64,000 bases of DNA from Chloroflexota bacterium. GTDB lineage: Bacteria > Chloroflexota > Anaerolineae > Anaerolineales > UBA11579. The stretch covers positions 186,001-250,000 of the forward strand of contig JACPVG010000029.1 of the NCBI GenBank assembly GCA_016191875.1, given 5' to 3'. The notes under the pieces were generated by a model. That model was given only the letters and a program-made list of their open reading frames with translations, did not search any database and was not told the DNA's origin. Every line of letters begins with the position of its first letter. Position 1 is the first letter of the stretch. This document shows positions 1-64,000 of the stretch, piece by piece. Position numbers and translations under genes: made by a program.

Positions 1-792
1 ACGGTGGAATACGGCGATTCGTTGTTCAGCATCGCCCAGACTTTCCGCATCCAGCCCGAATCGCTTCTATGGGCCAATGAAGAAGTCCTTGGCGGCCGGC
101 CGGATCTCCTCGAACCCGGCATGCATTTGAACGTGCCGCCAACCGACGGGGTTTACTATCGCTGGCGCGAAGGCGATACCCTGGAGGCTGTGGCCGAGAA
201 GTTCTCAGCCGAGGCGGCGGCCATAATCGACTGGCCGGGCAATCCAATCGCCGATCTCACCAACCCCAGCATTCCACCAGGTGTCTGGGTGATGATCCCG
301 GGCGGGATAGGTGAGTTCCAGCAATGGGTGTTCCCGGATATCGCCAGCGCGGGGCAAGGGGTTTCCAATGAACTCCTGGGAGCCGGGGCGTGCAGCGGCG
401 ACTTCCCCGCAGGGAATGGCAGCGGCATATTTGTCTGGCCGTCGCCGATTCATAGCGTGGTTGGCAACGACTACTGGGACGGCCATCGGGCGCTGGACAT
501 CGCATCCGGCGAGGGTATTGGCGTCTATGCCGCAGACAATGGAGTGGTGCTGTTTTCCGGCTGGGCAACGGGCGGCTATGGGTATATGGTGTACATCGAC
601 CACGGCAACGGCTACAGCACCCTGTATGCCCACCTGAGCCAGGTTAGTGCCCAATGCGGCCAACTGGCCGCGAAGGGGCAGGTGATCGGCACCGGCGGCA
701 GCACCGGGAATTCCAGCGGGCCGCACCTGCATTTCGAGGTCAGGTTCCAGGGTGGTTTCCTCAACCCCTGGCAGGTGCTGCCGCCGCCATGA
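1..792 (+). CDS. LysM/M23 peptidoglycan endopeptidase (5' partial)
   Basis: The reading frame is already open at base 1, so the N-terminus (probably a signal peptide and more LysM sequence) lies outside the window. The visible part begins inside one LysM repeat and has a second at about residues 50-100. A C-terminal M23 (LytM/peptidase family) domain covers about residues 140-258. The zinc ligands expected for M23 are present: an H-x3-D motif (GHRALD) and the HLHFE motif. It should cut peptide cross-links of peptidoglycan outside the membrane. The next gene also carries a LysM-like module, which suggests a cell-wall setting. Confidence 0.9.
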   Translation, partial: TVEYGDSLFSIAQTFRIQPESLLWANEEVLGGRPDLLEPGMHLNVPPTDGVYYRWREGDTLEAVAEKFSAEAAAIIDWPGNPIADLTNPSIPPGVWVMIPGGIGEFQQWVFPDIASAGQGVSNELLGAGACSGDFPAGNGSGIFVWPSPIHSVVGNDYWDGHRALDIASGEGIGVYAADNGVVLFSGWATGGYGYMVYIDHGNGYSTLYAHLSQVSAQCGQLAAKGQVIGTGGSTGNSSGPHLHFEVRFQGGFLNPWQVLPPP

Positions 793-872
793 GTGTTTCG
801 GGCACGCCCTTTTGGTAAGAATACGTGTGCGGGCGAGCGAAGAATAGCCGTTGGCTTTCAGGCGGGTTCAAG

Positions 873-901
873 TTGACAAAACATTTCCGCCCGACTATAG
901 T
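873..901 (+). promoter_or_regulatory. sigma70-type promoter for the C39 peptidase gene
   Basis: TTGACA at 873-878 and TATAGT at 896-901 are separated by 17 bases. The start codon follows at 937 with GGAGG at 924-928. Confidence 0.75.
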
Positions 902-936
902 TTCCAAAAGCCCTAACCACCCCGGAGGCGACCGAA

Positions 937-1926
937 ATGGGCGTGCTCATCCCCAGTATTCCCTATAAATCGCAGATTGACCCGGATGCCAGCGATTTCC
1001 GCAATGATTGCGGCCCTGCCTGCCTGGCGATGGTCTTGAATGCTTTCAACGTCGAGGTTTCGACCAATGCGGTGTACCGCAAAACCGGCGCCAAGGCGAA
1101 CGGATTTGTCAGCGTCAGCCAACTCATGCGCGCCGCCCAGGCCTACGGCGTGCCGTTTGACTACTTCTCGGGCTGGAACGTTGAGAAGCTGAAAGCGGCT
1201 GTCAAACAGGGGAAGGCGGTCATCCCTCTGGTTCATTATGGCAGCTGGTCCAGCACGGGCAAGACGCAGTCAAATTTCACCGGCCCGCATTTCGTAGTCG
1301 CGCTTGGCTATGATGACCAGCATCTTTATGTCCACGACCCGCTCTGGTGGGGCAGCCGTCGGAAGGAGGGCGAACGGAAACGCTGGACGTACAAAGAGTT
1401 TACGAAGGCCTGGAGCGAGTGCAGCAAGGACGGCAACCGCAACTTCTCAGGAATTGTATGCACGCGCACACTTTCCACTGACGCCTGGGGACAGGATGTC
1501 CCGGTGGGCCAGCCGACGGAGCCTCCACCGCCCCCACCGTTTCAGGTGGATCCTGTCACGCAACTGCGGCTGAAGGCGTGGGCGGCCTATCACAAGATCC
1601 CGTTGCCTGAGATCAACAATCCAGCCGTCGCCAGCGCCTATATGACGGCCATGGGAACCTGGGGGCTGCGCGTGGCCGTTCATCACGTTGAGGAAAGCGA
1701 CACGCTTGGTCTGATCGCCCTACGCTATTATGACGACCCGCTGAAGTGGGATGTGGTGATGTACTTCAATGGTCTGGCACCCGGGGATACGATCTACGAC
1801 AACGACGTCCTGATCATCCCGGAGCCGCTTGAGAAACCCAAATCCATCGCGACCGCCGACGTGCCGCAGGGCGGCACATTCACCCCCGGCACCGGGCTTA
1901 CGGAAGAGAACCCCCAGCCAGCCTGA
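937..1926 (+). CDS. C39-like cysteine peptidase with C-terminal LysM-like domain
   Basis: Residues about 5-170 form a papain-fold C39-like domain. The catalytic cysteine sits in NDCGPACLAM and the histidine in GPHFVVALGYDD, followed by a conserved HDP. A Pro-rich linker at about 185-195 leads to a helical stretch and then a LysM-like segment (about 245-300) with the DTLGLIALRYY and NDVLIIPEP hallmarks. No signal peptide is visible at this start, which is fixed by GGAGG eight bases upstream, so export would need another route. The LysM module suggests a wall-related role. The substrate is unknown. Confidence 0.8.
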   Translation: MGVLIPSIPYKSQIDPDASDFRNDCGPACLAMVLNAFNVEVSTNAVYRKTGAKANGFVSVSQLMRAAQAYGVPFDYFSGWNVEKLKAAVKQGKAVIPLVHYGSWSSTGKTQSNFTGPHFVVALGYDDQHLYVHDPLWWGSRRKEGERKRWTYKEFTKAWSECSKDGNRNFSGIVCTRTLSTDAWGQDVPVGQPTEPPPPPPFQVDPVTQLRLKAWAAYHKIPLPEINNPAVASAYMTAMGTWGLRVAVHHVEESDTLGLIALRYYDDPLKWDVVMYFNGLAPGDTIYDNDVLIIPEPLEKPKSIATADVPQGGTFTPGTGLTEENPQPA

Positions 1927-1974
1927 AAGCCCCGCGTTCGCCAGCCGTACTGGCCCCAAGACTGGAATCCTTTG

Positions 1975-2002
1975 AACGAGGCCCCGCATGCGCGGCCTCG
2001 TT
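1975..2002 (+). terminator. hairpin after the C39 peptidase gene
   Basis: Nine-base stem AACGAGGCC at 1975-1983 pairs with GGCCTCGTT at 1994-2002. The T-run is short, so this is a moderate terminator call. Confidence 0.5.
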
Positions 2003-2076
2003 GTATCACAAGCCATGGACTCCCTTGTACTTGTCTTTGAGAAAGTCCAGAAACGGCTGGATGAGCGGGTAAAGGA

Positions 2077-2106
2077 TTGCCATAGCGTGAGCGACTCCTG
2101 TATCAT
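2077..2106 (+). promoter_or_regulatory. candidate promoter for glgC
   Basis: TTGCCA at 2077-2082 and TATCAT at 2101-2106 with an 18-base spacer. The glgC start is 40 bases further on. Confidence 0.45.
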
Positions 2107-2145
2107 GGTGGTGAGCGTGTACGACCGGACTGGAGAATAGCGCCA

Positions 2146-3405
2146 ATGCCATCGACCAATGAAATCCTCGGGTTGATCCTCGGCGGGGGACGCGGCGCGC
2201 GTCTTTATCCGCTGACCAAGCTGCGGGCCAAGCCGGCTGTGCCAATCGCCGGCAAGTACCGGCTGATCGACATCCCCATCAGCAACTGCATCAACGCCGG
2301 AATCCACAAGATCGCCGTGTTGACGCAGTTCAAATCCGTCTCGCTGCATCGCCATATCGCTCAGGCGTACGCATTCGACGCGTTCAACCGCGGCTGGGTG
2401 CAGATCCTGGCTGCCGAGCAGCGCAGCGGCGACCCGGAATGGTACCAGGGCACGGCTGACGCGGTGCGCAAACAATTGCTGGAGATACGGGCGGCCGACA
2501 CCGCCTACACCCTGGTGCTGGCCGGGGACCACCTGTACCGCATGGATTATGATGAACTGGCCGCTTACCATTGGGAGAACAACGCTGAGATCACCGTCGC
2601 CGTCCAGCCTGTGCTCCGCAGCGAAGCCGCGCGCTTCGGCCTGCTCAAGACCGAGGCGGATGGCCGCATCTCTGAGTTTGCCGAGAAGCCCCAGGACCCG
2701 GCGGTCCTGGAGCGCTTCGTGAGCCGGGATGATGAGGCCCGGCCTTTTCTGGGTTCGATGGGAATTTACCTGTTCAATACTGAAGTGCTGGTCGACTTGC
2801 TGGAGAGCACTACCGATACCGACTTTGGCGGCGAGGTCATCCCGCACGCGATCAACACCCGCCGGGTCTTTGGCTATCATTTTGAGGGCTACTGGGAAGA
2901 CATCGGGACAATACGCTCATTCTATGACACCAACCTGCGCCTGACCCGGCCGGATACTCCCTTCAAATTCAATGACCCTGAAGATCCAATCTACACGCGC
3001 GCAAGGTTTCTGCCCGGTTCCATTGTGGCCGGTGCCATGCTGGAGAATGTCCTGATGGCAGATGGCTGCACCATCGGCCGGGCTGAAATCCACGATTCGG
3101 TTGTGGGGCTGCGCAGCTGCATCGCCGATGGCGCCAGGATCACCCGCAGCATCATCATGGGGGCAGACTACTATGACAACCCGGAAGCGCGGGCACAGGG
3201 CGAAGGTATCCCACTTGGGATCGGGGAGAATTGCCAGATCGAGGGAGCCATCATCGACAAGAACGTGCGCGCCGGGGGGGGTGTGGTGATACGGGCATTC
3301 CCGCTGGGCACGGAATTGGATGCCGGCGATTGGGCGGTGCAGGACGGAATCGTGGTGGTCGCCAAGGGCACCGTTCTCCAGCCGGGCGCCTATATTGGCC
3401 CGTGA
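2146..3405 (+). CDS. glgC: glucose-1-phosphate adenylyltransferase
   Basis: It makes ADP-glucose from ATP and glucose-1-phosphate, the committed step of glycogen synthesis. The nucleotidyltransferase signature GGGRGARLYPLT is at residues 13-24, followed by the K-PAVPIAGKYRLID sugar-nucleotide site and, near residues 130-140, the LAGDHLYRMDY catalytic motif. The C-terminal third has the left-handed beta-helix expected of this family. Its 419 residues match usual GlgC length. No other glycogen gene is adjacent, so it appears monocistronic. GGAGA lies 10 bases before the ATG. Confidence 0.95.
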   Translation: MPSTNEILGLILGGGRGARLYPLTKLRAKPAVPIAGKYRLIDIPISNCINAGIHKIAVLTQFKSVSLHRHIAQAYAFDAFNRGWVQILAAEQRSGDPEWYQGTADAVRKQLLEIRAADTAYTLVLAGDHLYRMDYDELAAYHWENNAEITVAVQPVLRSEAARFGLLKTEADGRISEFAEKPQDPAVLERFVSRDDEARPFLGSMGIYLFNTEVLVDLLESTTDTDFGGEVIPHAINTRRVFGYHFEGYWEDIGTIRSFYDTNLRLTRPDTPFKFNDPEDPIYTRARFLPGSIVAGAMLENVLMADGCTIGRAEIHDSVVGLRSCIADGARITRSIIMGADYYDNPEARAQGEGIPLGIGENCQIEGAIIDKNVRAGGGVVIRAFPLGTELDAGDWAVQDGIVVVAKGTVLQPGAYIGP

Positions 3406-3464
3406 GGGACGGGATAATGGTAAACTGACGGCGACAAACCGCTTTTCAGCCTGAGGAGAATATT

Positions 3465-4055
3465 ATGCAATACCCCTTGTCGATGTCTTTCAAAGTTGTG
3501 ACGCTCGTTCCCCAGATCTACATCGCGGACGCGAGCGGAAAGATGATGTTCTACGTCCGGCAGAAGCTGTTCAAGTTGAAGGAGGCCATCACTGTTTTTG
3601 CTGACGATACTCAACAGCAGCCGCTGTACAAGATCGGCGCGGACCGCATCATCGATTTCTCGGCGCGTTACAACTTCTCCGATCTGGCCGGCAACCCGCT
3701 GGGCTCGATCAAACGCAAGGGGATGCGCTCGTTGTGGCAAGCGCATTACGAAATCTATGATGGGGGAGGGGAGACGCCGAAATATACGATCCGCGAAGAA
3801 AACCCCTGGATCCGGGTGGCCGATTCCTGCCTGGAGCAGATTCCGCTCGTAGGGTTGTTTGCGGGGTATTTCCTGAATCCCTCATATCTCGTCACTCGCT
3901 CGGATGGGCAGGGCGTTATGCGCCTGACCAAGCAACCGGCCTTCTTTGAGGGCAAGTTTAAGATCGACCGCCTCATCGAAATCGATGAGCTCGAGGCAAA
4001 CCGGCTTCTGCTCGGACTCATGATCATGACGTTGTTGGAACGAACCCGCGGATAG
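3465..4055 (+). CDS. LURP-one-related (Tubby-like C-terminal) protein
   Basis: A 196-residue protein of the LURP-one/scramblase-like fold. It has alternating beta strands such as YIADASGKMMFYVRQKLFKLKE and a final hydrophobic helix (about 180-192, LLLGLMIMTLL), as expected for the Tubby-type 12-strand barrel around a central helix. The family role in bacteria is unknown; membrane-lipid association is only an inference from eukaryotic scramblase relatives. GAGGAGA stands nine bases before the ATG. A strong terminator follows. Confidence 0.75.
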   Translation: MQYPLSMSFKVVTLVPQIYIADASGKMMFYVRQKLFKLKEAITVFADDTQQQPLYKIGADRIIDFSARYNFSDLAGNPLGSIKRKGMRSLWQAHYEIYDGGGETPKYTIREENPWIRVADSCLEQIPLVGLFAGYFLNPSYLVTRSDGQGVMRLTKQPAFFEGKFKIDRLIEIDELEANRLLLGLMIMTLLERTRG

Positions 4056-4063
4056 TTCAAGCG

Positions 4064-4097
4064 AACCGGCCCGGCAGTATTGCCGGGCCGGTTTTCA
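4064..4097 (+). terminator. intrinsic terminator, probably bidirectional
   Basis: Thirteen-base perfect stem (4064-4076 with 4081-4093), GTAT loop, then TTTT. It sits between convergent genes and could serve both strands. Confidence 0.85.
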
Positions 4098-5291
4098 TTT
4101 TCGTCTGACATCGCCGTCTGTCTTGAAGAAACGCGCTTCTTCGTGGTCCATCGGGCCCGGCTTGCGCCAGGCGAAGCGGGCGGCGAAGTGGTTCTCCCGG
4201 CCTTCGGCCACATCCGCGGTGATCTTCCCCAGAACCGGGGCAAACTTGAATCCGTGGCCGCTTCCGCCCGCGCATATCAGCAGACCTTCGCGCTGAGGGT
4301 CGAAATCGATCCAGAAGTTCCCGTCCCAGGTGTCACAGTACAGGCATAAGCGCTCGAACAACTTCGGTGCGTCCACGAGAGCCGGGAAGGTGTCACGGAA
4401 GAAGGCGCGGAATTTATCTTCGGTCCCATCAGGAATCCGGCGCGGCGCATGAGGGTCCACGCGCCAGCCGGGGCCGTGATTGGCCACCTTGAGCGTGCCG
4501 TCGTCTTTGGCAGGGAAGCCATACCAGCCGGTGTTGGCGATATCGGCGTTCCAGACCGGAAAACCTGGCGGCTGGAAATTGGCAAGATCGGGAACTTTGA
4601 AGTGAAAGACTGGCTGGCCGGTGGCCCACATTGCGTCGGACAGATGCGGTAGGAGTGCGGGCGTCCATGCTCCGGCGGCCATCAGGACGATATCGCCCTG
4701 GAACCGCTCCCGGGATTGTGCCGCGAAACCGCTGACGCGCGAGCCGGATTCGAGGAGATGCTGAAAGCGGACGCCTTCGTGTAGCACGACACCCGCCGCC
4801 TGGCATTCGCGAATCAGCCAATGCACGACTTCGCCACTTTCTGCCCAGCCGGCGCGCGGGTTGAAGTAGCCCTGCGGGTAGTTCTCCGCCTTCCAGGCCG
4901 GGTAGCGGACGGCTAATGTTTCTTGATCGATCGGCTCGACGGGCAGACCACGCCGCAGCGCAACCTGGTAGCTATCGTACTCAAAGCCGCCGGGTTTCCA
5001 GTTGTCGCGCGAGAGCATCAGGAAGCCGGTCTGGTGCCACAGCGGCCGCTCAAAGCGCGTGTTCCATTCATCCCAGCCCTCAAAGGCCGCGAGCATCAAA
5101 TCCCAGTAGAACTTATCGTTGCCGTAATCCATCCTCAGGACCTTGCTGATGTCGGTCGAGGCGGCATCCGGGTGAGGCAGCGGGCCGGGGTCAAACAGGT
5201 GCACGGCGTGGCCGCGCTGCCGGAGTTCCAGCGCGGCGGTCGCTCCATAGACGCCCGCGCCCAATACCAGGATGGTTTTGATCTCTTGCAA
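4095..5291 (-). CDS. FAD-dependent oxidoreductase, sarcosine oxidase-like (DAO family)
   Basis: The N-terminal Rossmann motif VLGAGVYGATAALELRQRG binds FAD. The C-terminal segment with AGGSGHGFKFAPVLG is the second FAD-contact motif of monomeric sarcosine oxidase and N-methyltryptophan oxidase relatives. A cysteine in LCLYCDTWDG lies where that group attaches FAD covalently, so a covalent flavin is plausible. At 398 residues the length is typical. The substrate is probably an N-methylated or secondary amine, but no pathway partner is adjacent. The stop codon abuts the shared terminator. Confidence 0.8.
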   Translation of the reverse strand: MQEIKTILVLGAGVYGATAALELRQRGHAVHLFDPGPLPHPDAASTDISKVLRMDYGNDKFYWDLMLAAFEGWDEWNTRFERPLWHQTGFLMLSRDNWKPGGFEYDSYQVALRRGLPVEPIDQETLAVRYPAWKAENYPQGYFNPRAGWAESGEVVHWLIRECQAAGVVLHEGVRFQHLLESGSRVSGFAAQSRERFQGDIVLMAAGAWTPALLPHLSDAMWATGQPVFHFKVPDLANFQPPGFPVWNADIANTGWYGFPAKDDGTLKVANHGPGWRVDPHAPRRIPDGTEDKFRAFFRDTFPALVDAPKLFERLCLYCDTWDGNFWIDFDPQREGLLICAGGSGHGFKFAPVLGKITADVAEGRENHFAARFAWRKPGPMDHEEARFFKTDGDVRRK

Positions 5292-5350
5292 GTCGTCCTC
5301 CGAATGGCGTTTCCCAGATCGTATCTGCCCGCTGGGGCGGGACCGAGACG

Positions 5351-5851
5351 CTACTTGAACACTTTTTCCCCGGCGGGGATGGCGACGTTCAACCGGTTCT
5401 CTCTGGGCGGAATAGGGCAGGAATACAGGTCATTGTAAGCACAGTAAGGGTTGTAGGCCAGGTTGAAATCGATTTCCAATCTGCCATCGGACAGGGTGTC
5501 CGGGTCCAGATAGCGGCCCGCCCCGTAGGTTTCAACACCGGCCTGGGCATCCACGAACGGGAGAAAAAAGCCGTGCCGGCTCTGGTAGACCGTCAGCTCG
5601 GCGGACTGGCCAGCCACCTGAAAATGTATCTTTCCGAAACGCGTGTACGTCTGTAAGTCGCCGGTGGAAGTCAGCATCTGGATGGATGCTTTGTCTTCGA
5701 ACTCTTCGATATCCAGTTCGAAGCGCAGATCCGGGTTTTCGTCGTAGTAAAGCAGTCCGGTGAATTCAGCGCGTTGCTCGGGCGTCAGCGGGCTGTGCGA
5801 ATCATGTTTGAAGAAATGGTCTTTTTCCTGGCGAAAATGCGAAAGGTTCAT
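5351..5851 (-). CDS. DUF1684 family protein
   Basis: A 166-residue soluble protein with the family's closing block of Cys, Asn and Tyr residues (DFNLAYNPYCAYNDLYSCPIPP) followed by the LNVAIPAGEKVF end. The function of DUF1684 is not established. The start at 5851 is chosen because AGGAGA precedes it by four to five bases; a longer frame up to 5926 has no ribosome site. It lies upstream of the flavoenzyme gene on the same strand and may be co-transcribed with it. Confidence 0.75.
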   Translation of the reverse strand: MNLSHFRQEKDHFFKHDSHSPLTPEQRAEFTGLLYYDENPDLRFELDIEEFEDKASIQMLTSTGDLQTYTRFGKIHFQVAGQSAELTVYQSRHGFFLPFVDAQAGVETYGAGRYLDPDTLSDGRLEIDFNLAYNPYCAYNDLYSCPIPPRENRLNVAIPAGEKVFK

Positions 5852-5973
5852 TGAGTCTCCTTGATGGCGAGATGGTCGAACTGATATTACCTGGTCGACT
5901 GCCGATGGAGATTCCTTACGGGACACTCTTCAGACCGCCTGAGAGGGAACCAAACCGGGCGAGGGGGTGTAAT

Positions 5974-5979
5974 TATAAT
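5974..5979 (+). promoter_or_regulatory. -10 box of a leaderless promoter (ECF sigma gene)
   Basis: A perfect TATAAT lies six bases before the ATG at 5986. This would place the transcription start on or next to the start codon. There is no ribosome site in between. Confidence 0.6.
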
Positions 5980-5985
5980 CAGACC

Positions 5986-6570
5986 ATGGTCATCGATGCG
6001 CGCACCGAAGAGCAGCGCACCATCGCCCGCGCCCGGAACGGAGACGCGGCTGCCTGGCAGGCGCTGGTGGAGACGGAACTGGAGCCGGCCTTCCGCCTGG
6101 CCTATTTGACGCTGGGTGATGCCGCCGAGGCCCAGGATGCCGTGCAGGAGGCGCTCATCCGGGCGTGGCGCGGGCTGCGGCGGTTCGATCCGGCGCGCCC
6201 GTTCCGACCGTGGTGGTTGCGCATCGTGCTCAATTCAGCCCGCAACCGCCGCCGTTCCCTGGGGCGCTACATGTCAGCCCTCCAGCGGGTGGAGGTGCCG
6301 CAAGCGGCGACCTCGCCAGAAGACCGGGCAGCTCAGGGCCAACTGACCGAAGCGTTCCGGCTGGCATTGAAAAGTCTCAATCGGAACCATCGCGAAGTGA
6401 TCCTGCTGCGCTATTACCTTGATGTGTCGGTGGTGGATTGCGCTGAAATCCTGGTTGTGCCGCCGGGTACGGTCAAGTCGCGCCTGAACCGGGGCCTGGC
6501 CGCGCTTGAAAAACGCCTGAAAGAGCATTTCCCGCATGTGACAAAGGAATGGGCCGATGAACAAACCTGA
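5986..6570 (+). CDS. ECF RNA polymerase sigma factor
   Basis: A 194-residue ECF sigma. Region 2 spans about residues 20-85 with the DAEDAVQEA-like helix (AEAQDAVQEALIRAW) and the WWLRIVLNSARNRRR -10 recognition helix. Region 4 spans about 125-180 with NHREVILLRYYLD and the GTVKSRLNRGLAALEKRL helix-turn-helix. The start at 5986 is chosen over longer frames because the sigma2 fold begins just after it. The next gene overlaps by 14 bases and looks like its membrane anti-sigma partner. Confidence 0.9.
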   Translation: MVIDARTEEQRTIARARNGDAAAWQALVETELEPAFRLAYLTLGDAAEAQDAVQEALIRAWRGLRRFDPARPFRPWWLRIVLNSARNRRRSLGRYMSALQRVEVPQAATSPEDRAAQGQLTEAFRLALKSLNRNHREVILLRYYLDVSVVDCAEILVVPPGTVKSRLNRGLAALEKRLKEHFPHVTKEWADEQT

Positions 6571-7279
6571 AGCATTCGAGGCGCTGGTGAGCCGGGCGGC
6601 GCGAAATCTGGTTTACCCGCCCACGCCAACCTTTGACCTGACCGTTTCTCAGCACTCCCCACGAATGGCGTTCCTGCGTCCGGCAATCGCGCTGGCGGCG
6701 CTGGCACTGGCGTTGCTGGCTGTCCCGCCTGTGCGGGCGCGTCTGTTCGATATCCTCAGGTTGGGCGGAGTACGAATACTGCTCGAGCCCGGAGAGGGTC
6801 AGGAAACTCAACAGCCCTTCGAGCCAGTGGACCTCCTCTCGGGTCAGAGCCTGAGCGGCCGCACTACACTGGCGGCCGCACGGCAGGACGCGCCATTTGC
6901 CATTCCCCTGCCTGCCTATCCGGCCGGGCTGGAGGAACCGGCGGCGGTCTATCTCCAGGATATCGGAACCGGGCCATTCGTCATCCTGGTCTGGCCCAGC
7001 GTCGAAGATGCTCAACGCGTCGGTTTCGTGCTGTACATCCTGGGGCCGGGAACGGAGATCAGTAAGGGCCCATTGGAGGCCGTCCAACATACCCTGGTCG
7101 GCGGGGAAGCGGCGATCTGGACGGAAGGCCTGTATCTTGTGGATGTGCAGGGCTTCCACCAGCCTGTTCGGCTGGTGGAAGGCGGCGCGCTGATCTGGAC
7201 GCTGGGCGACCTGACCCTGCGGTTGGAAGGCGCAGGGTCGCTCGAAGAGGCAGTTCGAATCGCTGAATCGATTCGATGA
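6557..7279 (+). CDS. membrane protein, probable anti-sigma partner
   Basis: A short cytosolic N-terminus (about 36 residues) is followed by a transmembrane helix (about 38-57, LRPAIALAALALALLAV) and an extracellular domain of about 180 residues. It overlaps the ECF gene by 14 bases, the usual arrangement for a sigma/anti-sigma pair. The outer domain contains beta-rich repeats (VFVILVWPS, AAIWTEGLYLVDV) that could sense a surface signal. No HCC zinc motif is seen, so this is not a ZAS-type anti-sigma. The function is inferred from position. Confidence 0.65.
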   Translation: MNKPEAFEALVSRAARNLVYPPTPTFDLTVSQHSPRMAFLRPAIALAALALALLAVPPVRARLFDILRLGGVRILLEPGEGQETQQPFEPVDLLSGQSLSGRTTLAAARQDAPFAIPLPAYPAGLEEPAAVYLQDIGTGPFVILVWPSVEDAQRVGFVLYILGPGTEISKGPLEAVQHTLVGGEAAIWTEGLYLVDVQGFHQPVRLVEGGALIWTLGDLTLRLEGAGSLEEAVRIAESIR

Positions 7280-7288
7280 AAGAGCGGT

Positions 7289-7939
7289 TCAGCTCCTCCG
7301 TCTACGGAAACCGCGCAACAACAGCCAAAGGCCCACCAACAGGATGCTTGCCGGCCAGATGAGGCCCGATGCCCGCGGGTCCTGGTTGAATCCCAGCCAC
7401 AAGCCAAACGCGAGTAAGACGAAGGCCGGGATGATCGCCCATTGGAGGCGGCCATAGGGCGTGGGAAGCAGCCAGAGAACAAGAAACGTAAGGCCGAGGC
7501 CGACAAAGAAGATCCCGTCCGTGGAGAAACCGCCAGGAGGGAACGCCTCTGCGGCGGAGACGATTCCGAGCGTGATGAGCAACCCCCCGGGGATGAGCGC
7601 CCACCAATTCGTGCGATTGAAGAGGTAGACGAGGACGAATGCCAGCCCGGCGCTGCCCAGCGCCACCAGCCCGGAGAATCTCAGAGCGACCTCGGGCAGG
7701 AACAGCTCCATGAAGTTGGCGGCGGACAGACCAAGCAGGGCCAGGCCGGGAATAAACCACCACCACTGGTTGCGGCTTCTGAGCGCCAGGCCGGTGAAGA
7801 GGATGCCTGACAACCCCAGGGCAATGCCCCAGATGGCATTACCGACCGTCCCGGAAACCAGCCCCAGAGTCTGGAGCAGCAACAGACCGCCGAGCAGCAC
7901 CAGGAGCCCTCCAATTGCGGCACGTGAGAGTCTAATCAT
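7289..7939 (-). CDS. polytopic membrane protein of unknown function
   Basis: A protein of 216 residues with about eight hydrophobic helices. The first (GGLLVLLGGLLLLQTLG) resembles the small LiaF/DUF5668-like membrane proteins common in these genomes. It ends in a basic RGFRRRRS tail, probably cytosolic. The start is fixed by AGGAGG just upstream (7942-7949). The gene converges with the anti-sigma gene, leaving nine bases between stops. No enzyme motif is visible. Confidence 0.7.
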   Translation of the reverse strand: MIRLSRAAIGGLLVLLGGLLLLQTLGLVSGTVGNAIWGIALGLSGILFTGLALRSRNQWWWFIPGLALLGLSAANFMELFLPEVALRFSGLVALGSAGLAFVLVYLFNRTNWWALIPGGLLITLGIVSAAEAFPPGGFSTDGIFFVGLGLTFLVLWLLPTPYGRLQWAIIPAFVLLAFGLWLGFNQDPRASGLIWPASILLVGLWLLLRGFRRRRS

Positions 7940-7961
7940 AGGTCCTCCTTGACCATCTGTT

Positions 7962-8711
7962 TTATGGAACCTGCCCGGCCGCATAAAAGGTCGGGACGAA
8001 TAATACTCGTTCTCCAGTCGACCAGGCCTTCCGGTCCAGCGATTCGAGGACGTCAAGCGTGGCGGCCTGCATATGGGGCGCGAGATCTGCGCGTAACACC
8101 GCCCATTCCATGTCCACTTCCTCAGGCGCGGCCAGTCCGCGCCGTTCACTGCCCAGGACACCCCATTGCACCGAGGCAAGCCCAGCCTCGGCGAACAGGC
8201 CGGGGAGGACACGCCCGAGGGTAGGGTTGGCCCCCTGGCTTATGAGGGATTCGCGCTGCGCCGCGCCCAGCGCCTCAAGCCCGGCCGGGCTGTCCAGCCG
8301 GCCGCCGTAATCTGGCTCGGAGAATGCAAACACCCAGCCCCCGGAGCGAGTGACCCGGCGCATTTCGGCCAGTACCTGCCGGGGCTGGCCGACCCACAGC
8401 AGGAGGTAGTGGCAGAAGGCAGCCTCGACCGACCCGGTGGCAATCGGCAGAAGGTGAGCATCTGCGGCGGCCAGATGCGCTCCGGGCAGAAGCTCTCTGG
8501 CAAAGCCCAACCTTGCCAGGTCGAGGTCGATGCCAGTCAATACGAATCCGGTGGGCAGGTCCGAAAGAGCCGCGCCCGTTCCGCAGCCGACCTCCAACAC
8601 GCGCGCACCTGGCGTCAGGCCTGCCTGCTTGAGCAGGTAGTGGCGCAATGTATGCGACCAGCCAGCCTGCTGAACGAACCTGGCGTGCCATTTCTCAATC
8701 GAAAGGGACAT
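7962..8711 (-). CDS. class I SAM-dependent methyltransferase
   Basis: Methyltransf_11-type Rossmann methyltransferase of 249 residues. Motif I is VLEVGCGTGAAL (about residues 38-49), motif II has the acidic ribose contact GIDLDL, and a motif near 80-90 is ADAHLLPIATGSVEAAF. The substrate is not recognisable. A TATAAT box six bases before the ATG suggests a leaderless transcript. The membrane-protein gene follows downstream on the same strand after a 22-base gap. Confidence 0.85.
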   Translation of the reverse strand: MSLSIEKWHARFVQQAGWSHTLRHYLLKQAGLTPGARVLEVGCGTGAALSDLPTGFVLTGIDLDLARLGFARELLPGAHLAAADAHLLPIATGSVEAAFCHYLLLWVGQPRQVLAEMRRVTRSGGWVFAFSEPDYGGRLDSPAGLEALGAAQRESLISQGANPTLGRVLPGLFAEAGLASVQWGVLGSERRGLAAPEEVDMEWAVLRADLAPHMQAATLDVLESLDRKAWSTGERVLFVPTFYAAGQVP

Positions 8712-8717
8712 GCTGCG

Positions 8718-8723
8718 ATTATA
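8718..8723 (-). promoter_or_regulatory. -10 box of a leaderless promoter (methyltransferase)
   Basis: TATAAT on the minus strand, six bases before the ATG at 8711. No Shine-Dalgarno sequence intervenes. Confidence 0.6.
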
Positions 8724-8814
8724 TACGCAGGCTTACTTGAGCTGGTTGCGCACCCTGGGATTGGCCCCAAAACAATTCAATAGGATGGCGGGAAAAGAAT
8801 CTGAATGCGGGGGC

Positions 8815-10827
8815 TTAGTCTCCCATGGCGGTAATGAATTCCCCGGCCGTAGTAAAACGTCCGTCCGGCTGCTTTTCCATGGCTCGCTGGATCGCGAGGG
8901 CGGCACCTTCCGGTAAGTTCGGCGCAAGCTCACGCGGATCGGGCTGGGGCTGCATCAAATGGGCCATCACCATAGCCCCAGGATTGTTATGCTCAAATGG
9001 CAGCCGGCCAGTGAGCAACTGAAAGGTCATCACGCCCAGGGCGTAAATGTCCGCTCGGGCGTCGACCCCCGCCGCGCCCTGGATCTGTTCCGGGGCAATA
9101 TAGTCGAGAGTTCCAATCATTCCAGATTGGGTGAGCCGGGTCCCGGCTGCATAGCTCTTGGCAACGCCAAAATCCATCAGCACGGCGCGTGTGTTTTGCC
9201 CGCCGCCTGAGGCGGTAACTTTCTCTACCATCACATTGGAGGGCTTAATGTCGCGATGGATAACGCCGCTCTGGTGGGCGTAGTCCAGGGCGGAGGCAAC
9301 ATCCTCCAGCAGCGAAAGAGCCTCCTCCAGAGGTAGCCGACCCCGTTCCCTGAGCAGGCGGGAAAGATCCATGCCATCTATGTACTCCATGACGATATAC
9401 GGTTGCCCCGCATGTTCGCCGATTTCGTGGAGAGTGACGATATTAGGGTGCTTCAACCCGGCTACTGTCTGAGCCTCGCGCTTGAGGCGGCGTTCGGCGT
9501 CTTCGTTTCCGGCGGTATGCGAGGGCAGAAGTTTTATCGCCACCTTCCTTTCCAGGCGAGGATCATATCCAAGATAGATCTCGCCCATCCCGCCGCGGCC
9601 GAGGAGCGTCAACTCGGAATAGTTGCCAATCGTGGTTGTCAGATTGCCGGTAGGGAAATAGACTCTCTCTGGCCTGCTGTAAGCCTTGGCTGCTTCCTCG
9701 TAATCCAGTTTGATGCCGTACAACCGCTGGTCGATGGTGTGTCGCAGCATATTCCTTGTTGGGCCGAAGAGCGCAACGATAGCCCCCGCGCTCACCGCCG
9801 CGGAGAGGAAGTCCTGCTCTTCACCGAAGACCAACGCGGTCAGGGTATGCAGTCCGAAGAAGGCTCCAAGGAAGACCCCGGCCAGCAGCAGGGAGACTAT
9901 CCCGTAGACCAAAGAACGGTTAATGATGAAATCCACATCCCACAGTCGGTGGCGTAGCATGGACCTGGCCAGCGTCAATGGGAGCATGCTTAGGGGCAAT
10001 GCGGCGAATAGCGGAACGCGAATCATGTGGAAGAGGACGGATTGCATCACCGCCGGACTTAATAGGCCGGGAATTATGCCGATGGATGTCAGCCCGAGGA
10101 GGGACACAAATCCCAGTGAAACCCACTTGGTCTGTTGCCGCTGTGCCGGGGTGGCAACCCGGCGAAAGCGGTAGATTTGGGCGGATGAGCCAAGCGTCAT
10201 GGTCAAGCCCAGCACCGCGAAGAACGAGCGGCTGAAATAGACCTTGGAGCCCGAATCGATGAGCACCCAGATCAGAGCCAGGATTGAGGCTCCGGCCAGC
10301 CACTTTGACCATTCCGGAACGAACCGCCCGCTTGGGAAGACAAAGAGGAAGATCACCAGCGCGCCCCATCCAATGGCTTGGAGCAGCAATAGCAAAGGGA
10401 GCAGACGCGGCTGCAATACGATCAGGCTGCTGATTTCCGGGCCGAAGGTTGCGCCAATGGCCAGGAGCATGGTGGCGGTGAACAATACCATGCGGTTATC
10501 CGAACGGCGCCAGAAAATCAGAACTGCGGTCGCCAAAAAAACCGCGGTGACCAGAGTGTCTATGGCAATGAAATACCAAGCGACGAAAGAGCCGGTCAGG
10601 CCGATTGATTGAACGCCTACTGCCGCCTGAAGTTCAAATGGAGTGCATGGTCGCGAGTCGCAATCTGAAGTCAAGGCCCGGAAGTGGGCGGGAACGGCCG
10701 CCAGATATAGCCAGACGGCGAGGATTAGCAGGGCAATCCACCCCGAGCGGGCCAGCACAAGCCAAAAGCCGTTCAATCGCCCGGTTGTATCCGTCTTCGG
10801 AATTCTCTCGCCCTCGGGCACCTTCAT
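8815..10827 (-). CDS. membrane serine/threonine protein kinase with ComP-like sensor half
   Basis: Residues 1-365 hold about eight to nine transmembrane helices. The final block (LWDVDFIINRSLVYG, then GPTRNMLRHTIDQRLYG) looks like the membrane half of ComP-type histidine kinases. Residues 403-670 are an intact Hanks-type kinase: GRGGMG loop (410-415), VAIK lysine (432), HRDIKPSN catalytic loop (D526), DFG (552-554) and APE (578-580). It should phosphorylate Ser/Thr in response to a membrane or extracellular signal. GGAGAG precedes the ATG. It is divergent from the radical SAM gene. Confidence 0.9.
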   Translation of the reverse strand: MKVPEGERIPKTDTTGRLNGFWLVLARSGWIALLILAVWLYLAAVPAHFRALTSDCDSRPCTPFELQAAVGVQSIGLTGSFVAWYFIAIDTLVTAVFLATAVLIFWRRSDNRMVLFTATMLLAIGATFGPEISSLIVLQPRLLPLLLLLQAIGWGALVIFLFVFPSGRFVPEWSKWLAGASILALIWVLIDSGSKVYFSRSFFAVLGLTMTLGSSAQIYRFRRVATPAQRQQTKWVSLGFVSLLGLTSIGIIPGLLSPAVMQSVLFHMIRVPLFAALPLSMLPLTLARSMLRHRLWDVDFIINRSLVYGIVSLLLAGVFLGAFFGLHTLTALVFGEEQDFLSAAVSAGAIVALFGPTRNMLRHTIDQRLYGIKLDYEEAAKAYSRPERVYFPTGNLTTTIGNYSELTLLGRGGMGEIYLGYDPRLERKVAIKLLPSHTAGNEDAERRLKREAQTVAGLKHPNIVTLHEIGEHAGQPYIVMEYIDGMDLSRLLRERGRLPLEEALSLLEDVASALDYAHQSGVIHRDIKPSNVMVEKVTASGGGQNTRAVLMDFGVAKSYAAGTRLTQSGMIGTLDYIAPEQIQGAAGVDARADIYALGVMTFQLLTGRLPFEHNNPGAMVMAHLMQPQPDPRELAPNLPEGAALAIQRAMEKQPDGRFTTAGEFITAMGD

Positions 10828-10980
10828 GAAGACTCTCCAGTGATGTTTCGTGATGCTACTTACAGGCAGAACGACTTGGTCTGATTATCGCGCCAAACTC
10901 GACAATAGTCACTATCTTGAGCAGATATGTCCTGGTAACCGCAAAGTCCCCGAGGCCAGGCCAAGCCTCGAAATTTGGTA

Positions 10981-10986
10981 TATTAT
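10981..10986 (+). promoter_or_regulatory. candidate -10 box for the radical SAM gene
   Basis: TATTAT (preceded by TATA) about 35 bases before the radical SAM start. No clear -35 element was found. Confidence 0.35.
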
Positions 10987-11021
10987 GGGGCAATGTTGAT
11001 TTCCCCCAATTGGAGTACCTG

Positions 11022-12650
11022 ATGACTCTCCCCGACCTGTTGGAAAGAGCGCCCGTGCTGCAGGGAATACGAGCGGAACTGGCCGCCTGGCAATCGTTGC
11101 TAAATAGTGAGGTGGAACCGCGCCCCGGCCTTTACACATACCGCTATCAGGCCCCGAACGGACGACGGATGCGATTGCACTTGCGCATCGAACCCGGCGG
11201 GCAAGGGGTGCTGTTCGTGGATGTCACGGATGTTATCCACTTGAATGCCACGGCGGCCGCCATTGCCAAGATGGCCCTGGATGACGTTCCGCGGCGGGGA
11301 GCACTAGGCAGGCTGCTAAGGGGATTTGGCGATCTTTCCGCCGAGCAGGCGCGCGCCGAAGTAGAGCGCGTTTACCAGATCGTTGACCACTTCCGCTACC
11401 ACACCGGCGATTGCTATACCTGCGCTCTGGGCGGGATGATGGAAATGTCGCCGTTGTTCAGCATCGAGGTGAATGCGCCTTACAAGGTGGATATCGCACT
11501 GACCTACGGCTGCAATAATGGCTGCCCGCATTGCTATAACGAGGCAGACCGGCTGAGCATGCCTTCGCTGCCGCTGGATGAATGGCGACAGGTACTTAAT
11601 AAACTGGCCGAATTAGGCGTGCCGCACATCATCCTGACAGGCGGCGAAGCCACCCTGCATCCCGACCTGCCTGAGGTCATTCGCTACGCGGATGGATTGG
11701 GGATGATCGTCGGTCTTAACACGAACGGCCGCCACATTGCCCAGGAAGACTACATGATGCGGCTGGCCGAAGCGGGGTTGAACCATGTGCAGATTACGCT
11801 GGGGTCGAACCATGCTGAGATTCACGATGCGATGATGGGGGCCAGGTCGTTCCACCAGACGGTGCGCGGCATGGAAAGCGCGGTCAGGAGCGGAATCTAC
11901 GTCATCACCAACACGACTCTGATGCGCACCAATATGGATCACGCTGAAGAAATCATCGACTTCATCTACGAAAAAGGCATCCGCACATTTGCCATGAACG
12001 GCATGATCTACTCCGGCGGCGGGTTCGCGCACCCCACGGCGATCCCCGAGGAAGAGATGCCGCCTTTGCTGGTGAGGGTGCGCGAGCATTCCGAAAAGAA
12101 GGGCATGCGCTTTCTGTGGTACACCCCGACCGAGTATTGCCGTCTGTCGCCGGTGGAGCTGGAAATCGGGGCCAAACGCTGCAATGCTGGCGAATACTCT
12201 CTGTGCATCGAGCCCAACGGCGATGTCCTGCCATGCCAATCGTACTACGTCTCCGCCGGAAACATCCTGCACGACCCCTGGGACCAGATCTGGCAGGGCG
12301 AGCTTTTCCGTTCCTTCCGCGAGCGGGGCGAAGACCCGGTCTGGGCCGGTTTGCCCGAGAAATGCTGGACCTGCCCCGATCTGCCGCTGTGCGGGGGCGG
12401 CTGCCGGATTGAGCGCGAAGCCAGAGCCGGGGTTCGGGTGAGCGAACAGGGTGGAGGCGGCTGCTCCGGTTGCAGCGGCTCCTGCGGTACCGGCGGTTCG
12501 GCTTCGATGGTGCGGGCTCACGCCCACACTGCCGGGTACATCCCTTCCGATGGGTATGTGCCGCCGGCCAGCCAGGTGAGCACCCGGGTGCGCTCCAGCG
12601 GAAACATGTCGCTCATCACCCTGGATGACATCCCGGACGCCTCAAACTGA
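11022..12650 (+). CDS. radical SAM/SPASM enzyme with PqqD-like N-terminus and Cys/Gly tail
   Basis: 542 residues from the ATG at 11022, which has GGAG six bases upstream. Residues about 60-125 look like a PqqD/RRE peptide-binding module (VIHLNATAAAIAKMAL). The radical SAM core binds its 4Fe-4S cluster through C164-x3-C168-x2-C171, with GGEATLHPDL as the GGE motif. The SPASM region (about 385-462) has the spaced cysteines for auxiliary clusters. A tail follows with C481, C484 and C488 in CSGCSGSCGTGG. The domain set resembles RiPP maturases. No separate precursor peptide was recognised nearby. The next gene, 17 bases downstream, is probably its partner. Confidence 0.85.
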   Translation: MTLPDLLERAPVLQGIRAELAAWQSLLNSEVEPRPGLYTYRYQAPNGRRMRLHLRIEPGGQGVLFVDVTDVIHLNATAAAIAKMALDDVPRRGALGRLLRGFGDLSAEQARAEVERVYQIVDHFRYHTGDCYTCALGGMMEMSPLFSIEVNAPYKVDIALTYGCNNGCPHCYNEADRLSMPSLPLDEWRQVLNKLAELGVPHIILTGGEATLHPDLPEVIRYADGLGMIVGLNTNGRHIAQEDYMMRLAEAGLNHVQITLGSNHAEIHDAMMGARSFHQTVRGMESAVRSGIYVITNTTLMRTNMDHAEEIIDFIYEKGIRTFAMNGMIYSGGGFAHPTAIPEEEMPPLLVRVREHSEKKGMRFLWYTPTEYCRLSPVELEIGAKRCNAGEYSLCIEPNGDVLPCQSYYVSAGNILHDPWDQIWQGELFRSFRERGEDPVWAGLPEKCWTCPDLPLCGGGCRIEREARAGVRVSEQGGGGCSGCSGSCGTGGSASMVRAHAHTAGYIPSDGYVPPASQVSTRVRSSGNMSLITLDDIPDASN

Positions 12651-12667
12651 AATGCTGATGTCACTGC

Positions 12668-13663
12668 ATGTTCGCTGATAACCGAATCGTTCTCTGGCTG
12701 GCTGCGGCGTTGTTTTATGTTCTCTGGTTGTTGAGCCTTTACCGCCGTTTCTTGCCGGCTACCTCCAATTACTTGATCTGGATTTCCACCGGTCTGGTGA
12801 TGGCGGTATCGTATTTTCTTCCGCTCATCGGTTTCCTTATGCTTGGAGCGCTTGGGGCGCTGGAAATCACTCTACGGTTCTCAAGGAAAGGAAACTCACC
12901 CAGTTATGCGCCAGCCAGCGCCCGGTTTGAGGGCGGTGGAATCAAGCGTGGGCTAACCGGGCCGGAGGCGGCTGTCCTGTTAGGGAAACCGTTGCACGTT
13001 ATCCTGGCTCTGGCCCTGGTAGACATGCTGCATAAGGGCTTGCTGCTGCTCGGGACAGGCGCGGCCCTGCAAGTATCTCCGGTTGAAACGATGCGAACCC
13101 GGCAGAGGTCCCTCAATCCAGAGATCCGGTCTGAGATGAGGCGCAAGGCCGCGCAGACGCTTGGCAAGACCCTGCATCCATTCGAGGAGCCAATCCTGGA
13201 GTTGCTCGAACAGCAGGCAGGTGCTCCCATCGGAGGAATCGATTTCGGACTGGCGGTTTTGCCGCTGGTGGACCACGTTGCCCGGCGGGTGGGCGGATAC
13301 GACCTGGCTGAAACGCGAGAGTACTACCAACAGATCATCAAGAGGGCGCCGGTGGAGGCACGCTCGGAAGGAGTATTGCAGAAAGCACGTGAGAAGATAT
13401 TCGCCCGCAATCTTGCCTGGATTCTCCTGGACGAGAACTATGCCGGAATCCTTGACCAGCAGGATTATTCCTATGCTCCCATGTGGCTGGCCGATGCGGA
13501 ATTGCCGGGGGCGCCAAGCCTGGCAGGGTGGTTTGCCGAACTGGTCGAGGCGTTGGAGCGTTCTGTGAATGCGGACGATCTTTCACCCAGATTGGGAAAA
13601 AGCCTGGACACCGTCTCCGCCAAGCTGATGACCGACATCGCCCAGGCGACGTACTACGGTTAG
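12668..13663 (+). CDS. membrane protein of unknown function linked to the radical SAM gene
   Basis: 331 residues with two N-terminal transmembrane helices (about 7-25 and 35-68), then a mostly helical cytosolic body of about 260 residues. No catalytic motif is recognised. It ends in TYYG. The gene starts 17 bases after the radical SAM enzyme with no terminator, so the two are probably one operon and may act together. It could anchor the enzyme or handle its product; that is inference only. Confidence 0.65.
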   Translation: MFADNRIVLWLAAALFYVLWLLSLYRRFLPATSNYLIWISTGLVMAVSYFLPLIGFLMLGALGALEITLRFSRKGNSPSYAPASARFEGGGIKRGLTGPEAAVLLGKPLHVILALALVDMLHKGLLLLGTGAALQVSPVETMRTRQRSLNPEIRSEMRRKAAQTLGKTLHPFEEPILELLEQQAGAPIGGIDFGLAVLPLVDHVARRVGGYDLAETREYYQQIIKRAPVEARSEGVLQKAREKIFARNLAWILLDENYAGILDQQDYSYAPMWLADAELPGAPSLAGWFAELVEALERSVNADDLSPRLGKSLDTVSAKLMTDIAQATYYG

Positions 13664-13667
13664 GCTG

Positions 13668-14051
13668 TCACGGTCCGCTGTAGAAGAACCAATCCAGCCA
13701 GGCTTGCCAATTGCTCGTGGTTTCCTGCGCCGGTGTGTTGGCGATGTCGGGTTCAGGCGTAAACCCGGCTGCCGCCAGGGGAACGATCGGGAAATCGCCG
13801 GGCCGGACGTAATGTCCCTGCTCGCGGGCCCATTCTTCAACAGCCGGTTCGGAGGTGGCATAAGCAATGGCGGTCAGAAGAACCGATTGAGTGCCCTGCA
13901 GACGGTCGAGCTCCGCCTGCTCAACCTCGCGCTGCGCCCGGAGACGCGTGAGGTCGGCCATCCGGTTGTTGAAATCCATTACCATCAGGAATAGGAGCAG
14001 CAGCCCCAGCCCCGCCAGTATCCGTTTTCCGAGATTTCCAAACCGTTCCAT
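13668..14051 (-). CDS. FtsB/DivIC-like septum formation protein
   Basis: 127 residues. One transmembrane helix (about 11-27, LAGLGLLLLFLMVMDF) is followed by a coiled coil (about 28-60, NRMADLTRLRAQREVEQAELDRLQ), the FtsB/DivIC signature layout. The C-terminal part has the family's hydrophobic and Pro-rich segment (YVRPGDFPIVPL). It would join the divisome at the septum. The start at 14051 is chosen so that the membrane helix lies near the N-terminus. The stop is four bases past the convergent membrane-protein gene. Confidence 0.75.
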   Translation of the reverse strand: MERFGNLGKRILAGLGLLLLFLMVMDFNNRMADLTRLRAQREVEQAELDRLQGTQSVLLTAIAYATSEPAVEEWAREQGHYVRPGDFPIVPLAAAGFTPEPDIANTPAQETTSNWQAWLDWFFYSGP

Positions 14052-14123
14052 CAGCCTAATGTTACTCCAGGGGTGGAAAGCGTGCAATCTGCCGGCTGCA
14101 AGAATCGCGCCGTGGCAACAAAA

Positions 14124-14142
14124 AAGCCCCATGAGGGGGCTT
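14124..14142 (-). terminator. terminator downstream of tRNA-Leu
   Basis: On the minus strand AAGCCCC pairs with GGGGCTT around a short loop and is followed by a run of T (complement of 14119-14125). Confidence 0.8.
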
Positions 14143-14146
14143 CCTG

Positions 14147-14230
<84 letters not shown>

Positions 14231-14242
14231 ATGCAGGGGAGT

Positions 14243-14270
14243 ATTCTACCATCCAATGGGGGCTTGTCAA
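14243..14270 (-). promoter_or_regulatory. promoter of tRNA-Leu
   Basis: On the minus strand TTGACA (14265-14270) and TAGAAT (14243-14248) are 16 bases apart, ending 12 bases before the tRNA 5' end. Confidence 0.8.
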
Positions 14271-14274
14271 CCGG

Positions 14275-17073
14275 CTACAGGCCAAGCCACTCGCTGGCCG
14301 CCCGCGGCAGGTCTTCCATCCGCCCGGCTCGGAAGGTGCAGACTGGAAGCGATTCGATAAACATGCGGCCGTATTGCTTGGTGAGGATGCGGCGGTCGAA
14401 AATGGCTACCACTCCCCGGTCGAACTGTGTGCGAATCAGGCGGCCAAATCCCTGCCTGAAGGTCAGGATGGCTTCCGGCAGGGAGTATTCGTAAAAAGGC
14501 TCATCGAACGATTCGGAGCGCGCGGCCACTATGGGGTCGGACGGCACCGCAAATGGCAGTTTGACGATGGCGAGCACTGAAAGCGCCTCGCCAGGGATAT
14601 CCACGCCTTCCCAGAAGGCGCGTGTGCCGAGCAGTACGGCCTGTTCGCTCGAGCGAAAGTTCTCAAGCAATGATGAGGCCGACGCCCCCTGGCCCTGTTC
14701 GTAAACCAGAATGCCGCGGTCCGAGAGCGGCGCGCTGATGGCGCGGGCGGTGGCCTGCAGCTGCGCATATGAGGTAAACAACACCAGCGCCCGGCCGCCG
14801 GTGGCGGCACACAACTGAATCAGACCGTTCTCGACGGCATGCTGATGGCCGCGCCGGTCGCTTGGTTCCGGGATGTTGTTGGGGACGTAGAGCAGCGTGG
14901 ACGATTCGTAGTCGTAGGGTGAACCGAGTGAGAGTTCCTCGGCATCCCAGGCCCACAGGCGATTGCGAATGTATCCGAATTCGCCGCCGGCGGTCAGCGT
15001 GGCCGAGGTCAGGGTGATCGAATCTTTCTCATGCCAGAGGTGTTTTTCCATCAGGCTGCCGATGTGCAGAGGCGCTGCCTGGAGGGTGACCAGGCGCCGC
15101 TGGGGGTCGACTTCCGCCCAATAGACGGCTTCCGGCGATGGTTCGAAAACGGTGGCATTCAAATTGGCGTCGTACTCGGCAAGGCGGCGGTACACGTTCT
15201 GGATGTTGCTCAGCAGATCTTCGATCTCCTCTATGCCGCTCTCGGCCATCTCGCTCAGCGCCTGGTTCACCTGTTCCAGGGCCTGGAGGAGCGGCGACAG
15301 GGAATTGCGAGCGTCATCCCATGCGGTTTCGATGTTCAACCAGGATGGCTGAGTGCGGGTGGCCGGGACGATTCGTTCCTGGTGGCTGTAGCTTCCCAAT
15401 TGGCGGCCGTCGCGCTGCTCCTCCAGAAAATGGTCGAGCGCGACGAAGAACCCCTTTACGGCGTTCTGGAATTGGAAGGCCTTGTCGGTGGCGCGTTGGA
15501 CGAGTTCGTTCAGCGCCGCCAATTGGCCGGGGTCAAGAACCTCCTGGGCGACAACCAGTACACGGCCGAGGTAACCGGCATTTGGGCCGCCCAGCTCGCG
15601 CAGGGTTCGTTCCACATCGATCTGATTCACCTTGAAGGACAGCGCGTTGGTGGTGGCGGCTTCCATGTGATGGGCCTCATCGACGATCAAGTGCCGGAAG
15701 TCGGGGAGTACGCGGTTGCCAGTAGACACATCCGCCAGCAACAGGGCATGGTTGACCACGATGAGGTGGGCGTTCTGGGCCGCCTGGCGCGCCCGGTGGA
15801 ACGGGCAGATCCCGCCCATGCGGCGCTGGCAGGTTTCGGTCGTGCAGGTCTCATCGTTGGCGGAAATCCGGTTCCAGACGGCGCGTTCGCCCGGCCCGGT
15901 GATGTTGATCTCGCTGAGGTCGCCGCCGCCGTCCTCATTCAGCCAGATGAGCATCTTGGCGAGCACGCGCATCTCTTCGGCGGTTTCCGGCTTCTTGCGC
16001 CGCAGGGCGTCCAGGCGGCGCGGGCACAGATAGTTGTTGCGGCCCTTGAGCACCGCGGCGTTCAGACCATCGCCAACCACCTGCATGAGGCTGGGGATAT
16101 CCTTGTTAATTAACTGGTCTTGCAGGTTGAGCGTGTTCGTGGAGATCACGACCCGGGCGTTGTTGAGCAGCGCCCAGGCGGCCGCCGGCACCAGATAGGC
16201 CAGCGATTTTCCGACCCCCGTGCCAGCCTCCGCCAGCAGATGCCGACCCTCACTTAAGGCCGTGGCGATGGCACGCGAGAGTTCGACCTGTTCCGGGCGG
16301 TGCTCGAATTGTTCGAACAATTTTGAGAAAGGGCCTCCGTGCTCCAGGAAGGAAGCAACTTCCTCGATGTCCAGGGGCCGCATTACCTCTCTTGGCTGGA
16401 GCGGTTCCTTTTCCGGCGGCGGTGGTGACTCAAATAGCGGCCCATGGAAAGCCCGGCCGTGCTTGCCCAGGCTGGCCTGCTCGCGGCCGCGCGCCTTTAG
16501 GGCATCGCGAAAGACATGGTCGGCGCCCCAGGGCAAGTCCTCTCCAAGGCGGACGATCTCCGCCAGGATATCCAGCGGAAGTTCCAGGGCCTTCTCCTGC
16601 AACCGGTTGAAGACCTGCATGGTGATGCGGGAATCTTCCATGGCACGATGGGCGGTGGGCATGGGGATGCCCAGATGTTGAGCCAAGGCGCCGAGGTTGT
16701 AGCGTCCCGCGCCGGGCAGCAACACCGAGGCGAGGTCGTACGTATCAAGCAAGTCGTTGTATTCGAAGAAGCCCTGGGCCCGGAAGAAACTGACGTCGAA
16801 GTTTACGTTATGGCCCAGGATGGGCAGGTCAGCTACAAATTCCTGGAGCTCGGGCATCACGGTGGCCAGGCGCGGCGCGCCCTGGAGCATGCCGGTGGTG
16901 ATGCCGGTCAGCCGGGTGATAAAGGCAGGGAGTTCGCGGCCGGGATTGACGAGCGTGGTCCACTCATCCTCAACGCGCCGGCTGTTGAAACGCACGGCCC
17001 CGATCTCAATGATCGCGTCGCGGCGCGGGTCGAGTCCGGTGGTTTCGATGTCGAGGACGACAATGCTGGACAT
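14275..17073 (-). CDS. dinG: DinG-family helicase with N-terminal DEDDh exonuclease
   Basis: 932 residues. Residues 1-165 are a DnaQ-like 3'-5' exonuclease with D8, E10, D93, H142 and D147 in place (DIETTGLD, NVNFDVSF, HRAMED). Residues about 240-930 are an XPD/DinG superfamily 2 helicase with Walker A AGTGVGKS (283-290), the VDEAHH box and conserved C-terminal motifs (GTRAFWEGVDIPG, QGFGRLIRT). Four cysteines between about 395 and 470 suit a 4Fe-4S cluster. It should unwind and trim DNA during repair. The start at 17073 is supported by a TATAAT seven bases upstream. Confidence 0.93.
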   Translation of the reverse strand: MSSIVVLDIETTGLDPRRDAIIEIGAVRFNSRRVEDEWTTLVNPGRELPAFITRLTGITTGMLQGAPRLATVMPELQEFVADLPILGHNVNFDVSFFRAQGFFEYNDLLDTYDLASVLLPGAGRYNLGALAQHLGIPMPTAHRAMEDSRITMQVFNRLQEKALELPLDILAEIVRLGEDLPWGADHVFRDALKARGREQASLGKHGRAFHGPLFESPPPPEKEPLQPREVMRPLDIEEVASFLEHGGPFSKLFEQFEHRPEQVELSRAIATALSEGRHLLAEAGTGVGKSLAYLVPAAAWALLNNARVVISTNTLNLQDQLINKDIPSLMQVVGDGLNAAVLKGRNNYLCPRRLDALRRKKPETAEEMRVLAKMLIWLNEDGGGDLSEINITGPGERAVWNRISANDETCTTETCQRRMGGICPFHRARQAAQNAHLIVVNHALLLADVSTGNRVLPDFRHLIVDEAHHMEAATTNALSFKVNQIDVERTLRELGGPNAGYLGRVLVVAQEVLDPGQLAALNELVQRATDKAFQFQNAVKGFFVALDHFLEEQRDGRQLGSYSHQERIVPATRTQPSWLNIETAWDDARNSLSPLLQALEQVNQALSEMAESGIEEIEDLLSNIQNVYRRLAEYDANLNATVFEPSPEAVYWAEVDPQRRLVTLQAAPLHIGSLMEKHLWHEKDSITLTSATLTAGGEFGYIRNRLWAWDAEELSLGSPYDYESSTLLYVPNNIPEPSDRRGHQHAVENGLIQLCAATGGRALVLFTSYAQLQATARAISAPLSDRGILVYEQGQGASASSLLENFRSSEQAVLLGTRAFWEGVDIPGEALSVLAIVKLPFAVPSDPIVAARSESFDEPFYEYSLPEAILTFRQGFGRLIRTQFDRGVVAIFDRRILTKQYGRMFIESLPVCTFRAGRMEDLPRAASEWLGL

Positions 17074-17080
17074 GGGCGGG

Positions 17081-17086
17081 ATTATA
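17081..17086 (-). promoter_or_regulatory. -10 box of a leaderless promoter (dinG)
   Basis: TATAAT on the minus strand, seven bases before the ATG at 17073, with no ribosome site between them. Confidence 0.6.
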
Positions 17087-17110
17087 TCACGCGGCAAAAC
17101 AGATGTTCTG

Positions 17111-17143
17111 AAAACAAAAGCGCTCCGGCATGGGTCGGAGCGC
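17111..17143 (-). terminator. intrinsic terminator of the M20 peptidase gene
   Basis: On the minus strand GCGCTCCG pairs with CGGAGCGC around an eight-base loop, followed by TTTTGTTTT. Confidence 0.85.
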
Positions 17144-17160
17144 ATGGGTGATATTGAACC

Positions 17161-18522
17161 TCACGGCTGCTTACTGAACGCCTCCAGAATGCGGGTAATG
17201 TGGCGGGCGTGCTGAAGGTATTGGTCAAGCCGGATGTTCTCGTTGGGGGCATGAGCGCGGGTATCCGGGTAGCCTAAACCGGCAGTTGCCACCGGCACGT
17301 TCAGGTAGTGAATGAACGCATGGTTCGGGCCGGAACCGCCGGTCATCGGGTGCAGTTCCATGGGCGATTCGTAGATCTCTTCCGCGGTCTGAACGACCAG
17401 CTGCAGGAAAGCGTCGTCCGGGTCGGTGCGGCCGGGCGCCTCGCCGCCCAGATAGGTGATGTGGACATCCTCGAACCCCTGGGCGTCGAGGTGGGCGCGT
17501 AGTTTGGTCAGAGTTTCCTCGGGCGTCTGGTTCGGAACGAGGCGGAAATCCACCTTGGCGGAGGCTTTGGCCGGGAGAACCGTCTTGCTGCCGGGTCCCT
17601 GGTAGCCGGCTGTCAGACCGCAGATGGTGCACGAGGGTTCCATCACTTCCTGGGTTCGCAATTCTGCGCCGCCGGTGGCGTCTCTTAGGAAGGCTTTGAC
17701 GCCGTAACGCCGGTGGTATTCTTCGGCGATCTCAGGCAGTTTGGAGAAAAGTTCTTTGTCGCGCTCGGTTGGAGGGATCACGTTCTCGTAATAGTTTGGG
17801 ATACGGATACGTTCATCTGGCCCCTTGAGCGTGCTGAGCGCCCAGACCAGACGCCAGGCGGCGCTCGGGAAGATCGTGCCGCCCACGCCGGAATGTACGT
17901 CCTGGCTGAGGCATTCAACCGAAAGTTCGACGTAGCAGATGCCGCGCAGGCCGGCGTACTGTATCGGGACGCCGCGGTGGTCTACGTAGCCGAATTCCCA
18001 GATGCAGGCATCACCAGCCAGTTTCCCGGCGTGTTCTTTGATGAAGGGCGGGAGGTTGACGCTGCCAATCTCCTCCTCGCCCTCGACGATGAATTTGATC
18101 GTACAGGGGAGTTCACCTTCCGCGGCGAGGATGGCATCCAGGGCGTGCAGGCGGCTGGTGATATGGCCCTTGTCGTCGCTTACGCCGCGGGCGTAGAGCT
18201 TGCCGTCTCTCAAATCGGGTTCAAAGGGGGGGCTATCCCAGAGTTCAAAGGGTTCGGCAGGCTGGACGTCGTAATGATTGTAAAACAGGAGGGTCTTATC
18301 TGCTTTGCCTTTGCGCTCGCCGTACACAACCGGCGCGCCGGCCGAAGGCATAATTTCGACCTGAAAACCGCGGCGGGTGAGCATACTCGCCACCAGGGCA
18401 GCGGCTTCCGTCTGGCCGGTATTCTGGGCGGCGATGCTCGGGATGCGGCACAGTTCCGAAAGTTCTGTTATGCTTTGGCTCAGTTTCTCTTCAAGGTAAT
18501 GGTCAATCTTCTTGAAATCCAT
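17161..18522 (-). CDS. M20 family metallopeptidase (dipeptidase)
   Basis: 453 residues of the M20/ArgE/DapE fold. Metal ligands are visible: H83 in NHYDVQP, D116 in GVSDDKG and E149/E150 in EGEEEIGS; the C-terminal GGSGPNHAF and HAPNE supply the last histidine ligand. The middle lid domain starts near DVHSGVGG. It should hydrolyse dipeptides or similar amides in the cytosol. AGGAG before the ATG at 18522 fixes the start. A minus-strand TATACT box lies at 18557-18562. It has its own terminator and is divergent from the ABC exporter gene. Confidence 0.9.
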   Translation of the reverse strand: MDFKKIDHYLEEKLSQSITELSELCRIPSIAAQNTGQTEAAALVASMLTRRGFQVEIMPSAGAPVVYGERKGKADKTLLFYNHYDVQPAEPFELWDSPPFEPDLRDGKLYARGVSDDKGHITSRLHALDAILAAEGELPCTIKFIVEGEEEIGSVNLPPFIKEHAGKLAGDACIWEFGYVDHRGVPIQYAGLRGICYVELSVECLSQDVHSGVGGTIFPSAAWRLVWALSTLKGPDERIRIPNYYENVIPPTERDKELFSKLPEIAEEYHRRYGVKAFLRDATGGAELRTQEVMEPSCTICGLTAGYQGPGSKTVLPAKASAKVDFRLVPNQTPEETLTKLRAHLDAQGFEDVHITYLGGEAPGRTDPDDAFLQLVVQTAEEIYESPMELHPMTGGSGPNHAFIHYLNVPVATAGLGYPDTRAHAPNENIRLDQYLQHARHITRILEAFSKQP

Positions 18523-18546
18523 GGACGGCTCCTGTTCCGGTGAGCG

Positions 18547-20388
18547 ATGCAATCCGAGTATATCAAAAACCAGCTTCATATGAGAGCAAGGCCTGGGGGC
18601 ATACCAGGTCCGCGCGCCTTGCGGTTCACTGAGGCGGCCGGCGCTTCACCTGGGCCATCCGGCAAACGACCTGACGATGGCGGTTTTAGATTGAACCGCC
18701 CTGCCTGGCGGTACCTGTTCGGCCTGTATCGGGATGACAAATTTGCGATAGCGCTGAGCGTGGCGGCGGCCATCGGGCAATCGCTGGCGCTGGTTCCGAT
18801 CGCGGCGCTGGTGCGGCGCGCGCTGGATGAAAGCATTCCGCAGGGGCGGACAGGTGAACTGCTGCTGATGGGCGCGCTGATGCTGGCCCTGTACATGGGC
18901 AATGCCGGATTGAACCTGTTCAGCCGGAACAAAGTGTATTGGATCAACAAGCATGCCGTGGAGCGGTTGCGGCAGGAGTTGATCAAAAAATACTACGCGT
19001 TTTCCCGAACCCAGTTGTATGACATTGACCGCAGTCTGCTTCATACGGTATTGGTTGAAGAGGCCAACCGAATCGACCAGATGGTCTCATCGCTCCTGGC
19101 GAACTTCCTCCCCGCCTTTTTTGTCAGTCTGTTCCTGGGAGGAATGTTAATCTACCTGAACTGGCAACTTTTCGTCACGCTGGTGCTGGTCGTGCCGGGG
19201 CTGGTCTTCCTCATCCGGCGCCTTGGCAGAAGGCTGCGCGGGCATGTCCGCGCTTTCCATCGTTCGTTCGAGGTGTTCATTCGCGGGGTGCGCTTCTTCC
19301 TGCGCACGATCGATCTGACCCAGACCCAGGCCGCCGTGGCGTATGAGACTCGCCGCCAGTTTGACAACCTCTCGGATCTGCGTGAAAAGGGCTATCGCTT
19401 CCTGTGGATGACGTCGGTCTATCGCACATCTCAAGACCTACTGGTGACGAGCGCGGGCGTGCTGGTGCTGTTCATGGGCGGTTGGGGGGTGATCTCAGGC
19501 TGGATCTCGATGGGAGAAGTGATTTCGTTCTATGTCACTTTGGCGCTACTCACGCGTTATCTATCCAGTTTTCTTGGAGCGATCACGGATATCGTTGTGG
19601 GCAACGAATCGCTGACGACTCTTTACGACCTGCTGAAAATAGAGCCTGCGCCGCCATATCGTGGCGCGGATATATCCGTGTTCCAGGGTCGAATCCGGTT
19701 TGAAGGGGTCAGTTTTGCGTATAGCCGTGAACACCCAATCTTCGTCGATTGCAATCTGGACATCCCCGCGGGAATGATCACGTCCATTAGCGGCCCAAAC
19801 GGCTCCGGGAAGACCACACTCATTAACCTGATATTGGGCTTCTACCGACCAGATAGCGGTGCGCTCTATGCTGATGGACTGCCCTATGAGACGCTTGACG
19901 TAGCAGCACTCCGCCGCCAAATAGGCGTGGTGCCGCAGAATCCGCTGCTGTTCTCTGCTACAGTTTCAGAGAACATAGCCTACGGTTTCGTTTCCGTTGA
20001 TGAGGCGGAACTCGAAGAAGCCGCCTTATCGGCCACCGCGCTGGATTTCGTTCGCGAGCTCCCGCAGGGATTTGAAACGCTGGTGGGTGAAGACGCGTTG
20101 TTCCTCTCTGGCGGGCAGCGCCAACGCCTGGCCATTGCGCGCGCCTTGCTCATCAAGCCAAGGTTTCTGATCCTGGATGAGCCCACGAACCACCTGGACG
20201 TCCCAGCCGTTGACCTGTTGATGGAAAATCTGCGCGCGTTACCCTATAAGCCGACGATTCTGCTGATCTCTCACGACCCTGAGGTCGTCAAACACGCTGA
20301 CCATAAATTCATGCTCCGTGATCGGGAAATCTTCAGGGTCGAGGCGCAGGAACTCCTAGAGAGAACCGATAGGTCGACAAACCGATGA
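18547..20388 (+). CDS. ABC transporter, fused permease and ATPase (exporter type)
   Basis: The membrane domain (about residues 55-345) has six helices and the nucleotide-binding domain occupies about 365-595. That domain has Walker A GPNGSGKTT, signature LSGGQRQR and Walker B LILDEPTNHLD. A half-transporter of 613 residues, it should act as a homodimer or pair with an absent partner. The first 50 residues are disordered and the start is uncertain: an in-frame ATG at 18580 is equally possible. It overlaps the glycosyltransferase gene by four bases (ATGA), so export of a glycan or lipid-linked product is a fair guess. Confidence 0.88.
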   Translation: MQSEYIKNQLHMRARPGGIPGPRALRFTEAAGASPGPSGKRPDDGGFRLNRPAWRYLFGLYRDDKFAIALSVAAAIGQSLALVPIAALVRRALDESIPQGRTGELLLMGALMLALYMGNAGLNLFSRNKVYWINKHAVERLRQELIKKYYAFSRTQLYDIDRSLLHTVLVEEANRIDQMVSSLLANFLPAFFVSLFLGGMLIYLNWQLFVTLVLVVPGLVFLIRRLGRRLRGHVRAFHRSFEVFIRGVRFFLRTIDLTQTQAAVAYETRRQFDNLSDLREKGYRFLWMTSVYRTSQDLLVTSAGVLVLFMGGWGVISGWISMGEVISFYVTLALLTRYLSSFLGAITDIVVGNESLTTLYDLLKIEPAPPYRGADISVFQGRIRFEGVSFAYSREHPIFVDCNLDIPAGMITSISGPNGSGKTTLINLILGFYRPDSGALYADGLPYETLDVAALRRQIGVVPQNPLLFSATVSENIAYGFVSVDEAELEEAALSATALDFVRELPQGFETLVGEDALFLSGGQRQRLAIARALLIKPRFLILDEPTNHLDVPAVDLLMENLRALPYKPTILLISHDPEVVKHADHKFMLRDREIFRVEAQELLERTDRSTNR

Positions 20389-21332
20389 AACTTGTTATCA
20401 ACATCCCGTGTCTGAATGAAGAACAGACACTGCCGTTGGTATTGCGGGAGCTGCCACAGGCGCTGTCTGGCGTGGATGAAATTGAGATACAGGTAGTGGA
20501 TGACGGCTCAACCGACCGCACCGCGGGTGTCGCCAGGGAATTTGGCTGCCGCGTCATTCAGCACAAGCGACATCTGGGCCTGGGCCGCGCCTTCAACACC
20601 GCGGTCTGGGGAGCGCTTGAGGCGGGCGCGGACATCATGGTGAATACGGATGCGGACAACCAGTATCCGGGGCGTTATATCGAAGAGTTGATTCAGCCGA
20701 TTCTGCATGGCGACGCGGACATCGTAATCGGGGACAGGCGACCCGGCAACGTCGTCTATTTTTCATGGGTGAAGCGGCTGATGCAGCGAATAGGCAACTG
20801 GTTGGTTCAATGGCTTGTTGGGGGGTATGTGCCGGATTCGGTATCCGGCTTTCGGGCTTATTCCGCGAATGCGCTACTCAACCTTAATGTCTATACCCGC
20901 TACTCCTATACGCTGGATTCGCTGGCCCAAGCGAGCCGCAAAGGATTGCTCGTAACCTGGGTCCCCATCCAGACAAATGCGCCAACCCGGCCCTCGCGGC
21001 TGTTTCGCAACATCTGGGGCCATATGCTGCAATCAGGGTTCAATCTGATGACCGTGTTCGTCATCTATGAACCTTTCCTGTTCTTCTTCTTCACGAGCAT
21101 GCTGTTTGCCGGGCCGGCAAATATCCTGGCCGTACGGTTTCTGTATTTTTACTTCCTCGGCCAGGGGAGCGGGCATATTCAGTCCTTGATCTTTGCCGCG
21201 GTCGGGTTCACGCTGGCTGGCCTACTGTTCGTGCTGGGTGTCTTGGGGCATCTCATCGGTCACTTGCGAAGATTATTGGAAGACATCTATTCGCTTCAAA
21301 AAACACAATTTCTATCCAAAAACGAGTATTAG
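20385..21332 (+). CDS. family 2 glycosyltransferase (DPM1-like) with C-terminal membrane helices
   Basis: Residues 1-215 form a GT-A domain with NIPCLNEEQTLP, VVDDGSTDRT and the DADNQYPG metal-binding DxD. Two transmembrane helices follow near 225-250 and 260-300. The set resembles polyprenyl-phosphate sugar transferases. It would load a sugar onto a lipid carrier at the inner membrane face. It is coupled to the upstream ABC gene by a four-base overlap. Two further glycosylation genes lie downstream on the other strand. Confidence 0.88.
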   Translation: MKLVINIPCLNEEQTLPLVLRELPQALSGVDEIEIQVVDDGSTDRTAGVAREFGCRVIQHKRHLGLGRAFNTAVWGALEAGADIMVNTDADNQYPGRYIEELIQPILHGDADIVIGDRRPGNVVYFSWVKRLMQRIGNWLVQWLVGGYVPDSVSGFRAYSANALLNLNVYTRYSYTLDSLAQASRKGLLVTWVPIQTNAPTRPSRLFRNIWGHMLQSGFNLMTVFVIYEPFLFFFFTSMLFAGPANILAVRFLYFYFLGQGSGHIQSLIFAAVGFTLAGLLFVLGVLGHLIGHLRRLLEDIYSLQKTQFLSKNEY

Positions 21333-21339
21333 GATAATG

Positions 21340-21368
21340 TTGACAAATAATGTAGACTACCGTATACT
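21340..21368 (+). promoter_or_regulatory. sigma70 promoter of the small secreted protein gene
   Basis: TTGACA at 21340-21345 and TATACT at 21363-21368 with a 17-base spacer, 38 bases before the GTG start. Confidence 0.85.
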
Positions 21369-21405
21369 CTAGCCAAGTGTGCTTATTCGCCATTGGAGGT
21401 GAGTC

Positions 21406-21879
21406 GTGAGCAAGAGTTTGAAGACCTTATTGAGCCTTGGCCTGGTAGCCCTGGTGGTTCTGGTTGCCGTGATGGCTCCGGTGAATGCCAGGACCGCGCT
21501 GGCGGTGGACTACTATGAAGATGAGCCACCGCCCGACGCCGGAACGCAGGGCCGCAATCGGGCTATCCTCTGGCACTACCACCTGACGGACCCCGCTGGT
21601 AAGTGCAAGACAGAGAACGACTGCGGTCTGTGGTTCACGGTTGGCTACGGCCCCGACCCGGACGGCGTGGAGGATGTCGTGAAGGTCGGCTCGAAGGGCA
21701 ACACCATCGTGGTGTGCCGCGAGTACACGGGCGGCGGCAGCCTATTTGTGGCCAATGGCTGGGGCCAACGCCTGGCTGGCAACTGGGTAGAGTACCCGAC
21801 CTTTGAGCACGAGGACGGCACCACCTGTGCCACCATCACGGGCATCAACGGCGACTTCTTTGTGGCCTACGTGCCCTAG
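21406..21879 (+). CDS. small secreted protein of unknown function
   Basis: 157 residues. The N-terminus is a signal peptide (basic SKSLK, a hydrophobic core of about 18 residues, cleavage likely after ALA near residue 33). The mature part has four cysteines and aromatic-rich strands (GLWFTVGYGPDPDG, GSLFVANGWGQRL). The GTG start is set by GGAGGTGA eight bases upstream. It stands alone between a strong promoter and a strong terminator, so it is probably well expressed. No family is recognised. Confidence 0.75.
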   Translation: MSKSLKTLLSLGLVALVVLVAVMAPVNARTALAVDYYEDEPPPDAGTQGRNRAILWHYHLTDPAGKCKTENDCGLWFTVGYGPDPDGVEDVVKVGSKGNTIVVCREYTGGGSLFVANGWGQRLAGNWVEYPTFEHEDGTTCATITGINGDFFVAYVP

Positions 21880-21908
21880 TCGCCCAACTGCAGCAACTGT
21901 AGTATGCC

Positions 21909-21941
21909 AGAGACCGGCGTTTGCCGGTCTCTGTTTATTTT
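21909..21941 (+). terminator. intrinsic terminator of the secreted protein gene
   Basis: Ten-base perfect stem (21909-21918 with 21923-21932), four-base loop, then GTTTATTTT. Confidence 0.9.
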
Positions 21942-23540
21942 CTACTCGCAAATGACTTCGTAAACTGCGAAATATTCAAGCCGAATCTCCTGGAAGCATT
22001 CCGGTTGAAACGGCGTCAGGTTGGAATCTTCGAGGCTGACCAGCAGGTAGAGGGGTCTTGGGAAAACTTCCAGGAACTGAAGGCGGGCGGCGGTTTCGCT
22101 GCGTCGGAACATCTGCCATTCGACGGCGGAGTAATCATCGTTGAGCATAGTGGGAGCGATGATCTCGAAACCTGTCCAGCCAACGGCCCACGTAGCGTAC
22201 GACGGATCCAGGGTGAGGAGACTCGCTTCCGGGGGCAGGAGCGTGTCCAGGGCGTCAATTTCAGCCAGCTCTTCCGCCTGTATGAGCGGTTTTGTGTCGA
22301 GTGAGCGATTGGCGACATGTACCCCCATGAGAACCAGCACAGCCATGGCGGCCCAGCGACCCCAGGCTCCGCCTGACGTGAGACCCGATGAGCGGAAGAG
22401 CCCGAGCCAGCCGATGGCCGCGAAAAGAATGAGGAAGATGTCAAAGTATATCAAGAACCGACGGTAGAAAAATAGTTTCAACCCGATGATGGCGGCGAGG
22501 ACGAGCGTGGCGACCACCAGGCTTCTGCTCTGGCGCGCCCTCAGCAACCCTGGGAGCCCAAGCGCAAGCAACGGCGCATTGAAATTGAAGTAGACGATAG
22601 TGTCCAGGTATTGGCCGGCGTTGGCCGTGCCGCCCAGTTGTATCTCGCTCACCGAACGCAGGAAACGCGATGCCTGCCCGAAGATGTAAACGTCAACCCG
22701 GTCGTAGTTGGTAAGAAGCGTCAGGCCCAGAATGATGAACCCGTTGGCCGCGACCCACAGGCGCTCGCGCCAGGAGGTTTCACGAAAGCGCATGAGCCAG
22801 TGGAGCGCGTACGCCAGGCCAAAGAGCGCTAACGCCAACTGATGCATCCCGGCAACCAGAGTGCCCAGGAGGATCAACCCCCAATTCAACCGGTTCGCGT
22901 CGTCGAGCGTGTGCAGGGCGAACACGAGGAAGATGATGCCAAAGGCGTTCTTATAGTAGTTCAGTTGGAAGAGATCAAACTGGGTAATTGAAACAGAGAA
23001 CAACAGCGCGGCCACAATCCCTGCATCCTGCCCGAAGAGTCTGCGGCCTTCCCGGTAGAGAACAAGCGCTGTGAGGGAAGTCACAAGAATGAAGATGGGG
23101 ATATTGACGATGGTGAATCCGAAGATGGCGGTGAGGCCGTGCATCAACAGGGTGAAGGGCAGCGGGTAAATGCCAGACCAGACCGCATCGTTGGGCCTCT
23201 CGAACAGAGCCTTGTACAGGCCGGGGTCGAAGCCCAATGGGACCTGATTATCTATATAAGGTAATGACCGAATTGCCAGCGCGAACAGGAACGCACCGAT
23301 GACCCAGACCCGGCTGAGTTGCGGCTGTTTGTCGGCAGTCTCTGTCAGTGCAAGGCCCAGTAGGCCAAGTATCAGGGCGATGAACCACAGGTTAAAGCTA
23401 TCGGGAACCCCCAGACCGAAGGCGCGCAGGCCGTAGAGCACCAGAAAGACAATCCACAGGAGCCTATGGGTATCCTGAAGGGCGGGCCTGGCAGCCCGAA
23501 GCCATTGGGCCAGGGTGGCGCGGATCTCAATGGAATTCAT
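21942..23540 (-). CDS. polytopic membrane protein, GT-C glycosyltransferase-like
   Basis: About 532 residues with roughly eleven to twelve transmembrane helices and a soluble C-terminal stretch of about 110 residues. An early extracellular loop carries FDPGLYKALFERPND, reminiscent of the acidic catalytic loop of GT-C enzymes that use polyprenyl-linked sugars. The start is uncertain: 23540 (ATG) has no clear ribosome site, while a TTG at 23636 has a GGAG nearby and would overlap the upstream gene. It sits downstream of a GT4 gene, supporting a glycan-assembly role. Confidence 0.7.
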   Translation of the reverse strand: MNSIEIRATLAQWLRAARPALQDTHRLLWIVFLVLYGLRAFGLGVPDSFNLWFIALILGLLGLALTETADKQPQLSRVWVIGAFLFALAIRSLPYIDNQVPLGFDPGLYKALFERPNDAVWSGIYPLPFTLLMHGLTAIFGFTIVNIPIFILVTSLTALVLYREGRRLFGQDAGIVAALLFSVSITQFDLFQLNYYKNAFGIIFLVFALHTLDDANRLNWGLILLGTLVAGMHQLALALFGLAYALHWLMRFRETSWRERLWVAANGFIILGLTLLTNYDRVDVYIFGQASRFLRSVSEIQLGGTANAGQYLDTIVYFNFNAPLLALGLPGLLRARQSRSLVVATLVLAAIIGLKLFFYRRFLIYFDIFLILFAAIGWLGLFRSSGLTSGGAWGRWAAMAVLVLMGVHVANRSLDTKPLIQAEELAEIDALDTLLPPEASLLTLDPSYATWAVGWTGFEIIAPTMLNDDYSAVEWQMFRRSETAARLQFLEVFPRPLYLLVSLEDSNLTPFQPECFQEIRLEYFAVYEVICE

Positions 23541-23583
23541 GGGGAGAGTTGCCGGGTTCGCGACTCTACGGGGAGTCGGACGT

Positions 23584-24813
23584 TCATGCGTGTGGGCGGT
23601 CAGGCGGGTGGAGCCCAGGTGAGTTGAAGCCTCCAACTCCGCCTGAGAGTATATCGCGATACAACTGGCGGTAGACCTCTATGGAGTGAGACCAGCTGAA
23701 GGGCAGGCCGGCGGGGTCGACCCTGGGGCGGGGCTGGCGCAACAAGCGCGTGAGCATTTCGGCCGAATCGTAGATGGCGATGCCCGCTACAGTTTCTGCG
23801 AGCTCCCGGTGGGAAGGGGTGTCCGAGGCCAGCACCGGAATACCGCAGGCCAGGTATTCGAGAATCTTGAGGGGATGATTGTAGTCATAGACGATGTTGG
23901 AGGGGTAGTGGCAAAGCCCGTAATCGAAGCCGTTGACCAGAGTTGGGACTTCACTGTGAGGCCGGTCTCCAAGAAAGTGGACGCGCTGGCTGATGCGCAG
24001 GTCTTCGCAAAGGCGTTCCAATTCCTCGCGTTGCTCGCCATCGCCTACGAAGGCCAGATTTACCCCCGGCGCGGAGCCCGATGCCGCGCCAAACCATCTG
24101 AGAAACCGGTCAAGCTCGCGGGCGCGAGTCAAGTTCCCGGTGTAGCCGATAAGGATGTCTTCCGGCGCGAGGCCGAGATCGGTTCTGAGAGTCGATGGCC
24201 GCGGTTGGAACGTATCTGTATCCACCGCCGAGCCGAGAATGGTCACCGGTGTGTCTCGACGGTACCCGTAATGGGCTGCGTAGTATTCGGCGAGCCCGCG
24301 GGTAACAAAGAGCAAGTGATCCGCGAATCGCAATAAGCTTCGCTCCTCGATTGTCAGGATGGCCTTCGTCGGGCGGTACCAGAGCTTATCGAGATGGCGC
24401 ATGGCGAAGATCATCTCGATCCAGGGGCTGCGCACATCGTAGAGAATCCTTACTTCGGGCGAAATGAGTCGCTTGAAAAGCGCTGCGGCCAACAGCGAGG
24501 AATTGGGGTAGAAGCAGTGCAGAAGGGCAATCGGCCGGTTTCTGTGTTCGCGGAGAAGAATCTGGAAACAACGAACTGTGAAACGCAGATTGTCTCGAAC
24601 GCGATACAGCGAGCCGGAAACGTGGTGCTGCGTGTCCAGGGTTCCCAAGCGCTCCTGTATACCCTGTTCTGCTGCTCCGGTAATCGCGTTGAGCGAAAAT
24701 TCGCCGACCGGGTCGAAGTACTTCAGGAAGTTCGTCAGGTAGATTGAGAGAGGTTGGCTGGCCCCCAGAGGTGAGTTCTGGAGGATGAAGACCCGGGGCG
24801 GGAAGGCTGGCAT
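23584..24813 (-). CDS. family 4 glycosyltransferase
   Basis: 409 residues with a GT-B fold. The C-terminal half has IGYTGNLTRARELD, the VGDGEQREEL loop and the donor-site EX7E-like HPLKILEYLACGIPVLAS. It should transfer a sugar from a nucleotide donor to a glycan or lipid acceptor in the cytosol. The start at 24813 is supported by a minus-strand TATAAT six bases upstream. It lies upstream of the polytopic membrane protein gene on the same strand and is divergent from the LiaF-like gene. Confidence 0.85.
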   Translation of the reverse strand: MPAFPPRVFILQNSPLGASQPLSIYLTNFLKYFDPVGEFSLNAITGAAEQGIQERLGTLDTQHHVSGSLYRVRDNLRFTVRCFQILLREHRNRPIALLHCFYPNSSLLAAALFKRLISPEVRILYDVRSPWIEMIFAMRHLDKLWYRPTKAILTIEERSLLRFADHLLFVTRGLAEYYAAHYGYRRDTPVTILGSAVDTDTFQPRPSTLRTDLGLAPEDILIGYTGNLTRARELDRFLRWFGAASGSAPGVNLAFVGDGEQREELERLCEDLRISQRVHFLGDRPHSEVPTLVNGFDYGLCHYPSNIVYDYNHPLKILEYLACGIPVLASDTPSHRELAETVAGIAIYDSAEMLTRLLRQPRPRVDPAGLPFSWSHSIEVYRQLYRDILSGGVGGFNSPGLHPPDRPHA

Positions 24814-24819
24814 GGATGG

Positions 24820-24825
24820 ATTATA
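24820..24825 (-). promoter_or_regulatory. -10 box of a leaderless promoter (GT4 gene)
   Basis: TATAAT on the minus strand, six bases before the ATG at 24813. Confidence 0.6.
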
Positions 24826-24831
24826 CGTGGT

Positions 24832-24860
24832 TTGCTCAGAGTGAAAAAATGCACTATACT
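24832..24860 (+). promoter_or_regulatory. promoter of the LiaF-like gene
   Basis: TTGCTC at 24832-24837 and TATACT at 24855-24860 with a 17-base spacer. It is divergent from the leaderless GT4 promoter. Confidence 0.65.
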
Positions 24861-24881
24861 GGCGTGGGAAAGGAGTGTTCA

Positions 24882-25400
24882 ATGCAAAAGAATGGGCAAC
24901 TCGCAATTGCTCTGGCGTTGATTGTTATTGGCGCGCTCTTCCTTATGGCCAACCTCATGAATTTCGATGTCGGCCGGATCTTCTGGCCGACGGTTCTGGT
25001 AATGGCCGGCCTGGTTCTGATCCTTCGCCCGGTGTCATTGGAAAAGACATTCAAGCCGTTTGGGTTGGAGCGATTCGGGGCGTGGGAGCCTGGCGATGCA
25101 GAATACGCCATGTTCGTGGGCGAAATCGACCTGGACTTTGGACAGGCGACGCTGAAGGATGGCGTTACGAAACTCGGCGTAAAGGCGTTTGTGGCAGACA
25201 CCGAACTGCGTATTCCGGCCGAGATCGGCGTGCGATTGATGACCAGCGCTTTCGTGACCGATTCCAATATCAACGGAGATAAGATGGACCACATCTTTTC
25301 CGGCGTTTCACACAAGTCCGAGAACTATGACGCCGCGCCGAAGAAGCTGGATGTCGACCTCACAGGTTTTGTCGTAAGTCTGAAGCTGCGACACGGTTGA
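24882..25400 (+). CDS. LiaF-like membrane protein
   Basis: 172 residues. Two hydrophobic helices at the N-terminus (about 7-25 and 32-50, the second ending at LILRP) are followed by a beta-helical C-terminal domain with regular hydrophobic strands (LDFGQATLKDGVTKLGVKAF) typical of the cell-wall-stress protein LiaF and DUF2154. It may modulate a wall-stress response, but no LiaRS pair is in the window. AGGAGT precedes the ATG at 24882. Confidence 0.7.
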   Translation: MQKNGQLAIALALIVIGALFLMANLMNFDVGRIFWPTVLVMAGLVLILRPVSLEKTFKPFGLERFGAWEPGDAEYAMFVGEIDLDFGQATLKDGVTKLGVKAFVADTELRIPAEIGVRLMTSAFVTDSNINGDKMDHIFSGVSHKSENYDAAPKKLDVDLTGFVVSLKLRHG

Positions 25401-25407
25401 AAAGCGA

Positions 25408-25432
25408 AGAGCGCCCGAGGGCGCTCTTTTTC
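25408..25432 (+). terminator. intrinsic terminator after the LiaF-like gene
   Basis: AGAGCGCC (25408-25415) pairs with GGCGCTCT (25420-25427), then TTTTTC. It lies between convergent genes. Confidence 0.85.
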
Positions 25433-25436
25433 ATTG

Positions 25437-25862
25437 TCAGGATCCCGATGACCTCGCCGTGAACAACAGGAAAATTCCTCCGGCGAGCAGAAGAATCGGC
25501 AGCATCAGGCCCCAACTCAAGTTGAATAGAAATGTGCAGGCGACTGCGATGAGCACGAGCCCCCAGAAGGCGCGGCTGCGGGCACCGGGGGTGAGTTGGG
25601 CCTTCTGGCGGTAGATACCCCAGGCTTGCGTTAGATTGGAAATACCTGGCACCAGGATGAAGACCGCCCACCAGTTGTTCAGATGGATGAACCGAAAATT
25701 GGTGAAATTCTGAAACAGCATGAGTGTGCCCACGACCAGCAGCACCAGCCCCCAAATCCATGTCTGGCTGCCGGACCAGCGCAATTCAAAACCTCTTTCT
25801 CCCTCCGCCTCATTCCGAGAGGGTTTCTCTTCTTTGTTGTAGCCCGAGTCTTGGTCGCTCAC
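25437..25862 (-). CDS. small membrane protein with charged N-terminus
   Basis: 141 residues. A hydrophilic N-terminal 30 residues are followed by about four transmembrane helices (around 35-50, 62-78, 98-112 and 116-135). It resembles the N-terminal membrane half of LiaF-like or DUF5668 proteins but lacks their C-terminal domain. The GTG start is set by GGAGG just upstream. It lies next to the LCP gene on the same strand. The function is unknown. Confidence 0.65.
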   Translation of the reverse strand: MSDQDSGYNKEEKPSRNEAEGERGFELRWSGSQTWIWGLVLLVVGTLMLFQNFTNFRFIHLNNWWAVFILVPGISNLTQAWGIYRQKAQLTPGARSRAFWGLVLIAVACTFLFNLSWGLMLPILLLAGGIFLLFTARSSGS

Positions 25863-25921
25863 AGTGGCCTCCAGTGGGGTTCTCTAGACAGATATACGTA
25901 TTCAGCGGTTCATGGTCGCGT

Positions 25922-27115
25922 CTAAGGCTCCAGCGCTTGCAGCATCAATTCGAGGACCTTGATCTGATCGGGAATCAAGACGTAGGCACCGGAAACCGGA
26001 AGTCGGACGACCTGCACCATCCCCGGCTTTATCGCATAGCGTTCTACCCGGGAGGTGTCTGATAATTGGGCGGCCAGTGGGATAAGCGGCAGCAGATCTT
26101 CTAACTGGATATCGGTAACCACATAGCGGTGATAGAGGTTATACAATTCGCTGGCGCGGTTCAGCCCATCCAGCGAGAGCAGGCGCTTGAAGATGGCTTC
26201 GAGGACGGCCTGCTGGCGTTCGGCGCGGTCGAAGTCGCTGCTGGTGGCGCGCGATTGTACATACCACTTTGCCGTCTTGCCGTTCATGGTGATCCAGCCT
26301 TCTCCAACCGAGTATTTCCCTCCGGCAAAGGAGGGGTCGGAGAGCGGCTTTGTCACATAGACTCGAATTCCCCCAAGGGTATCGATCACCTTAATGAATG
26401 CTTCCATGCCAATGTTCACGTGGTAATCCGGACGGACGCCGAAGTTGTACTCAAATGCAGTCTTCAGGAGTTCGTAGCCGCCGGTGGGCTGGATGGCATT
26501 GATCTTCATCATCGAATAACCCGGTGCGTATACATACAGATCGCGCGGGAAGCTCGTGACGCTGGCTGTACCGGCATCGGGGTTGAGGGTGAGCAACAGG
26601 ATGGTATCCGTGCGGGCGCCTAATTTCCGGCGATAATCGTTGCCCAACAGCAAGATATTTATCTGCCCATCCGGGAGGGGGATGATCCCGACCGGCGGAG
26701 GAATAGGGACGGAAGGCCAACTGCTGGGGCCGGGGTATTTCCCCCATGTGACCGGAATCGTTTCGCCGCGCTGGTTGACGAGCAGCGGGAAGGGGGTTGG
26801 ACTGCCGGCTGGCGTCTCGCTGGCGAAGAAGCGGGGCGGCTGGATGCCTAACAGGCGGCCGGCCGCGGTTGGAGAGGCTAACGCGCCCGACTCAGGCGTC
26901 GCCGTAACGAATTCGGCGTTTTGGGTTGGCAGGGGGATATCCGGCGTGTTGGTTGCGCGCGAGCCTGGCAGGGAAGCGTTACCGACGGCCTGGAGTCCGA
27001 GGAACGCTACCAGAAGCAGGGCCAAACTGAGAAGATAAAAGGCGTTTCTGAGCCGGCCCAGCGCCGACGACCCGGTCTTTCTCACAATTTCGAGTATAGC
27101 ATTGGCGGTTGCCAT
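25922..27115 (-). CDS. LytR-CpsA-Psr (LCP) family glycopolymer ligase
   Basis: 397 residues. A cytosolic stretch and one transmembrane helix (about 27-43) are followed by a Pro/Thr-rich spacer and the LCP domain (about 140-360). Hallmarks are RTDTILLLTLNP, SFPRDLYV and the arginine-rich SRATSSDFDRAERQQ motif that binds the lipid pyrophosphate. It should attach glycopolymers from a lipid carrier to peptidoglycan outside the membrane, which suits the nearby glycosyltransferase genes. The ATG at 27115 puts the membrane helix in the usual place. Confidence 0.88.
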   Translation of the reverse strand: MATANAILEIVRKTGSSALGRLRNAFYLLSLALLLVAFLGLQAVGNASLPGSRATNTPDIPLPTQNAEFVTATPESGALASPTAAGRLLGIQPPRFFASETPAGSPTPFPLLVNQRGETIPVTWGKYPGPSSWPSVPIPPPVGIIPLPDGQINILLLGNDYRRKLGARTDTILLLTLNPDAGTASVTSFPRDLYVYAPGYSMMKINAIQPTGGYELLKTAFEYNFGVRPDYHVNIGMEAFIKVIDTLGGIRVYVTKPLSDPSFAGGKYSVGEGWITMNGKTAKWYVQSRATSSDFDRAERQQAVLEAIFKRLLSLDGLNRASELYNLYHRYVVTDIQLEDLLPLIPLAAQLSDTSRVERYAIKPGMVQVVRLPVSGAYVLIPDQIKVLELMLQALEP

Positions 27116-27241
27116 TTCGCCGGGCGACAATGGCCTTCTCAAAGTCGATTGACAAGAGAATCTCTTTGTGCTGCATTGGCCCAAAACAGCAGGATTTTGG
27201 GGGTTTTCATTGGTCAGGAAGGCCGGGAACGTAAATGGCGT

Positions 27242-27279
27242 AGCGTAAGGGACAGGTTTATAAACCTGTCCCTTACGCT
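27242..27279. repeat. 38-bp perfect palindrome
   Basis: The 19-base arm AGCGTAAGGGACAGGTTTA is followed at once by its exact reverse complement. It lies in the 473-base gap between the LCP gene and the DUF2277 gene. Its centre AGGTTT-AT-AAACCT is shared in form with the palindrome at 49331-49363. No transposase is nearby. The rest of this gap (27116-27241 and 27280-27588) holds no gene I can support. Confidence 0.85.
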
Positions 27280-27588
27280 TTGAGAAAGCCATGGATGGGC
27301 GACCAGGGAGTCTTTACACAGAACAGATGTTCAGATATACTGAGCAAACTGGAGACACGATGATCTTCCGCATTAACACCAGAGGGCAGTGTTATTATTT
27401 GAAGCGCGCGGCCGTTGGATCTTCGTCGCGCTTCGTTTACTGCTTCAGCTGTGAACTGTCGGCGGAGACGGTTGAATCGTTGCCCCCACAATTCGCGGTC
27501 GCCGAGACTCGAACAGGCCTGCCGATAATCCGACGGGTGGAACAGCCCCCGGACCCATTGTGCTATACCAACGTCAGGAGATGCCAGC

Positions 27589-27795
27589 ATGTGCAGGAAC
27601 ATCCATCGGTTGAGATACATTGACCGGACGGCCACACAAGAAGAGTATCTGGCGGCCGCCCGTCAGTATGTACGCAAGGTCAGTGGATTCCGCGAACCTT
27701 CCAGGGCCAACCACGAGGCCTTCGAGCGGGCGGTGGCGGAAATCGCCAGGTCAACACAAGAGCTGATGGATGGCCTGGTGGTGCGCGGCGTGTGA
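27589..27795 (+). CDS. DUF2277 family protein
   Basis: 68 residues matching the small DUF2277 family over its full length. It has the MCRNIHRL start, the AAARQYVRKVSGFREPSRAN core and a helical end with F-x-RAVAEIA. The family is soluble and of unknown function. GGAGA stands about eight bases before the ATG. It lies alone between the palindrome region and the lipoprotein gene. Confidence 0.85.
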   Translation: MCRNIHRLRYIDRTATQEEYLAAARQYVRKVSGFREPSRANHEAFERAVAEIARSTQELMDGLVVRGV

Positions 27796-27819
27796 GGCGT
27801 TCCTGTTGTCCTTCGGGAT

Positions 27820-27848
27820 TTGCACAAAGGCGGCATCTGGATTAGAGT
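27820..27848 (+). promoter_or_regulatory. promoter of the TPR lipoprotein gene
   Basis: TTGCAC at 27820-27825 and TAGAGT at 27843-27848 with a 17-base spacer. Confidence 0.55.
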
Positions 27849-27869
27849 CGGGGGAAAGGTGATAACGAA

Positions 27870-29165
27870 TTGGCAAGTGCGCAAATGCGGTCAAGAATAA
27901 GTCTTGGTGTTCTCTTTAGCATGCTCATCCTGGCGGCCTGCGCCGCAGTCCCTTCCGTCAACGCGCCCGGTTCTGCCGCGACCAGCCCAATCCCGGAAGA
28001 CAATTCCCCTTCGATAGAACTGAAACCGGGCGATGGCGTTCAGGAGACTGAAGGCACGCCGCCCGCTCCGCTTCCGACGCCCACGCTTGAACCGACATCG
28101 ACAAACATTGCACCTTCCGCCCAGGATTTCGTTGCCCTGGGCAATCAGGCCTACTACTCCGGACAACTTGACGTGGCGCTGGCGTATTACTCCCAGGCTC
28201 TGGCGATGGAGCCTGGCGATATCCGCGTGTATCTGGGGCTTGGGCAGATCTATATCGAGCAAGGAGATTACGACCAGGCCTGGGAAGCGTTGAACAGAGC
28301 GCTGGAAATCAACCCGCTTTCCGCAGAGGCCTATGACCTGCGCGGCCAGTTGAGCTATGAACTGGGAAACCGCCAGCAGGCGCTCGAAGACTTCAGCAGG
28401 GCCATCGAAGTGAATCCTCTGTATGGCCTGGCGTACCAGAACCGGGCTTTAGTGCAGCAGGAGCTTGGATTTCCTGAAGCGGCCATCATCGATTTGCAGG
28501 TGTACCTGGCCCTGGCGCCGGATGCGGCCGACCTGGAGATCGTAGAAGAACTGATGGCCCGCCTGCTTGACCAGACGCTGCCCTTCACAGCCGACCGCGA
28601 GGGGCGATTGTTTGCGGACGATTTCTCTGACTACACCAGCGGCTGGTTGAATAACCCCGACCCCTTTGGCCTGGCCTCCTACAATTCGGGCGGGTACCGC
28701 ATCAATATCCCTGTGGCGGAACGGGCCGTTTGGGGCACCAACGATTTCTGGGCGCGGGACATCCGCATTGAGGTGGATGCCCGCAAGATCGGCGGATCGG
28801 ACAACAACCTGATCGGCGTGATGTGCCGCTACCAGGACATTGATAATTTCTATGTGTTTGTCATCAGCTCCGATGGCTATTATGGCGTGGGCAAGCGGGT
28901 GAATGGCGGTCCGCTGGAACCTACTTCGGCCGGGCAGTTGCAGTTCAGCCGCGAAGTGCGACAAGGCGATGCGCTCAATCATATCAGTGTAGAATGCATG
29001 GGCGACCAACTGCGGCTGTATGTGAACCACGATCTGCTGCTGACGGCAACGGATGCATCTATTCCTGCGGGGGCAGTGGGTCTCCTGGCGGCAACCTACG
29101 CTGTGCAGGGCACCGACATCATGTTCGACAATTTTGAAATCTACGAAACTCCCAAAGAACCCTGA
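27870..29165 (+). CDS. lipoprotein with TPR repeats and concanavalin-like C-terminal domain
   Basis: 431 residues. A lipoprotein signal peptide ends in LAAC (Cys24), followed by a Pro/Thr-rich stretch. Three to four TPR repeats cover about 85-205 (ALAYYSQALAMEPGD, AWEALNRALEINPLS, ALEDFSRAIEVNPLY). A beta-sandwich of the 3-keto-disaccharide hydrolase/LamG-like type covers about 240-428. It should be anchored to the outer face of the membrane. The TTG start is chosen because AGGTGA lies seven bases upstream; an ATG follows at 27885. The TIR/propeller gene is next. Confidence 0.8.
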   Translation: MASAQMRSRISLGVLFSMLILAACAAVPSVNAPGSAATSPIPEDNSPSIELKPGDGVQETEGTPPAPLPTPTLEPTSTNIAPSAQDFVALGNQAYYSGQLDVALAYYSQALAMEPGDIRVYLGLGQIYIEQGDYDQAWEALNRALEINPLSAEAYDLRGQLSYELGNRQQALEDFSRAIEVNPLYGLAYQNRALVQQELGFPEAAIIDLQVYLALAPDAADLEIVEELMARLLDQTLPFTADREGRLFADDFSDYTSGWLNNPDPFGLASYNSGGYRINIPVAERAVWGTNDFWARDIRIEVDARKIGGSDNNLIGVMCRYQDIDNFYVFVISSDGYYGVGKRVNGGPLEPTSAGQLQFSREVRQGDALNHISVECMGDQLRLYVNHDLLLTATDASIPAGAVGLLAATYAVQGTDIMFDNFEIYETPKEP

Positions 29166-29287
29166 CCTTTGCTCTTGAGCTGGCAGGACGCTCTGGGGTG
29201 TCATAGCGCCGGGACCTGCTGTTCGACCGTTCCGGAAACGGCGGTCCGGGCTGACGTGGGGTATAGTACTCGTAGGAGGAAGATCCT

Positions 29288-31933
29288 TTGGCGCGCCAGA
29301 CCTTCATCAGCTACTCCAAGAAAGACTCCAAGTTCACTCTGAAGTTGACGGCCGATCTGGAGGCTGCCGGACACCGCATCTGGATCGATCGCGACAAGAT
29401 CGGTGGCGGCCAACAATGGCGACGCACCATCGAACAGGCCCTCAGCGAGTCGGCTGAAATGGTGGTGGTCATCTCACCCAACAGCGTCAAGTCGCGCTGG
29501 GTACAGCATGAGAGCTCGGCTGCCTACGCCAATGGAAAACCCATTATCCCGATTCTGATGGCGCCGGTATCGAGCAAAGAACACTTCGTCTGGATGGATG
29601 AAATCCAGTTCATCGATTTCTCCGCTCAGGCGTATGAAGCGGCATTGGCGCAATTGCTGAGCGCGTTGCAGCCGCCCAATCCGATTCAGGATCTGCTCGA
29701 CCAGCAGATCATCGCCTATCGGCAAACCGGCGACCTGCTTGGCGAGGCGTTGCTGGCTTTGCTCGAAGAGAATCGGGACAAAATCGTCGTGACCCCTGAA
29801 GCCCAGCAACTCATCGACGAAAGCAAGAAGGCAGTCCGCTTCAGGCGGCAGCTTCTCCGCGGGGGTATCGGGTTGGTGGCGCTTTTGATATTCCTGGCGT
29901 TGGTTGCGGTAGGGGCATCCTACCAGGCCAGCCGAAACGTGCAGAATTCGCTGGCAACGAACCGGGCGGCGCAGACGCGCATCGCTGATGTGGAAACCCA
30001 GGGCGCGGCTGTCGGCGCGCGGGCGACGAACGCCGCGCTGGAAGCCACTGCGCAGGCGGGCATTTCGCAGGCCGAGATCGCTGCGGCCCGGACCAGGGCC
30101 GCCGAGGTGGCAGCCCAGGCCGAACAGGCGCGCACTGAAGTGGCAGAAGCCGAAAGGAAAGTGCTCGAGGCCGAGGAGGCGCTGAAGGGCGTGTTCACTG
30201 AGTCTGGCCTGGTGGTAGTCTCCAGAGGCCCGCGGGCATTGGTGAAGGCCGGCGCGCTGATTTGGGTCGTCAATCGGGATTCCGATTCGATTCAGAGCAT
30301 CAACCCCTTCAATGGCCGAGTCAGCCAGCCCTTGCTTGTTGGCCGCCAGCCGGCGGCGATCACGTATGATGGCCGCTCCCTGTGGGTGGCCAACCAGGGC
30401 GATGACACGCTCTCCCGGGTAGACCTGGTGACCCGCCAGACGACAACCTACCCCGCGGGAGATGGCCCGCGGGCGGTGCTGTTCGCCGCCGGCAGTCTGT
30501 GGCTGGCAAATGAGTTCGAGAATAGCGTGAAGCGCATTTCCATCCTCAGCGGCGAGGTGGAGGCAGTCATTCCGGTTGAGGCAGGACCGGTGGCCCTGGC
30601 GTACGATGGCGTGAACCTATGGGTGGCGAGCTTTACCGGCAATGTTGTCAGCCGCATCAGTCCTGCCAGCTTGCGCGTGACCCGAACGATTGCGGTGGAT
30701 ACCGGTCCGGGCGATCTGCTGTGGGATGGGGATTCGCTCTGGGTGGCCAATCGAGTGGCCGACACTGTCCAGCAGATCGATACGCGCAATGGGAGAGTAT
30801 CACGAACCACCCCGGTGGCTGATGCGCCGGCGGGGCTGGCCTTTGATGGCACAAACATCTGGGTGGCGGCGCGTGGCGCAGACCTCGTCCAGCTGCTTGA
30901 CCGAAGTACCAGCAGTGTGCTTGCTTCCTACCCGGTTGGAGATTTCCCCAGCGCGCTGCTGTGGGACGGATCGGGGCTGTGGGCGGCTAACATGGATGAC
31001 GACACGGTTCAGAGAATCGACCGAACGGCGGGCGCAGTTTCCCAGGAAATCCGCACCGGCTACGAGCCTGGGCCGCTGCTCATGGCCGGCGGCAGTCTTT
31101 GGGTGGGCTGCCTGGCGGATGGGTCGGTTCAACAGATCGATGTCAAGACGAAGGATGTGATCGCCGGCATCCAGATCGGGGGTCAGCCGTCGAGCCTGGC
31201 ATTCGATGGCCGCCGGCTCTGGGTTGGGGATTTCGCCAATGACCGAATCGTTGCCATTGCGGACCTCACAGGCAAAGAGCCGGTCTTTTATGGGGCAGAC
31301 GCGACCCAAAACGCGCAAATAGTCCTGTCGGTCGGCAATGGACCTGTAGACCTGGTCGCGGCGGGGAATACCCTGTGGGTGGTCAACCAACTGAGCGATT
31401 CGGTGATGGCAGTGGACCTCGGCAGCCAGACCATTGCCAGGACCTTTCCGGTCGGCGATCAGCCCAGCGCGTTGGTACTTGCGGATGGGGTGGTGTGGGT
31501 GAGTCACCGGGCTGATGGCACACTGCGAAAATACACGCCGGAAGGCGGAGAACTGCTGTCGGTGCCTCTGGAAGGAGCCATATTGGCCGACCTGACCTGG
31601 GATGGGACGGCGCTCTGGGCAGCCCTGGAGAATATGGACCAGGTCATCCGGGTGGACCCGGTAGCGGGCGAAATCCTCGATCGCATCCCAGTTGGCGAAG
31701 CTCCCGCTCAACTGGCGATTCTGGGCGGCTGGCTGCTGGTGACCAACCGCGACGCGGACACTGTGCAGTTGATTGATCTAACAGCAGGCGCGCTCCCCCA
31801 AACCGTTCAGGTTGGCGACGCTCCGTTTGGTCTGGTGGGGCAGGATGAGAGCATCTGGGTATCGCTGCAAAGCGATAATGCTGTACAGGAGATCAGTCTT
31901 CGCATTCTGAGTCTTGTCTTCGGTTGGCCTTGA
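29288..31933 (+). CDS. TIR domain - transmembrane - extracellular beta-propeller protein
   Basis: 881 residues. Residues 4-125 are a TIR domain (TFISYSKKDSKF, IWIDRDKIGGG). E75 in WVQHE matches the putative NAD-cleaving glutamate. A positively charged stretch precedes one transmembrane helix (193-210), so the TIR part should be cytosolic. An Ala-rich coiled coil (about 215-300) leads to about fourteen YVTN-like blades with recurring LWVAN and PAAITYDG-type motifs. It looks like a surface receptor with a TIR output. The TTG start has GGAGGA eight bases upstream. Confidence 0.85.
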   Translation: MARQTFISYSKKDSKFTLKLTADLEAAGHRIWIDRDKIGGGQQWRRTIEQALSESAEMVVVISPNSVKSRWVQHESSAAYANGKPIIPILMAPVSSKEHFVWMDEIQFIDFSAQAYEAALAQLLSALQPPNPIQDLLDQQIIAYRQTGDLLGEALLALLEENRDKIVVTPEAQQLIDESKKAVRFRRQLLRGGIGLVALLIFLALVAVGASYQASRNVQNSLATNRAAQTRIADVETQGAAVGARATNAALEATAQAGISQAEIAAARTRAAEVAAQAEQARTEVAEAERKVLEAEEALKGVFTESGLVVVSRGPRALVKAGALIWVVNRDSDSIQSINPFNGRVSQPLLVGRQPAAITYDGRSLWVANQGDDTLSRVDLVTRQTTTYPAGDGPRAVLFAAGSLWLANEFENSVKRISILSGEVEAVIPVEAGPVALAYDGVNLWVASFTGNVVSRISPASLRVTRTIAVDTGPGDLLWDGDSLWVANRVADTVQQIDTRNGRVSRTTPVADAPAGLAFDGTNIWVAARGADLVQLLDRSTSSVLASYPVGDFPSALLWDGSGLWAANMDDDTVQRIDRTAGAVSQEIRTGYEPGPLLMAGGSLWVGCLADGSVQQIDVKTKDVIAGIQIGGQPSSLAFDGRRLWVGDFANDRIVAIADLTGKEPVFYGADATQNAQIVLSVGNGPVDLVAAGNTLWVVNQLSDSVMAVDLGSQTIARTFPVGDQPSALVLADGVVWVSHRADGTLRKYTPEGGELLSVPLEGAILADLTWDGTALWAALENMDQVIRVDPVAGEILDRIPVGEAPAQLAILGGWLLVTNRDADTVQLIDLTAGALPQTVQVGDAPFGLVGQDESIWVSLQSDNAVQEISLRILSLVFGWP

Positions 31934-32002
31934 TCAGACTTTCACCGGGCGTGCCTTACCGATAGAATTTCCTGCTGGCGCAGTATGATAGAATCTTCTA
32001 CG

Positions 32003-32455
32003 ATGAGCCCGGAGTCTCAAAATGTGGCCAAGGCCCGGAAACCGCTTCCGCCGCCCAATCCCGTAACCCGTAAAAGGCATCGCGCTCAGGTGCGTACGCA
32101 GATCGCGATACCTCTGGTTCTGGCGGGGTTGATCCTGGCGGGTGTGATCTACGCGGTTGCCAGTCTGCACCTTGGTTCTGCAGTTGTTTGGGCACAGATA
32201 TCCATGATTCTCCTTGGTTTGCCGGCGCTGGCTCTTGGTGGGCTGGCTTTGCTTTTTGTCATCCTCGCCACCATTGTGATAACACAAGCCCTCCACCTCC
32301 TGCCGCCATACACCAGCAGCGCACAGCAGGCGGTATTGAAATTGGAGCAGCAGATTCGCGCGGGCGCCGATGTTTCGGTGAAGCCGATCATCACGATAAA
32401 GAGTTACCTGGCCCTGGTCGAGTCGCTGTTTGGCCGCGTGAACCGCGGAGGTTGA
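32003..32455 (+). CDS. membrane protein of unknown function
   Basis: 150 residues if started at 32003; an in-frame ATG at 31985 would add six. A basic N-terminus (about 30 residues) precedes two transmembrane helices (about 34-56 and 66-95, GLPALALGGLALLFVILATIVI) and a helical tail. TAGAAT lies eight bases before the chosen ATG, consistent with a leaderless start. It is followed five bases later by another small membrane protein gene. No known family is recognised. Confidence 0.6.
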   Translation: MSPESQNVAKARKPLPPPNPVTRKRHRAQVRTQIAIPLVLAGLILAGVIYAVASLHLGSAVVWAQISMILLGLPALALGGLALLFVILATIVITQALHLLPPYTSSAQQAVLKLEQQIRAGADVSVKPIITIKSYLALVESLFGRVNRGG

Positions 32456-32459
32456 GCCA

Positions 32460-32654
32460 ATGCCAAATAACAACTGGAAGCGAAACGCGCTGCTACTGGG
32501 CGGGCTGATTGGCGCCGTCATCGGCGTGGCGGCGGCCCAGATGCTTGTGCGGCAGGCAGAGGCAAGCGGCGACGAAAAGGCGCTTACGACCGGCAAGGGG
32601 CTCCAGATCGGTATGCTAATTCTCGGCCTGCTAAGGCAGTTGTTGAGCCTCTAG
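32460..32654 (+). CDS. small membrane protein
   Basis: 64 residues with a glycine-rich transmembrane helix at about 11-28 (ALLLGGLIGAVIGVAAAQML) and a second weakly hydrophobic segment at the C-terminus (about 48-62). Layout and size resemble YtxH-like or glycine-zipper membrane peptides. It starts five bases after the preceding membrane gene and is probably in the same operon. The function is unknown. Confidence 0.6.
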   Translation: MPNNNWKRNALLLGGLIGAVIGVAAAQMLVRQAEASGDEKALTTGKGLQIGMLILGLLRQLLSL

Positions 32655-32701
32655 GCTCCCCACGGCTCTTCGAAGCCGCGACCCCGGTTTTCTACATCCC
32701 T

Positions 32702-32707
32702 TATAAT
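32702..32707 (+). promoter_or_regulatory. -10 box of a leaderless promoter (PfkB kinase)
   Basis: TATAAT seven bases before the ATG at 32715, with no ribosome site between. Confidence 0.6.
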
Positions 32708-32714
32708 CCTGCTG

Positions 32715-33737
32715 ATGTACCAGGCCGCGCCGAATTACCTGCTGTTGGGTGAGCTGCGCCGCGAATTCATTCTCACGGCGGATGGGCGGGCCCATCTGGA
32801 CCGACTGGGCGGCAATGCCCTCTATGCGGCAGGCGGCCTTGGCATCTGGGCGGCCACGGATGAAGGCATAGGGCTGGTGGCGCGCGTGGGAGAAGACTAT
32901 CCGAGGGATTGGCTGGAAGTCATCCGTTCGCGGGGCCTTGATATTTCCGGGGTGCGGGTGCTCGCTGACCCTCTCGACCTGCGGCTGTTCGTCGCCTATG
33001 GCGAAGCAAACGCCCGGCATCTCGATAACCCCGTGGGGCATTTTGCCCGCCTGGACATCTCTTTCCCGCGCGCTCTGCTCGGCTACGACCCGACTGCTCT
33101 GGCGGATCAGCGGGCAGAAGGCGCCCCGTCAACAAGCCTTCGCAGCGGCGACTTGCCTGACAGCTATCGTCATGCCGCGGCTGCCCATCTCTGTCCGATG
33201 GACCTGATGACCCACTCGCTGATGCCTGCGGAACTGCGCCGAGCTGGCGTCAGCCTGGTTACGCTCGACCCCGGTTCAGGGTATATGCGACCTGAACACC
33301 TGAGCAAGATCCAGGCGTTGCTGCCCGGATTGACCGCATTCCTTCCCGGCGAGGAAGACCTCCAGGAGCTGTTTCGGGGCAAAACGCGCGATGTGTGGGA
33401 AATGGTGGAAGGCATGGCGGCATACGGATGTGAATTCATCATCGTGAAAACGGGTGAGCGCGGCCAGTTGCTCTTTGATTGCGCCGCCAAGGCGCGGTTT
33501 GAGATTCCCGCGTATCCTAACCGAGTGCTCGATCCAACTGGAGCCGGCGACGCCTTTGCTGGCGGCTTTCTGGCCGGTCTCAAGCAGACTCATGACTCCG
33601 TCCAGGCGGCGCTCTATGGGAGCGTGGCCGCATCCTTCGCCGTTGAGGGAATTGGCCCTTTCTTTCCCATGGATGTCTTACCGGGCTTGCAGCAGGCCCG
33701 CCTGGAGGCGCTGGCTGGAATGGCGCGACGCATATGA
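32715..33737 (+). CDS. PfkB/ribokinase-family sugar kinase
   Basis: 340 residues. The N-terminal sugar-site GGNALYAAGGLG replaces the usual GGxxxN motif, and the C-terminal DPTGAGDAFAGGFLAG holds the anion hole and the catalytic Asp. It should phosphorylate a sugar or nucleoside; the substrate is not clear. Residues 137-146 (GAPSTSLRSG) look like a short insertion between core strands. It overlaps the following M20 peptidase gene by four bases, so the pair is translationally coupled. Confidence 0.85.
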   Translation: MYQAAPNYLLLGELRREFILTADGRAHLDRLGGNALYAAGGLGIWAATDEGIGLVARVGEDYPRDWLEVIRSRGLDISGVRVLADPLDLRLFVAYGEANARHLDNPVGHFARLDISFPRALLGYDPTALADQRAEGAPSTSLRSGDLPDSYRHAAAAHLCPMDLMTHSLMPAELRRAGVSLVTLDPGSGYMRPEHLSKIQALLPGLTAFLPGEEDLQELFRGKTRDVWEMVEGMAAYGCEFIIVKTGERGQLLFDCAAKARFEIPAYPNRVLDPTGAGDAFAGGFLAGLKQTHDSVQAALYGSVAASFAVEGIGPFFPMDVLPGLQQARLEALAGMARRI

Positions 33738-34885
33738 TCGGGCCGGATTCACTTGCCAGCCGGGTATTGAATCTGGCCCAGAGAATCCAGCAAATTCCTG
33801 CGCCGACGTTTTATGAACACGAAAGGGCGCTGTTCGTCGAGGGCCTCTTCCGCTCTGAACAGCTGGCCGATGTTTCTCGAGATGAGCTGGACAATGTCTA
33901 CGCCCGATTGCCGGGAGAATCGGACAGGGATTGTCTGGTTGTCAGCGCCCATCTGGATACCGTTTTCCCGGCTACGGAAGACCTGACCCTCACCATTGAA
34001 CCGGGGCGTATCAGCGGCGCGGGGCTGGGCGACAACAGCCTTGGTGTGGCGGGCCTGCTCGGCCTCCTCTGGGGACTGCGAGAGTCGTCACAAATCCTCA
34101 GGGGGGATCTGTGGCTGGTGGCGAACGTTGGGGAGGAGGGCCTGGGCAATCTGCGCGGCATGCGGGCCGTTGTGGATCGATTCGCCGACCGGCCGGTGGG
34201 TTATGTCGTGCTGGAAGGCATGGCTTTGGGAAAGATTTATCACCAATCCCTGGGTGTGGAGCGGTTTCGCATTACCTGCACGACTCCCGGCGGACATTCG
34301 TGGGTAGATCATGGCGCACCCTCGGCGATTCACGTATTGGCGGAGTTTTGTCATACCCTCCTGCAAATGGAACTGCCCAAGGAGCCGCGCTCCACACTAA
34401 ACATAGGGCGAATGAGGGGCGGCACCTCGGTAAACACTATTGCAGCGGATGCGGAGCTGGAGATTGACCTTCGATCGGTGGAGGCGGTTGCGCTGGCGAC
34501 TCTGGTTGCCAATGTTCAGACTCTGGCGGCCAGGATGACGCGGCCCGAGGTCAGCATCGCCGTTGAGCCCATCGGCCAACGCCCGGCAGGGGGCATTCCC
34601 GGCGATCATCCGCTGGTCGACCTTGCCGCTGATGTTCTGCGAGAGGTTGGTGAAGAGCCGGAGATAGCCATCGGCTCAACGGATGCGAATATACCGCACA
34701 GCCGGGGTCTGCCGTCCATTTGTATTGGCCTGACGCGGGGAGGCGGCGCACACACCCACAATGAATTCGTCTATCCCGAATTGCTGGAGCGCGGGCTGCG
34801 CCAGTTGTGCGTTGTAGCCACGCGTGCGTTCGCGTTGTCCGGCCGGAGCGCTGTAGATGAATCTCCTCCCGGGCCCAGGCCGTAA
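33734..34885 (+). CDS. M20 family metallopeptidase
   Basis: 383 residues. Metal-site motifs are SAHLDTVFP (His and Asp), GAGLGDNSLGVAG (bridging Asp), NVGEEGLGN (Glu pair) and, near the C-terminus, THNEF (His). The lid domain begins after CTTPGGHSWVDHG. It is related to the carboxypeptidase G2/DapE group, and the substrate is unknown. It overlaps the PfkB gene by four bases (ATGA), an odd pairing that hints at a salvage pathway in which one product feeds the other. Confidence 0.88.
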   Translation: MIGPDSLASRVLNLAQRIQQIPAPTFYEHERALFVEGLFRSEQLADVSRDELDNVYARLPGESDRDCLVVSAHLDTVFPATEDLTLTIEPGRISGAGLGDNSLGVAGLLGLLWGLRESSQILRGDLWLVANVGEEGLGNLRGMRAVVDRFADRPVGYVVLEGMALGKIYHQSLGVERFRITCTTPGGHSWVDHGAPSAIHVLAEFCHTLLQMELPKEPRSTLNIGRMRGGTSVNTIAADAELEIDLRSVEAVALATLVANVQTLAARMTRPEVSIAVEPIGQRPAGGIPGDHPLVDLAADVLREVGEEPEIAIGSTDANIPHSRGLPSICIGLTRGGGAHTHNEFVYPELLERGLRQLCVVATRAFALSGRSAVDESPPGPRP

Positions 34886-35019
34886 GAATCCAGCGGCTAA
34901 CCCCATCGAAAGCCCGGCGGCCGCATGAACAGCTTAGGCGATTTGTTCTACGCCCACCCACGGCAGGAGCCGCGACAATGAAAATTCAGCAAACGGGTTT
35001 TGACCCGGGAGGTATGACA

Positions 35020-35448
35020 ATGGGCGCTACAGTTACATGGAAGCGAGAGGGCCTTGCATTCGCAGGAACAGCCGACACCGGTCTCACTGTGGACCTGGCA
35101 TCGGCGCTGGATATCGAACCGAGCCTGGCCGGGTTCCGTCCAATGGAAATGATGGCCGTGGGCCTGGCAGGGTGCACCGCCATGGATGTGATTTCGATCC
35201 TGACCAAGAAGCGTCAGGATATACGTGATTTCCAGGTGAACATCATCACCCGGTCGGCTGAAGAGCATCCGCATGTGTGGACGGCGGTGAAGCTGGAATA
35301 TGTGGTGGCGGGGCATCAGATCGATCCGGCCGCGGTTGAGCGGGCGATAGAACTGTCGCGCGAGAAGTATTGCCCCGCTCAGGCAATGATCCGGCAGGCG
35401 GTGAATATCGAACACAGCTATCGAATCGTTGAAACTGGCGGCAGCTGA
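35020..35448 (+). CDS. OsmC/Ohr family peroxiredoxin-like protein
   Basis: 142 residues. The two conserved cysteines are in VGLAGCTAMDV and SREKYCPAQAM, the pair that reduces organic hydroperoxides in OsmC/Ohr proteins. The start at 35020 is set by GGGAGG seven bases upstream. An upstream in-frame ATG at 34978 would add 14 residues outside the fold. The gene is followed closely by the coaE promoter. Confidence 0.85.
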   Translation: MGATVTWKREGLAFAGTADTGLTVDLASALDIEPSLAGFRPMEMMAVGLAGCTAMDVISILTKKRQDIRDFQVNIITRSAEEHPHVWTAVKLEYVVAGHQIDPAAVERAIELSREKYCPAQAMIRQAVNIEHSYRIVETGGS

Positions 35449-35462
35449 CCGCTTGGGCGGCT

Positions 35463-35491
35463 TTGACATTCGCCGTGAGTGCGAATACAAT
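35463..35491 (+). promoter_or_regulatory. sigma70 promoter of coaE
   Basis: TTGACA at 35463-35468 and TACAAT at 35486-35491 with a 17-base spacer. This places the transcript start near 35498 and rules out any coaE start further upstream. Confidence 0.8.
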
Positions 35492-35521
35492 GAAACCCAT
35501 CCTCGGCTGGATGGGAAGACT

Positions 35522-36706
35522 TTGACCAAGAAACAATTGATCGGCCTGACGGGCAATATCGCCACCGGCAAGAGTGTCGTGCGCCGTATGCTGGAACACC
35601 TGGGGGCCTATGGCATCGACGCCGACGCACTCGGCCATCGCGTCATCTCGATGGGCGCGCCCGGATACCAGCCTGTGGTCGATGAATTTGGGAAATACAT
35701 ATTGGATGAACGCGGCGAGATCGACCGGACCAAGTTGGGTAATCTGGTGTTTTCCGACCCGGCTGCGCTCGCAAAGCTGGAGGCCATCGTCCATCCGTTT
35801 GTGCGTCAGGCGATGGATCACCTGATAAAGAATTCTTCCCAGAACGTTGTGGTTGTGGAGGCCATCAAGTTACTGGAGTCGCCATTGCGCGAACGAATGG
35901 ATTCGATCTGGGTGGTTACGTCGTCGGAGGAGGCGCAGATTGGCCGCCTGGCGCGTAAACGCGGCATGAGCGCAGCCGACGCGCGCCAGCGCATGGCCCA
36001 CCAGACTGCCCAAGGCGAGAAGGCCGCCGCGGCGGATGTGGTCATCCATAATGATGGCTCCGTTGAGGAAACATGGCAGCAGGTCTACGCTATTTGGAAA
36101 GGCCTCTTCCCCGATGAAGAAACCCAGCCGCTGATGAAGGCGGTCAGGCCGGTAGCGTCCGGCCAGACCGCGGCAGCCGCGGCGTCAGGCGCGGCCGGGT
36201 TGGATCTCACCGGCAAGCAGTTGGGCGTGATGCGCGCCGGCCCCAGACAAGCGGAAGAGATTGCCGCTTTCATCACCCGCCTGAGTGGCGGGAAGAAGAG
36301 CCTTTCGCGAACTGACGTTATGGCCCAATTTGGGGAGAAAGCTTATATGCTCTTGCGGGCGGATCAACAGATTGTGGCGCTGGTGGGTTGGCAGGTGGAA
36401 AACCTGGTGACCCGAACAGACGACCTGTGGGTCGAACCTGCGATTTCTATGGAGACCACCCTTGAACACCTGTTTGGCGAAGTGGAAAGCGCCTCCAAGG
36501 AGCTTCAGGCGGAGGCCATTCTGGTCTTTGTTCTCGATGGGCAGGCGCTCGAGAAACGCATGTGGGAGGGGTTGGGCTACGAGCAGCGCGTTCCTGAATC
36601 GTTGGGCGTCAATGCCTGGCAAGAGGCTGCCCGGGCCTCTATGCCAAAGGGGGCCGTAATGTACTTCAAGCAACTGCGCATCGACCGGGTGCTGCGCCCG
36701 ATCTGA
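35522..36706 (+). CDS. coaE: dephospho-CoA kinase fused to a C-terminal acetyltransferase-like domain
   Basis: About 394 residues, twice the usual CoaE length. Residues 1-195 are CoaE, the last step of CoA synthesis, with GNIATGKSVV (P-loop), DADALGHRVI and a C-terminal IHNDGS. After an Ala-rich linker, residues about 230-390 contain LRADQQIVALVGWQVENLVTRTDDLWV and a GLGYEQR segment, like a GNAT-type fold. The TTG start at 35522 is chosen because the promoter excludes earlier starts and GGGAAG lies just upstream. Confidence 0.85.
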   Translation: MTKKQLIGLTGNIATGKSVVRRMLEHLGAYGIDADALGHRVISMGAPGYQPVVDEFGKYILDERGEIDRTKLGNLVFSDPAALAKLEAIVHPFVRQAMDHLIKNSSQNVVVVEAIKLLESPLRERMDSIWVVTSSEEAQIGRLARKRGMSAADARQRMAHQTAQGEKAAAADVVIHNDGSVEETWQQVYAIWKGLFPDEETQPLMKAVRPVASGQTAAAAASGAAGLDLTGKQLGVMRAGPRQAEEIAAFITRLSGGKKSLSRTDVMAQFGEKAYMLLRADQQIVALVGWQVENLVTRTDDLWVEPAISMETTLEHLFGEVESASKELQAEAILVFVLDGQALEKRMWEGLGYEQRVPESLGVNAWQEAARASMPKGAVMYFKQLRIDRVLRPI

Positions 36707-36779
36707 TATGTGGGTTGCGTATACCACGGGGGCAGAGTACCATTAAGATAAACGGCACCGGTAGGATCGAGTATCCATA

Positions 36780-37676
36780 GTGGTCAATCTCCTTGAGAAC
36801 CTGGCTTTCATTTTCGAGCGCCTGACGTGGGTGAGCGTCATCGACATCCTCTTGGTGGCGAGCATCTTCTTCGGCATCCTGGTATTCCTGCGCGATACGC
36901 AGGCGATGGTGCTGTTGCGCGGCGCGCTGCTGCTCATTATCCTGGTGAGTCTGTTAACTGCGTTCATCGATCTTCCGGCATTTGGTTGGCTGATCGCGAA
37001 CACACTCCCGGGGCTTGTTGTGGTCATACCGGTCATTTTTGCCCCTGAAATTCGCCGTGCGCTGGAACGCCTGGGCCGGGCAGGGAATTTCCTGCCGACC
37101 ACGCGCGTACGCGCTCAAACCAACGATGTGATCGAGGCGGTCGTGCGCTCGGCTGCGCGGCTTTCCAATCGCCGGCACGGGGCATTGATCGTCCTGCAGC
37201 GGTTTGACAGCCTTGAGGAGTACGCCAGCACCGGCGTGGCCCTGAACGCCGAGGTCACCTCGGAATTGCTGCTTCAGATTTTCTACCCGAACACGCCTCT
37301 GCACGACGGCGCTGTGGTCATTGGGGGCGACCGTGTATTGGCGGCGGCCTGTGTGATGCCGCTTTCGGCCAGCGGGGTGTTGGCTGTCTCTCCGGAAAGG
37401 AGCATGGGCCTGCGGCATCGGGCGGCGTTGGGATCTTCAGAAGTGAGCGACAGCGTTGCGGTGGTCGTTTCTGAAGAAACTGGTGCGATATCGGTGGCCA
37501 CCGGTGGGCGAATGATTCATCGCCTGGACAACGAGCGTTTGGAAGGCGTTCTGCGTGCGCTGTACCGGCCTCTGGAGCCGGGCCTCAGCCTGGAGCGGGC
37601 GCTCTATCGCTGGCTGCCGGGCCTGATGCCGGACCCTGAGGCTGGTGCACAACCGGCCGGGCAGGTGGAAGAATGA
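36780..37676 (+). CDS. cdaA: diadenylate cyclase (membrane CdaA type)
   Basis: 298 residues. Three transmembrane helices (about 20-37, 42-62 and 68-88) precede the DisA_N cyclase domain. That domain has DGA at 176-178 and RHR at 212-214, the catalytic pair for making c-di-AMP from ATP. The enzyme acts at the inner face of the membrane, usually controlling potassium and wall homeostasis. The GTG start is the only one that keeps all three helices; its ribosome site is weak. It overlaps the YbbR-domain gene by four bases. Confidence 0.95.
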   Translation: MVNLLENLAFIFERLTWVSVIDILLVASIFFGILVFLRDTQAMVLLRGALLLIILVSLLTAFIDLPAFGWLIANTLPGLVVVIPVIFAPEIRRALERLGRAGNFLPTTRVRAQTNDVIEAVVRSAARLSNRRHGALIVLQRFDSLEEYASTGVALNAEVTSELLLQIFYPNTPLHDGAVVIGGDRVLAAACVMPLSASGVLAVSPERSMGLRHRAALGSSEVSDSVAVVVSEETGAISVATGGRMIHRLDNERLEGVLRALYRPLEPGLSLERALYRWLPGLMPDPEAGAQPAGQVEE

Positions 37677-38989
37677 ACGATGCGCTGCGCCTGATCCTGC
37701 GTATCGTCTGGCGGAATCTCGGGACGTTTCTGCTGGCGCTGGCGCTTTCGGTGGCGGTCTGGGTCTCGGCGGTAGTGGCGGATGACCCCAATGTCGAGCG
37801 CCCCCTGCCGCGCTCCCTGACCCTGGAACTCCGTTCGCTCGGGCCCGGTTTGGTCGTGGTCGGTGAAATTCCGGATCAGGTATCGCTGCGGCTGCGCGCG
37901 CCTCAGTCGCTCTGGGATCGGCTGACCACCGAAGCTGGAATCCTGAAGGCCTACCTCGATCTCTCCAGCCTGCAGCCAGGAGAGCACGTTCTGCCGGTGC
38001 TGGTGGATATCGGCATCTCCCCGGTGCAGGTACTCCAAAGGTTGCCCACTGAGGTCGCTCTGACTGTGGAGCGACTTGTGTCATCGACGTTCCCGGTATC
38101 GCTGGAGGTCCAGGGAGAACCGGCGCTTGGTTACGTGCGTGAGCAGATCTCAATGGATAACGAGACGGTCAGCGTGTCCGGCCCCGAATCGCTGCTGACG
38201 CAGGTTGACCGGGTAGTAGGGGTGCTGGAAATCAGCGGAGTCCGGCAGGATGTGATGGCAGTGGTGACGCTACAGGCGCTGAATGGCGACAGCCAGGTGA
38301 TCAGCGGGGTGAGCATCGAACCTGAGGAGGTCTCCGTCGCACAGACCATCCGGCAGGCTGGCGGATATAGAGATTTGGCTGTCAAGGTGGAGACGCTGGG
38401 ACAGTTGTCCAGTGGCTACCGCGTTACCAACATTTCGGTATCGCCGCCGACTGTGACGGTCTTTTCCCAGGACCCGCAGCTCGTGGCGCAAATGCCGGGC
38501 TTCGTAAGCACCCAACCCCTGGACCTAACGGGCGCTGATGATGACATCGAAACCCGGCTGGGCGTGATTCTGCCGGACGGGGTCACGTTGGTGGGCGATG
38601 AACGCAGCGTCCTGGTACAGGTTGGCGTGGCGGCGATAGAAACCAGCATCCAATTCTCCGTGGAAGTAGAAGTGTTGGGGCTTGGGCAGGGATTGGCGGC
38701 CGAAATCTCCCCGCCCACCGTGGACCTTATCCTGTCGGGCCCGCTGCCGGTGCTCGATTCGCTCACGCCGGAGGACGTAAGGGTTTATGCCGACCTGACA
38801 GGTTTGGGCGAGGGGACGCACCTGGTTGAACTTGAAGGCGAGATTCTGCCCACTGGCGTGAGAATCGATTCGCTTACGCCCGCGAACGTAGAAGTGGTAA
38901 TCACTCAGGCCGGTTCTGATACATCCGGTTTGCCCCTGGCTGGCTTAAGCGGCGGGGCAAGTCGCGGCAACCTGATTTGGATCTGGTGA
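37673..38989 (+). CDS. cdaR: YbbR-domain regulator of the diadenylate cyclase
   Basis: 438 residues. One N-terminal transmembrane helix (about 13-35) is followed by about four YbbR repeats on the outer side, each with a VEVQGEPALGY- or VKVETLGQLSSGY-like strand pattern. CdaR proteins bind and tune CdaA. The four-base overlap with cdaA (ATGA) and the following der gene make a cdaA-cdaR-der operon. The Ser/Gly-rich C-terminus after about residue 410 is likely flexible. Confidence 0.9.
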   Translation: MNDALRLILRIVWRNLGTFLLALALSVAVWVSAVVADDPNVERPLPRSLTLELRSLGPGLVVVGEIPDQVSLRLRAPQSLWDRLTTEAGILKAYLDLSSLQPGEHVLPVLVDIGISPVQVLQRLPTEVALTVERLVSSTFPVSLEVQGEPALGYVREQISMDNETVSVSGPESLLTQVDRVVGVLEISGVRQDVMAVVTLQALNGDSQVISGVSIEPEEVSVAQTIRQAGGYRDLAVKVETLGQLSSGYRVTNISVSPPTVTVFSQDPQLVAQMPGFVSTQPLDLTGADDDIETRLGVILPDGVTLVGDERSVLVQVGVAAIETSIQFSVEVEVLGLGQGLAAEISPPTVDLILSGPLPVLDSLTPEDVRVYADLTGLGEGTHLVELEGEILPTGVRIDSLTPANVEVVITQAGSDTSGLPLAGLSGGASRGNLIWIW

Positions 38990-38992
38990 GCG

Positions 38993-40384
38993 ATGATGGC
39001 AAAGCCGATTGTAGCGCTGGTGGGACGTCCAAACGTTGGAAAGAGTTCATTGTTCAACCGACTGACGGGAGAGCGGCTGGCTGTGGTTGACGACACGGCC
39101 GGCACGACCCGCGACCGCCTGCATGCCGATGCGGAATGGATCGGGGCAGAGTTCGTTGTGGTGGATACCGGCGGCATTGATCCCATTCATGTGAAGGCAG
39201 GTTCTGGACGCCAGCCGCTCTCGATCGACTCTGCCGAATTCATCAAGGAAATTCGCTTCCAGGCGGAAGCCGCCATCCGCGAGGCTGACGCCATCATCTT
39301 CCTGGTGGATGTGGAGTCGGGAGTCACACCGGCCGACGAGGAAGTGGCCGGGATCCTGCGCCGGCATCAAAAAGACAAGGCGGGACAGCTGTGGCCGCCG
39401 GTGTTCGTGGCGGCCAACAAAGCAGATACGGGTGAGCGACGAAACCTGGCGCTGGAGTTCTATTCACTGGGGATGGGCGAGGTCTATCCGATTTCTGCAC
39501 TGCACGGTACTGGTACAGGCGACCTCCTCGATGCGCTTGTAGCGGCACTGCGGCCGACTCTTGAGGCGCCTGAAGAGGGCGAAGATGAATCGGTCAAGAT
39601 CGCTATCGTCGGCAAGCCCAACGCCGGGAAGTCCAGCCTGCTTAACAAGCTTGTTGGCCACGAACGTGCCATCGTGAGTGAGATCGCCGGCACGACCCGG
39701 GACGCTATCGATGAGCAGACAGTATTCGAGGGCATTCCCGTCACCCTGATCGATACGGCCGGAATCCGCCGGCGCGGCAAGGTCGACCCGGGCGTGGAGA
39801 AGTACAGTGTGATTCGATCCATGAAAGCCATCGAGCGCGCCGATGTCGTGCTGCTTGTGATCGATGCGACCACCAGCATCACCAATCAGGATCAGCACAT
39901 CGCCGGCTACATCCTCGAGGCCTGGAAGAGCGCGGTTGTAGTGGTCAACAAGTGGGATATTGTTGAGAAGGATACCTTCACGATGGAGGCCTATACTCAG
40001 AAACTTCGCCAGCAACTGAATTTCATGGATTATGTTCCAATCCTGTTCGTTTCCGCAAAGACCGGCCAACGATTGAATCAGGTACTTCCCACTGCCTTAC
40101 AAGTGCAGGAGGAACGACTGGTTCGTCTGCCAACCGCCGAGATCAACCGGGTCTTGCGGCAGGCCCAGGAGCGGCATTCTTCCCCTGGCAAGGGCGGGCG
40201 ACAACTGAAGATCTTCTACGGCACACAGGTGCGTTCAGAGCCGCCAACGTTCATGATCTTCGTCAACGACCCGAAACTTCTTCATTTCACCTATCGTCGG
40301 TTTCTTGAAAACCAGCTTCGGGAAGCCTATGGCTTTCTGGGCACGCCGATCAGGTTTGTCTTCAAGAAACGCGGAGAGAGCTAG
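38993..40384 (+). CDS. der: ribosome-assembly GTPase Der
   Basis: 463 residues with two tandem GTPase domains and a KH-like C-terminus. G1 motifs are GRPNVGKSS (residues 11-19) and GKPNAGKSS (about 206-214). G3 motifs are DTGG and DTAG, and G4 motifs are NKAD and NKWD. It is required for 50S subunit maturation. It starts three bases after cdaR, so it is in the same transcript. No terminator is obvious after its stop. Confidence 0.97.
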   Translation: MMAKPIVALVGRPNVGKSSLFNRLTGERLAVVDDTAGTTRDRLHADAEWIGAEFVVVDTGGIDPIHVKAGSGRQPLSIDSAEFIKEIRFQAEAAIREADAIIFLVDVESGVTPADEEVAGILRRHQKDKAGQLWPPVFVAANKADTGERRNLALEFYSLGMGEVYPISALHGTGTGDLLDALVAALRPTLEAPEEGEDESVKIAIVGKPNAGKSSLLNKLVGHERAIVSEIAGTTRDAIDEQTVFEGIPVTLIDTAGIRRRGKVDPGVEKYSVIRSMKAIERADVVLLVIDATTSITNQDQHIAGYILEAWKSAVVVVNKWDIVEKDTFTMEAYTQKLRQQLNFMDYVPILFVSAKTGQRLNQVLPTALQVQEERLVRLPTAEINRVLRQAQERHSSPGKGGRQLKIFYGTQVRSEPPTFMIFVNDPKLLHFTYRRFLENQLREAYGFLGTPIRFVFKKRGES

Positions 40385-40434
40385 TAGTTGGCCGTAAGAG
40401 TCTTGAATTCCGTCGGAGAGGAGCAATCGCCACT

Positions 40435-40527
40435 ATGAAAGTAGCCAGTAAGCATCTTACGAGGAGAGTCGCGCTGAAGGGTCGGAGCCGCCTGCAAAAA
40501 ACTTTCGGTGGGCTACTTAGGGCATAG
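40435..40527 (+). CDS. candidate 30-codon basic peptide
   Basis: An ATG at 40435 opens a frame of 30 codons ending at TAG 40525-40527. GGAGAGGAG lies 11 bases upstream, a long spacing. The peptide has about nine Lys/Arg residues and an LLRA end. Its stop is three bases before the next gene's ATG, which itself lacks a good ribosome site. It could be a leader for translational coupling or simply chance. Confidence 0.3.
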   Translation: MKVASKHLTRRVALKGRSRLQKTFGGLLRA

Positions 40528-40530
40528 GGC

Positions 40531-40878
40531 ATGACTGATCGTCAACGCGCGCTTGTTATCGCATTGCTGGTGGCGGGGACCGCGCTCGCCTTTGTTTTGA
40601 GGGGCGGGAATACCATTGCTATCCTCAACCGCACGTCCCGGGACATCTGTGAGGTGAATTTTTCCTACCGTCCGGATGAAGACGGCTGGGGTCGGAATCG
40701 ACTGGGGGGAAGAATTCCACCAGGGCAATCACGGGATGTGCAATTGCCACTGTACTTCGGTTGGCTTGAACCGACCCGCGCCAGTGGCTTCATGGGGCGG
40801 GTGGCCGATTGTGACGGCGAGGAAATCGAAGTCGTGTTTGGAATCTCCGAGAAACTCCATATTTGGGAAGTGCGTTGA
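40531..40878 (+). CDS. small membrane-anchored protein of unknown function
   Basis: 115 residues. An N-terminal transmembrane helix (about 8-23, LVIALLVAGTALAFVL) is followed by a beta-rich outer domain. It contains ILNRTSRDICEVNFSYRPDEDGWG, a pattern of Cys plus Asn/Tyr/Pro that I have only a general memory of from Chloroflexota surface proteins. It stands between der and the microcompartment promoter. No function can be assigned. Confidence 0.6.
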   Translation: MTDRQRALVIALLVAGTALAFVLRGGNTIAILNRTSRDICEVNFSYRPDEDGWGRNRLGGRIPPGQSRDVQLPLYFGWLEPTRASGFMGRVADCDGEEIEVVFGISEKLHIWEVR

Positions 40879-40894
40879 GCCTGTCAAACGCCAC

Positions 40895-40923
40895 TTGACA
40901 TACGCCACAATCCTGTGTATATT
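40895..40923 (+). promoter_or_regulatory. sigma70 promoter of the microcompartment operon
   Basis: TTGACA at 40895-40900 and TATATT at 40918-40923 with a 17-base spacer, just upstream of the GntR gene that heads the operon. Confidence 0.85.
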
Positions 40924-40932
40924 AGAATGTGT

Positions 40933-40951
40933 TGGTATATCATGGTATATC
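40933..40951 (+). promoter_or_regulatory. candidate GntR operator (direct repeat)
   Basis: TGGTATATC occurs twice (40933-40941 and 40943-40951), one helical turn apart, between the -10 box and the regulator start. A repressor bound there would block its own operon. The half TGGTATATCA is also nearly palindromic, as for many GntR sites. Confidence 0.5.
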
Positions 40952-40963
40952 TAGGGTGTATTG

Positions 40964-41740
40964 ATGACTGTTGACACCACGCGTCCGCTCTACCAGATCG
41001 TGGCCGACCAAATCCTGCATCGGATTCAGTCCGGTGATTGGGAGGTGAACAGGCGGCTGCCGTCTGAGGCGGAATTGTGCGCCATGTTCGAGGTGGGACG
41101 GAACACTCTGCGGCATGCGTTGAGCGAACTCGTTGACTCGGGAATCCTGAAAACGGTACATGGGGTGGGGACATTCGTCATGGATGGGCGCACCGCCAAG
41201 ACAGCCCAATACCTGTACGGATTCAGCCAGGAAATGCAACTGGCGGGCAAAGCGGTGGTCAGCCGGGTGCTTGAAAGCCAGTTGCTCGAAGCCGATGCTT
41301 CGCTGGCCCGCCGGCTGGAAATCCAATTGGGCGCGCCGGTAATGTTTCTGCACCGCCTGCGAGTCGTCGATGGCGAGCCAACCGCACTTGAACGGGCGTA
41401 TCTGCCGGAGGCGCATTTTCCGGGTTTGCTGGATCTGGATTTTTCATCCCATTCGCTGTACCACATCCTGGCCGAACGCTACGGCTCACGCCCGGAGCGC
41501 GCCGAGCAGGAGATCGAAGCCGCCCTGGCGACGGATAGGGTGGCAGAGATGCTCCAACTCACGCCGCCGGCGGTGGTGTTGGTCGTTCATCGCGTGACGC
41601 GCCGGGCGGATGGGGCGGTGATAGAATTTGTGGAATCCGAACTGCGGGCTGACCGCTTCCGCTTCTTTGCTGAATTGAAACTCAGGGCCGGGTTGGATCC
41701 GGTCGTCTTCCAACGGCTGCCGGTGAGCGCGGCCCGCTGA
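40964..41740 (+). CDS. GntR/HutC-family transcriptional regulator of the BMC operon
   Basis: 258 residues. The winged helix at residues 5-72 has the GntR signature RLPSEAELCAMFEVGRNTLRHAL. The UTRA ligand-binding domain (about 90-250) ends in VEFVESELRADRFRF. HutC-type regulators usually sense sugar phosphates or similar pathway ligands; deoxyribose-5-phosphate would fit here but is inference. It is the first gene after the promoter and operator, so it is probably autoregulated. AGGG lies seven bases before the ATG. Confidence 0.9.
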   Translation: MTVDTTRPLYQIVADQILHRIQSGDWEVNRRLPSEAELCAMFEVGRNTLRHALSELVDSGILKTVHGVGTFVMDGRTAKTAQYLYGFSQEMQLAGKAVVSRVLESQLLEADASLARRLEIQLGAPVMFLHRLRVVDGEPTALERAYLPEAHFPGLLDLDFSSHSLYHILAERYGSRPERAEQEIEAALATDRVAEMLQLTPPAVVLVVHRVTRRADGAVIEFVESELRADRFRFFAELKLRAGLDPVVFQRLPVSAAR

Positions 41741-41750
41741 AAGGAATGTT

Positions 41751-42317
41751 GTGCGCATCCCCTCTGATGCAGAATTGCAGGTCATCGTCAAGGAGGTCCT
41801 GGCGCGAACCGCGAGAGGCGAACCAAGACCTTCTCAGCCCGGGCAGCCGCAAGCAGACCCCGGCCGGGTGGTGGCCCTCGGGGCTGACCATGGTGGATAT
41901 CCGATGAAACAGTCGCTGAAGGAAATGTTGGAAGGCAAGGGGTTTGCAGTCATTGACTGCGGCACAAACAGCGTCGAGGCAGTGGACTATCCAGATTATG
42001 CCCTGGCGGTGGCACGCGAGGTTGCGGCTGGCAGGGCTTGGCGCGGCATCATGGTGGACGGCGCCGGAATTGGCTCCTGCATGGCGGCCAACAAAGTCCC
42101 GGGCGTGCGCGCCGCCATGTGCTACGACCACGCCACGGCGCTGAACGCGCGCGAACATAACGACGCCAATGTGCTGACGCTGGGCGCGGGGATGATCGGT
42201 ATGGCCCTGGCCCAGCAGATCTCTGAGACATTCCTGGCGACTGAATTCGGCGGCGGGCGGCATGCCCGCCGGGTGGACAAGATTATGGCGATAGAGAACG
42301 AGCAGGCGGCGAGATGA
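41751..42317 (+). CDS. rpiB: RpiB/LacAB-like sugar-phosphate isomerase with N-terminal BMC targeting helix
   Basis: 188 residues. Residues 1-20 ([16 protein letters not shown]) form an amphipathic helix, then a Pro-rich linker to about 38, the typical form of a cargo encapsulation peptide. The isomerase core has [36 protein letters not shown] and [11 protein letters not shown]. The catalytic Cys of E. coli-type RpiB (ICGTG) is replaced by Asp (VDGAG), with a Cys five residues later ([10 protein letters not shown]). The GTG start has AAGGA upstream. It overlaps deoC by four bases. Confidence 0.88.
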
Positions 42318-43243
42318 CTATGGAAACAAAAACTGTGGATGTCGAGAAACTGGTCGAAATTGTGACCCGCGAAGTACTTTTGGCCCTGGCCGAGCGCGAA
42401 CAGACGCACGTTCATGGCGACCATTGCATGGAGGAGTGCGCCGAAGGCATCTGTGTGCGGACATGCTTCGACCGGGTTGGACGCGTGGTAAGCGCAGGGG
42501 CCTCGCGCCTGACTTCGTCACTAGGCGGCATCCCGGATGACCCCGGTATCGCACCCATGATCGATCACACCCTGCTCAAGCCGGACGCCACGGCCGACCA
42601 GATCGCCCAATTATGCTTCGAGGCCCGTAAATATGGATTTGCTTCGGTGTGCGTGAACCCCGCGTTCGTCAAGTTGTGCGCCGACCTGCTGAAAGGCACG
42701 CCGGTCAAAGTATGTACGGTCATCGGCTTCCCATTGGGGGCGTCCGCCACGGACGTGAAGGTCTTTGAGACGGAGACCGCATTGCGGGATGGCGCAACGG
42801 AAATCGATATGGTCATCAATATCGGCGCGCTGAAAGCACGCGACCACGACCCGGTGGCGCGAGATATCAATGGCGTCGTGCGGGCAGCGCATGCGGCCGG
42901 CGCGCTGGTGAAAGTCATCATCGAGACTTCTCTGCTCACCAATGAAGAGAAGGTCGCCGCCTGCCTGCTGGCCAAAGAGGCTGGCGCGGATTATGTAAAG
43001 ACGAGCACCGGCTTTGCCGGAGGCGGCGCGACGGTGGAGGACGTGGCTCTGATGCGGCGGGTGGTTGGCCCGAAGATGGGCGTGAAGGCCAGCGGCGGCG
43101 TGAAGGATTACGATGATGCCCAAAGCCTAATCGCTGCCGGCGCGACCCGCATTGGCGCCAGCGCCGGTATCAAGATCGCCCAGGGCGAGAAAGATGCCCT
43201 TGCCGAAGTGAAGAACCCCGCCCCCGTAGCAGAAGCGTATTGA
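42314..43243 (+). CDS. deoC: deoxyribose-phosphate aldolase with N-terminal targeting helix and Cys/His segment
   Basis: 309 residues, about 70 more than usual. It splits 2-deoxyribose-5-phosphate into acetaldehyde and glyceraldehyde-3-phosphate. The Schiff-base lysine is K229 (YVKTSTGF), with K258 and D165 as helpers. The extra N-terminus has an amphipathic helix (about 9-26, [15 protein letters not shown]) like cargo targeting peptides. A Cys/His cluster follows: H32, H34, H37, C38, C42, C47, C51. The toxic acetaldehyde product explains encapsulation. Confidence 0.95.
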
Positions 43244-43258
43244 GCGGAAGCGACCAAT

Positions 43259-43552
43259 ATGCAGATCGCCAGAGTCGTCGGCACAACCATCTCCACCGTG
43301 AAAGATCCGCGTGTGCGCGGCCGGAAGCTATTACTCTGCCAGCCCACGGATGTAACCGGGAAAGAGGTATTGGGCAGGAGTTTCGCCGCCGTGGACGTGG
43401 TGGATGCCGGGACGGGCGACCTGGTGCTGGTATGCCACGGCTCCGCCGCCCGCCAGACGCCCCAGACCAAAGACGCGCCCGTGGATTCGGTGGTGATGGC
43501 AGTGTTGGATTCGATGGAACTGGACGGCGCGACCGTCTTTCGGAAAGAATAG
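43259..43552 (+). CDS. BMC-P pentameric shell protein (EutN/CcmL family), copy 1
   Basis: 97 residues. The EutN/CcmL fold starts with MQIARVVGTTISTVKDPRVRGRKLLL and continues with DAGTGDLVLVCHGSAARQT and a C-terminal VDSVVMAVLDS strand. Pentamers of this family cap the vertices of the icosahedral shell. It starts 15 bases after deoC and is followed three bases later by a second, similar copy. Confidence 0.92.
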   Translation: MQIARVVGTTISTVKDPRVRGRKLLLCQPTDVTGKEVLGRSFAAVDVVDAGTGDLVLVCHGSAARQTPQTKDAPVDSVVMAVLDSMELDGATVFRKE

Positions 43553-43555
43553 GTC

Positions 43556-43846
43556 ATGCAGATCGCCAAAGTCATCGGCACAACGGTTGCCACCATCAAG
43601 GACGTAAAACTGACCGGGCGCAAACTTCTCATCCTCCGTCCGACGGATGAAGCCGGGGCGCTGCACGGCAAGGCTTACGTGGCGGTGGATACGCTGGACG
43701 CCGGCATCGGTGACCTGGTGCTTACGGCGCACGGTTCCAGCGGGCGGATGACGGATATTACCGCCGGAAGCCCGGTCGACGCGGTCATCATGGCGGTCAT
43801 CGACCATCTGGAAGTGGGCGGCAAAGTAACCTACCGGAAGGAGTGA
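43556..43846 (+). CDS. BMC-P pentameric shell protein, copy 2
   Basis: 96 residues, clearly homologous to copy 1 (MQIAKVIGTTVATIKDVKLTGRKLL, then DAGIGDLVLTAHGSSGR). The pair probably arose by tandem duplication and then diverged. The sequences differ most in the pore-facing loop after DAG. It would form another vertex type or mixed pentamers with copy 1. Confidence 0.92.
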   Translation: MQIAKVIGTTVATIKDVKLTGRKLLILRPTDEAGALHGKAYVAVDTLDAGIGDLVLTAHGSSGRMTDITAGSPVDAVIMAVIDHLEVGGKVTYRKE

Positions 43847-43849
43847 GCC

Positions 43850-45325
43850 ATGACCGAACTTGATAAGGATCTGCGCTCGATTCAGCAAGCCCGCCAGATG
43901 GTGGAAAAGGCCCGCGCGGCGCAACTGGTGTGGGCCAAAGCCACCCAGCAGCAGATCGATAAGGTCTGCGAAGCGATGGCGCAAGCGGCCTTTGGGGCGG
44001 CCGAGCGACTGGGGAGAATGGCCGCTGAAGAGACTGGCTATGGCGTCCCGGAGCACAAGAAGCTCAAGAACGAATTCGGCTCCATGAACATCTGGCGCAG
44101 CATCAAGGACACAAAAACCGTGGGCGTGGTGCGCCACGACCCCGCCAACAGGATCTACGAGATCGCCTGGCCGATGGGCGTTGTGGCGGCGCTTACTCCC
44201 AGCACCAACCCTACCAGCACGGTGATGAACAAGACTCTGATCTCGGTCAAGGCCGGCAACGCGGTTATCGTTGCGCCACATCCTTCGGCGGTGAACTGCT
44301 GCGGCGAGACCTCGAAGGTCATGGCGGCCGCTGCCGTCCAAGCGGGCGCGCCGGAAGGGCTGGTGCAATGCATGTCCGAGGTCAGTCTGCCCGGCACCCA
44401 GGAACTGATGCGCCACCGCTACACTGCCGTCATCCTGGCGACGGGCGGCTCCGACATGGTGAAAGCCGCCCACTCCGTCGGCAAGCCGGCCTATGGCGTG
44501 GGGCCGGGCAACGTACCGGCGTACGTCGACCGCAGCGCAGACCTGGAGCGGGCCGCGCGCTATGTCGTTGCCAGCAAGGCGTTTGACTACTCCGTCATCT
44601 GTGCTACCGAGCAGGCGATTGTGGCCGATAAGCCCATCGCCCGGAGGCTCAAGGAATTGGTTGTGGCTGAGGGCGCGTATTTCGTTACCCCAGGGGAAGC
44701 CGATTTGCTGCGCAAGGCATTGTTCTTTGAGAATGGGGCCATCAACCCGCAATCGGTCGGCAAGTCGCCGCAGTATCTGGCGGCCATGGCAGGTTTCAAG
44801 GCGCCGGATGCCGCCCGCATCCTGGTTGTGGAACTTGACCGGGTGGGGCGCGAAGAGCCGCTCTCGCGCGAGAAGCTGACCACGGTATTGGGCTGGTACG
44901 AAGCAGACGGCTGGGAGGCGGGCTGCGATATCTGCCTGGCTCTGATCCATTTTGGCGGACGCGGCCACAGCCTGGTCATCCACGCCGAAGACCAGGACGT
45001 GATTATGCGCTTCGGGCTGGAAAAGCCCGTCTTCCGCATTGGGGTCAACACGATGGGCACGCTGGGCATGATCGGCCTGACGACGGGGGTGGCGCCCTCG
45101 CTCACGCTGGGATCGGGCGGGGTAGGCGGTTCGATCACGGGCGACAACATCACCGTTCAGCACCTGTTCAATATCAAACGGATGGCCTATGAGACCACGC
45201 CGCCGCCAGATGCGGCGCTGCGGCCGGGATTGGTGCCTGCAGGCAACCTCCACGGCCCCAGCCCGGCAGAACTTGAGGACATGGTACGCCAGATCGTCAG
45301 TGAAACTCTCGCGGGCCGCCCGTGA
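43850..45325 (+). CDS. CoA-acylating aldehyde dehydrogenase with C-terminal targeting helix
   Basis: 491 residues of the PduP/EutE type. The catalytic Cys is C251 (YSVICATEQA), and the nucleotide site includes TPSTNPTST and GVGPGNVPAYV. It should turn acetaldehyde from DeoC into acetyl-CoA with NAD+. The last 21 residues (about 471-488, PAELEDMVRQIVSETLAG), after a Pro/Gly linker, form an amphipathic helix like the N-terminal helices of RpiB and DeoC here. It starts three bases after the second pentamer gene. Confidence 0.95.
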   Translation: MTELDKDLRSIQQARQMVEKARAAQLVWAKATQQQIDKVCEAMAQAAFGAAERLGRMAAEETGYGVPEHKKLKNEFGSMNIWRSIKDTKTVGVVRHDPANRIYEIAWPMGVVAALTPSTNPTSTVMNKTLISVKAGNAVIVAPHPSAVNCCGETSKVMAAAAVQAGAPEGLVQCMSEVSLPGTQELMRHRYTAVILATGGSDMVKAAHSVGKPAYGVGPGNVPAYVDRSADLERAARYVVASKAFDYSVICATEQAIVADKPIARRLKELVVAEGAYFVTPGEADLLRKALFFENGAINPQSVGKSPQYLAAMAGFKAPDAARILVVELDRVGREEPLSREKLTTVLGWYEADGWEAGCDICLALIHFGGRGHSLVIHAEDQDVIMRFGLEKPVFRIGVNTMGTLGMIGLTTGVAPSLTLGSGGVGGSITGDNITVQHLFNIKRMAYETTPPPDAALRPGLVPAGNLHGPSPAELEDMVRQIVSETLAGRP

Positions 45326-45410
45326 GGATCAGAAGAGCAGTGTGTCGGCGGCCGCATTCCGGCCGTTAGATCGATGCTGAACACAAAACCCGATTCAAAG
45401 GAGCAAAAGC

Positions 45411-45737
45411 ATGGCACAGGATCCAAATTTCATCGCTCTGGGGATGGTTGAAACCCGGGGCCTGATCGGGGCCGTTGAGGCGGCTGACGCAATGGTTAAA
45501 GCCGCCAACGTTGTCTTGATCGGTTCAGAGTATGTGGGCGGAGGCTTCGTCACTGTGATGGTGCGTGGCGACGTCGGCGCCGTCAAGGCTGCCACAGATG
45601 CCGGGGCCGCGGCCGCCAAGCGCATTGGCGAGCTGGTATCGGTGCACGTCATCCCGCGCCCGCACGAGAATGTGGAAATGATCCTGCCGCAGAGCGCCAA
45701 GGGCGGCTTCGGCGGACGTTCCGGCGAGAAGAAATAA
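45411..45737 (+). CDS. BMC-H hexameric shell protein
   Basis: 108 residues with the Pfam BMC fold: [26 protein letters not shown] at the start, [28 protein letters not shown] in the middle and the usual [14 protein letters not shown] end. It is the only single-domain hexamer in the locus and should tile the shell facets. AGGAG lies seven bases before the ATG. The 85-base gap before it is the largest inside the operon. Confidence 0.97.
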
Positions 45738-45740
45738 TCC

Positions 45741-46592
45741 GTGCTGGTTCAAGCCGGATTGACTGAGCACCTCGCGCAGGCTGCCGCAGTCATCCGCTGG
45801 CTGGGCGACGCTGAGCCGCCTCCGCTTGGTTACCCGCCTCAAGGCGAACTACAAGTGGGGGTGGACCTCGGAACGGCCTACCTGACGGTAATCGTCGCCG
45901 ATTCGTGGGGGATGCCGCTGGCGGGCGAGTACCAGTATGCCGAGGTGGCGCGCGATGGGCTGGTGGTTGACTTCGTCGGGGCGGTCGACCGCCTGAAAGC
46001 CTGTAAGGCCCGCCTGGAGCGGCGGCTGGGGCGGGACCTCGAACACGCTCACAGCGGCTATCCGCCCGGCGTCGGACCGGCGGAAGTGCGAACCACGGCC
46101 AATGTCCTCGAGGCGGCCGGGTTCCGGTGCAGCGGCCTGACCGATGAGCCAACGGCAGCCAATGCTGTCCTGCAACTGCACCGCGGGGCGGTAGTGGACG
46201 TGGGCGGCGGCACAACGGGCATTGCCGTCGTGCAGGATGGCAGGGTTGTGTACACAGCCGACGAGGCCACCGGCGGCACGCACTTTTCGTTGGTGATCGC
46301 CGGCGCTCTGGATATCGATTACGAGCGTGCCGAAAGCCTGAAGACTGACCCTGCGCGGCAACCTGAGTTGATGTCAACCGTCAGGCCCGTCATGGAAAAG
46401 GTGGCCAGCATCGTAACGCGGCACATCTCGGCCTTTGACGTGCCAAGCATCACGCTGGTGGGCGGCAGCAGCGCCTTCCTGGGCATGGCAACGGTTGTTG
46501 AGGAGTACACGGGCATCCCGACACAAGTGCCTGATCATCCGGCCTTCATCACCCCGCTGGGGATGGCCCTGAAAGACGCTCCAAGCGCATAA
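45741..46592 (+). CDS. eutJ: EutJ-like Hsp70/actin-fold ATPase
   Basis: 283 residues. ATPase motifs are VGVDLGTAYLTVIVAD (phosphate 1), DEPTAANAVLQL and VVDVGGGTTGIAVV (phosphate 2), and TLVGGSSAFLGM (adenosine). It is shorter than DnaK, with no substrate domain, as for EutJ. In other BMC loci the role is thought to be chaperoning or reactivation, without direct proof. The GTG start follows the BMC-H stop by three bases. Confidence 0.88.
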   Translation: MLVQAGLTEHLAQAAAVIRWLGDAEPPPLGYPPQGELQVGVDLGTAYLTVIVADSWGMPLAGEYQYAEVARDGLVVDFVGAVDRLKACKARLERRLGRDLEHAHSGYPPGVGPAEVRTTANVLEAAGFRCSGLTDEPTAANAVLQLHRGAVVDVGGGTTGIAVVQDGRVVYTADEATGGTHFSLVIAGALDIDYERAESLKTDPARQPELMSTVRPVMEKVASIVTRHISAFDVPSITLVGGSSAFLGMATVVEEYTGIPTQVPDHPAFITPLGMALKDAPSA

Positions 46593-46602
46593 GGAGACTT
46601 GT

Positions 46603-47229
46603 ATGGCAGATAATTTCTCGCTCCGCTGCTACTGTTACCTGGATCGCATGCAGCCCCAGTACGCGGCGTTTGTGGGTACGGTCACGCAGGGCGATCTCCC
46701 CACGGAAGGGATGGCGGCTCTGTATGTGGAAATGGCTCCCGGCAATGAGGCCTTCCGTATGGTGGATATCGCCGTGAAGAGCACGGAGGCCAAACCCGGC
46801 GCGCAATTGGTGGAACGCGAATTCGGCATGTTCGAAGTGCATTCCCACAAACAGTCGGACGTGTTGGAGGCCGGCCGCATCGTGCTGGACCGTCTGGGGT
46901 TGAAGGAAAGCGACCGCATCAAACCTGAAATCGCTTCGACCCAGCTGATCACCAATGTCGACCCGTATCAGGCGCAATTGCTCAATCGTTTTCGTCGTGG
47001 AAGCCTGCTCGTGCCGGGCGAAACCCTGTTGGTGGTCGAGGTGGCGCCGGCTGCCTATATCAACCTGGCGGTGAACGAAGCCGAGAAGAAAGCCACCATC
47101 AAGCTTCTGCATGTATCCTCCGTCGGGCGCTTTGGGCGCATGTGGCTTTCCGGCAGTGAAGCGGAGATGGTCACGGCCCGGGATGCCGCCATTCAGGCGA
47201 TGGAGAACGTGGAAGGCGTGAAAGGGTGA
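46603..47229 (+). CDS. BMC-T tandem-domain shell protein
   Basis: 208 residues that read as two divergent BMC domains. The first has AALYVEMAPGNEAFRMVDIAVKSTEAKPG and FGMFEVHSHKQSDVLEAGRIVLDRL. The second has TLLVVEVAPAAYINLAVNEAEKKATIKLL and GRMWLSGSEAEMVTARDAAIQAM. Trimers of such proteins form pseudohexamers that often gate larger molecules. AAGGAG precedes the ATG. The domains are far from the PduT and EutL sequences I recall. Confidence 0.85.
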   Translation: MADNFSLRCYCYLDRMQPQYAAFVGTVTQGDLPTEGMAALYVEMAPGNEAFRMVDIAVKSTEAKPGAQLVEREFGMFEVHSHKQSDVLEAGRIVLDRLGLKESDRIKPEIASTQLITNVDPYQAQLLNRFRRGSLLVPGETLLVVEVAPAAYINLAVNEAEKKATIKLLHVSSVGRFGRMWLSGSEAEMVTARDAAIQAMENVEGVKG

Positions 47230-47242
47230 TTGGAGGGAGCCG

Positions 47243-47602
47243 ATGCCGAAGACATTCTATACCGAACGGGATATCGAAGACCTCAAGACCAGGGGCGTGA
47301 CAAGTCTGGTCCTGAGCGATGATGTGGTTATCACCGATCAGGCGCGCGAGCGCGCCATGAAACTCGGGTTTGAACTCATGCGCGAACATGACCAGCCTAT
47401 GGCGGCTCCGGTGCGGCCTTACATTGCGAGCCAACCCTCGCCGGCGGCTTCGCCGCCCCGCCCGGCTGCCCCGTCAGGCGCGGCAACAGAGCTGGAAAAA
47501 CGCGTGGTCCAAGCTGTGCAGGCCCGGCTGGGCAGTTCGGTGGACGCCAAGCTGTTGGAGACGATCGTCAAGCGGGTGTTGAACACGGTGGGCAGAGGCT
47601 GA
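47243..47602 (+). CDS. small BMC-associated protein with C-terminal targeting-like helix
   Basis: 119 residues. Residues 5-48 form a compact domain (YTERDIEDLKTRGVTSLVLSDDV, then TDQARERAMKLGFELM). A Pro/Ala-rich linker spans about 52-80 and two amphipathic helices end the protein (TELEKRVVQAVQARL and DAKLLETIVKRVLNTVG). The last helix matches the pattern seen in RpiB, DeoC and the dehydrogenase. I recognise the N-terminal pattern from other BMC loci only vaguely and give no function. It may be a scaffold or cargo adaptor. Confidence 0.7.
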   Translation: MPKTFYTERDIEDLKTRGVTSLVLSDDVVITDQARERAMKLGFELMREHDQPMAAPVRPYIASQPSPAASPPRPAAPSGAATELEKRVVQAVQARLGSSVDAKLLETIVKRVLNTVGRG

Positions 47603-47603
47603 T

Positions 47604-47924
47604 ATGCTCTTTGGGCGGGTACGCGGGACGGCCATCGCCACAATCAAATACCCTGACATGCGCGGGATGAAACTCTTGGTTGTGGAGCCATTGGACCGCC
47701 GCCTCGAACCTGCCGGGCCGCTGCAAGTGGCTGTGGATGTTGTGCAGGCCGGGATTGGGGACCTGTGCGTGATGGTGCGCTCGCGTGAGGCTTCGCTGGC
47801 GATGGAACTCCATAAGTTCGTCCCGGTGGATCTGGCGCTGGTTGGAATCGTAGATGAGTTGAACGTCCGGCCGGATGGCGAATTTGACTTTCGGCTCCGG
47901 CCGGGGCATGTCAGGTACACCTGA
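47604..47924 (+). CDS. BMC-P pentameric shell protein, copy 3
   Basis: 106 residues. It begins MLFGRVRGTAIATIKYPDMRGMKLLVVEPLD and continues DVVQAGIGDLCVMVRSREAS, matching EutN/CcmL. It is more divergent than copies 1 and 2 and has a longer, basic C-terminus. The stop codon overlaps the start of the M50 protease gene by one base (TGATG). Confidence 0.9.
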   Translation: MLFGRVRGTAIATIKYPDMRGMKLLVVEPLDRRLEPAGPLQVAVDVVQAGIGDLCVMVRSREASLAMELHKFVPVDLALVGIVDELNVRPDGEFDFRLRPGHVRYT

Positions 47925-49036
47925 TGGATAATGCATTTCGTCTCTTCCGCTTTCGGGGAATTGACGTGCTGGTCCACGTCACATTTCCCCTCATCCTCAT
48001 CTGGGCGGGTCTGGCTTACGGCGTGTTTGAAGGGCGCGGCGTGGGGGGAGCGGTATTTGGCGTGCTGGTCACGCTGCTCCTGTTTGGCATCGTCCTGCTG
48101 CATGAATTTGGGCACAGCCTGGCCGCGCAGGCGTTTGGCGTGGAGGTGAAACGCATCATCCTCCTGCCATTGGGCGGCGTGGCGCAATTGGGGCGCATCC
48201 CCGAAAACCCATTACAAGAATTCGTGATTGCCATTGCCGGCCCGGCGGTCAATTTTCTGCTGGCGATTCTGATGATATGGGCGCTGCCTCTGGAATCGGG
48301 CGGTCTGAGCCTCCAGACTCTGCGAAACCTCCTCGGCAATTCAAGCGGGCTGAATGCCGCGGCAGTCCTCAATTACCTTTTCGTTTCCAATCTTTTCCTG
48401 GCAATTTTCAACCTTGCACCCGCCTTTCCCCTGGACGGCGGCCGCGTCTTGCGCGCCTTGCTGGCTGCGCAAATGGGCTATGTGCGCGCCACCCGCATCG
48501 CGGTCGGCATAGGGCAGTCGCTGGCCTGGGCGTTGGGCTTATGGGGGTTCATTTCCGGCAATCTTTTCGGGATCCTGATTGCAGTCTTCATCTATGTGGG
48601 CGCCCAGCAGGAAGGCCAAATGATCATGGTCAGGTCGGCGCTTGGCAATCTGACCGTCAATGAAGCCTATTCGCGCCGGGCGGTCGCCGTGACGCCGCAT
48701 CAAACGGTTGGCGAGGTCGCCCAGATCGTACTACAGTCATCTCAAAGCAATTTTGCGGTCTGTGAAGGCAGCAAAGTGGTCGGCATGCTTTCTTACCCGC
48801 GCCTGGTGCGCGCGCTCGAGTCGGATGGGAAAAATCAGCTCATCGGGACAGTGATGCATCCTGACGTGGTAGGGGTGCATCCCGAAGACAGACTCTTTGT
48901 CGTGCAGCAGAAGATGCTGGAGGCCAATCAGGAGGCTTTCCCGGTCATCGCTGACGGGGCATATCTTGGCCTGATTACACGGGGAGATCTCGGCGAGGCC
49001 GTGCGGTTATTGGCGGCCCTCAAGGAGGCCGGATGA
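47924..49036 (+). CDS. M50 site-2 protease with C-terminal CBS pair, inside the BMC operon
   Basis: 370 residues. Membrane helices carry the zinc motif HEFGH (60-64) and the NLAPAFPLDGGR motif with ligand D171. About six transmembrane helices span 15-230. Two CBS modules (about 240-365) follow and may bind adenine nucleotides. Enzymes of this class cut substrates within the membrane. Its start overlaps the upstream pentamer stop by one base and its stop overlaps the next pentamer gene by four. Coupling on both sides says it belongs to the BMC operon. No substrate is evident. Confidence 0.93.
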   Translation: MDNAFRLFRFRGIDVLVHVTFPLILIWAGLAYGVFEGRGVGGAVFGVLVTLLLFGIVLLHEFGHSLAAQAFGVEVKRIILLPLGGVAQLGRIPENPLQEFVIAIAGPAVNFLLAILMIWALPLESGGLSLQTLRNLLGNSSGLNAAAVLNYLFVSNLFLAIFNLAPAFPLDGGRVLRALLAAQMGYVRATRIAVGIGQSLAWALGLWGFISGNLFGILIAVFIYVGAQQEGQMIMVRSALGNLTVNEAYSRRAVAVTPHQTVGEVAQIVLQSSQSNFAVCEGSKVVGMLSYPRLVRALESDGKNQLIGTVMHPDVVGVHPEDRLFVVQQKMLEANQEAFPVIADGAYLGLITRGDLGEAVRLLAALKEAG

Positions 49037-49317
49037 TCCTTGGCAAAGTGGTCGGGACAGTCGTGGCCACGATTTCCCACCCGCATTTCAAGAACCGACG
49101 GTTGCTGGTGGTTCAGCCGCTGACCCTCGCAGGCGACCCTCCTGAGGGAGACTTCATCGCCCTGGATACTTCCCAGGCAGGAATCGGGGATACAGTGCTG
49201 GTCAACCGGGAGGGCAATGGCGCCCGCGGCGTCCTGAACAACCCGGATGGTTGCGTGATCTCTATCATTGTAGGGATTGTGGATTCGCTCTACCTGGAAA
49301 TGGCGGGGAGTGGCTGA
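49033..49317 (+). CDS. BMC-P pentameric shell protein, copy 4
   Basis: 94 residues with MILGKVVGTVVATISHPHFKNRRLLVVQPL and DTSQAGIGDTVLVNREGNGARGV, the EutN/CcmL pattern. It is the last gene of the BMC operon, overlapping the protease gene by four bases. A palindrome begins 14 bases after its stop. Confidence 0.9.
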   Translation: MILGKVVGTVVATISHPHFKNRRLLVVQPLTLAGDPPEGDFIALDTSQAGIGDTVLVNREGNGARGVLNNPDGCVISIIVGIVDSLYLEMAGSG

Positions 49318-49330
49318 CCAAGCGGGCTCC

Positions 49331-49363
49331 AACCTTGCGAAGGTTTGAAACCTTCGCAAGGTT
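49331..49363. repeat. 33-bp palindrome at the end of the BMC operon
   Basis: AACCTTGCGAAGGTTT (49331-49346), one G, then the exact reverse complement (49348-49363). No T-run follows, so it is not a standard terminator, though the stem could still stop or stabilise the BMC transcript. The centre resembles that of the palindrome at 27242-27279. Confidence 0.85.
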
Positions 49364-49454
49364 CAGTGCGGAATCCATTCAACTTTCAATCCTGCCCCAC
49401 GACCTTGGATACTCCCAAACTGCGTGGCTGCGGCGGGCTGAATGGTTTGGGGTG

Positions 49455-49460
49455 TATAAT
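49455..49460 (+). promoter_or_regulatory. -10 box for signal peptidase gene
   Basis: TATAAT; the transcript would start near 49467, just upstream of the AAAGGA ribosome site at about 49473-49478. Confidence 0.55.
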
Positions 49461-49485
49461 GCCCGGCTGTGGAAAGGAACAAGTT

Positions 49486-50097
49486 GTGTCCCAATTTACC
49501 CCGCTGATCAGCCCTGTCCAGGAAGAGCCAGTACCGGAAGTCGCCCGGGGCGCAAGCTGGAAGGCGTTCTTCGTCGAAACGCTCCAGACCATCGTCCTGG
49601 CGCTGGTCCTCTTCGTAGGCATCAATGCGTTCACTGCCCGCATCCGGGTGGATGGTCACAGTATGGAGCCGTCGTTTCACCACAACGACTACGTTATTGT
49701 CTGGCGGCTGGCGTACCGCGTGGGTGAAATCGAGCGCGGCGACGTGGTTGTATTCCCATATCCCAACAATCCGGAGGAGGACTACATCAAGCGCGTCGTG
49801 GGCCTGCCCGGCGATGTGGTGGCGATACAGGAAGGCCAGTTGCTCGTCAATGGCGTTGCTGTAGATGAACCCTATCTGGCGGAACCCATGTGGCGCAACT
49901 TTCCCGAGGTCGTCGTTCCGGATGGGTCGGTGTTTGTGATGGGCGATAACCGCAACGATTCATCTGACTCGAGACGCTGGGGGCCGCTGTCGATCGAAGA
50001 CATCCTGGGTAAGGCGGTCTTCGTTTATTGGCCGCCGGGGGACATTAAACTCGTTCCACACATCTGGCCGGAGGCCTCAGCGGGCGGCTCCGATTGA
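49486..50097 (+). CDS. lepB: signal peptidase I
   Basis: 203 residues from the GTG at 49486, chosen because AAAGGA and a TATAAT box lie directly upstream. One transmembrane helix (about 31-47) is followed by the S26 catalytic domain. The serine is in GHSMEPSF, the lysine in YIKRVVGLPGD, and the C-terminal box is GDNRNDSSDSRRWGP. It removes signal peptides from exported proteins on the outer side of the membrane. Several exported proteins in this window would be clients. Confidence 0.95.
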   Translation: MSQFTPLISPVQEEPVPEVARGASWKAFFVETLQTIVLALVLFVGINAFTARIRVDGHSMEPSFHHNDYVIVWRLAYRVGEIERGDVVVFPYPNNPEEDYIKRVVGLPGDVVAIQEGQLLVNGVAVDEPYLAEPMWRNFPEVVVPDGSVFVMGDNRNDSSDSRRWGPLSIEDILGKAVFVYWPPGDIKLVPHIWPEASAGGSD

Positions 50098-50103
50098 ACT
50101 GCT

Positions 50104-50131
50104 TGACCCACCGCGCGCCGGATGGTACAAT
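50104..50131 (+). promoter_or_regulatory. promoter of tRNA-Glu
   Basis: TTGACC at 50104-50109 and TACAAT at 50126-50131, 16-base spacer, 20 bases before the tRNA. Confidence 0.7.
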
Positions 50132-50151
50132 CTGCCCGCTTTGCTGACGAT

Positions 50152-50224
50152 GCCCCCATCGTCTAGGGGACCAGGACGTGACCCTTTCAAGGTCAAGACC
50201 GGGGTTCGAATCCCCGTGGGGGCA
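50152..50224 (+). tRNA. tRNA-Glu (TTC anticodon)
   Basis: 73 bases. The acceptor is GCCCCCA/TGGGGGC with discriminator A. The anticodon stem TGACC/GGTCA encloses CTTTCAA (anticodon TTC at 50186-50188). The T-arm is CGGGG/CCCCG around TTCGAAT. CCA is not encoded. Confidence 0.96.
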
Positions 50225-50229
50225 CAGAA

Positions 50230-50262
50230 GTGACGGCGGCTCGTTGGCCGCCGTCACTCATT
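50230..50262 (+). terminator. terminator after tRNA-Glu
   Basis: Eleven-base perfect stem (50230-50240 with 50247-50257) and a six-base loop, then TCATTT. The T-run is weak. Confidence 0.65.
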
Positions 50263-50285
50263 TAACGCTGCCGCTTCGCACCGAC

Positions 50286-50291
50286 TATAAT
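50286..50291 (+). promoter_or_regulatory. -10 box of a leaderless promoter (CPBP protease)
   Basis: TATAAT seven bases before the ATG at 50299. TTAACG at 50262-50267 is a possible -35 with an 18-base spacer. Confidence 0.6.
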
Positions 50292-50298
50292 CCGGTCA

Positions 50299-51045
50299 AT
50301 GAACGAACCCATTGAGATCTCTGCGCGCGAGCAGGCGATTGGCGGCAGCTGGTGGGATCTGTTCCTGTATCTCTTCGGCGGCTTTGGCCTTTTTGTCGCT
50401 GCCAGCCTTGCGCTGGCCGGACGATTTGAACGAATCGACCTGCGGGTGACTCTGGCAGCGATCCTGCTCAACGTGCTCTTTATCGGCGGCGCGCCGTATG
50501 TGCTGGGCATCCTGCGCGGCCGGCTGGACTGGGCGGAATTGGGACTGCGCCCGCTCCGGTGGAAACCGGAGTACGGTCTCGGAATCTTTCTGACCACGGC
50601 TGTGCTCCTGCCGGTGCGGGCCGCGCTGGCATTGGGCGTGCAATTGCTGGCGGAAGGAGGCATGGCGAGCGTTGAGGCCCGCGCCGCGCTCATCTTCCCG
50701 GATGGCTTGAACCTGGCGGGCTTTCTGGTTGCATTCCTGGGCGTCGGCGTCCTAGCTCCCTTGGCTGAGGAGTTCTACTTCAGGGGTCTGCTGCAGGGTT
50801 GGTTTCGCCAGCGTTTGCCGGCACTGCCCGCGGTGACGATCACCGCACTGCTCTTCGGCCTGGCGCATTTCGATTCGCCCGGGGTGGCGGCTTCCGCTTT
50901 TTTGCTGGGCCTTGTTATGGGCTGGGCGTATGAGAACACGCGGTCGCTGGCTGTCCCAATGGGGATGCATGTGTTGACTAATTCGGTAGCGATCCTGATC
51001 GGCGCGGCGGCAATGCTTCTGCAAAATGCGCTTGGAGCGCCGTAG
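50299..51045 (+). CDS. CPBP (CAAX/Abi) family intramembrane metalloprotease
   Basis: 248 residues with about eight transmembrane helices. The CPBP motifs are present: EEFYFRG near residue 157, FGLAHF near 190 and a later HVLTNS. Members cleave or modify membrane peptides; roles range from bacteriocin immunity to protein maturation. Nothing nearby points to one of these. The start follows a TATAAT box closely and lacks a ribosome site. Confidence 0.88.
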   Translation: MNEPIEISAREQAIGGSWWDLFLYLFGGFGLFVAASLALAGRFERIDLRVTLAAILLNVLFIGGAPYVLGILRGRLDWAELGLRPLRWKPEYGLGIFLTTAVLLPVRAALALGVQLLAEGGMASVEARAALIFPDGLNLAGFLVAFLGVGVLAPLAEEFYFRGLLQGWFRQRLPALPAVTITALLFGLAHFDSPGVAASAFLLGLVMGWAYENTRSLAVPMGMHVLTNSVAILIGAAAMLLQNALGAP

Positions 51046-51106
51046 GGACCGGGCAAAATCCGTCCAGCCTCCGAGAAGGCGGCGACCCCGTCTTGGAATG
51101 TGAGTG

Positions 51107-51112
51107 TACAAT
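51107..51112 (+). promoter_or_regulatory. -10 box of a leaderless promoter (ECF sigma gene)
   Basis: TACAAT six bases before the ATG at 51119. Confidence 0.55.
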
Positions 51113-51118
51113 TGCTTC

Positions 51119-51691
51119 ATGGAAGGGAAAGGCTCCAACGAGGCAGAGCTCCTGGCAAAGGCGCAAGCGGGGGATACGCAGGCATTTGGCGAACTCTATG
51201 ACCGCTACTTTGACGAAATCTACCGGTTCCTGAACGCGCAGGTCTGGCGAAGCGAAGACGCCGAAGATCTGGCGATCGAGGCGTTTACCCGCGCCTGGGA
51301 GTATCTACCTCGCTACCGCGACCGGGGCCACTCGTTTTCGGCATTCCTGTACAGCGTTGCTCGCAACGCGCTCATTGATCACTACCGGCGGCGCAAAACC
51401 CGCGCCGGACTTGAAGTCGAAGCCGATGATGCCTTCCCGGACACCGCCGATCTGCCGGAAGACCAGATCCTCCTTCAGCGCCAACGACGGGAACTTATCA
51501 ACGCGTTGAGCGACCTGCCTCCGGACTATCGCCAGGTGCTGGTATTGCGCTTCATCAACGAGGAACCTCTTGAGGATATCGCCCGGATCTTGAGGCGCTC
51601 GGAAGGGGCAGTGCGCGTACTTCAGCATCGCGCCCTGAAGGCGCTCAGAAAGATACTGGAAGCGACCTCTGCGCAAGAGTTGGTGGAGTAA
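51119..51691 (+). CDS. ECF RNA polymerase sigma factor
   Basis: 190 residues. Region 2 has FGELYDRYFDEIYRFLNAQV, the acidic EDAEDLAIEAFTRAW helix and FSAFLYSVARNALIDHYRRR. Region 4 has LPPDYRQVLVLRFINEEPLEDIARIL and a helix-turn-helix SEGAVRVLQHRALKALRK. It is related to the sigma gene at 61545. The start at 51119 is chosen because TACAAT lies six bases upstream. The DUF5667 gene follows and is the likely partner. Confidence 0.9.
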   Translation: MEGKGSNEAELLAKAQAGDTQAFGELYDRYFDEIYRFLNAQVWRSEDAEDLAIEAFTRAWEYLPRYRDRGHSFSAFLYSVARNALIDHYRRRKTRAGLEVEADDAFPDTADLPEDQILLQRQRRELINALSDLPPDYRQVLVLRFINEEPLEDIARILRRSEGAVRVLQHRALKALRKILEATSAQELVE

Positions 51692-51743
51692 CAATTGCAG
51701 ACTTTATCCGTTGACCAGATTGAAGCCGCAAGGTGAGTTTATT

Positions 51744-52745
51744 ATGAAGGAATTCTTCTCGTCATTATTCGGACTGAGCGCGAACCGACCAAGGGAGCGC
51801 GATGATTTTGCCCGGAAGTGGCTGCAAAGCCGCCGGGCTGCGCTGGATCCCGATTCTCGCCGAAAGGCAACTGTGCGGCGGCGGCTGTTGAGCCAGTTAA
51901 AACCGCGCTCCCAAGGCATCGGACGCGGGTCGCGGCCGGTTGGGTTTCGACTGGGAATGGCGGGCGTCGCCGTGGTTGTGTTGCTCTTATCCATGTTTGG
52001 GATAGTGGATGCTTCAGCCGCCGCGCTGCCGGGCGACGACCTTTTCCCGATCAAATTGCTGGTCGAAGACCTGCGAATGGCAGCCGCCTTAACGCCCGAG
52101 GCGCGCAGCGATGTGCTGGCGGAACGAATCGATGCCCGCCTGCTGGAGATCGTGCAGTTGCAGAGCCGGAGCGATGAAGCCGGCGTGGCCGAGGGCCTCT
52201 CTTTGCTGAAGTCGCTCCTGCTTCAATCTGAAGCAATCCCTGCGTCCCTGGCGCTGGAAGCCAGCCTGGCACATAGCCAGGAAGTGCTGGTGAATGTCCT
52301 GTCAGACCTTACGCCCCAAGCCCAAGGGGAGCTTGAAGGCGTCCTTCAGGCCCTGCATTCTGCCAGTGAAAAGGCTGGTATGCCGCCATTTTCAGATGAA
52401 CCTGAGCCAAGCGCCCTGCCGCCTGAACGACCAACGACGAATCCCACCCCGACGCTGACCGCTGAAGAGAGCGCGGCGGAAGAAACCCCAGAGATTCCGG
52501 GTGCAGCCACAGATACCGCGGTTGCCAGCGTTACGCCCACCTCGCCGGGCAATTCCGGCGGCCCGCCGTCCGGGACGCCCGGTGCGGGAAATGGGAATTC
52601 CGATTATGCCCACGGACGGGAGGATGAGCATCCGGGGCGAGGGAATTCCGGCGGCGATGATGAAGATGACAGTACCAATGGCACCCCTCCGGGGCATGGA
52701 AAAGACAAGAAAAATGAGGATAAAATAAAGGGTGGTAAGGATTAG
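51744..52745 (+). CDS. DUF5667-like membrane protein, probable anti-sigma partner
   Basis: 333 residues. The N-terminal cytosolic part (about 75 residues) is very basic. A transmembrane helix at about 78-95 (AGVAVVVLLLSMFGIV) precedes the DUF5667 motif AALPGDDLFPIKLLVEDLRMAAALTPEARSDVL. The C-terminal 120 residues are low-complexity Pro/Thr/Ser then Gly/Asp/Lys-rich and should lie outside. AGGTGAG is seven bases before the ATG. Position behind an ECF gene suggests signalling. Confidence 0.75.
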   Translation: MKEFFSSLFGLSANRPRERDDFARKWLQSRRAALDPDSRRKATVRRRLLSQLKPRSQGIGRGSRPVGFRLGMAGVAVVVLLLSMFGIVDASAAALPGDDLFPIKLLVEDLRMAAALTPEARSDVLAERIDARLLEIVQLQSRSDEAGVAEGLSLLKSLLLQSEAIPASLALEASLAHSQEVLVNVLSDLTPQAQGELEGVLQALHSASEKAGMPPFSDEPEPSALPPERPTTNPTPTLTAEESAAEETPEIPGAATDTAVASVTPTSPGNSGGPPSGTPGAGNGNSDYAHGREDEHPGRGNSGGDDEDDSTNGTPPGHGKDKKNEDKIKGGKD

Positions 52746-52760
52746 TCTTGGAGGTTTGCA

Positions 52761-54527
52761 GTGATGTTGGGGCGCAAAGACCAACTCAGCAAAACGAGAC
52801 AGCGCGGCCAGGGTCTGGTGGAATTTGCGCTGGCTCTTCCGATTCTGTTGCTGCTGTTGTTTGGCATCATCGAATTTGCCCGCTTGATGTTCATCTACAC
52901 AGTTGTGGCGACCGCCAGCCGCGAGGGCGCGCGCTATGGCGCTTCGGTGGGCAGCGGCGGCGGTACGGCCCAGTACATGGATTGCACCGGCATACGCAAC
53001 TATGCCGTGCGCATTGGCGCCCTGGCCGGGATGACCACCGGCAACATCGCTATTTTGTATGATGATGGGAATGGCGTAGTCACGCTCCCCAACCCGCCCA
53101 GCGTGCCGACCGCCAGCTATGATTCCGGTTCCGCCGATGTCACCCGATTTGCCAGTTGTGAAGCGCTGGTGGCGTCCACGGACGACGTGACGCTCGGCGA
53201 CCGAATCATCGTCACGACCTGGACGACCTTCACGCCCATGACCGGCCTGATCCCACAGATACCTACGTTCACGATCTCATCAACCAGCCGGCGCACCATC
53301 CTCAAGCAGGTCGTGCTGGTGGGCAATGCCGGCGGTGGGGGCGGGGGTGGAGGCGGTGGGGGCGGGGGCGGGAACACCGCGCCGACGGTAACCATCAATT
53401 CCCCATCCGGCGGGGAGACCTTTGCCAATGGGGCCACCGTGATGTTCACCGGCACGGCCACGGATACGCAGGACGGAAACATCAGCGGGAACATCTCCTG
53501 GAGTTCGAGCATTGACGGCAACCTGGGCACCGGCGCCAGCATCAGCACCAGTTCGCTGACTCCCGGAAACCACACAGTCATCGCCACTGTCACCGACGCG
53601 GGCGGCCTGCAAGGTTTTGACAATGTGAGTTTCACGGTTTCGTTCAGTTCCAATACGCCGCCATCCGTGGCGATTACTTCCCCGGCTAATAATACCTACA
53701 AGGATGAAGGCCAAACGATTTCATTTGCCGGTTCAGCCAACGACGCCCAGGACGGCGACATCAGCGGGAACATTGTATGGACCTCGAGCCTTGACGGAAA
53801 TATAGGGAACGGGTCAACCTTCAGTACGGATACGCTATCAGCGGGGACTCACACCATCACGGCCACCGTGACCGATTCGGGCGGGGAATCGGGGTCGGCC
53901 TCCATCACGGTGCAGATTTCGGCTGCGGGGGTTGACGACCCGCCGATCATGACGATCACCTCGTCGCCGGATGGCTTTGAGTTCGCTTATGGGACGACCA
54001 TCACCTTTACCGGCACATCCATCGACCCGGAGGATGGCAATATCAGCGCTTCCCAGGAATGGAATTCCAGCCTGGATGGAAGCCTGGGAACCGGCGTGAC
54101 GCTGACCACCTCGTCGTTGAGCGTGGGCACGCACACCATCAGCGCCACGGTGACGGATTCGGGGGGCAACGTGGTCACAGAGAGCATCACCATAACCATC
54201 AACACCTCGCCCGAGCCGCCGGTCTTCGCGGATGTAACCGCCAACAAGTCTGGCAGCACCTGCCAGAACGCGACGGTTTCGTGGACGCTGAACGGGGCCT
54301 GGACAACGAACCCCGGCTCCAACCCGATCAGTTACCAGATCCAGGTGGTCGGCGGCGGCACTGGCTCCACGACTACCCTGTCCTGGAATACAGGCTCCCT
54401 GGGCAACAATGAAACCCGCGAAGTGAACGTCAACGCCGTTTTCACCGGCGGGCCATACAGCAACCCGCTCTTTATCTCGTTCAAGTGCCAGGGCGGGTTT
54501 ATCACCGACGTCACTCACAGCCCATGA
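52761..54527 (+). CDS. TadE-like protein with three extracellular Ig/cadherin-like repeats
   Basis: 588 residues. A TadE signal-anchor is at about 18-45 (GQGLVEFALALPILLLLLFGIIEFARL). A pseudopilin-like domain follows, then 14 consecutive glycines (about residues 190-204). Three repeats of about 95 residues carry DxxDGNISGNI, LGTG and GTHTITATVTDSGG motifs, like bacterial Ig or PKD modules. It is probably a surface-displayed minor pilin or adhesin. The GTG at 52761 (GGAGG seven bases upstream) or the next codon ATG may start it. Confidence 0.82.
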   Translation: MMLGRKDQLSKTRQRGQGLVEFALALPILLLLLFGIIEFARLMFIYTVVATASREGARYGASVGSGGGTAQYMDCTGIRNYAVRIGALAGMTTGNIAILYDDGNGVVTLPNPPSVPTASYDSGSADVTRFASCEALVASTDDVTLGDRIIVTTWTTFTPMTGLIPQIPTFTISSTSRRTILKQVVLVGNAGGGGGGGGGGGGGGNTAPTVTINSPSGGETFANGATVMFTGTATDTQDGNISGNISWSSSIDGNLGTGASISTSSLTPGNHTVIATVTDAGGLQGFDNVSFTVSFSSNTPPSVAITSPANNTYKDEGQTISFAGSANDAQDGDISGNIVWTSSLDGNIGNGSTFSTDTLSAGTHTITATVTDSGGESGSASITVQISAAGVDDPPIMTITSSPDGFEFAYGTTITFTGTSIDPEDGNISASQEWNSSLDGSLGTGVTLTTSSLSVGTHTISATVTDSGGNVVTESITITINTSPEPPVFADVTANKSGSTCQNATVSWTLNGAWTTNPGSNPISYQIQVVGGGTGSTTTLSWNTGSLGNNETREVNVNAVFTGGPYSNPLFISFKCQGGFITDVTHSP

Positions 54528-54976
54528 TGCGCATAGACATGAACGAATCGAGAGCACATTTGCTGAGAGAGCAGGAACGCGGCCAGAGCCTGGTCGAGTT
54601 GGCCGTTTCCATGGTGCTGATCATGACCCTGCTGGCGGGGGCAGTGGATATCGGACGCATCTTCTATACCTACGTTTCAATCCTGGATGCCTCTCAGGAG
54701 GGAGCGGTCTATGCCGCCATCGAGCCGGGCGTGGATGCCGACATCATCGCTCGCGCCACCAACTCTTCAACCGCACCCATCGACCTGCGTAATGATCCCA
54801 ACGTTTCGGTTACGGTTTCCCCGGTGGCCGCTTCGCGTTGTGCGGGGGCGCAGGCGACAGTGGCTGTCACATATAACTATACATTCACAATGCCGTTCGT
54901 CGGAACCTTCGTGCCTTTCGCCAGCATCCCCATCACCGCCACCACGTCGTCCATCATCTTGCGCGACGATTGCTGA
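54524..54976 (+). CDS. TadE-like pseudopilin
   Basis: 150 residues. The TadE class III signal has RGQSLVELAVSMVLIMTLLAGAVDIGRIF (about 19-47), with the Glu five residues into the helix as in Flp-type pilins. A small Cys-containing outer domain follows (C106, C150). The start overlaps the preceding gene by four bases (ATGA), so both belong to one operon. Confidence 0.82.
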   Translation: MMRIDMNESRAHLLREQERGQSLVELAVSMVLIMTLLAGAVDIGRIFYTYVSILDASQEGAVYAAIEPGVDADIIARATNSSTAPIDLRNDPNVSVTVSPVAASRCAGAQATVAVTYNYTFTMPFVGTFVPFASIPITATTSSIILRDDC

Positions 54977-54980
54977 ACTA

Positions 54981-55006
54981 AAAGGCGGCCCGGAGGCCGC
55001 CTTTTT
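54981..55006 (+). terminator. bidirectional intrinsic terminator
   Basis: AAAGGCGGCC pairs with GGCCGCCTTT around CGGA, followed by TTC and preceded by AAAA. It lies between the convergent TadE and TadG-like genes and would work in both directions. Confidence 0.9.
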
Positions 55007-55009
55007 CTG

Positions 55010-56293
55010 TCATTGCATAAGCTCGATGATGGGCGGGACTTCGAAGGTGCGATCCTCGTCGTAGGTGACCTTGAACGAGCCGCTACCGTTGCCTTCCACG
55101 CGCTTGCTGATGACCTGCCCGACCACGCTGGTCTCGTCGGAACTGGAGCCGCCGCCGCGGGCCTGGACGGTGGAGTTGATGGCGTAGATCAGCCCGAAGA
55201 TGGCATCGCCGCCGTTGCCGCGCACTTCGATGCTGCTGGAGTTGCTGCGGCTGACAAAGATGGCGATGCCCTTGTACGTGCAACTGGCCGTGCGGTCGCC
55301 ATCCGTGCCGAGGCAGTTGTCGGCGGTGGGGGCTGAAATCGTCATGCCGGCGTTGCCGGTAAAGCGCAGGCCGCCGTCGATGAAGTAGAGTACGACTCCA
55401 TCGCCGGAAAGTCCGCTGTTGCCGCTGAGAGCGAGATCGCCGCTGATGCAATAAATCCCAGGGTCAAGCGTTCCGCCGTTTCCCAGGTCGCTGCCATTCA
55501 CGTTGCCCGGAGTGAACACTCCTCCGCTCTCCGTGCTGCTGGAGGTGCACTGAGGTTCTTCCAGGAAACTGAGCGGGTCGTCTATCGGTTTTCCATTGTT
55601 CTGGCCGGTGTTGATCGGGTTGGGTGAGACCATCCCATTCCCTGAATAGGTGTAGTTGCCAGTGCTGTTGATGCCGGTATCCGAGGTGATGCCGTAGCCG
55701 TTGTTGCCGGGGTCGAGGGCGCAACTGCTACCGCTGGTCTCGGTGGTATTAAGCCAGATGCCGCCGCCGAAGGCCTGTACGCCGCCGCTGTTGCCGCCGC
55801 CGGTGATCTCGATCGTATTGTCCCCGTCCTCCGCGCAGTTGCTCAACGTGACGATGGCGTTGCCGGTGACCGGCGAGTTGCGACCGTAGGCGCGGGCCAC
55901 CGCTTCGACCTGGTTGGCGAGCTGGCCGGACCACACAAATTGAATGAGCGAGGTATCTGTGAGGGCCCAGATCTTGACCTGGATGTATTCATCGTCCCCG
56001 GCGTAGGGGCCATCGGCGGGCGGGTAGTTGACCGTGACGGTGTTGGTGGTGCCGTCATTATTGAAGCCGTTCACCGCCGCAAGCGCGAGGGCATCTGCGA
56101 CCTCATCGCCTTCGTTGATGACGGCCAGGGCGGCCGCCAGGGCGGCGTTATCGGCGGCGTTCTGGGCGTCGCGCCGGTCGGCGTAGACACGACCGCCATC
56201 GATGGCCAGGGCGGTGAAGCCCAGCAAGGCGACCATAACAGCCATGATCAAGACTATCGCCTGGCCACGCTCGTAACCACTTGTGGAATGCAT
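55010..56293 (-). CDS. TadG-like surface protein, copy A
   Basis: 427 residues. The N-terminal Flp/TadG anchor (RGQAIVLIMAVMVALLGFTALAIDGGRVYADRR) is followed by the usual AQNAADNAALAAA helix. The long outer part is rich in Gly, Asn and Ser and continues with beta-helix-like repeats ending in DRTFEVPPIIELMQ. It would be displayed on the cell surface with the TadE proteins. AGGAA lies upstream of the ATG at 56293. Its neighbour at 56506 is a near-twin of the same length. Confidence 0.82.
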   Translation of the reverse strand: MHSTSGYERGQAIVLIMAVMVALLGFTALAIDGGRVYADRRDAQNAADNAALAAALAVINEGDEVADALALAAVNGFNNDGTTNTVTVNYPPADGPYAGDDEYIQVKIWALTDTSLIQFVWSGQLANQVEAVARAYGRNSPVTGNAIVTLSNCAEDGDNTIEITGGGNSGGVQAFGGGIWLNTTETSGSSCALDPGNNGYGITSDTGINSTGNYTYSGNGMVSPNPINTGQNNGKPIDDPLSFLEEPQCTSSSTESGGVFTPGNVNGSDLGNGGTLDPGIYCISGDLALSGNSGLSGDGVVLYFIDGGLRFTGNAGMTISAPTADNCLGTDGDRTASCTYKGIAIFVSRSNSSSIEVRGNGGDAIFGLIYAINSTVQARGGGSSSDETSVVGQVISKRVEGNGSGSFKVTYDEDRTFEVPPIIELMQ

Positions 56294-56437
56294 AGGATAA
56301 ATTCCTTTCTCCAATAAATCGTTTATCCCGCTTCTTGCCCCTGGCCCGTCCCTGCAAATGTGGAATGAATTATCCCATAGTTGCCTTTTTGCGCGGCCGG
56401 GCAAATGGCACTTAAGTACTAGTCGCCTGGTGATAGG

Positions 56438-56476
56438 CAAAAATCGAGGCGGCCAATGCCACCTGGCCGCCTCGAT
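56438..56476 (-). terminator. intrinsic terminator of TadG-like copy B
   Basis: Twelve-base stem (56443-56454 with 56465-56476). On the minus strand it is followed by TTTTT. Confidence 0.85.
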
Positions 56477-56505
56477 AGGAATTTCCGAACTCCTTTGGTT
56501 GTTGT

Positions 56506-57789
56506 CTATTGTTGCAGTTCGATGATGGGCGGGACTTCGAAGGTGCGATCCTCGTCGTAGGTAACCTTGAACGAGCCGCTGCCGTTGCCTTCCACGCGTT
56601 TGCTGATGATCTGCCCGACCACGTTGGTTTCATCGCTGCTGGAGCCGCCGCCGCGCGCCTGGACAGTGGAGTTGATGGCGTAGATGAGGCCGAAGACGGC
56701 GTCTCCGCCGTTGCCGCGCACCTCGATGCTGCTGGAATTGCTGCGGCTGACGAAAATGGCAATGCCTTTGTACGTGCAGGAGGCGGTGCGGTCGCCCTCG
56801 GTGCCGAGGCAGTTGGAGTCAGTGGGGGCCGAAATCGTCATGCCGGCGTTGCCGGTAAAGCGCAACCCGCCGTCGATGAAGTACAACACAACGCCCTCGC
56901 CGGAGAGCGCATTGTTGCCGCTGACGTCTACATCACCGGAGATGCAGTAGATTCCCGGTTGCAGTACCCCACCATTGCTCAGGTCGCTGCCGTTGATGTT
57001 GCCGGGGGTGAAGTTGCCACCGCTCTCTGTGCTACTGGAGGTGCACTGAGGTTCTTCCAGGAAACTGAGCGGGTCGTCTATCGGTTTTCCGTTGTTCTGG
57101 CCGGTGTTGATGGGTGTGGGAGACAGGTTGGTCTCGCCGGAGTAAGAATAGTTGCCCGTGCTATTGATGCCTGTGTCCGATGTGACGCCGTAGCCGGTAT
57201 TGCCGGGGTCAATCGCGCAACCGCTGCCGCTCTCGGTGGTATTGATCCAGATGCCACCGCCATAGGCCTGCACGCCGCCGCTGTTGCCGCCGCCGGTAAT
57301 CTCAATTGTGTTGCCGCCATCCACGGCGCAATTGCCGAGCGTGACGATGGCATTGCCGCTGACCGGCGAGTTGCGGCCATAGGCGCGGGCCACGGCCTCA
57401 ACCTGGTTGGCGAGCTGGTCAGGCCAGACGAACTGGATGAGCGACGTGTCCGTAACGGCCCAGATCTTGACCTGCACGTATTCATCGTCGCCGGCGTAAG
57501 GGCCATCGGTGGGGGGATAGTAGACCAAAACGGTGTTTGTCGTTCCGTCGTTATCGAAACCATTGATGTCGGCGATGGAGAGCGCCGCGGTCGTGTGGTT
57601 GCCTTCGTTGATGATGGCCAGGGCGGCCGCCAGGGCGGCGTTATCGGCAGCGTTCTGGGCGTCGCGGCGGTCAGCATACACCCGGCCGCCATCCACCGCC
57701 AGCGCGGTGAATCCCAAGAGGGCGACCATGACGGCCATGATCAGGACAACCACCTGGCCGCGTTCGTACGTGTGGATTGTATTTGTCAT
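56506..57789 (-). CDS. TadG-like surface protein, copy B
   Basis: 427 residues, the same length as copy A and nearly identical to it over long blocks. The N-terminal anchor is RGQVVVLIMAVMVALLGFTALAVDGG. Differences cluster at about residues 60-80 and in the central Asn/Ser-rich part. The C-terminal 150 residues differ at only a few positions. AGGTG precedes the ATG at 57789. The two copies have separate terminators. Confidence 0.82.
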   Translation of the reverse strand: MTNTIHTYERGQVVVLIMAVMVALLGFTALAVDGGRVYADRRDAQNAADNAALAAALAIINEGNHTTAALSIADINGFDNDGTTNTVLVYYPPTDGPYAGDDEYVQVKIWAVTDTSLIQFVWPDQLANQVEAVARAYGRNSPVSGNAIVTLGNCAVDGGNTIEITGGGNSGGVQAYGGGIWINTTESGSGCAIDPGNTGYGVTSDTGINSTGNYSYSGETNLSPTPINTGQNNGKPIDDPLSFLEEPQCTSSSTESGGNFTPGNINGSDLSNGGVLQPGIYCISGDVDVSGNNALSGEGVVLYFIDGGLRFTGNAGMTISAPTDSNCLGTEGDRTASCTYKGIAIFVSRSNSSSIEVRGNGGDAVFGLIYAINSTVQARGGGSSSDETNVVGQIISKRVEGNGSGSFKVTYDEDRTFEVPPIIELQQ

Positions 57790-57938
57790 GCTGCACCTCT
57801 TCCCATGTTGCGTGTCTCTTCAATATTAACGCCAAATCCTCGAATTAATTACAAAGATGAATGACAAATTGGTACTACTTGCAGTTCTGTCATTAACCTG
57901 GCATGTTGGCGATTGTGGCGGCCCGCCGTTTCCGCCGC

Positions 57939-57944
57939 TATACT
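57939..57944 (+). promoter_or_regulatory. candidate -10 box upstream of mscL
   Basis: TATACT about 130 bases before mscL; no -35 with standard spacing was found. The leader between contains a short hairpin-forming CGGAC/GTCCG segment and nothing else I can name. Confidence 0.3.
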
Positions 57945-58074
57945 GAGGGTAAGAACGAATCGTATTGCTCGATATTGATCCTCCGGACTGGAGCGTAGCG
58001 GTCCGCGGAAGCCTGAAGGGAATCCTTCGAAGAAACTGGAGCATGGCAAAACCTGAGAGGAGAAACCAGACCTG

Positions 58075-58434
58075 TTGAAGGAGTTCAGAGAATTCGCTTT
58101 GAAGGGCGATGTGCTGGACCTGGCAATCGGAATCATCCTGGGAGCGAATTTCAACGCCATCGTAAATTCGCTTGTCCAGGATATCGTTATGCCGCCGCTA
58201 GGGATGCTATTGGGAGGAGCAGATTTCGCCCAGTTCGATTTCCTGTTGAAGCAAGGCATTCCGGCCGGGCCATATGGTTCGCTGGAGGCCGCTCAGGGCG
58301 CCGGGGCAGTCACGTTAAATTACGGTGCATTCATCAGCGTTCTGATGAGTTTCCTGATCATTGCCATCGTGCTGTTCTTCCTGGTGTGGGGAATAAATCG
58401 ATTCCGCTCCAGACTGGAAGAAGGAGTGCCCTGA
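58075..58434 (+). CDS. mscL: large-conductance mechanosensitive channel MscL
   Basis: 119 residues. The first helix has KEFREFALKGDVLDLAIGIILGANFNAIVNSLVQDIVMPPLG, the pore-forming motif of MscL. The second transmembrane helix is near 80-102 and a charged tail ends the protein. It releases solutes when turgor drops suddenly. It starts with TTG; AGGAGA lies 11 bases upstream. A 12-codon frame from ATG 58043 ends at TGA 58076-58078, overlapping the TTG, and could couple translation. Confidence 0.95.
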   Translation: MKEFREFALKGDVLDLAIGIILGANFNAIVNSLVQDIVMPPLGMLLGGADFAQFDFLLKQGIPAGPYGSLEAAQGAGAVTLNYGAFISVLMSFLIIAIVLFFLVWGINRFRSRLEEGVP

Positions 58435-58484
58435 GTTCTGAAAACTCGGAGCAGATTTTAGTTTCGCAGTTTATGTGCGGATAC

Positions 58485-58490
58485 TATAAT
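58485..58490 (+). promoter_or_regulatory. -10 box for the secreted protein gene at 58555
   Basis: TATAAT with only a poor -35 candidate upstream (TTTCGC). Confidence 0.4.
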
Positions 58491-58554
58491 TCTGGTACGA
58501 CTTGTGCAATGTATGCTTTGCAGGCAACGGCCTGAACAGTGCTGGAGGCTTCTC

Positions 58555-59196
58555 ATGCGCGACAAAAAACTATTGACCCAGATCACGCTGCTGGTATTGC
58601 TTCTGGCGGTAGGTTTCGGCAGCAGCCTTCAGGCGATTGCCCAGGATGGCGACGTTCAGATGAAATCGCAGAGCATCGCCGCTGGCAATAGCTACGATAT
58701 CTCGATCGGCAAGGCCGGCGTTTATCTCAGCGAAACACTGATGACGGGGACGATCGTTATTACTCGGGAGGAATCCGTCAAGGCGCACTCCGGCGGTTGC
58801 CGCCTGTCGATAGCCACCTATCCCTGTGGAAACCGTTCGCATCTCATCGTGTGGCAGCAGCGCATGCTGGAGGTTCACGTCTACCAGGAAGGCGGCAAGG
58901 AGTATCCCTTTATCAAGGGCCTGGCCTACGTCTATTTCAACCTTGATCTCTTGACCCGGCGCGCCTGGGAAAAGGACAAGGATGGGCGAATGAGCATCTG
59001 GTGGTGGGATGCATTCAATATCAAATGGGTGAAATGCCCTACCTTTCTCAAGCGCGATGCCAGCGCCCCACAGGGCAGACTTGTGTGTTACCTGGAAGAA
59101 ATGGGCACGTATGGCCTGGGAGTCAGGCAGGAAGACCTGATTATCAAGTTGATCAAACTGGGTATCATTACGGTCACTCCGACCAAGAAGCCCTGA
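58555..59196 (+). CDS. exported protein of unknown function
   Basis: 213 residues. The signal peptide has a basic start (MRDKKLL) and a hydrophobic core ending at about residue 29 (LQAIAQ). The mature domain is beta-rich with Cys residues (GGCRLSIATYPCGN, WVKCPTFLKR, RLVCYLEEMG). Several aromatic stretches (MSIWWWDAFNIKW) suggest a compact secreted fold. No family is recognised. GAGG lies six bases before the ATG. It stands alone between its own promoter and terminator. Confidence 0.7.
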   Translation: MRDKKLLTQITLLVLLLAVGFGSSLQAIAQDGDVQMKSQSIAAGNSYDISIGKAGVYLSETLMTGTIVITREESVKAHSGGCRLSIATYPCGNRSHLIVWQQRMLEVHVYQEGGKEYPFIKGLAYVYFNLDLLTRRAWEKDKDGRMSIWWWDAFNIKWVKCPTFLKRDASAPQGRLVCYLEEMGTYGLGVRQEDLIIKLIKLGIITVTPTKKP

Positions 59197-59220
59197 TCAC
59201 TGTCCGGGATGTGCCAGGTC

Positions 59221-59252
59221 GAGACCGCTCCGATGGGGCGGTCTCTTTGTTT
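59221..59252 (+). terminator. intrinsic terminator
   Basis: GAGACCGC (59221-59228) pairs with GCGGTCTC (59238-59245), followed by TTTGTTT. Confidence 0.85.
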
Positions 59253-59303
59253 GGGCGGACCGAGGTTGCCAACAACTTGCAACCGGATTGAGCCGTCTCC
59301 GTA

Positions 59304-59309
59304 TATACT
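59304..59309 (+). promoter_or_regulatory. -10 box upstream of the ECF sigma gene at 59320
   Basis: TATACT ten bases before the ATG, near the spacing expected for a leaderless or very short-leader transcript. Confidence 0.5.
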
Positions 59310-59319
59310 GGTAGCAGCC

Positions 59320-59937
59320 ATGTTGCATGGGAGCAGGACATTGCAATCCGAAGAATCTGAATGGTTGACCCTGGCCCGGTCGGGTGATGACGAGGCCTTC
59401 GCTGAACTTGTTGAAGCCTACCAGCGGCCAGTGTACAACCTATGCTACCGGATGCTCGGCAACGCCGGCGATGCCGAAGATGCCGCGCAAGAGACCTTCA
59501 TCCGCGCTTATCGCGCGCTGAACAGCTACGACCCGGCGCGCAAATTCTCGACCTGGCTGTTGAGTATTGCATCCAACTACTGCATAGACCAGCATCGCCG
59601 TCGCAGGCTTCAAACGTTTTCATATGATGCGCTGCCTGTGCCGGAGATCGCCGACTCTTCGCCGGGATTGGAGAGCCATGCGGTTTACCACCAAGATCAG
59701 GCGGTGGTGCAACGGATGCTGGCCCTGTTGGGGCCGGTGGACAGAAACGCGGTGATCATGCGTTATTGGTATGAGTACTCCTACGAGGAAATCGCTGAGG
59801 CGCTGGATCTGTCCGTGAGCGCAGTCAAGAGCCGGTTGCATCGCGCCCGGCGGGAGTTGGCTGCCGGGTGGAGCCAGGAGGAACGAACTCTTGAGGCCCG
59901 GCTGGAAAGGAAACAACATGAGTCACCCGCTTATTGA
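59320..59937 (+). CDS. ECF RNA polymerase sigma factor
   Basis: 205 residues. Region 2 has FAELVEAYQRPVYNLCYRMLGN, DAEDAAQETFIRAYRAL and FSTWLLSIASNYCIDQHRRR. Region 4 has VDRNAVIMRYWYEYSYEEIAEALDLSVSAVKSRLHRARREL. It is close to the RpoE/SigW group. The next gene starts 20 bases before its stop, as for a sigma/regulator pair. Confidence 0.93.
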   Translation: MLHGSRTLQSEESEWLTLARSGDDEAFAELVEAYQRPVYNLCYRMLGNAGDAEDAAQETFIRAYRALNSYDPARKFSTWLLSIASNYCIDQHRRRRLQTFSYDALPVPEIADSSPGLESHAVYHQDQAVVQRMLALLGPVDRNAVIMRYWYEYSYEEIAEALDLSVSAVKSRLHRARRELAAGWSQEERTLEARLERKQHESPAY

Positions 59938-60379
59938 AGAGGGCAATTTGAATCAGGTCTGGGAAGAAATCGAGGTCGCGTTCGGCGGTGCAGGATTTGT
60001 TCAACCCGCTCCCGGTTTCTCGGCGCGGTTCCGGCTGCGGCTGAACGCGCGCCGCGCTGCGGAAGAGCGCCGCCGGGGCTTTCTGGTAGCGGTTCTGTGG
60101 ATAGGCGTGGCGCTTCTGGCGGCTGCTGTGTTGGCCTGGCTGTTTGCGCCAGTGCTCGCCAATCCAGTCGATCTGTTTTCGAGGGCGATTCAAAAGGGCT
60201 GGAACGTCCTGACCTATCTAGGCACTCTGCTGGCTATTGTATCCTCAGTGTATCAGTTCCTGCCCGATCTGGTCTCGCCTTCGCTGGTCTACAGCCTCCT
60301 GGCAGTGCTGGCGGCAGCGGCAAGTTGGGCCTATTCCACGCTGCGGGATTACGCATTTGTGCGAGGTGTGCGGTTATGA
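59918..60379 (+). CDS. membrane protein, probable anti-sigma partner
   Basis: 153 residues. A cytosolic N-terminus of about 55 residues, with an Arg-rich stretch (RFRLRLNARRAAEERRRG), precedes about three transmembrane helices (about 58-80, 96-115 and 122-140). It overlaps the sigma gene by 20 bases and the next gene by four. GGAAAGGA lies about six bases before the ATG. The sigma-binding role is inferred from position. Confidence 0.65.
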   Translation: MSHPLIEEGNLNQVWEEIEVAFGGAGFVQPAPGFSARFRLRLNARRAAEERRRGFLVAVLWIGVALLAAAVLAWLFAPVLANPVDLFSRAIQKGWNVLTYLGTLLAIVSSVYQFLPDLVSPSLVYSLLAVLAAAASWAYSTLRDYAFVRGVRL

Positions 60380-61410
60380 AGATCCAGAAATTGCTGATGG
60401 CATTCATGATGATGTGTTTGCTGCTGGTTTTCCCGCAGGATGTGAACGCGGCTGGTTTGGGCCGCCCCGTGCTGGATGACCGCATTATCATGGGAGGCAC
60501 CTTCACGCTGGAGGCCGGTGAAGTGCAAGATGGCAGTCTGCTGGTATTGGGCGGCGTGGTGCAACTGGAGGCAGGCTCGCGCGTTGCGCGGGATGTCGTC
60601 GTGCTGGCCGGCACGGTCTCGATGGCAGGCGAAGTCGAGGGCAATGTGGTGGCGATTGGAGGGGTCGTAGCGCTGGCTGAGACTGTGTTCATCCATGGTG
60701 ACTTGATCGCCCCGGCGTCGGTTGTCAGCATTTCTGAAGCCGCGGTGGTCGAAGGACAAATAATGACCGACCTGCCCGCGCTCCGCGTCACGCTGCCGGA
60801 AGCGCCGGCTGTGCCGCCTGTTCCCCAGGCGGAAATCAGCCGGCCTGGCGCCATGAGTCTGGTCCTGGAGGCATTACAGCCTTTCTTCAGGGGCGTCTGG
60901 TTGATCTTTGTGTCGGCGGTTGCGGCGGCGCTTGGCGTGCTGGTGTACGTGTTCCTGCCCCAACAGACCCGGCTAGCCAGCGAGGCCGCCGGCGCGCAGC
61001 CGGCTGTAGCCGGCGGCGTTGGATTGCTTTCCATCGGGCTCTTGTTTCCGCTGGCTTTCTTTCTGGGCATTACAATTCTGCTTATCCCGGTTTCCGCCGC
61101 GCTGCTTCTGGTGGCAGGCATTGCCTGGGTATTCGGCTGGATCGCAACCGGCCAGGAGGCGGGCCGAAGAGTGGCTGAAGCATTCGGCCAGGATTGGAGC
61201 ACGGCTGCCCAGGTGGGAATCGGTACATTTGTACTCACGCTAGTGGTCGGCAGCGTCGGGCTGATCTTCTGGGAATTTCTGGGCGTGATCGCGCTGATGA
61301 TTGTGGGGGGAGTGGGAATGGGTGCGGTGGTGCTTACCCGTTTCGGCACCCGCTCTTATGAGTCACCTGCCGTGCAAAACCCGCCGGGCCGGCCCGGAAT
61401 CGACTTCTGA
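60376..61410 (+). CDS. exported bactofilin-like/polytopic membrane protein
   Basis: 344 residues. A signal peptide (about 1-25, ending DVNAA) is followed by a beta-helix of bactofilin type with repeats such as GSLLVLGGVVQLEAGSRVARDVVVLAGTVSMAGEVEGNVVAIGG. About four transmembrane helices follow (about 175-310). The beta-helix would be extracytoplasmic. It overlaps the preceding gene by four bases and is the third gene of the ECF operon, so it may sense or respond to envelope state. Confidence 0.72.
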   Translation: MKIQKLLMAFMMMCLLLVFPQDVNAAGLGRPVLDDRIIMGGTFTLEAGEVQDGSLLVLGGVVQLEAGSRVARDVVVLAGTVSMAGEVEGNVVAIGGVVALAETVFIHGDLIAPASVVSISEAAVVEGQIMTDLPALRVTLPEAPAVPPVPQAEISRPGAMSLVLEALQPFFRGVWLIFVSAVAAALGVLVYVFLPQQTRLASEAAGAQPAVAGGVGLLSIGLLFPLAFFLGITILLIPVSAALLLVAGIAWVFGWIATGQEAGRRVAEAFGQDWSTAAQVGIGTFVLTLVVGSVGLIFWEFLGVIALMIVGGVGMGAVVLTRFGTRSYESPAVQNPPGRPGIDF

Positions 61411-61544
61411 AAGCCGTACTCCGGGGAGCGGAAAACCTTCATGTTATACTCGCTCGCAAATGAAGGCGAGTAATTATTGTATCTGTGAGCAACTAATCCA
61501 TAATCCCGGGGTTATCCTGAGTGAGTCTACCTGTGAGGCCTGGT

Positions 61545-62123
61545 ATGGCGTCAGAAATTAATGATGACGACGCGATCGGCCGGGCTGCCCAGGGAGATCG
61601 TGAGTCGTTTGGATTGCTCTACGACCGCTACGTAGAGCGAATCTACAATTACATCTATTATCGCACCGGCAACCACCATGATGCTGAAGACCTGACGGCA
61701 AGGGTGTTCACACGGGCGATGAAGCACATTACCAGCTATCAGGACCGCGGTGTGCCGTTCTCCGCCTGGCTCTACCGAATCGCTCATAACCTGGTGGCCA
61801 ACTGGCATCGCGACAATAGCCGCCGGCAGGAACTACCGCTGGAAGATGGTTATGGATTGACGGGCGAAGTTGAGATGCCGGAGGCCCGGCTCATGCGCTC
61901 CGAAGAGCAACGCGCGTTGCTCCAGGTGATCTACGGCTTGCCTGAGGACCGCCAGCAGTTGCTGATCCTCAAGTTCGTCGAGCATCTTTCGAACGCCGAG
62001 ATCGGCAAGATCATGGGCCGCACAGAGGGCGCCGTGAAGAGCCTTTATCATCGGACATTGCTCTCGCTGCGGGACGAGATTGAAATTCGAAACGAAGAAC
62101 AGAGGAAGACAAATGGGCGCTGA
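61545..62123 (+). CDS. ECF RNA polymerase sigma factor
   Basis: 192 residues. Region 2 has FGLLYDRYVERIYNYIYYRTGN, DAEDLTARVFTRAMKHI and FSAWLYRIAHNLVANWHRD. Region 4 has LPEDRQQLLILKFVEHLSNAEIGKIMGRTEGAVKSLYHRTLLSLR. The ATG at 61545 follows GAGG by six bases; a GTG at 61521 would add eight residues. A small membrane-protein gene follows, giving a fourth sigma/partner pair in this window. Confidence 0.92.
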   Translation: MASEINDDDAIGRAAQGDRESFGLLYDRYVERIYNYIYYRTGNHHDAEDLTARVFTRAMKHITSYQDRGVPFSAWLYRIAHNLVANWHRDNSRRQELPLEDGYGLTGEVEMPEARLMRSEEQRALLQVIYGLPEDRQQLLILKFVEHLSNAEIGKIMGRTEGAVKSLYHRTLLSLRDEIEIRNEEQRKTNGR

Positions 62124-62149
62124 AAGCCCTCTGGAAATGAAGGTGAACC

Positions 62150-62491
62150 ATGAACATAAGAACGCTCTTTAGCCGTTTGCAGCATAAGGATCTGTCCCGA
62201 TTGGAAGCGCGGCTAGATTCCGCTTTCCGCCCTGTCGGCCCGCGCCCGGAGTTTGTAAAGCGCCTGCGCTTTGAACTTCTGCCGCCTGCCAGGCGGCACC
62301 TGCTCGGGATCGCGGCCGGGGGATGGCAGGTGGTGATGCTGACAGCGGCCGGATTGGTGAGCGTCGCATTGTTGCTTCATAACGGTCTGCGGATGGCTGC
62401 CGCGGTTCTTGGCGCTTTAGGGCTCCTGCGGCACGCCCGAAAATCCAATGCGGCTCAATCCGCCGTGCCTATGAAGACCGTTCGACAGTGA
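62150..62491 (+). CDS. small membrane protein, probable sigma-operon partner
   Basis: 113 residues. A basic amphipathic N-terminus (about 45 residues) contains RLEARLDSAFRPVGPRPEFVKRLRFEL, a pattern shared with the protein at 59918 (PAPGFSARFRLRL). One or two hydrophobic helices (about 55-75 and 80-93) follow. AGGTGA is five bases upstream. It is placed 26 bases after the ECF gene and before a strong terminator. Confidence 0.62.
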   Translation: MNIRTLFSRLQHKDLSRLEARLDSAFRPVGPRPEFVKRLRFELLPPARRHLLGIAAGGWQVVMLTAAGLVSVALLLHNGLRMAAAVLGALGLLRHARKSNAAQSAVPMKTVRQ

Positions 62492-62498
62492 CAAGAAT

Positions 62499-62527
62499 AA
62501 ACCGGCTCCTGAGAGCCGGTTTTCATT
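62499..62527 (+). terminator. intrinsic terminator of the ECF operon
   Basis: Ten-base stem (62499-62508 with 62513-62522) around CTGA, then TTCATTT. Confidence 0.88.
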
Positions 62528-62900
62528 TCACCAAATCGATTCGGAACTCCAGCAACTCCTCGACCAACCAGTGCGCTTCCTGCACCAGGTCGATTTCAGG
62601 GCGGGGCCAATACGAATCTTCATGGGCGGTTTCTTTGACCACGCGCTGTTGAAGGTATTCCAGCACCTTCAAGATGTTTGGAGGCGTTGCAGGGTCTGCG
62701 CCCAAGTACCGGATGTGCTCAATGGCGCTGGGCGTATCCAGGAATATCCCTTTGGCATTCAGCGAAACCTTGATGGCCCAGCCGGCTGCCCGACGGGCGC
62801 ACACTCGCGCCAATCCCTGGTTGCCGGCGGCCCGAGCGCGATAAGCACGTTCCAATTCCCGTGGGATTGACTTTAGCAGTTCAGCGCTGTTTTCAGACAT
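62523..62900 (-). CDS. conserved helical protein of unknown function
   Basis: 125 residues if begun at 62900; an in-frame ATG at 62936 would add 12. It is all-helical with ARAAGNQGLARVCARRAAGWAI in the first half and a Glu-rich C-terminal helix. The layout hints at a HEPN-like bundle, but no RxxxxH motif is seen, so that is weak. Convergent with the ECF operon; its stop abuts the terminator stem. Confidence 0.6.
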   Translation of the reverse strand: MSENSAELLKSIPRELERAYRARAAGNQGLARVCARRAAGWAIKVSLNAKGIFLDTPSAIEHIRYLGADPATPPNILKVLEYLQQRVVKETAHEDSYWPRPEIDLVQEAHWLVEELLEFRIDLVK

Positions 62901-62987
62901 GAGAAAGCCGCGGATCCTTGAGCCTATGGGAGGCATCTGGAAGTTTACCCTAGGATGCCATTCTTCACAGTCTTTGATTCGCTTTGC

Positions 62988-63016
62988 TTGACAAAACCAT
63001 ATCGCCAGTGTATAAC
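62988..63016 (+). promoter_or_regulatory. sigma70 promoter of the proS leader
   Basis: TTGACA at 62988-62993 and TATAAC at 63011-63016 with a 17-base spacer. It drives the leader and proS. Confidence 0.85.
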
Positions 63017-63022
63017 CTGTCC

Positions 63023-63121
63023 ATGTTTTATGACGGCTTTGCGAGATTCACCCGAGCAAGCGTTCCCGCCCCTAGCCCGGCCTTCGGGCCGGTTGCCGCG
63101 CGCCTCGGGGCTGGCAGTTAG
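63023..63121 (+). CDS. putative proS leader peptide (attenuator)
   Basis: A 32-codon frame from ATG 63023 to TAG 63119-63121. The ATG lies six bases after the -10 box, matching the leaderless starts seen elsewhere in the window. Codons 15, 17, 19 and 23 are proline (CCC, CCT, CCG, CCG), 13% of the peptide, just ahead of a prolyl-tRNA synthetase gene. Its last codons lie in the antiterminator strand (63104-63112). The peptide itself need not be functional. Confidence 0.65.
   Translation: MFYDGFARFTRASVPAPSPAFGPVAARLGAGS
63077..63092 (+). promoter_or_regulatory. UUCG hairpin inside the proS leader
   Basis: CCGGCC pairs with GGCCGG around TTCG. It overlaps the proline codons and may act as a pause hairpin during leader translation. 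Confidence 0.55.
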
Positions 63122-63175
63122 CAAGTTTGCGATTGTATTGACGCAATTCTGCCACTGTATGAACCAAGCCCCGAG
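63104..63175 (+). promoter_or_regulatory. proS antiterminator pairing
   Basis: CTCGGGGCT at 63104-63112 is the exact reverse complement of AGCCCCGAG at 63167-63175, which is also the 5' arm of the terminator. A third segment, GCCCC at 63068-63072 within the proline codons, can pair with GGGGC at 63107-63111 and compete. Confidence 0.65.
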
Positions 63176-63194
63176 ACTTCGGGGCTTTTGTTAT
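63166..63194 (+). terminator. attenuator terminator before proS
   Basis: AAGCCCCGA (63166-63174) pairs with TCGGGGCTT (63179-63187) around GACT, then TTGTTATT. It lies between the leader ORF and the proS start, in the sense direction. Confidence 0.8.
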
Positions 63195-63268
63195 TCCGAG
63201 CCGAGGGCCGCAATCCGATTGCTGCTATCGCATTTCGAAATCCATAGTACGCTGCAAGAGGTGTTCTC

Positions 63269-64000
63269 ATGAGAATGTCACAGGTATTCGGCCAGACTCT
63301 GCGGGAGGCACCATCCGATGCCGAAGTTGCCAGCCATAAACTCCTGGTGCGAGCCGGAATCATCCGCCAGTTGGGCGCGGGCATCTATACGCTCATGCCG
63401 TTTGGGAAGCGTGCCACCGATAAGATTGAACGTATCATGCGTGAGGAGATGAACGCCATCGGCGGGCAGGAGATCTTCATGCCGGTGGTGCATCCGGCTG
63501 ATCTCTGGAAGGAAACCGGCCGCTGGTACAAGATCGGCGATGAAATGAGCCGATTTCGCGACAAGAATGAGCGCGATATGGTGTTAGCGATGACCCATGA
63601 AGAAGTGGTCGCCGACCTGGCTCGTAAAGACATCCAATCCTACCGCCAGCTCCCGCGCCTGATCTACCACCTTCAGAGCAAGTGGCGCGATGACCCCCGG
63701 CCGCGCGCCGGGCTGATACGGGTACGCGAATTCACGATGAAGGACTCATACAGCCTCGATGCGGATGAGGTTGGTCTCGACGCCCAATACCGGGCGCATT
63801 ATCAGGCGTACTTCAACATCTTTCACCGAGCCGACTTGCCTGTGGTTGCGGTGCTCGCGGATGTCGGGATGATGGGCGGGAGCATGGCACACGAGTATAT
63901 GTATCTGACTCCCATTGGCGAAGATACCTTGCTGATATGCGACAACTGCGGCTATATGGCCAACCGGCAGATCGCCCGCTTTCGCAAGCCAGCCGCGGAT
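63269..64000 (+). CDS. proS: prolyl-tRNA synthetase (3' partial)
   Basis: The frame runs to the end of the window (244 codons seen of about 570-600). The start MRMSQVFGQTLREAP, the GIIRQLGAGIYTLMPFGKR block, EEMNAIGGQEIFMPVVHPADLW and the TMKDSYSLD motif 2 region match bacterial-type class II ProS. The insertion (editing) domain has begun near MAHEYMY. It charges tRNA-Pro in the cytosol. GAGGTG lies about six bases before the ATG. Confidence 0.95.
   Translation, partial: MRMSQVFGQTLREAPSDAEVASHKLLVRAGIIRQLGAGIYTLMPFGKRATDKIERIMREEMNAIGGQEIFMPVVHPADLWKETGRWYKIGDEMSRFRDKNERDMVLAMTHEEVVADLARKDIQSYRQLPRLIYHLQSKWRDDPRPRAGLIRVREFTMKDSYSLDADEVGLDAQYRAHYQAYFNIFHRADLPVVAVLADVGMMGGSMAHEYMYLTPIGEDTLLICDNCGYMANRQIARFRKPAAD

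Follow-up and report, generated by a model that had tools for sequence, protein, structure and literature searches.

Known site-2 proteases and microcompartment loci

The closest described relatives of the protease considered here are the Methanocaldococcus site-2 protease mjS2P (MJ0392, PDB 3b4r), SpoIVFB (8vjl) and the CBS tandem of an Archaeoglobus site-2 protease (5g5r/5g5x); the match to this group extends over the transmembrane (TM) core and the CBS tandem. SpoIVFB cleaves membrane or membrane-associated substrates, and its CBS module is cytosolic (PMC11486902). A connection between a site-2 protease and a bacterial microcompartment (BMC) has been reported from Synechocystis, in which Sll0528 interacts with RbcR and is tied through it to the expression of ccmK2K1LMN, and in which its deletion lowers the transcripts of carboxysome genes (PMC12014562). 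However, that compartment is a carboxysome and not a metabolosome, and no CBS domain is mentioned for Sll0528 in that paper. A peptidase gene has also been noted in BMC loci of the glycyl-radical-enzyme (GRM) type, a different type of BMC; its authors suggested a regulatory role for it, with no peptidase family named in the passage concerned (PMC4207490). In the open-access literature, we found no metabolic BMC operon described as containing a site-2 protease gene.

The host operon

The DNA analysed, referred to as the window, is a stretch of 64,000 nucleotides from a Chloroflexota genome (contig JACPVG010000029.1). An operon occupies positions 40961-49317 of its plus strand. It begins with a GntR/UTRA regulator (40961-41740), the first gene of the conserved cluster, followed by an RpiB-type isomerase (PF02502, 41751-42317), a DeoC deoxyribose-phosphate aldolase (PF01791, 42314-43243), the EutN/CcmL pentamers E1 (43259-43552) and E2 (43556-43846), a CoA-acylating aldehyde dehydrogenase (43850-45325), a BMC-H shell hexamer (45411-45737), a EutJ-family protein (45741-46592), a CcmP-like BMC-T shell trimer (46603-47229; below the Pfam cut-off, 3e-64 to CcmP structures) and a conserved 119-aa protein, u119 (47243-47602), which occurs in relatives and weakly matches the EutQ N-terminus. 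The operon ends with pentamer E3 (47604-47924, 106 aa), the protease gene and pentamer E4 (49033-49317, 94 aa). The short C-terminus of u119 is amphipathic-looking and resembles an encapsulation peptide by eye, and u119 is kept across most syntenic loci.

The enzyme pair DeoC (PF01791) and RpiB (PF02502) is common to all subtypes of sugar-phosphate utilisation (SPU) loci, of which SPU6 is the one reported from Anaerolineae (PMC8217296). In the window, a PF01791 aldolase and a PF02502 RpiB stand together with shell genes, as expected of an SPU locus. The operon also has the acylating aldehyde dehydrogenase, BMC-H, CcmP-like BMC-T and EutN genes of such loci (PMC8217296), but differs from them in the M50-CBS gene between two EutN genes, which was not found in the other order-level loci examined.

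The protease gene and its product

The open reading frame at positions 47924-49036 (plus strand) is intact, with an ATG start and a TGA stop, and encodes 370 aa. It had been annotated from the sequence as an M50 site-2 protease with CBS domains, and Pfam, the motifs and the fold model all agree with this assignment. Peptidase_M50 was matched over aa 50-202 (4e-26), and two C-terminal stretches were matched to CBS (1e-14). The zinc-binding and catalytic motif HEFGH (aa 60-64) is encoded at 48101-48115. The third zinc ligand, D171, is encoded at 48434-48436 and lies in PLDGGR, which aligns with PAFPMDGGR of mjS2P. Alignments of 20 and of 9 sequences show no variation among relatives at the zinc ligands (H60, H64 and D171) or at the catalytic E61. 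The tandem CBS domains span about aa 243-361 (48650-49006), and the second retains a GLITRGD-type motif.

The best solved relative by sequence is 3b4r (2e-40), followed in the PDB search by SpoIVFB (8vjl) and then by the Archaeoglobus CBS tandem (5g5r). An AlphaFold model built with 20 homologues as input has a mean pLDDT of 91, and a Foldseek search with this model returned the same structures as the sequence search, plus 5g5x (3b4r: E 1e-16, TMt 0.85). Judged by every sequence and fold feature tested, the protein is thus predicted to be a plain CBS-containing site-2 protease of the mjS2P/SpoIVFB group, having in common with it the HExxH and DGG zinc ligands, the TM core fold and the C-terminal CBS domains; it differs from these relatives in that its gene sits inside a BMC operon. 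The first-pass annotation had proposed that the CBS pair could sense adenine nucleotides. The CBS tandem of the Archaeoglobus protease was solved with nucleotide bound and the second repeat here keeps the GLITRGD-type motif, making such sensing plausible by analogy.

By hydropathy, the protease is a polytopic membrane protein and the only one in the operon; the other operon proteins appear soluble, with no convincing TM segment in the shell and cargo proteins. The protease has no BMC or EutN fold in Pfam, and its termini are no longer than those of its non-BMC relatives, which leaves no extension to act as an encapsulation peptide. By these features it does not qualify as a shell or cargo component of a BMC; as first remarked, an intramembrane protease is not known as either. 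Nor is the gene conserved in related BMC loci outside the genus, as would be expected of such a component.

Junctions with the flanking pentamer genes

Both genes that flank the protease gene belong to EutN_CcmL (Pfam, 1e-21 and 1e-20). The stop of E3 and the start of the protease overlap by 1 nt in TGATG, and the protease stop and the E4 start overlap by 4 nt in ATGA, exactly as had been described. A Shine-Dalgarno-like AAGGAGG of E4 can be read in the last protease codons (49022-49028, plus strand). Other gaps in the operon range from -4 to 15 nt, except for one of 85 nt; since nearly all operon genes are equally packed, the tight junctions of the protease gene are weak evidence of functional integration. 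Terminator-like sites about the protease and pentamer genes occur at chance level (6, against a mean of 5.0 in shuffled sequences), and no flanking direct repeats that would represent insertion scars were recognised around the protease gene. Directly after E4, at 49331-49363, there is a perfect 16-nt inverted repeat with a 1-nt spacer. It occurs nowhere else in the genome, is missing from the congener and, having no T-run, is not a standard intrinsic terminator.

Conservation within the genus

Three genomes of the genus were compared, that of the window and two others, G392 and G391. In G392, the same protease gene occupies the same slot, and its product shares 65% identity with the window protein. 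There the gap between E3 and the protease gene is 1 nt, and the ATGA overlap with E4 is as in the window. The recurrence in this congener indicates that the arrangement is more than an accident of one genome. In both genomes, the C-terminus of the protease is shortened relative to other M50-CBS proteins. The two genes differ with dN 0.28 and dS about 2.2 (saturated), and a dN of this size with dS near saturation shows that the protease is under purifying selection. Own-genome searches identified the protease gene as the sole M50-CBS gene of the window genome, with two other M50 genes present, and G392 has no second M50-CBS copy either.

The genome behind the window is a draft of 36 contigs with 91% completeness, so that a faulty assembly or gene call, or an insert in decay, might be considered. 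However, the arrangement is repeated in an independent draft of another species, the motifs are intact and dN/dS is low, so that we regard this explanation as practically dismissed.

The third genome, G391, has neither EutN nor a full M50-CBS match. A joint loss of the BMC and the M50 gene was considered as evidence of linkage and rejected: the flanking Der and LepB genes are also missing from this draft, the region is probably missing as a whole, and the absence is therefore uninformative. The claim that the protease is built into the BMC operon thus holds for the genus, in both genomes that have the region (2/2), but not for sugar-phosphate BMC loci in general.

Distribution of the M50-CBS gene and of the pentamer pair

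The survey covered one class, probably Anaerolineae given that SPU6 is reported from there, and 66 loci of a GTDB contig collection. M50-CBS proteins (E 1e-20) were found in 196 of 298 class genomes, and EutN in 109. The M50-CBS gene is present in 72/109 genomes with EutN and 124/189 genomes without it (odds ratio 1.02, p=1), indicating that the two are distributed independently in the class. A protein scan of the GTDB contig collection yielded these 66 loci with M50-CBS relatives, and none of them carries a EutN gene (0/66). In the maximum-likelihood tree, the two proteins of the genus form a pair (100/100), which groups (94/91) with genes from families f63 and f66 of the order and f48 of the class. 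The M50-CBS genes of these three families stand among unrelated neighbours, and neither EutN nor any other operon gene was detected in the stretches examined. The surroundings of the nearest M50 relatives were compared for a clue to the substrate: no neighbour is common to them, and only two f63 genomes share a neighbour pair.

An M50-CBS HMM run on 96 EutN-bearing loci matched only in the locus of the congener and in none of 94 further loci, and among 298 class and 101 order genomes an M50-CBS gene at a BMC locus was likewise found in the congener only. The E3-E4 pair was recognised in 32 other loci, many of them of the same family (L264 and L305 are one locus and counted once). The spacing of the pair is -1 to 75 nt in these 32 loci and 1111 and 1113 nt in the two genomes of the genus. 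An M50-CBS gene between EutN genes, which the first-pass annotation suggested looking for in related BMC loci, is thus absent outside the genus from all 32 loci with the pentamer pair. The same annotation held that absence from related BMC loci, combined with other positions in sister genomes, would tell against integration; this is largely what is seen outside the genus, but not within it. In locus L248 (genome G383, contig C25, 9077-10272), the BMC-T gene and the 119-aa gene are separated by a pair of neighbouring genes for membrane proteins that match no Pfam family. This insertion, in a genome of the same family, is a second, independent lineage-specific insertion in the operon.

It had also been proposed that the protease brings a shell component to maturity or ties compartments to the membrane, and its location between two pentamer genes is the sole point in favour of this. 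In 32 loci that lack the protease gene the shell genes are nevertheless conserved, the tail of E3 looks similar whether or not a protease gene adjoins it, and, as noted above, the shell and cargo proteins have no convincing TM segment. Both forms of the proposal find no support here, and we consider such a role highly improbable.

Genes around the operon

Downstream of the operon lies a signal peptidase I gene (lepB, 49345-50097); in many genomes of the family such a gene comes after E4, which makes it a conserved neighbour of the operon. The start of its long ORF is doubtful, and translation probably begins close to 49459-49490. Further downstream, at 2.1-3.7 kb from the protease gene, come an ECF sigma factor gene (51104-51691) and a gene for a DUF5667-like protein with one TM segment (51711-52745), the latter at about 2.7 kb, past LepB and an Rce1-like protease. 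This one-TM protein, a possible anti-sigma factor, diverges fast between the congeners (35%).

As an alternative, the protease could serve the sigma factor and the anti-sigma-like protein, a pair of the kind classically controlled by regulated intramembrane proteolysis, with the BMC operon being simply its landing place. Consistent with this, the one-TM protein gene follows the sigma gene after 19 nt, the Rce1-like protein in between is a second membrane protease, and the order E4-LepB-CPBP-sigma is common to the window genome and G392. However, LepB, CPBP and the two strongest promoter-like sites (50103 and 50262, downstream of LepB) separate the sigma pair from the BMC operon, the DUF5667 match does not reach the cut-off of Pfam, the one-TM protein is only 35% conserved between the congeners, and either of the two other M50 genes in the genome could do the job. 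We consider this function quite unlikely.

Genes for a CdaA-type diadenylate cyclase and YbbR (36780-38989) precede the protease gene by about 10 kb. Some proteins use CBS domains as c-di-AMP receptors, and it may be speculated that c-di-AMP is a possible ligand of the protease CBS pair. On the minus strand at 55010-57789, there are two tandem near-duplicate Tad/TadG-like secreted proteins, adjoined by plus-strand TadE-like proteins, one of them with PKD/Ig repeats.

Origin and possible role of the protease gene

The novelty of the locus is one of arrangement only: it is a variant of a BMC operon with a site-2 protease gene, seen in one genus so far. The simplest history would be one insertion, in which a member of the class-wide M50-CBS lineage entered between the last two pentamer genes of the SPU operon in the ancestor of the genus. 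We favour the reading, with a probability of about 0.62, that the gene was inserted once in this ancestor and that its product is a co-expressed lodger, not a part of the shell, the cargo or the assembly machinery. From these data we infer a single insertion, co-transcription, proteolytic activity, nucleotide sensing and a substrate outside the operon. The gene would have gained a translationally coupled position, with a TGATG or near-coupled start and an ATGA end, and the protease would be made whenever the compartment operon is on. Located in the membrane, it would probably cleave a substrate encoded outside the operon, and the CBS pair on the cytosolic side may set its activity by way of an adenine nucleotide. 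The conserved slot, the ATGA junction and the shortened C-terminus at 35% divergence, together with the sole copy, count against a lodger, as a tolerated insert could drift or move.

Alternatively, the protease may be a compartment regulator specific to the genus, whose CBS pair would sense a nucleotide state altered by the pathway and which would process or bind a membrane-associated regulator, with feedback exerted, for example, through the GntR/UTRA protein at 40961. The slot, the overlap and the purifying selection in both congeners argue for this, as does the sole M50-CBS copy, and the nucleotide-bound CBS tandem of a close site-2 protease (5g5x) is consistent with it. In addition, the effect of Sll0528, which acts with RbcR on carboxysome genes, provides a precedent for a BMC-regulating site-2 protease (PMC12014562), and SpoIVFB, also a site-2 protease with CBS domains, acts on a sigma factor precursor (PMC11486902). 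Sll0528 and the peptidase of the GRM-type loci (PMC4207490) keep a regulatory reading alive. However, the pentamer pair and the operon exist without the protease in 32 other loci, M50-CBS and EutN are not statistically linked, and the GntR regulator has no TM-like segment by hydropathy. The position in two congeners may also be inherited synteny only, because the order of LepB, CPBP and the sigma gene is shared as well. A regulator of this kind therefore seems rather unlikely, and the more specific version, in which a site-2 protease with a nucleotide-sensing CBS pair was recruited in the genus as a dedicated, co-expressed BMC regulator that couples energy or CoA state to membrane-held gene control, is to be regarded as unlikely.

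If the protease regulates the compartment, it would offer a testable membrane link for the control of metabolosomes. If it does not, as in the reading of a co-expressed lodger, the locus would be a clean example of how BMC operons gain unrelated genes while their core is kept, and a warning against inferring function from tight gene packing alone.
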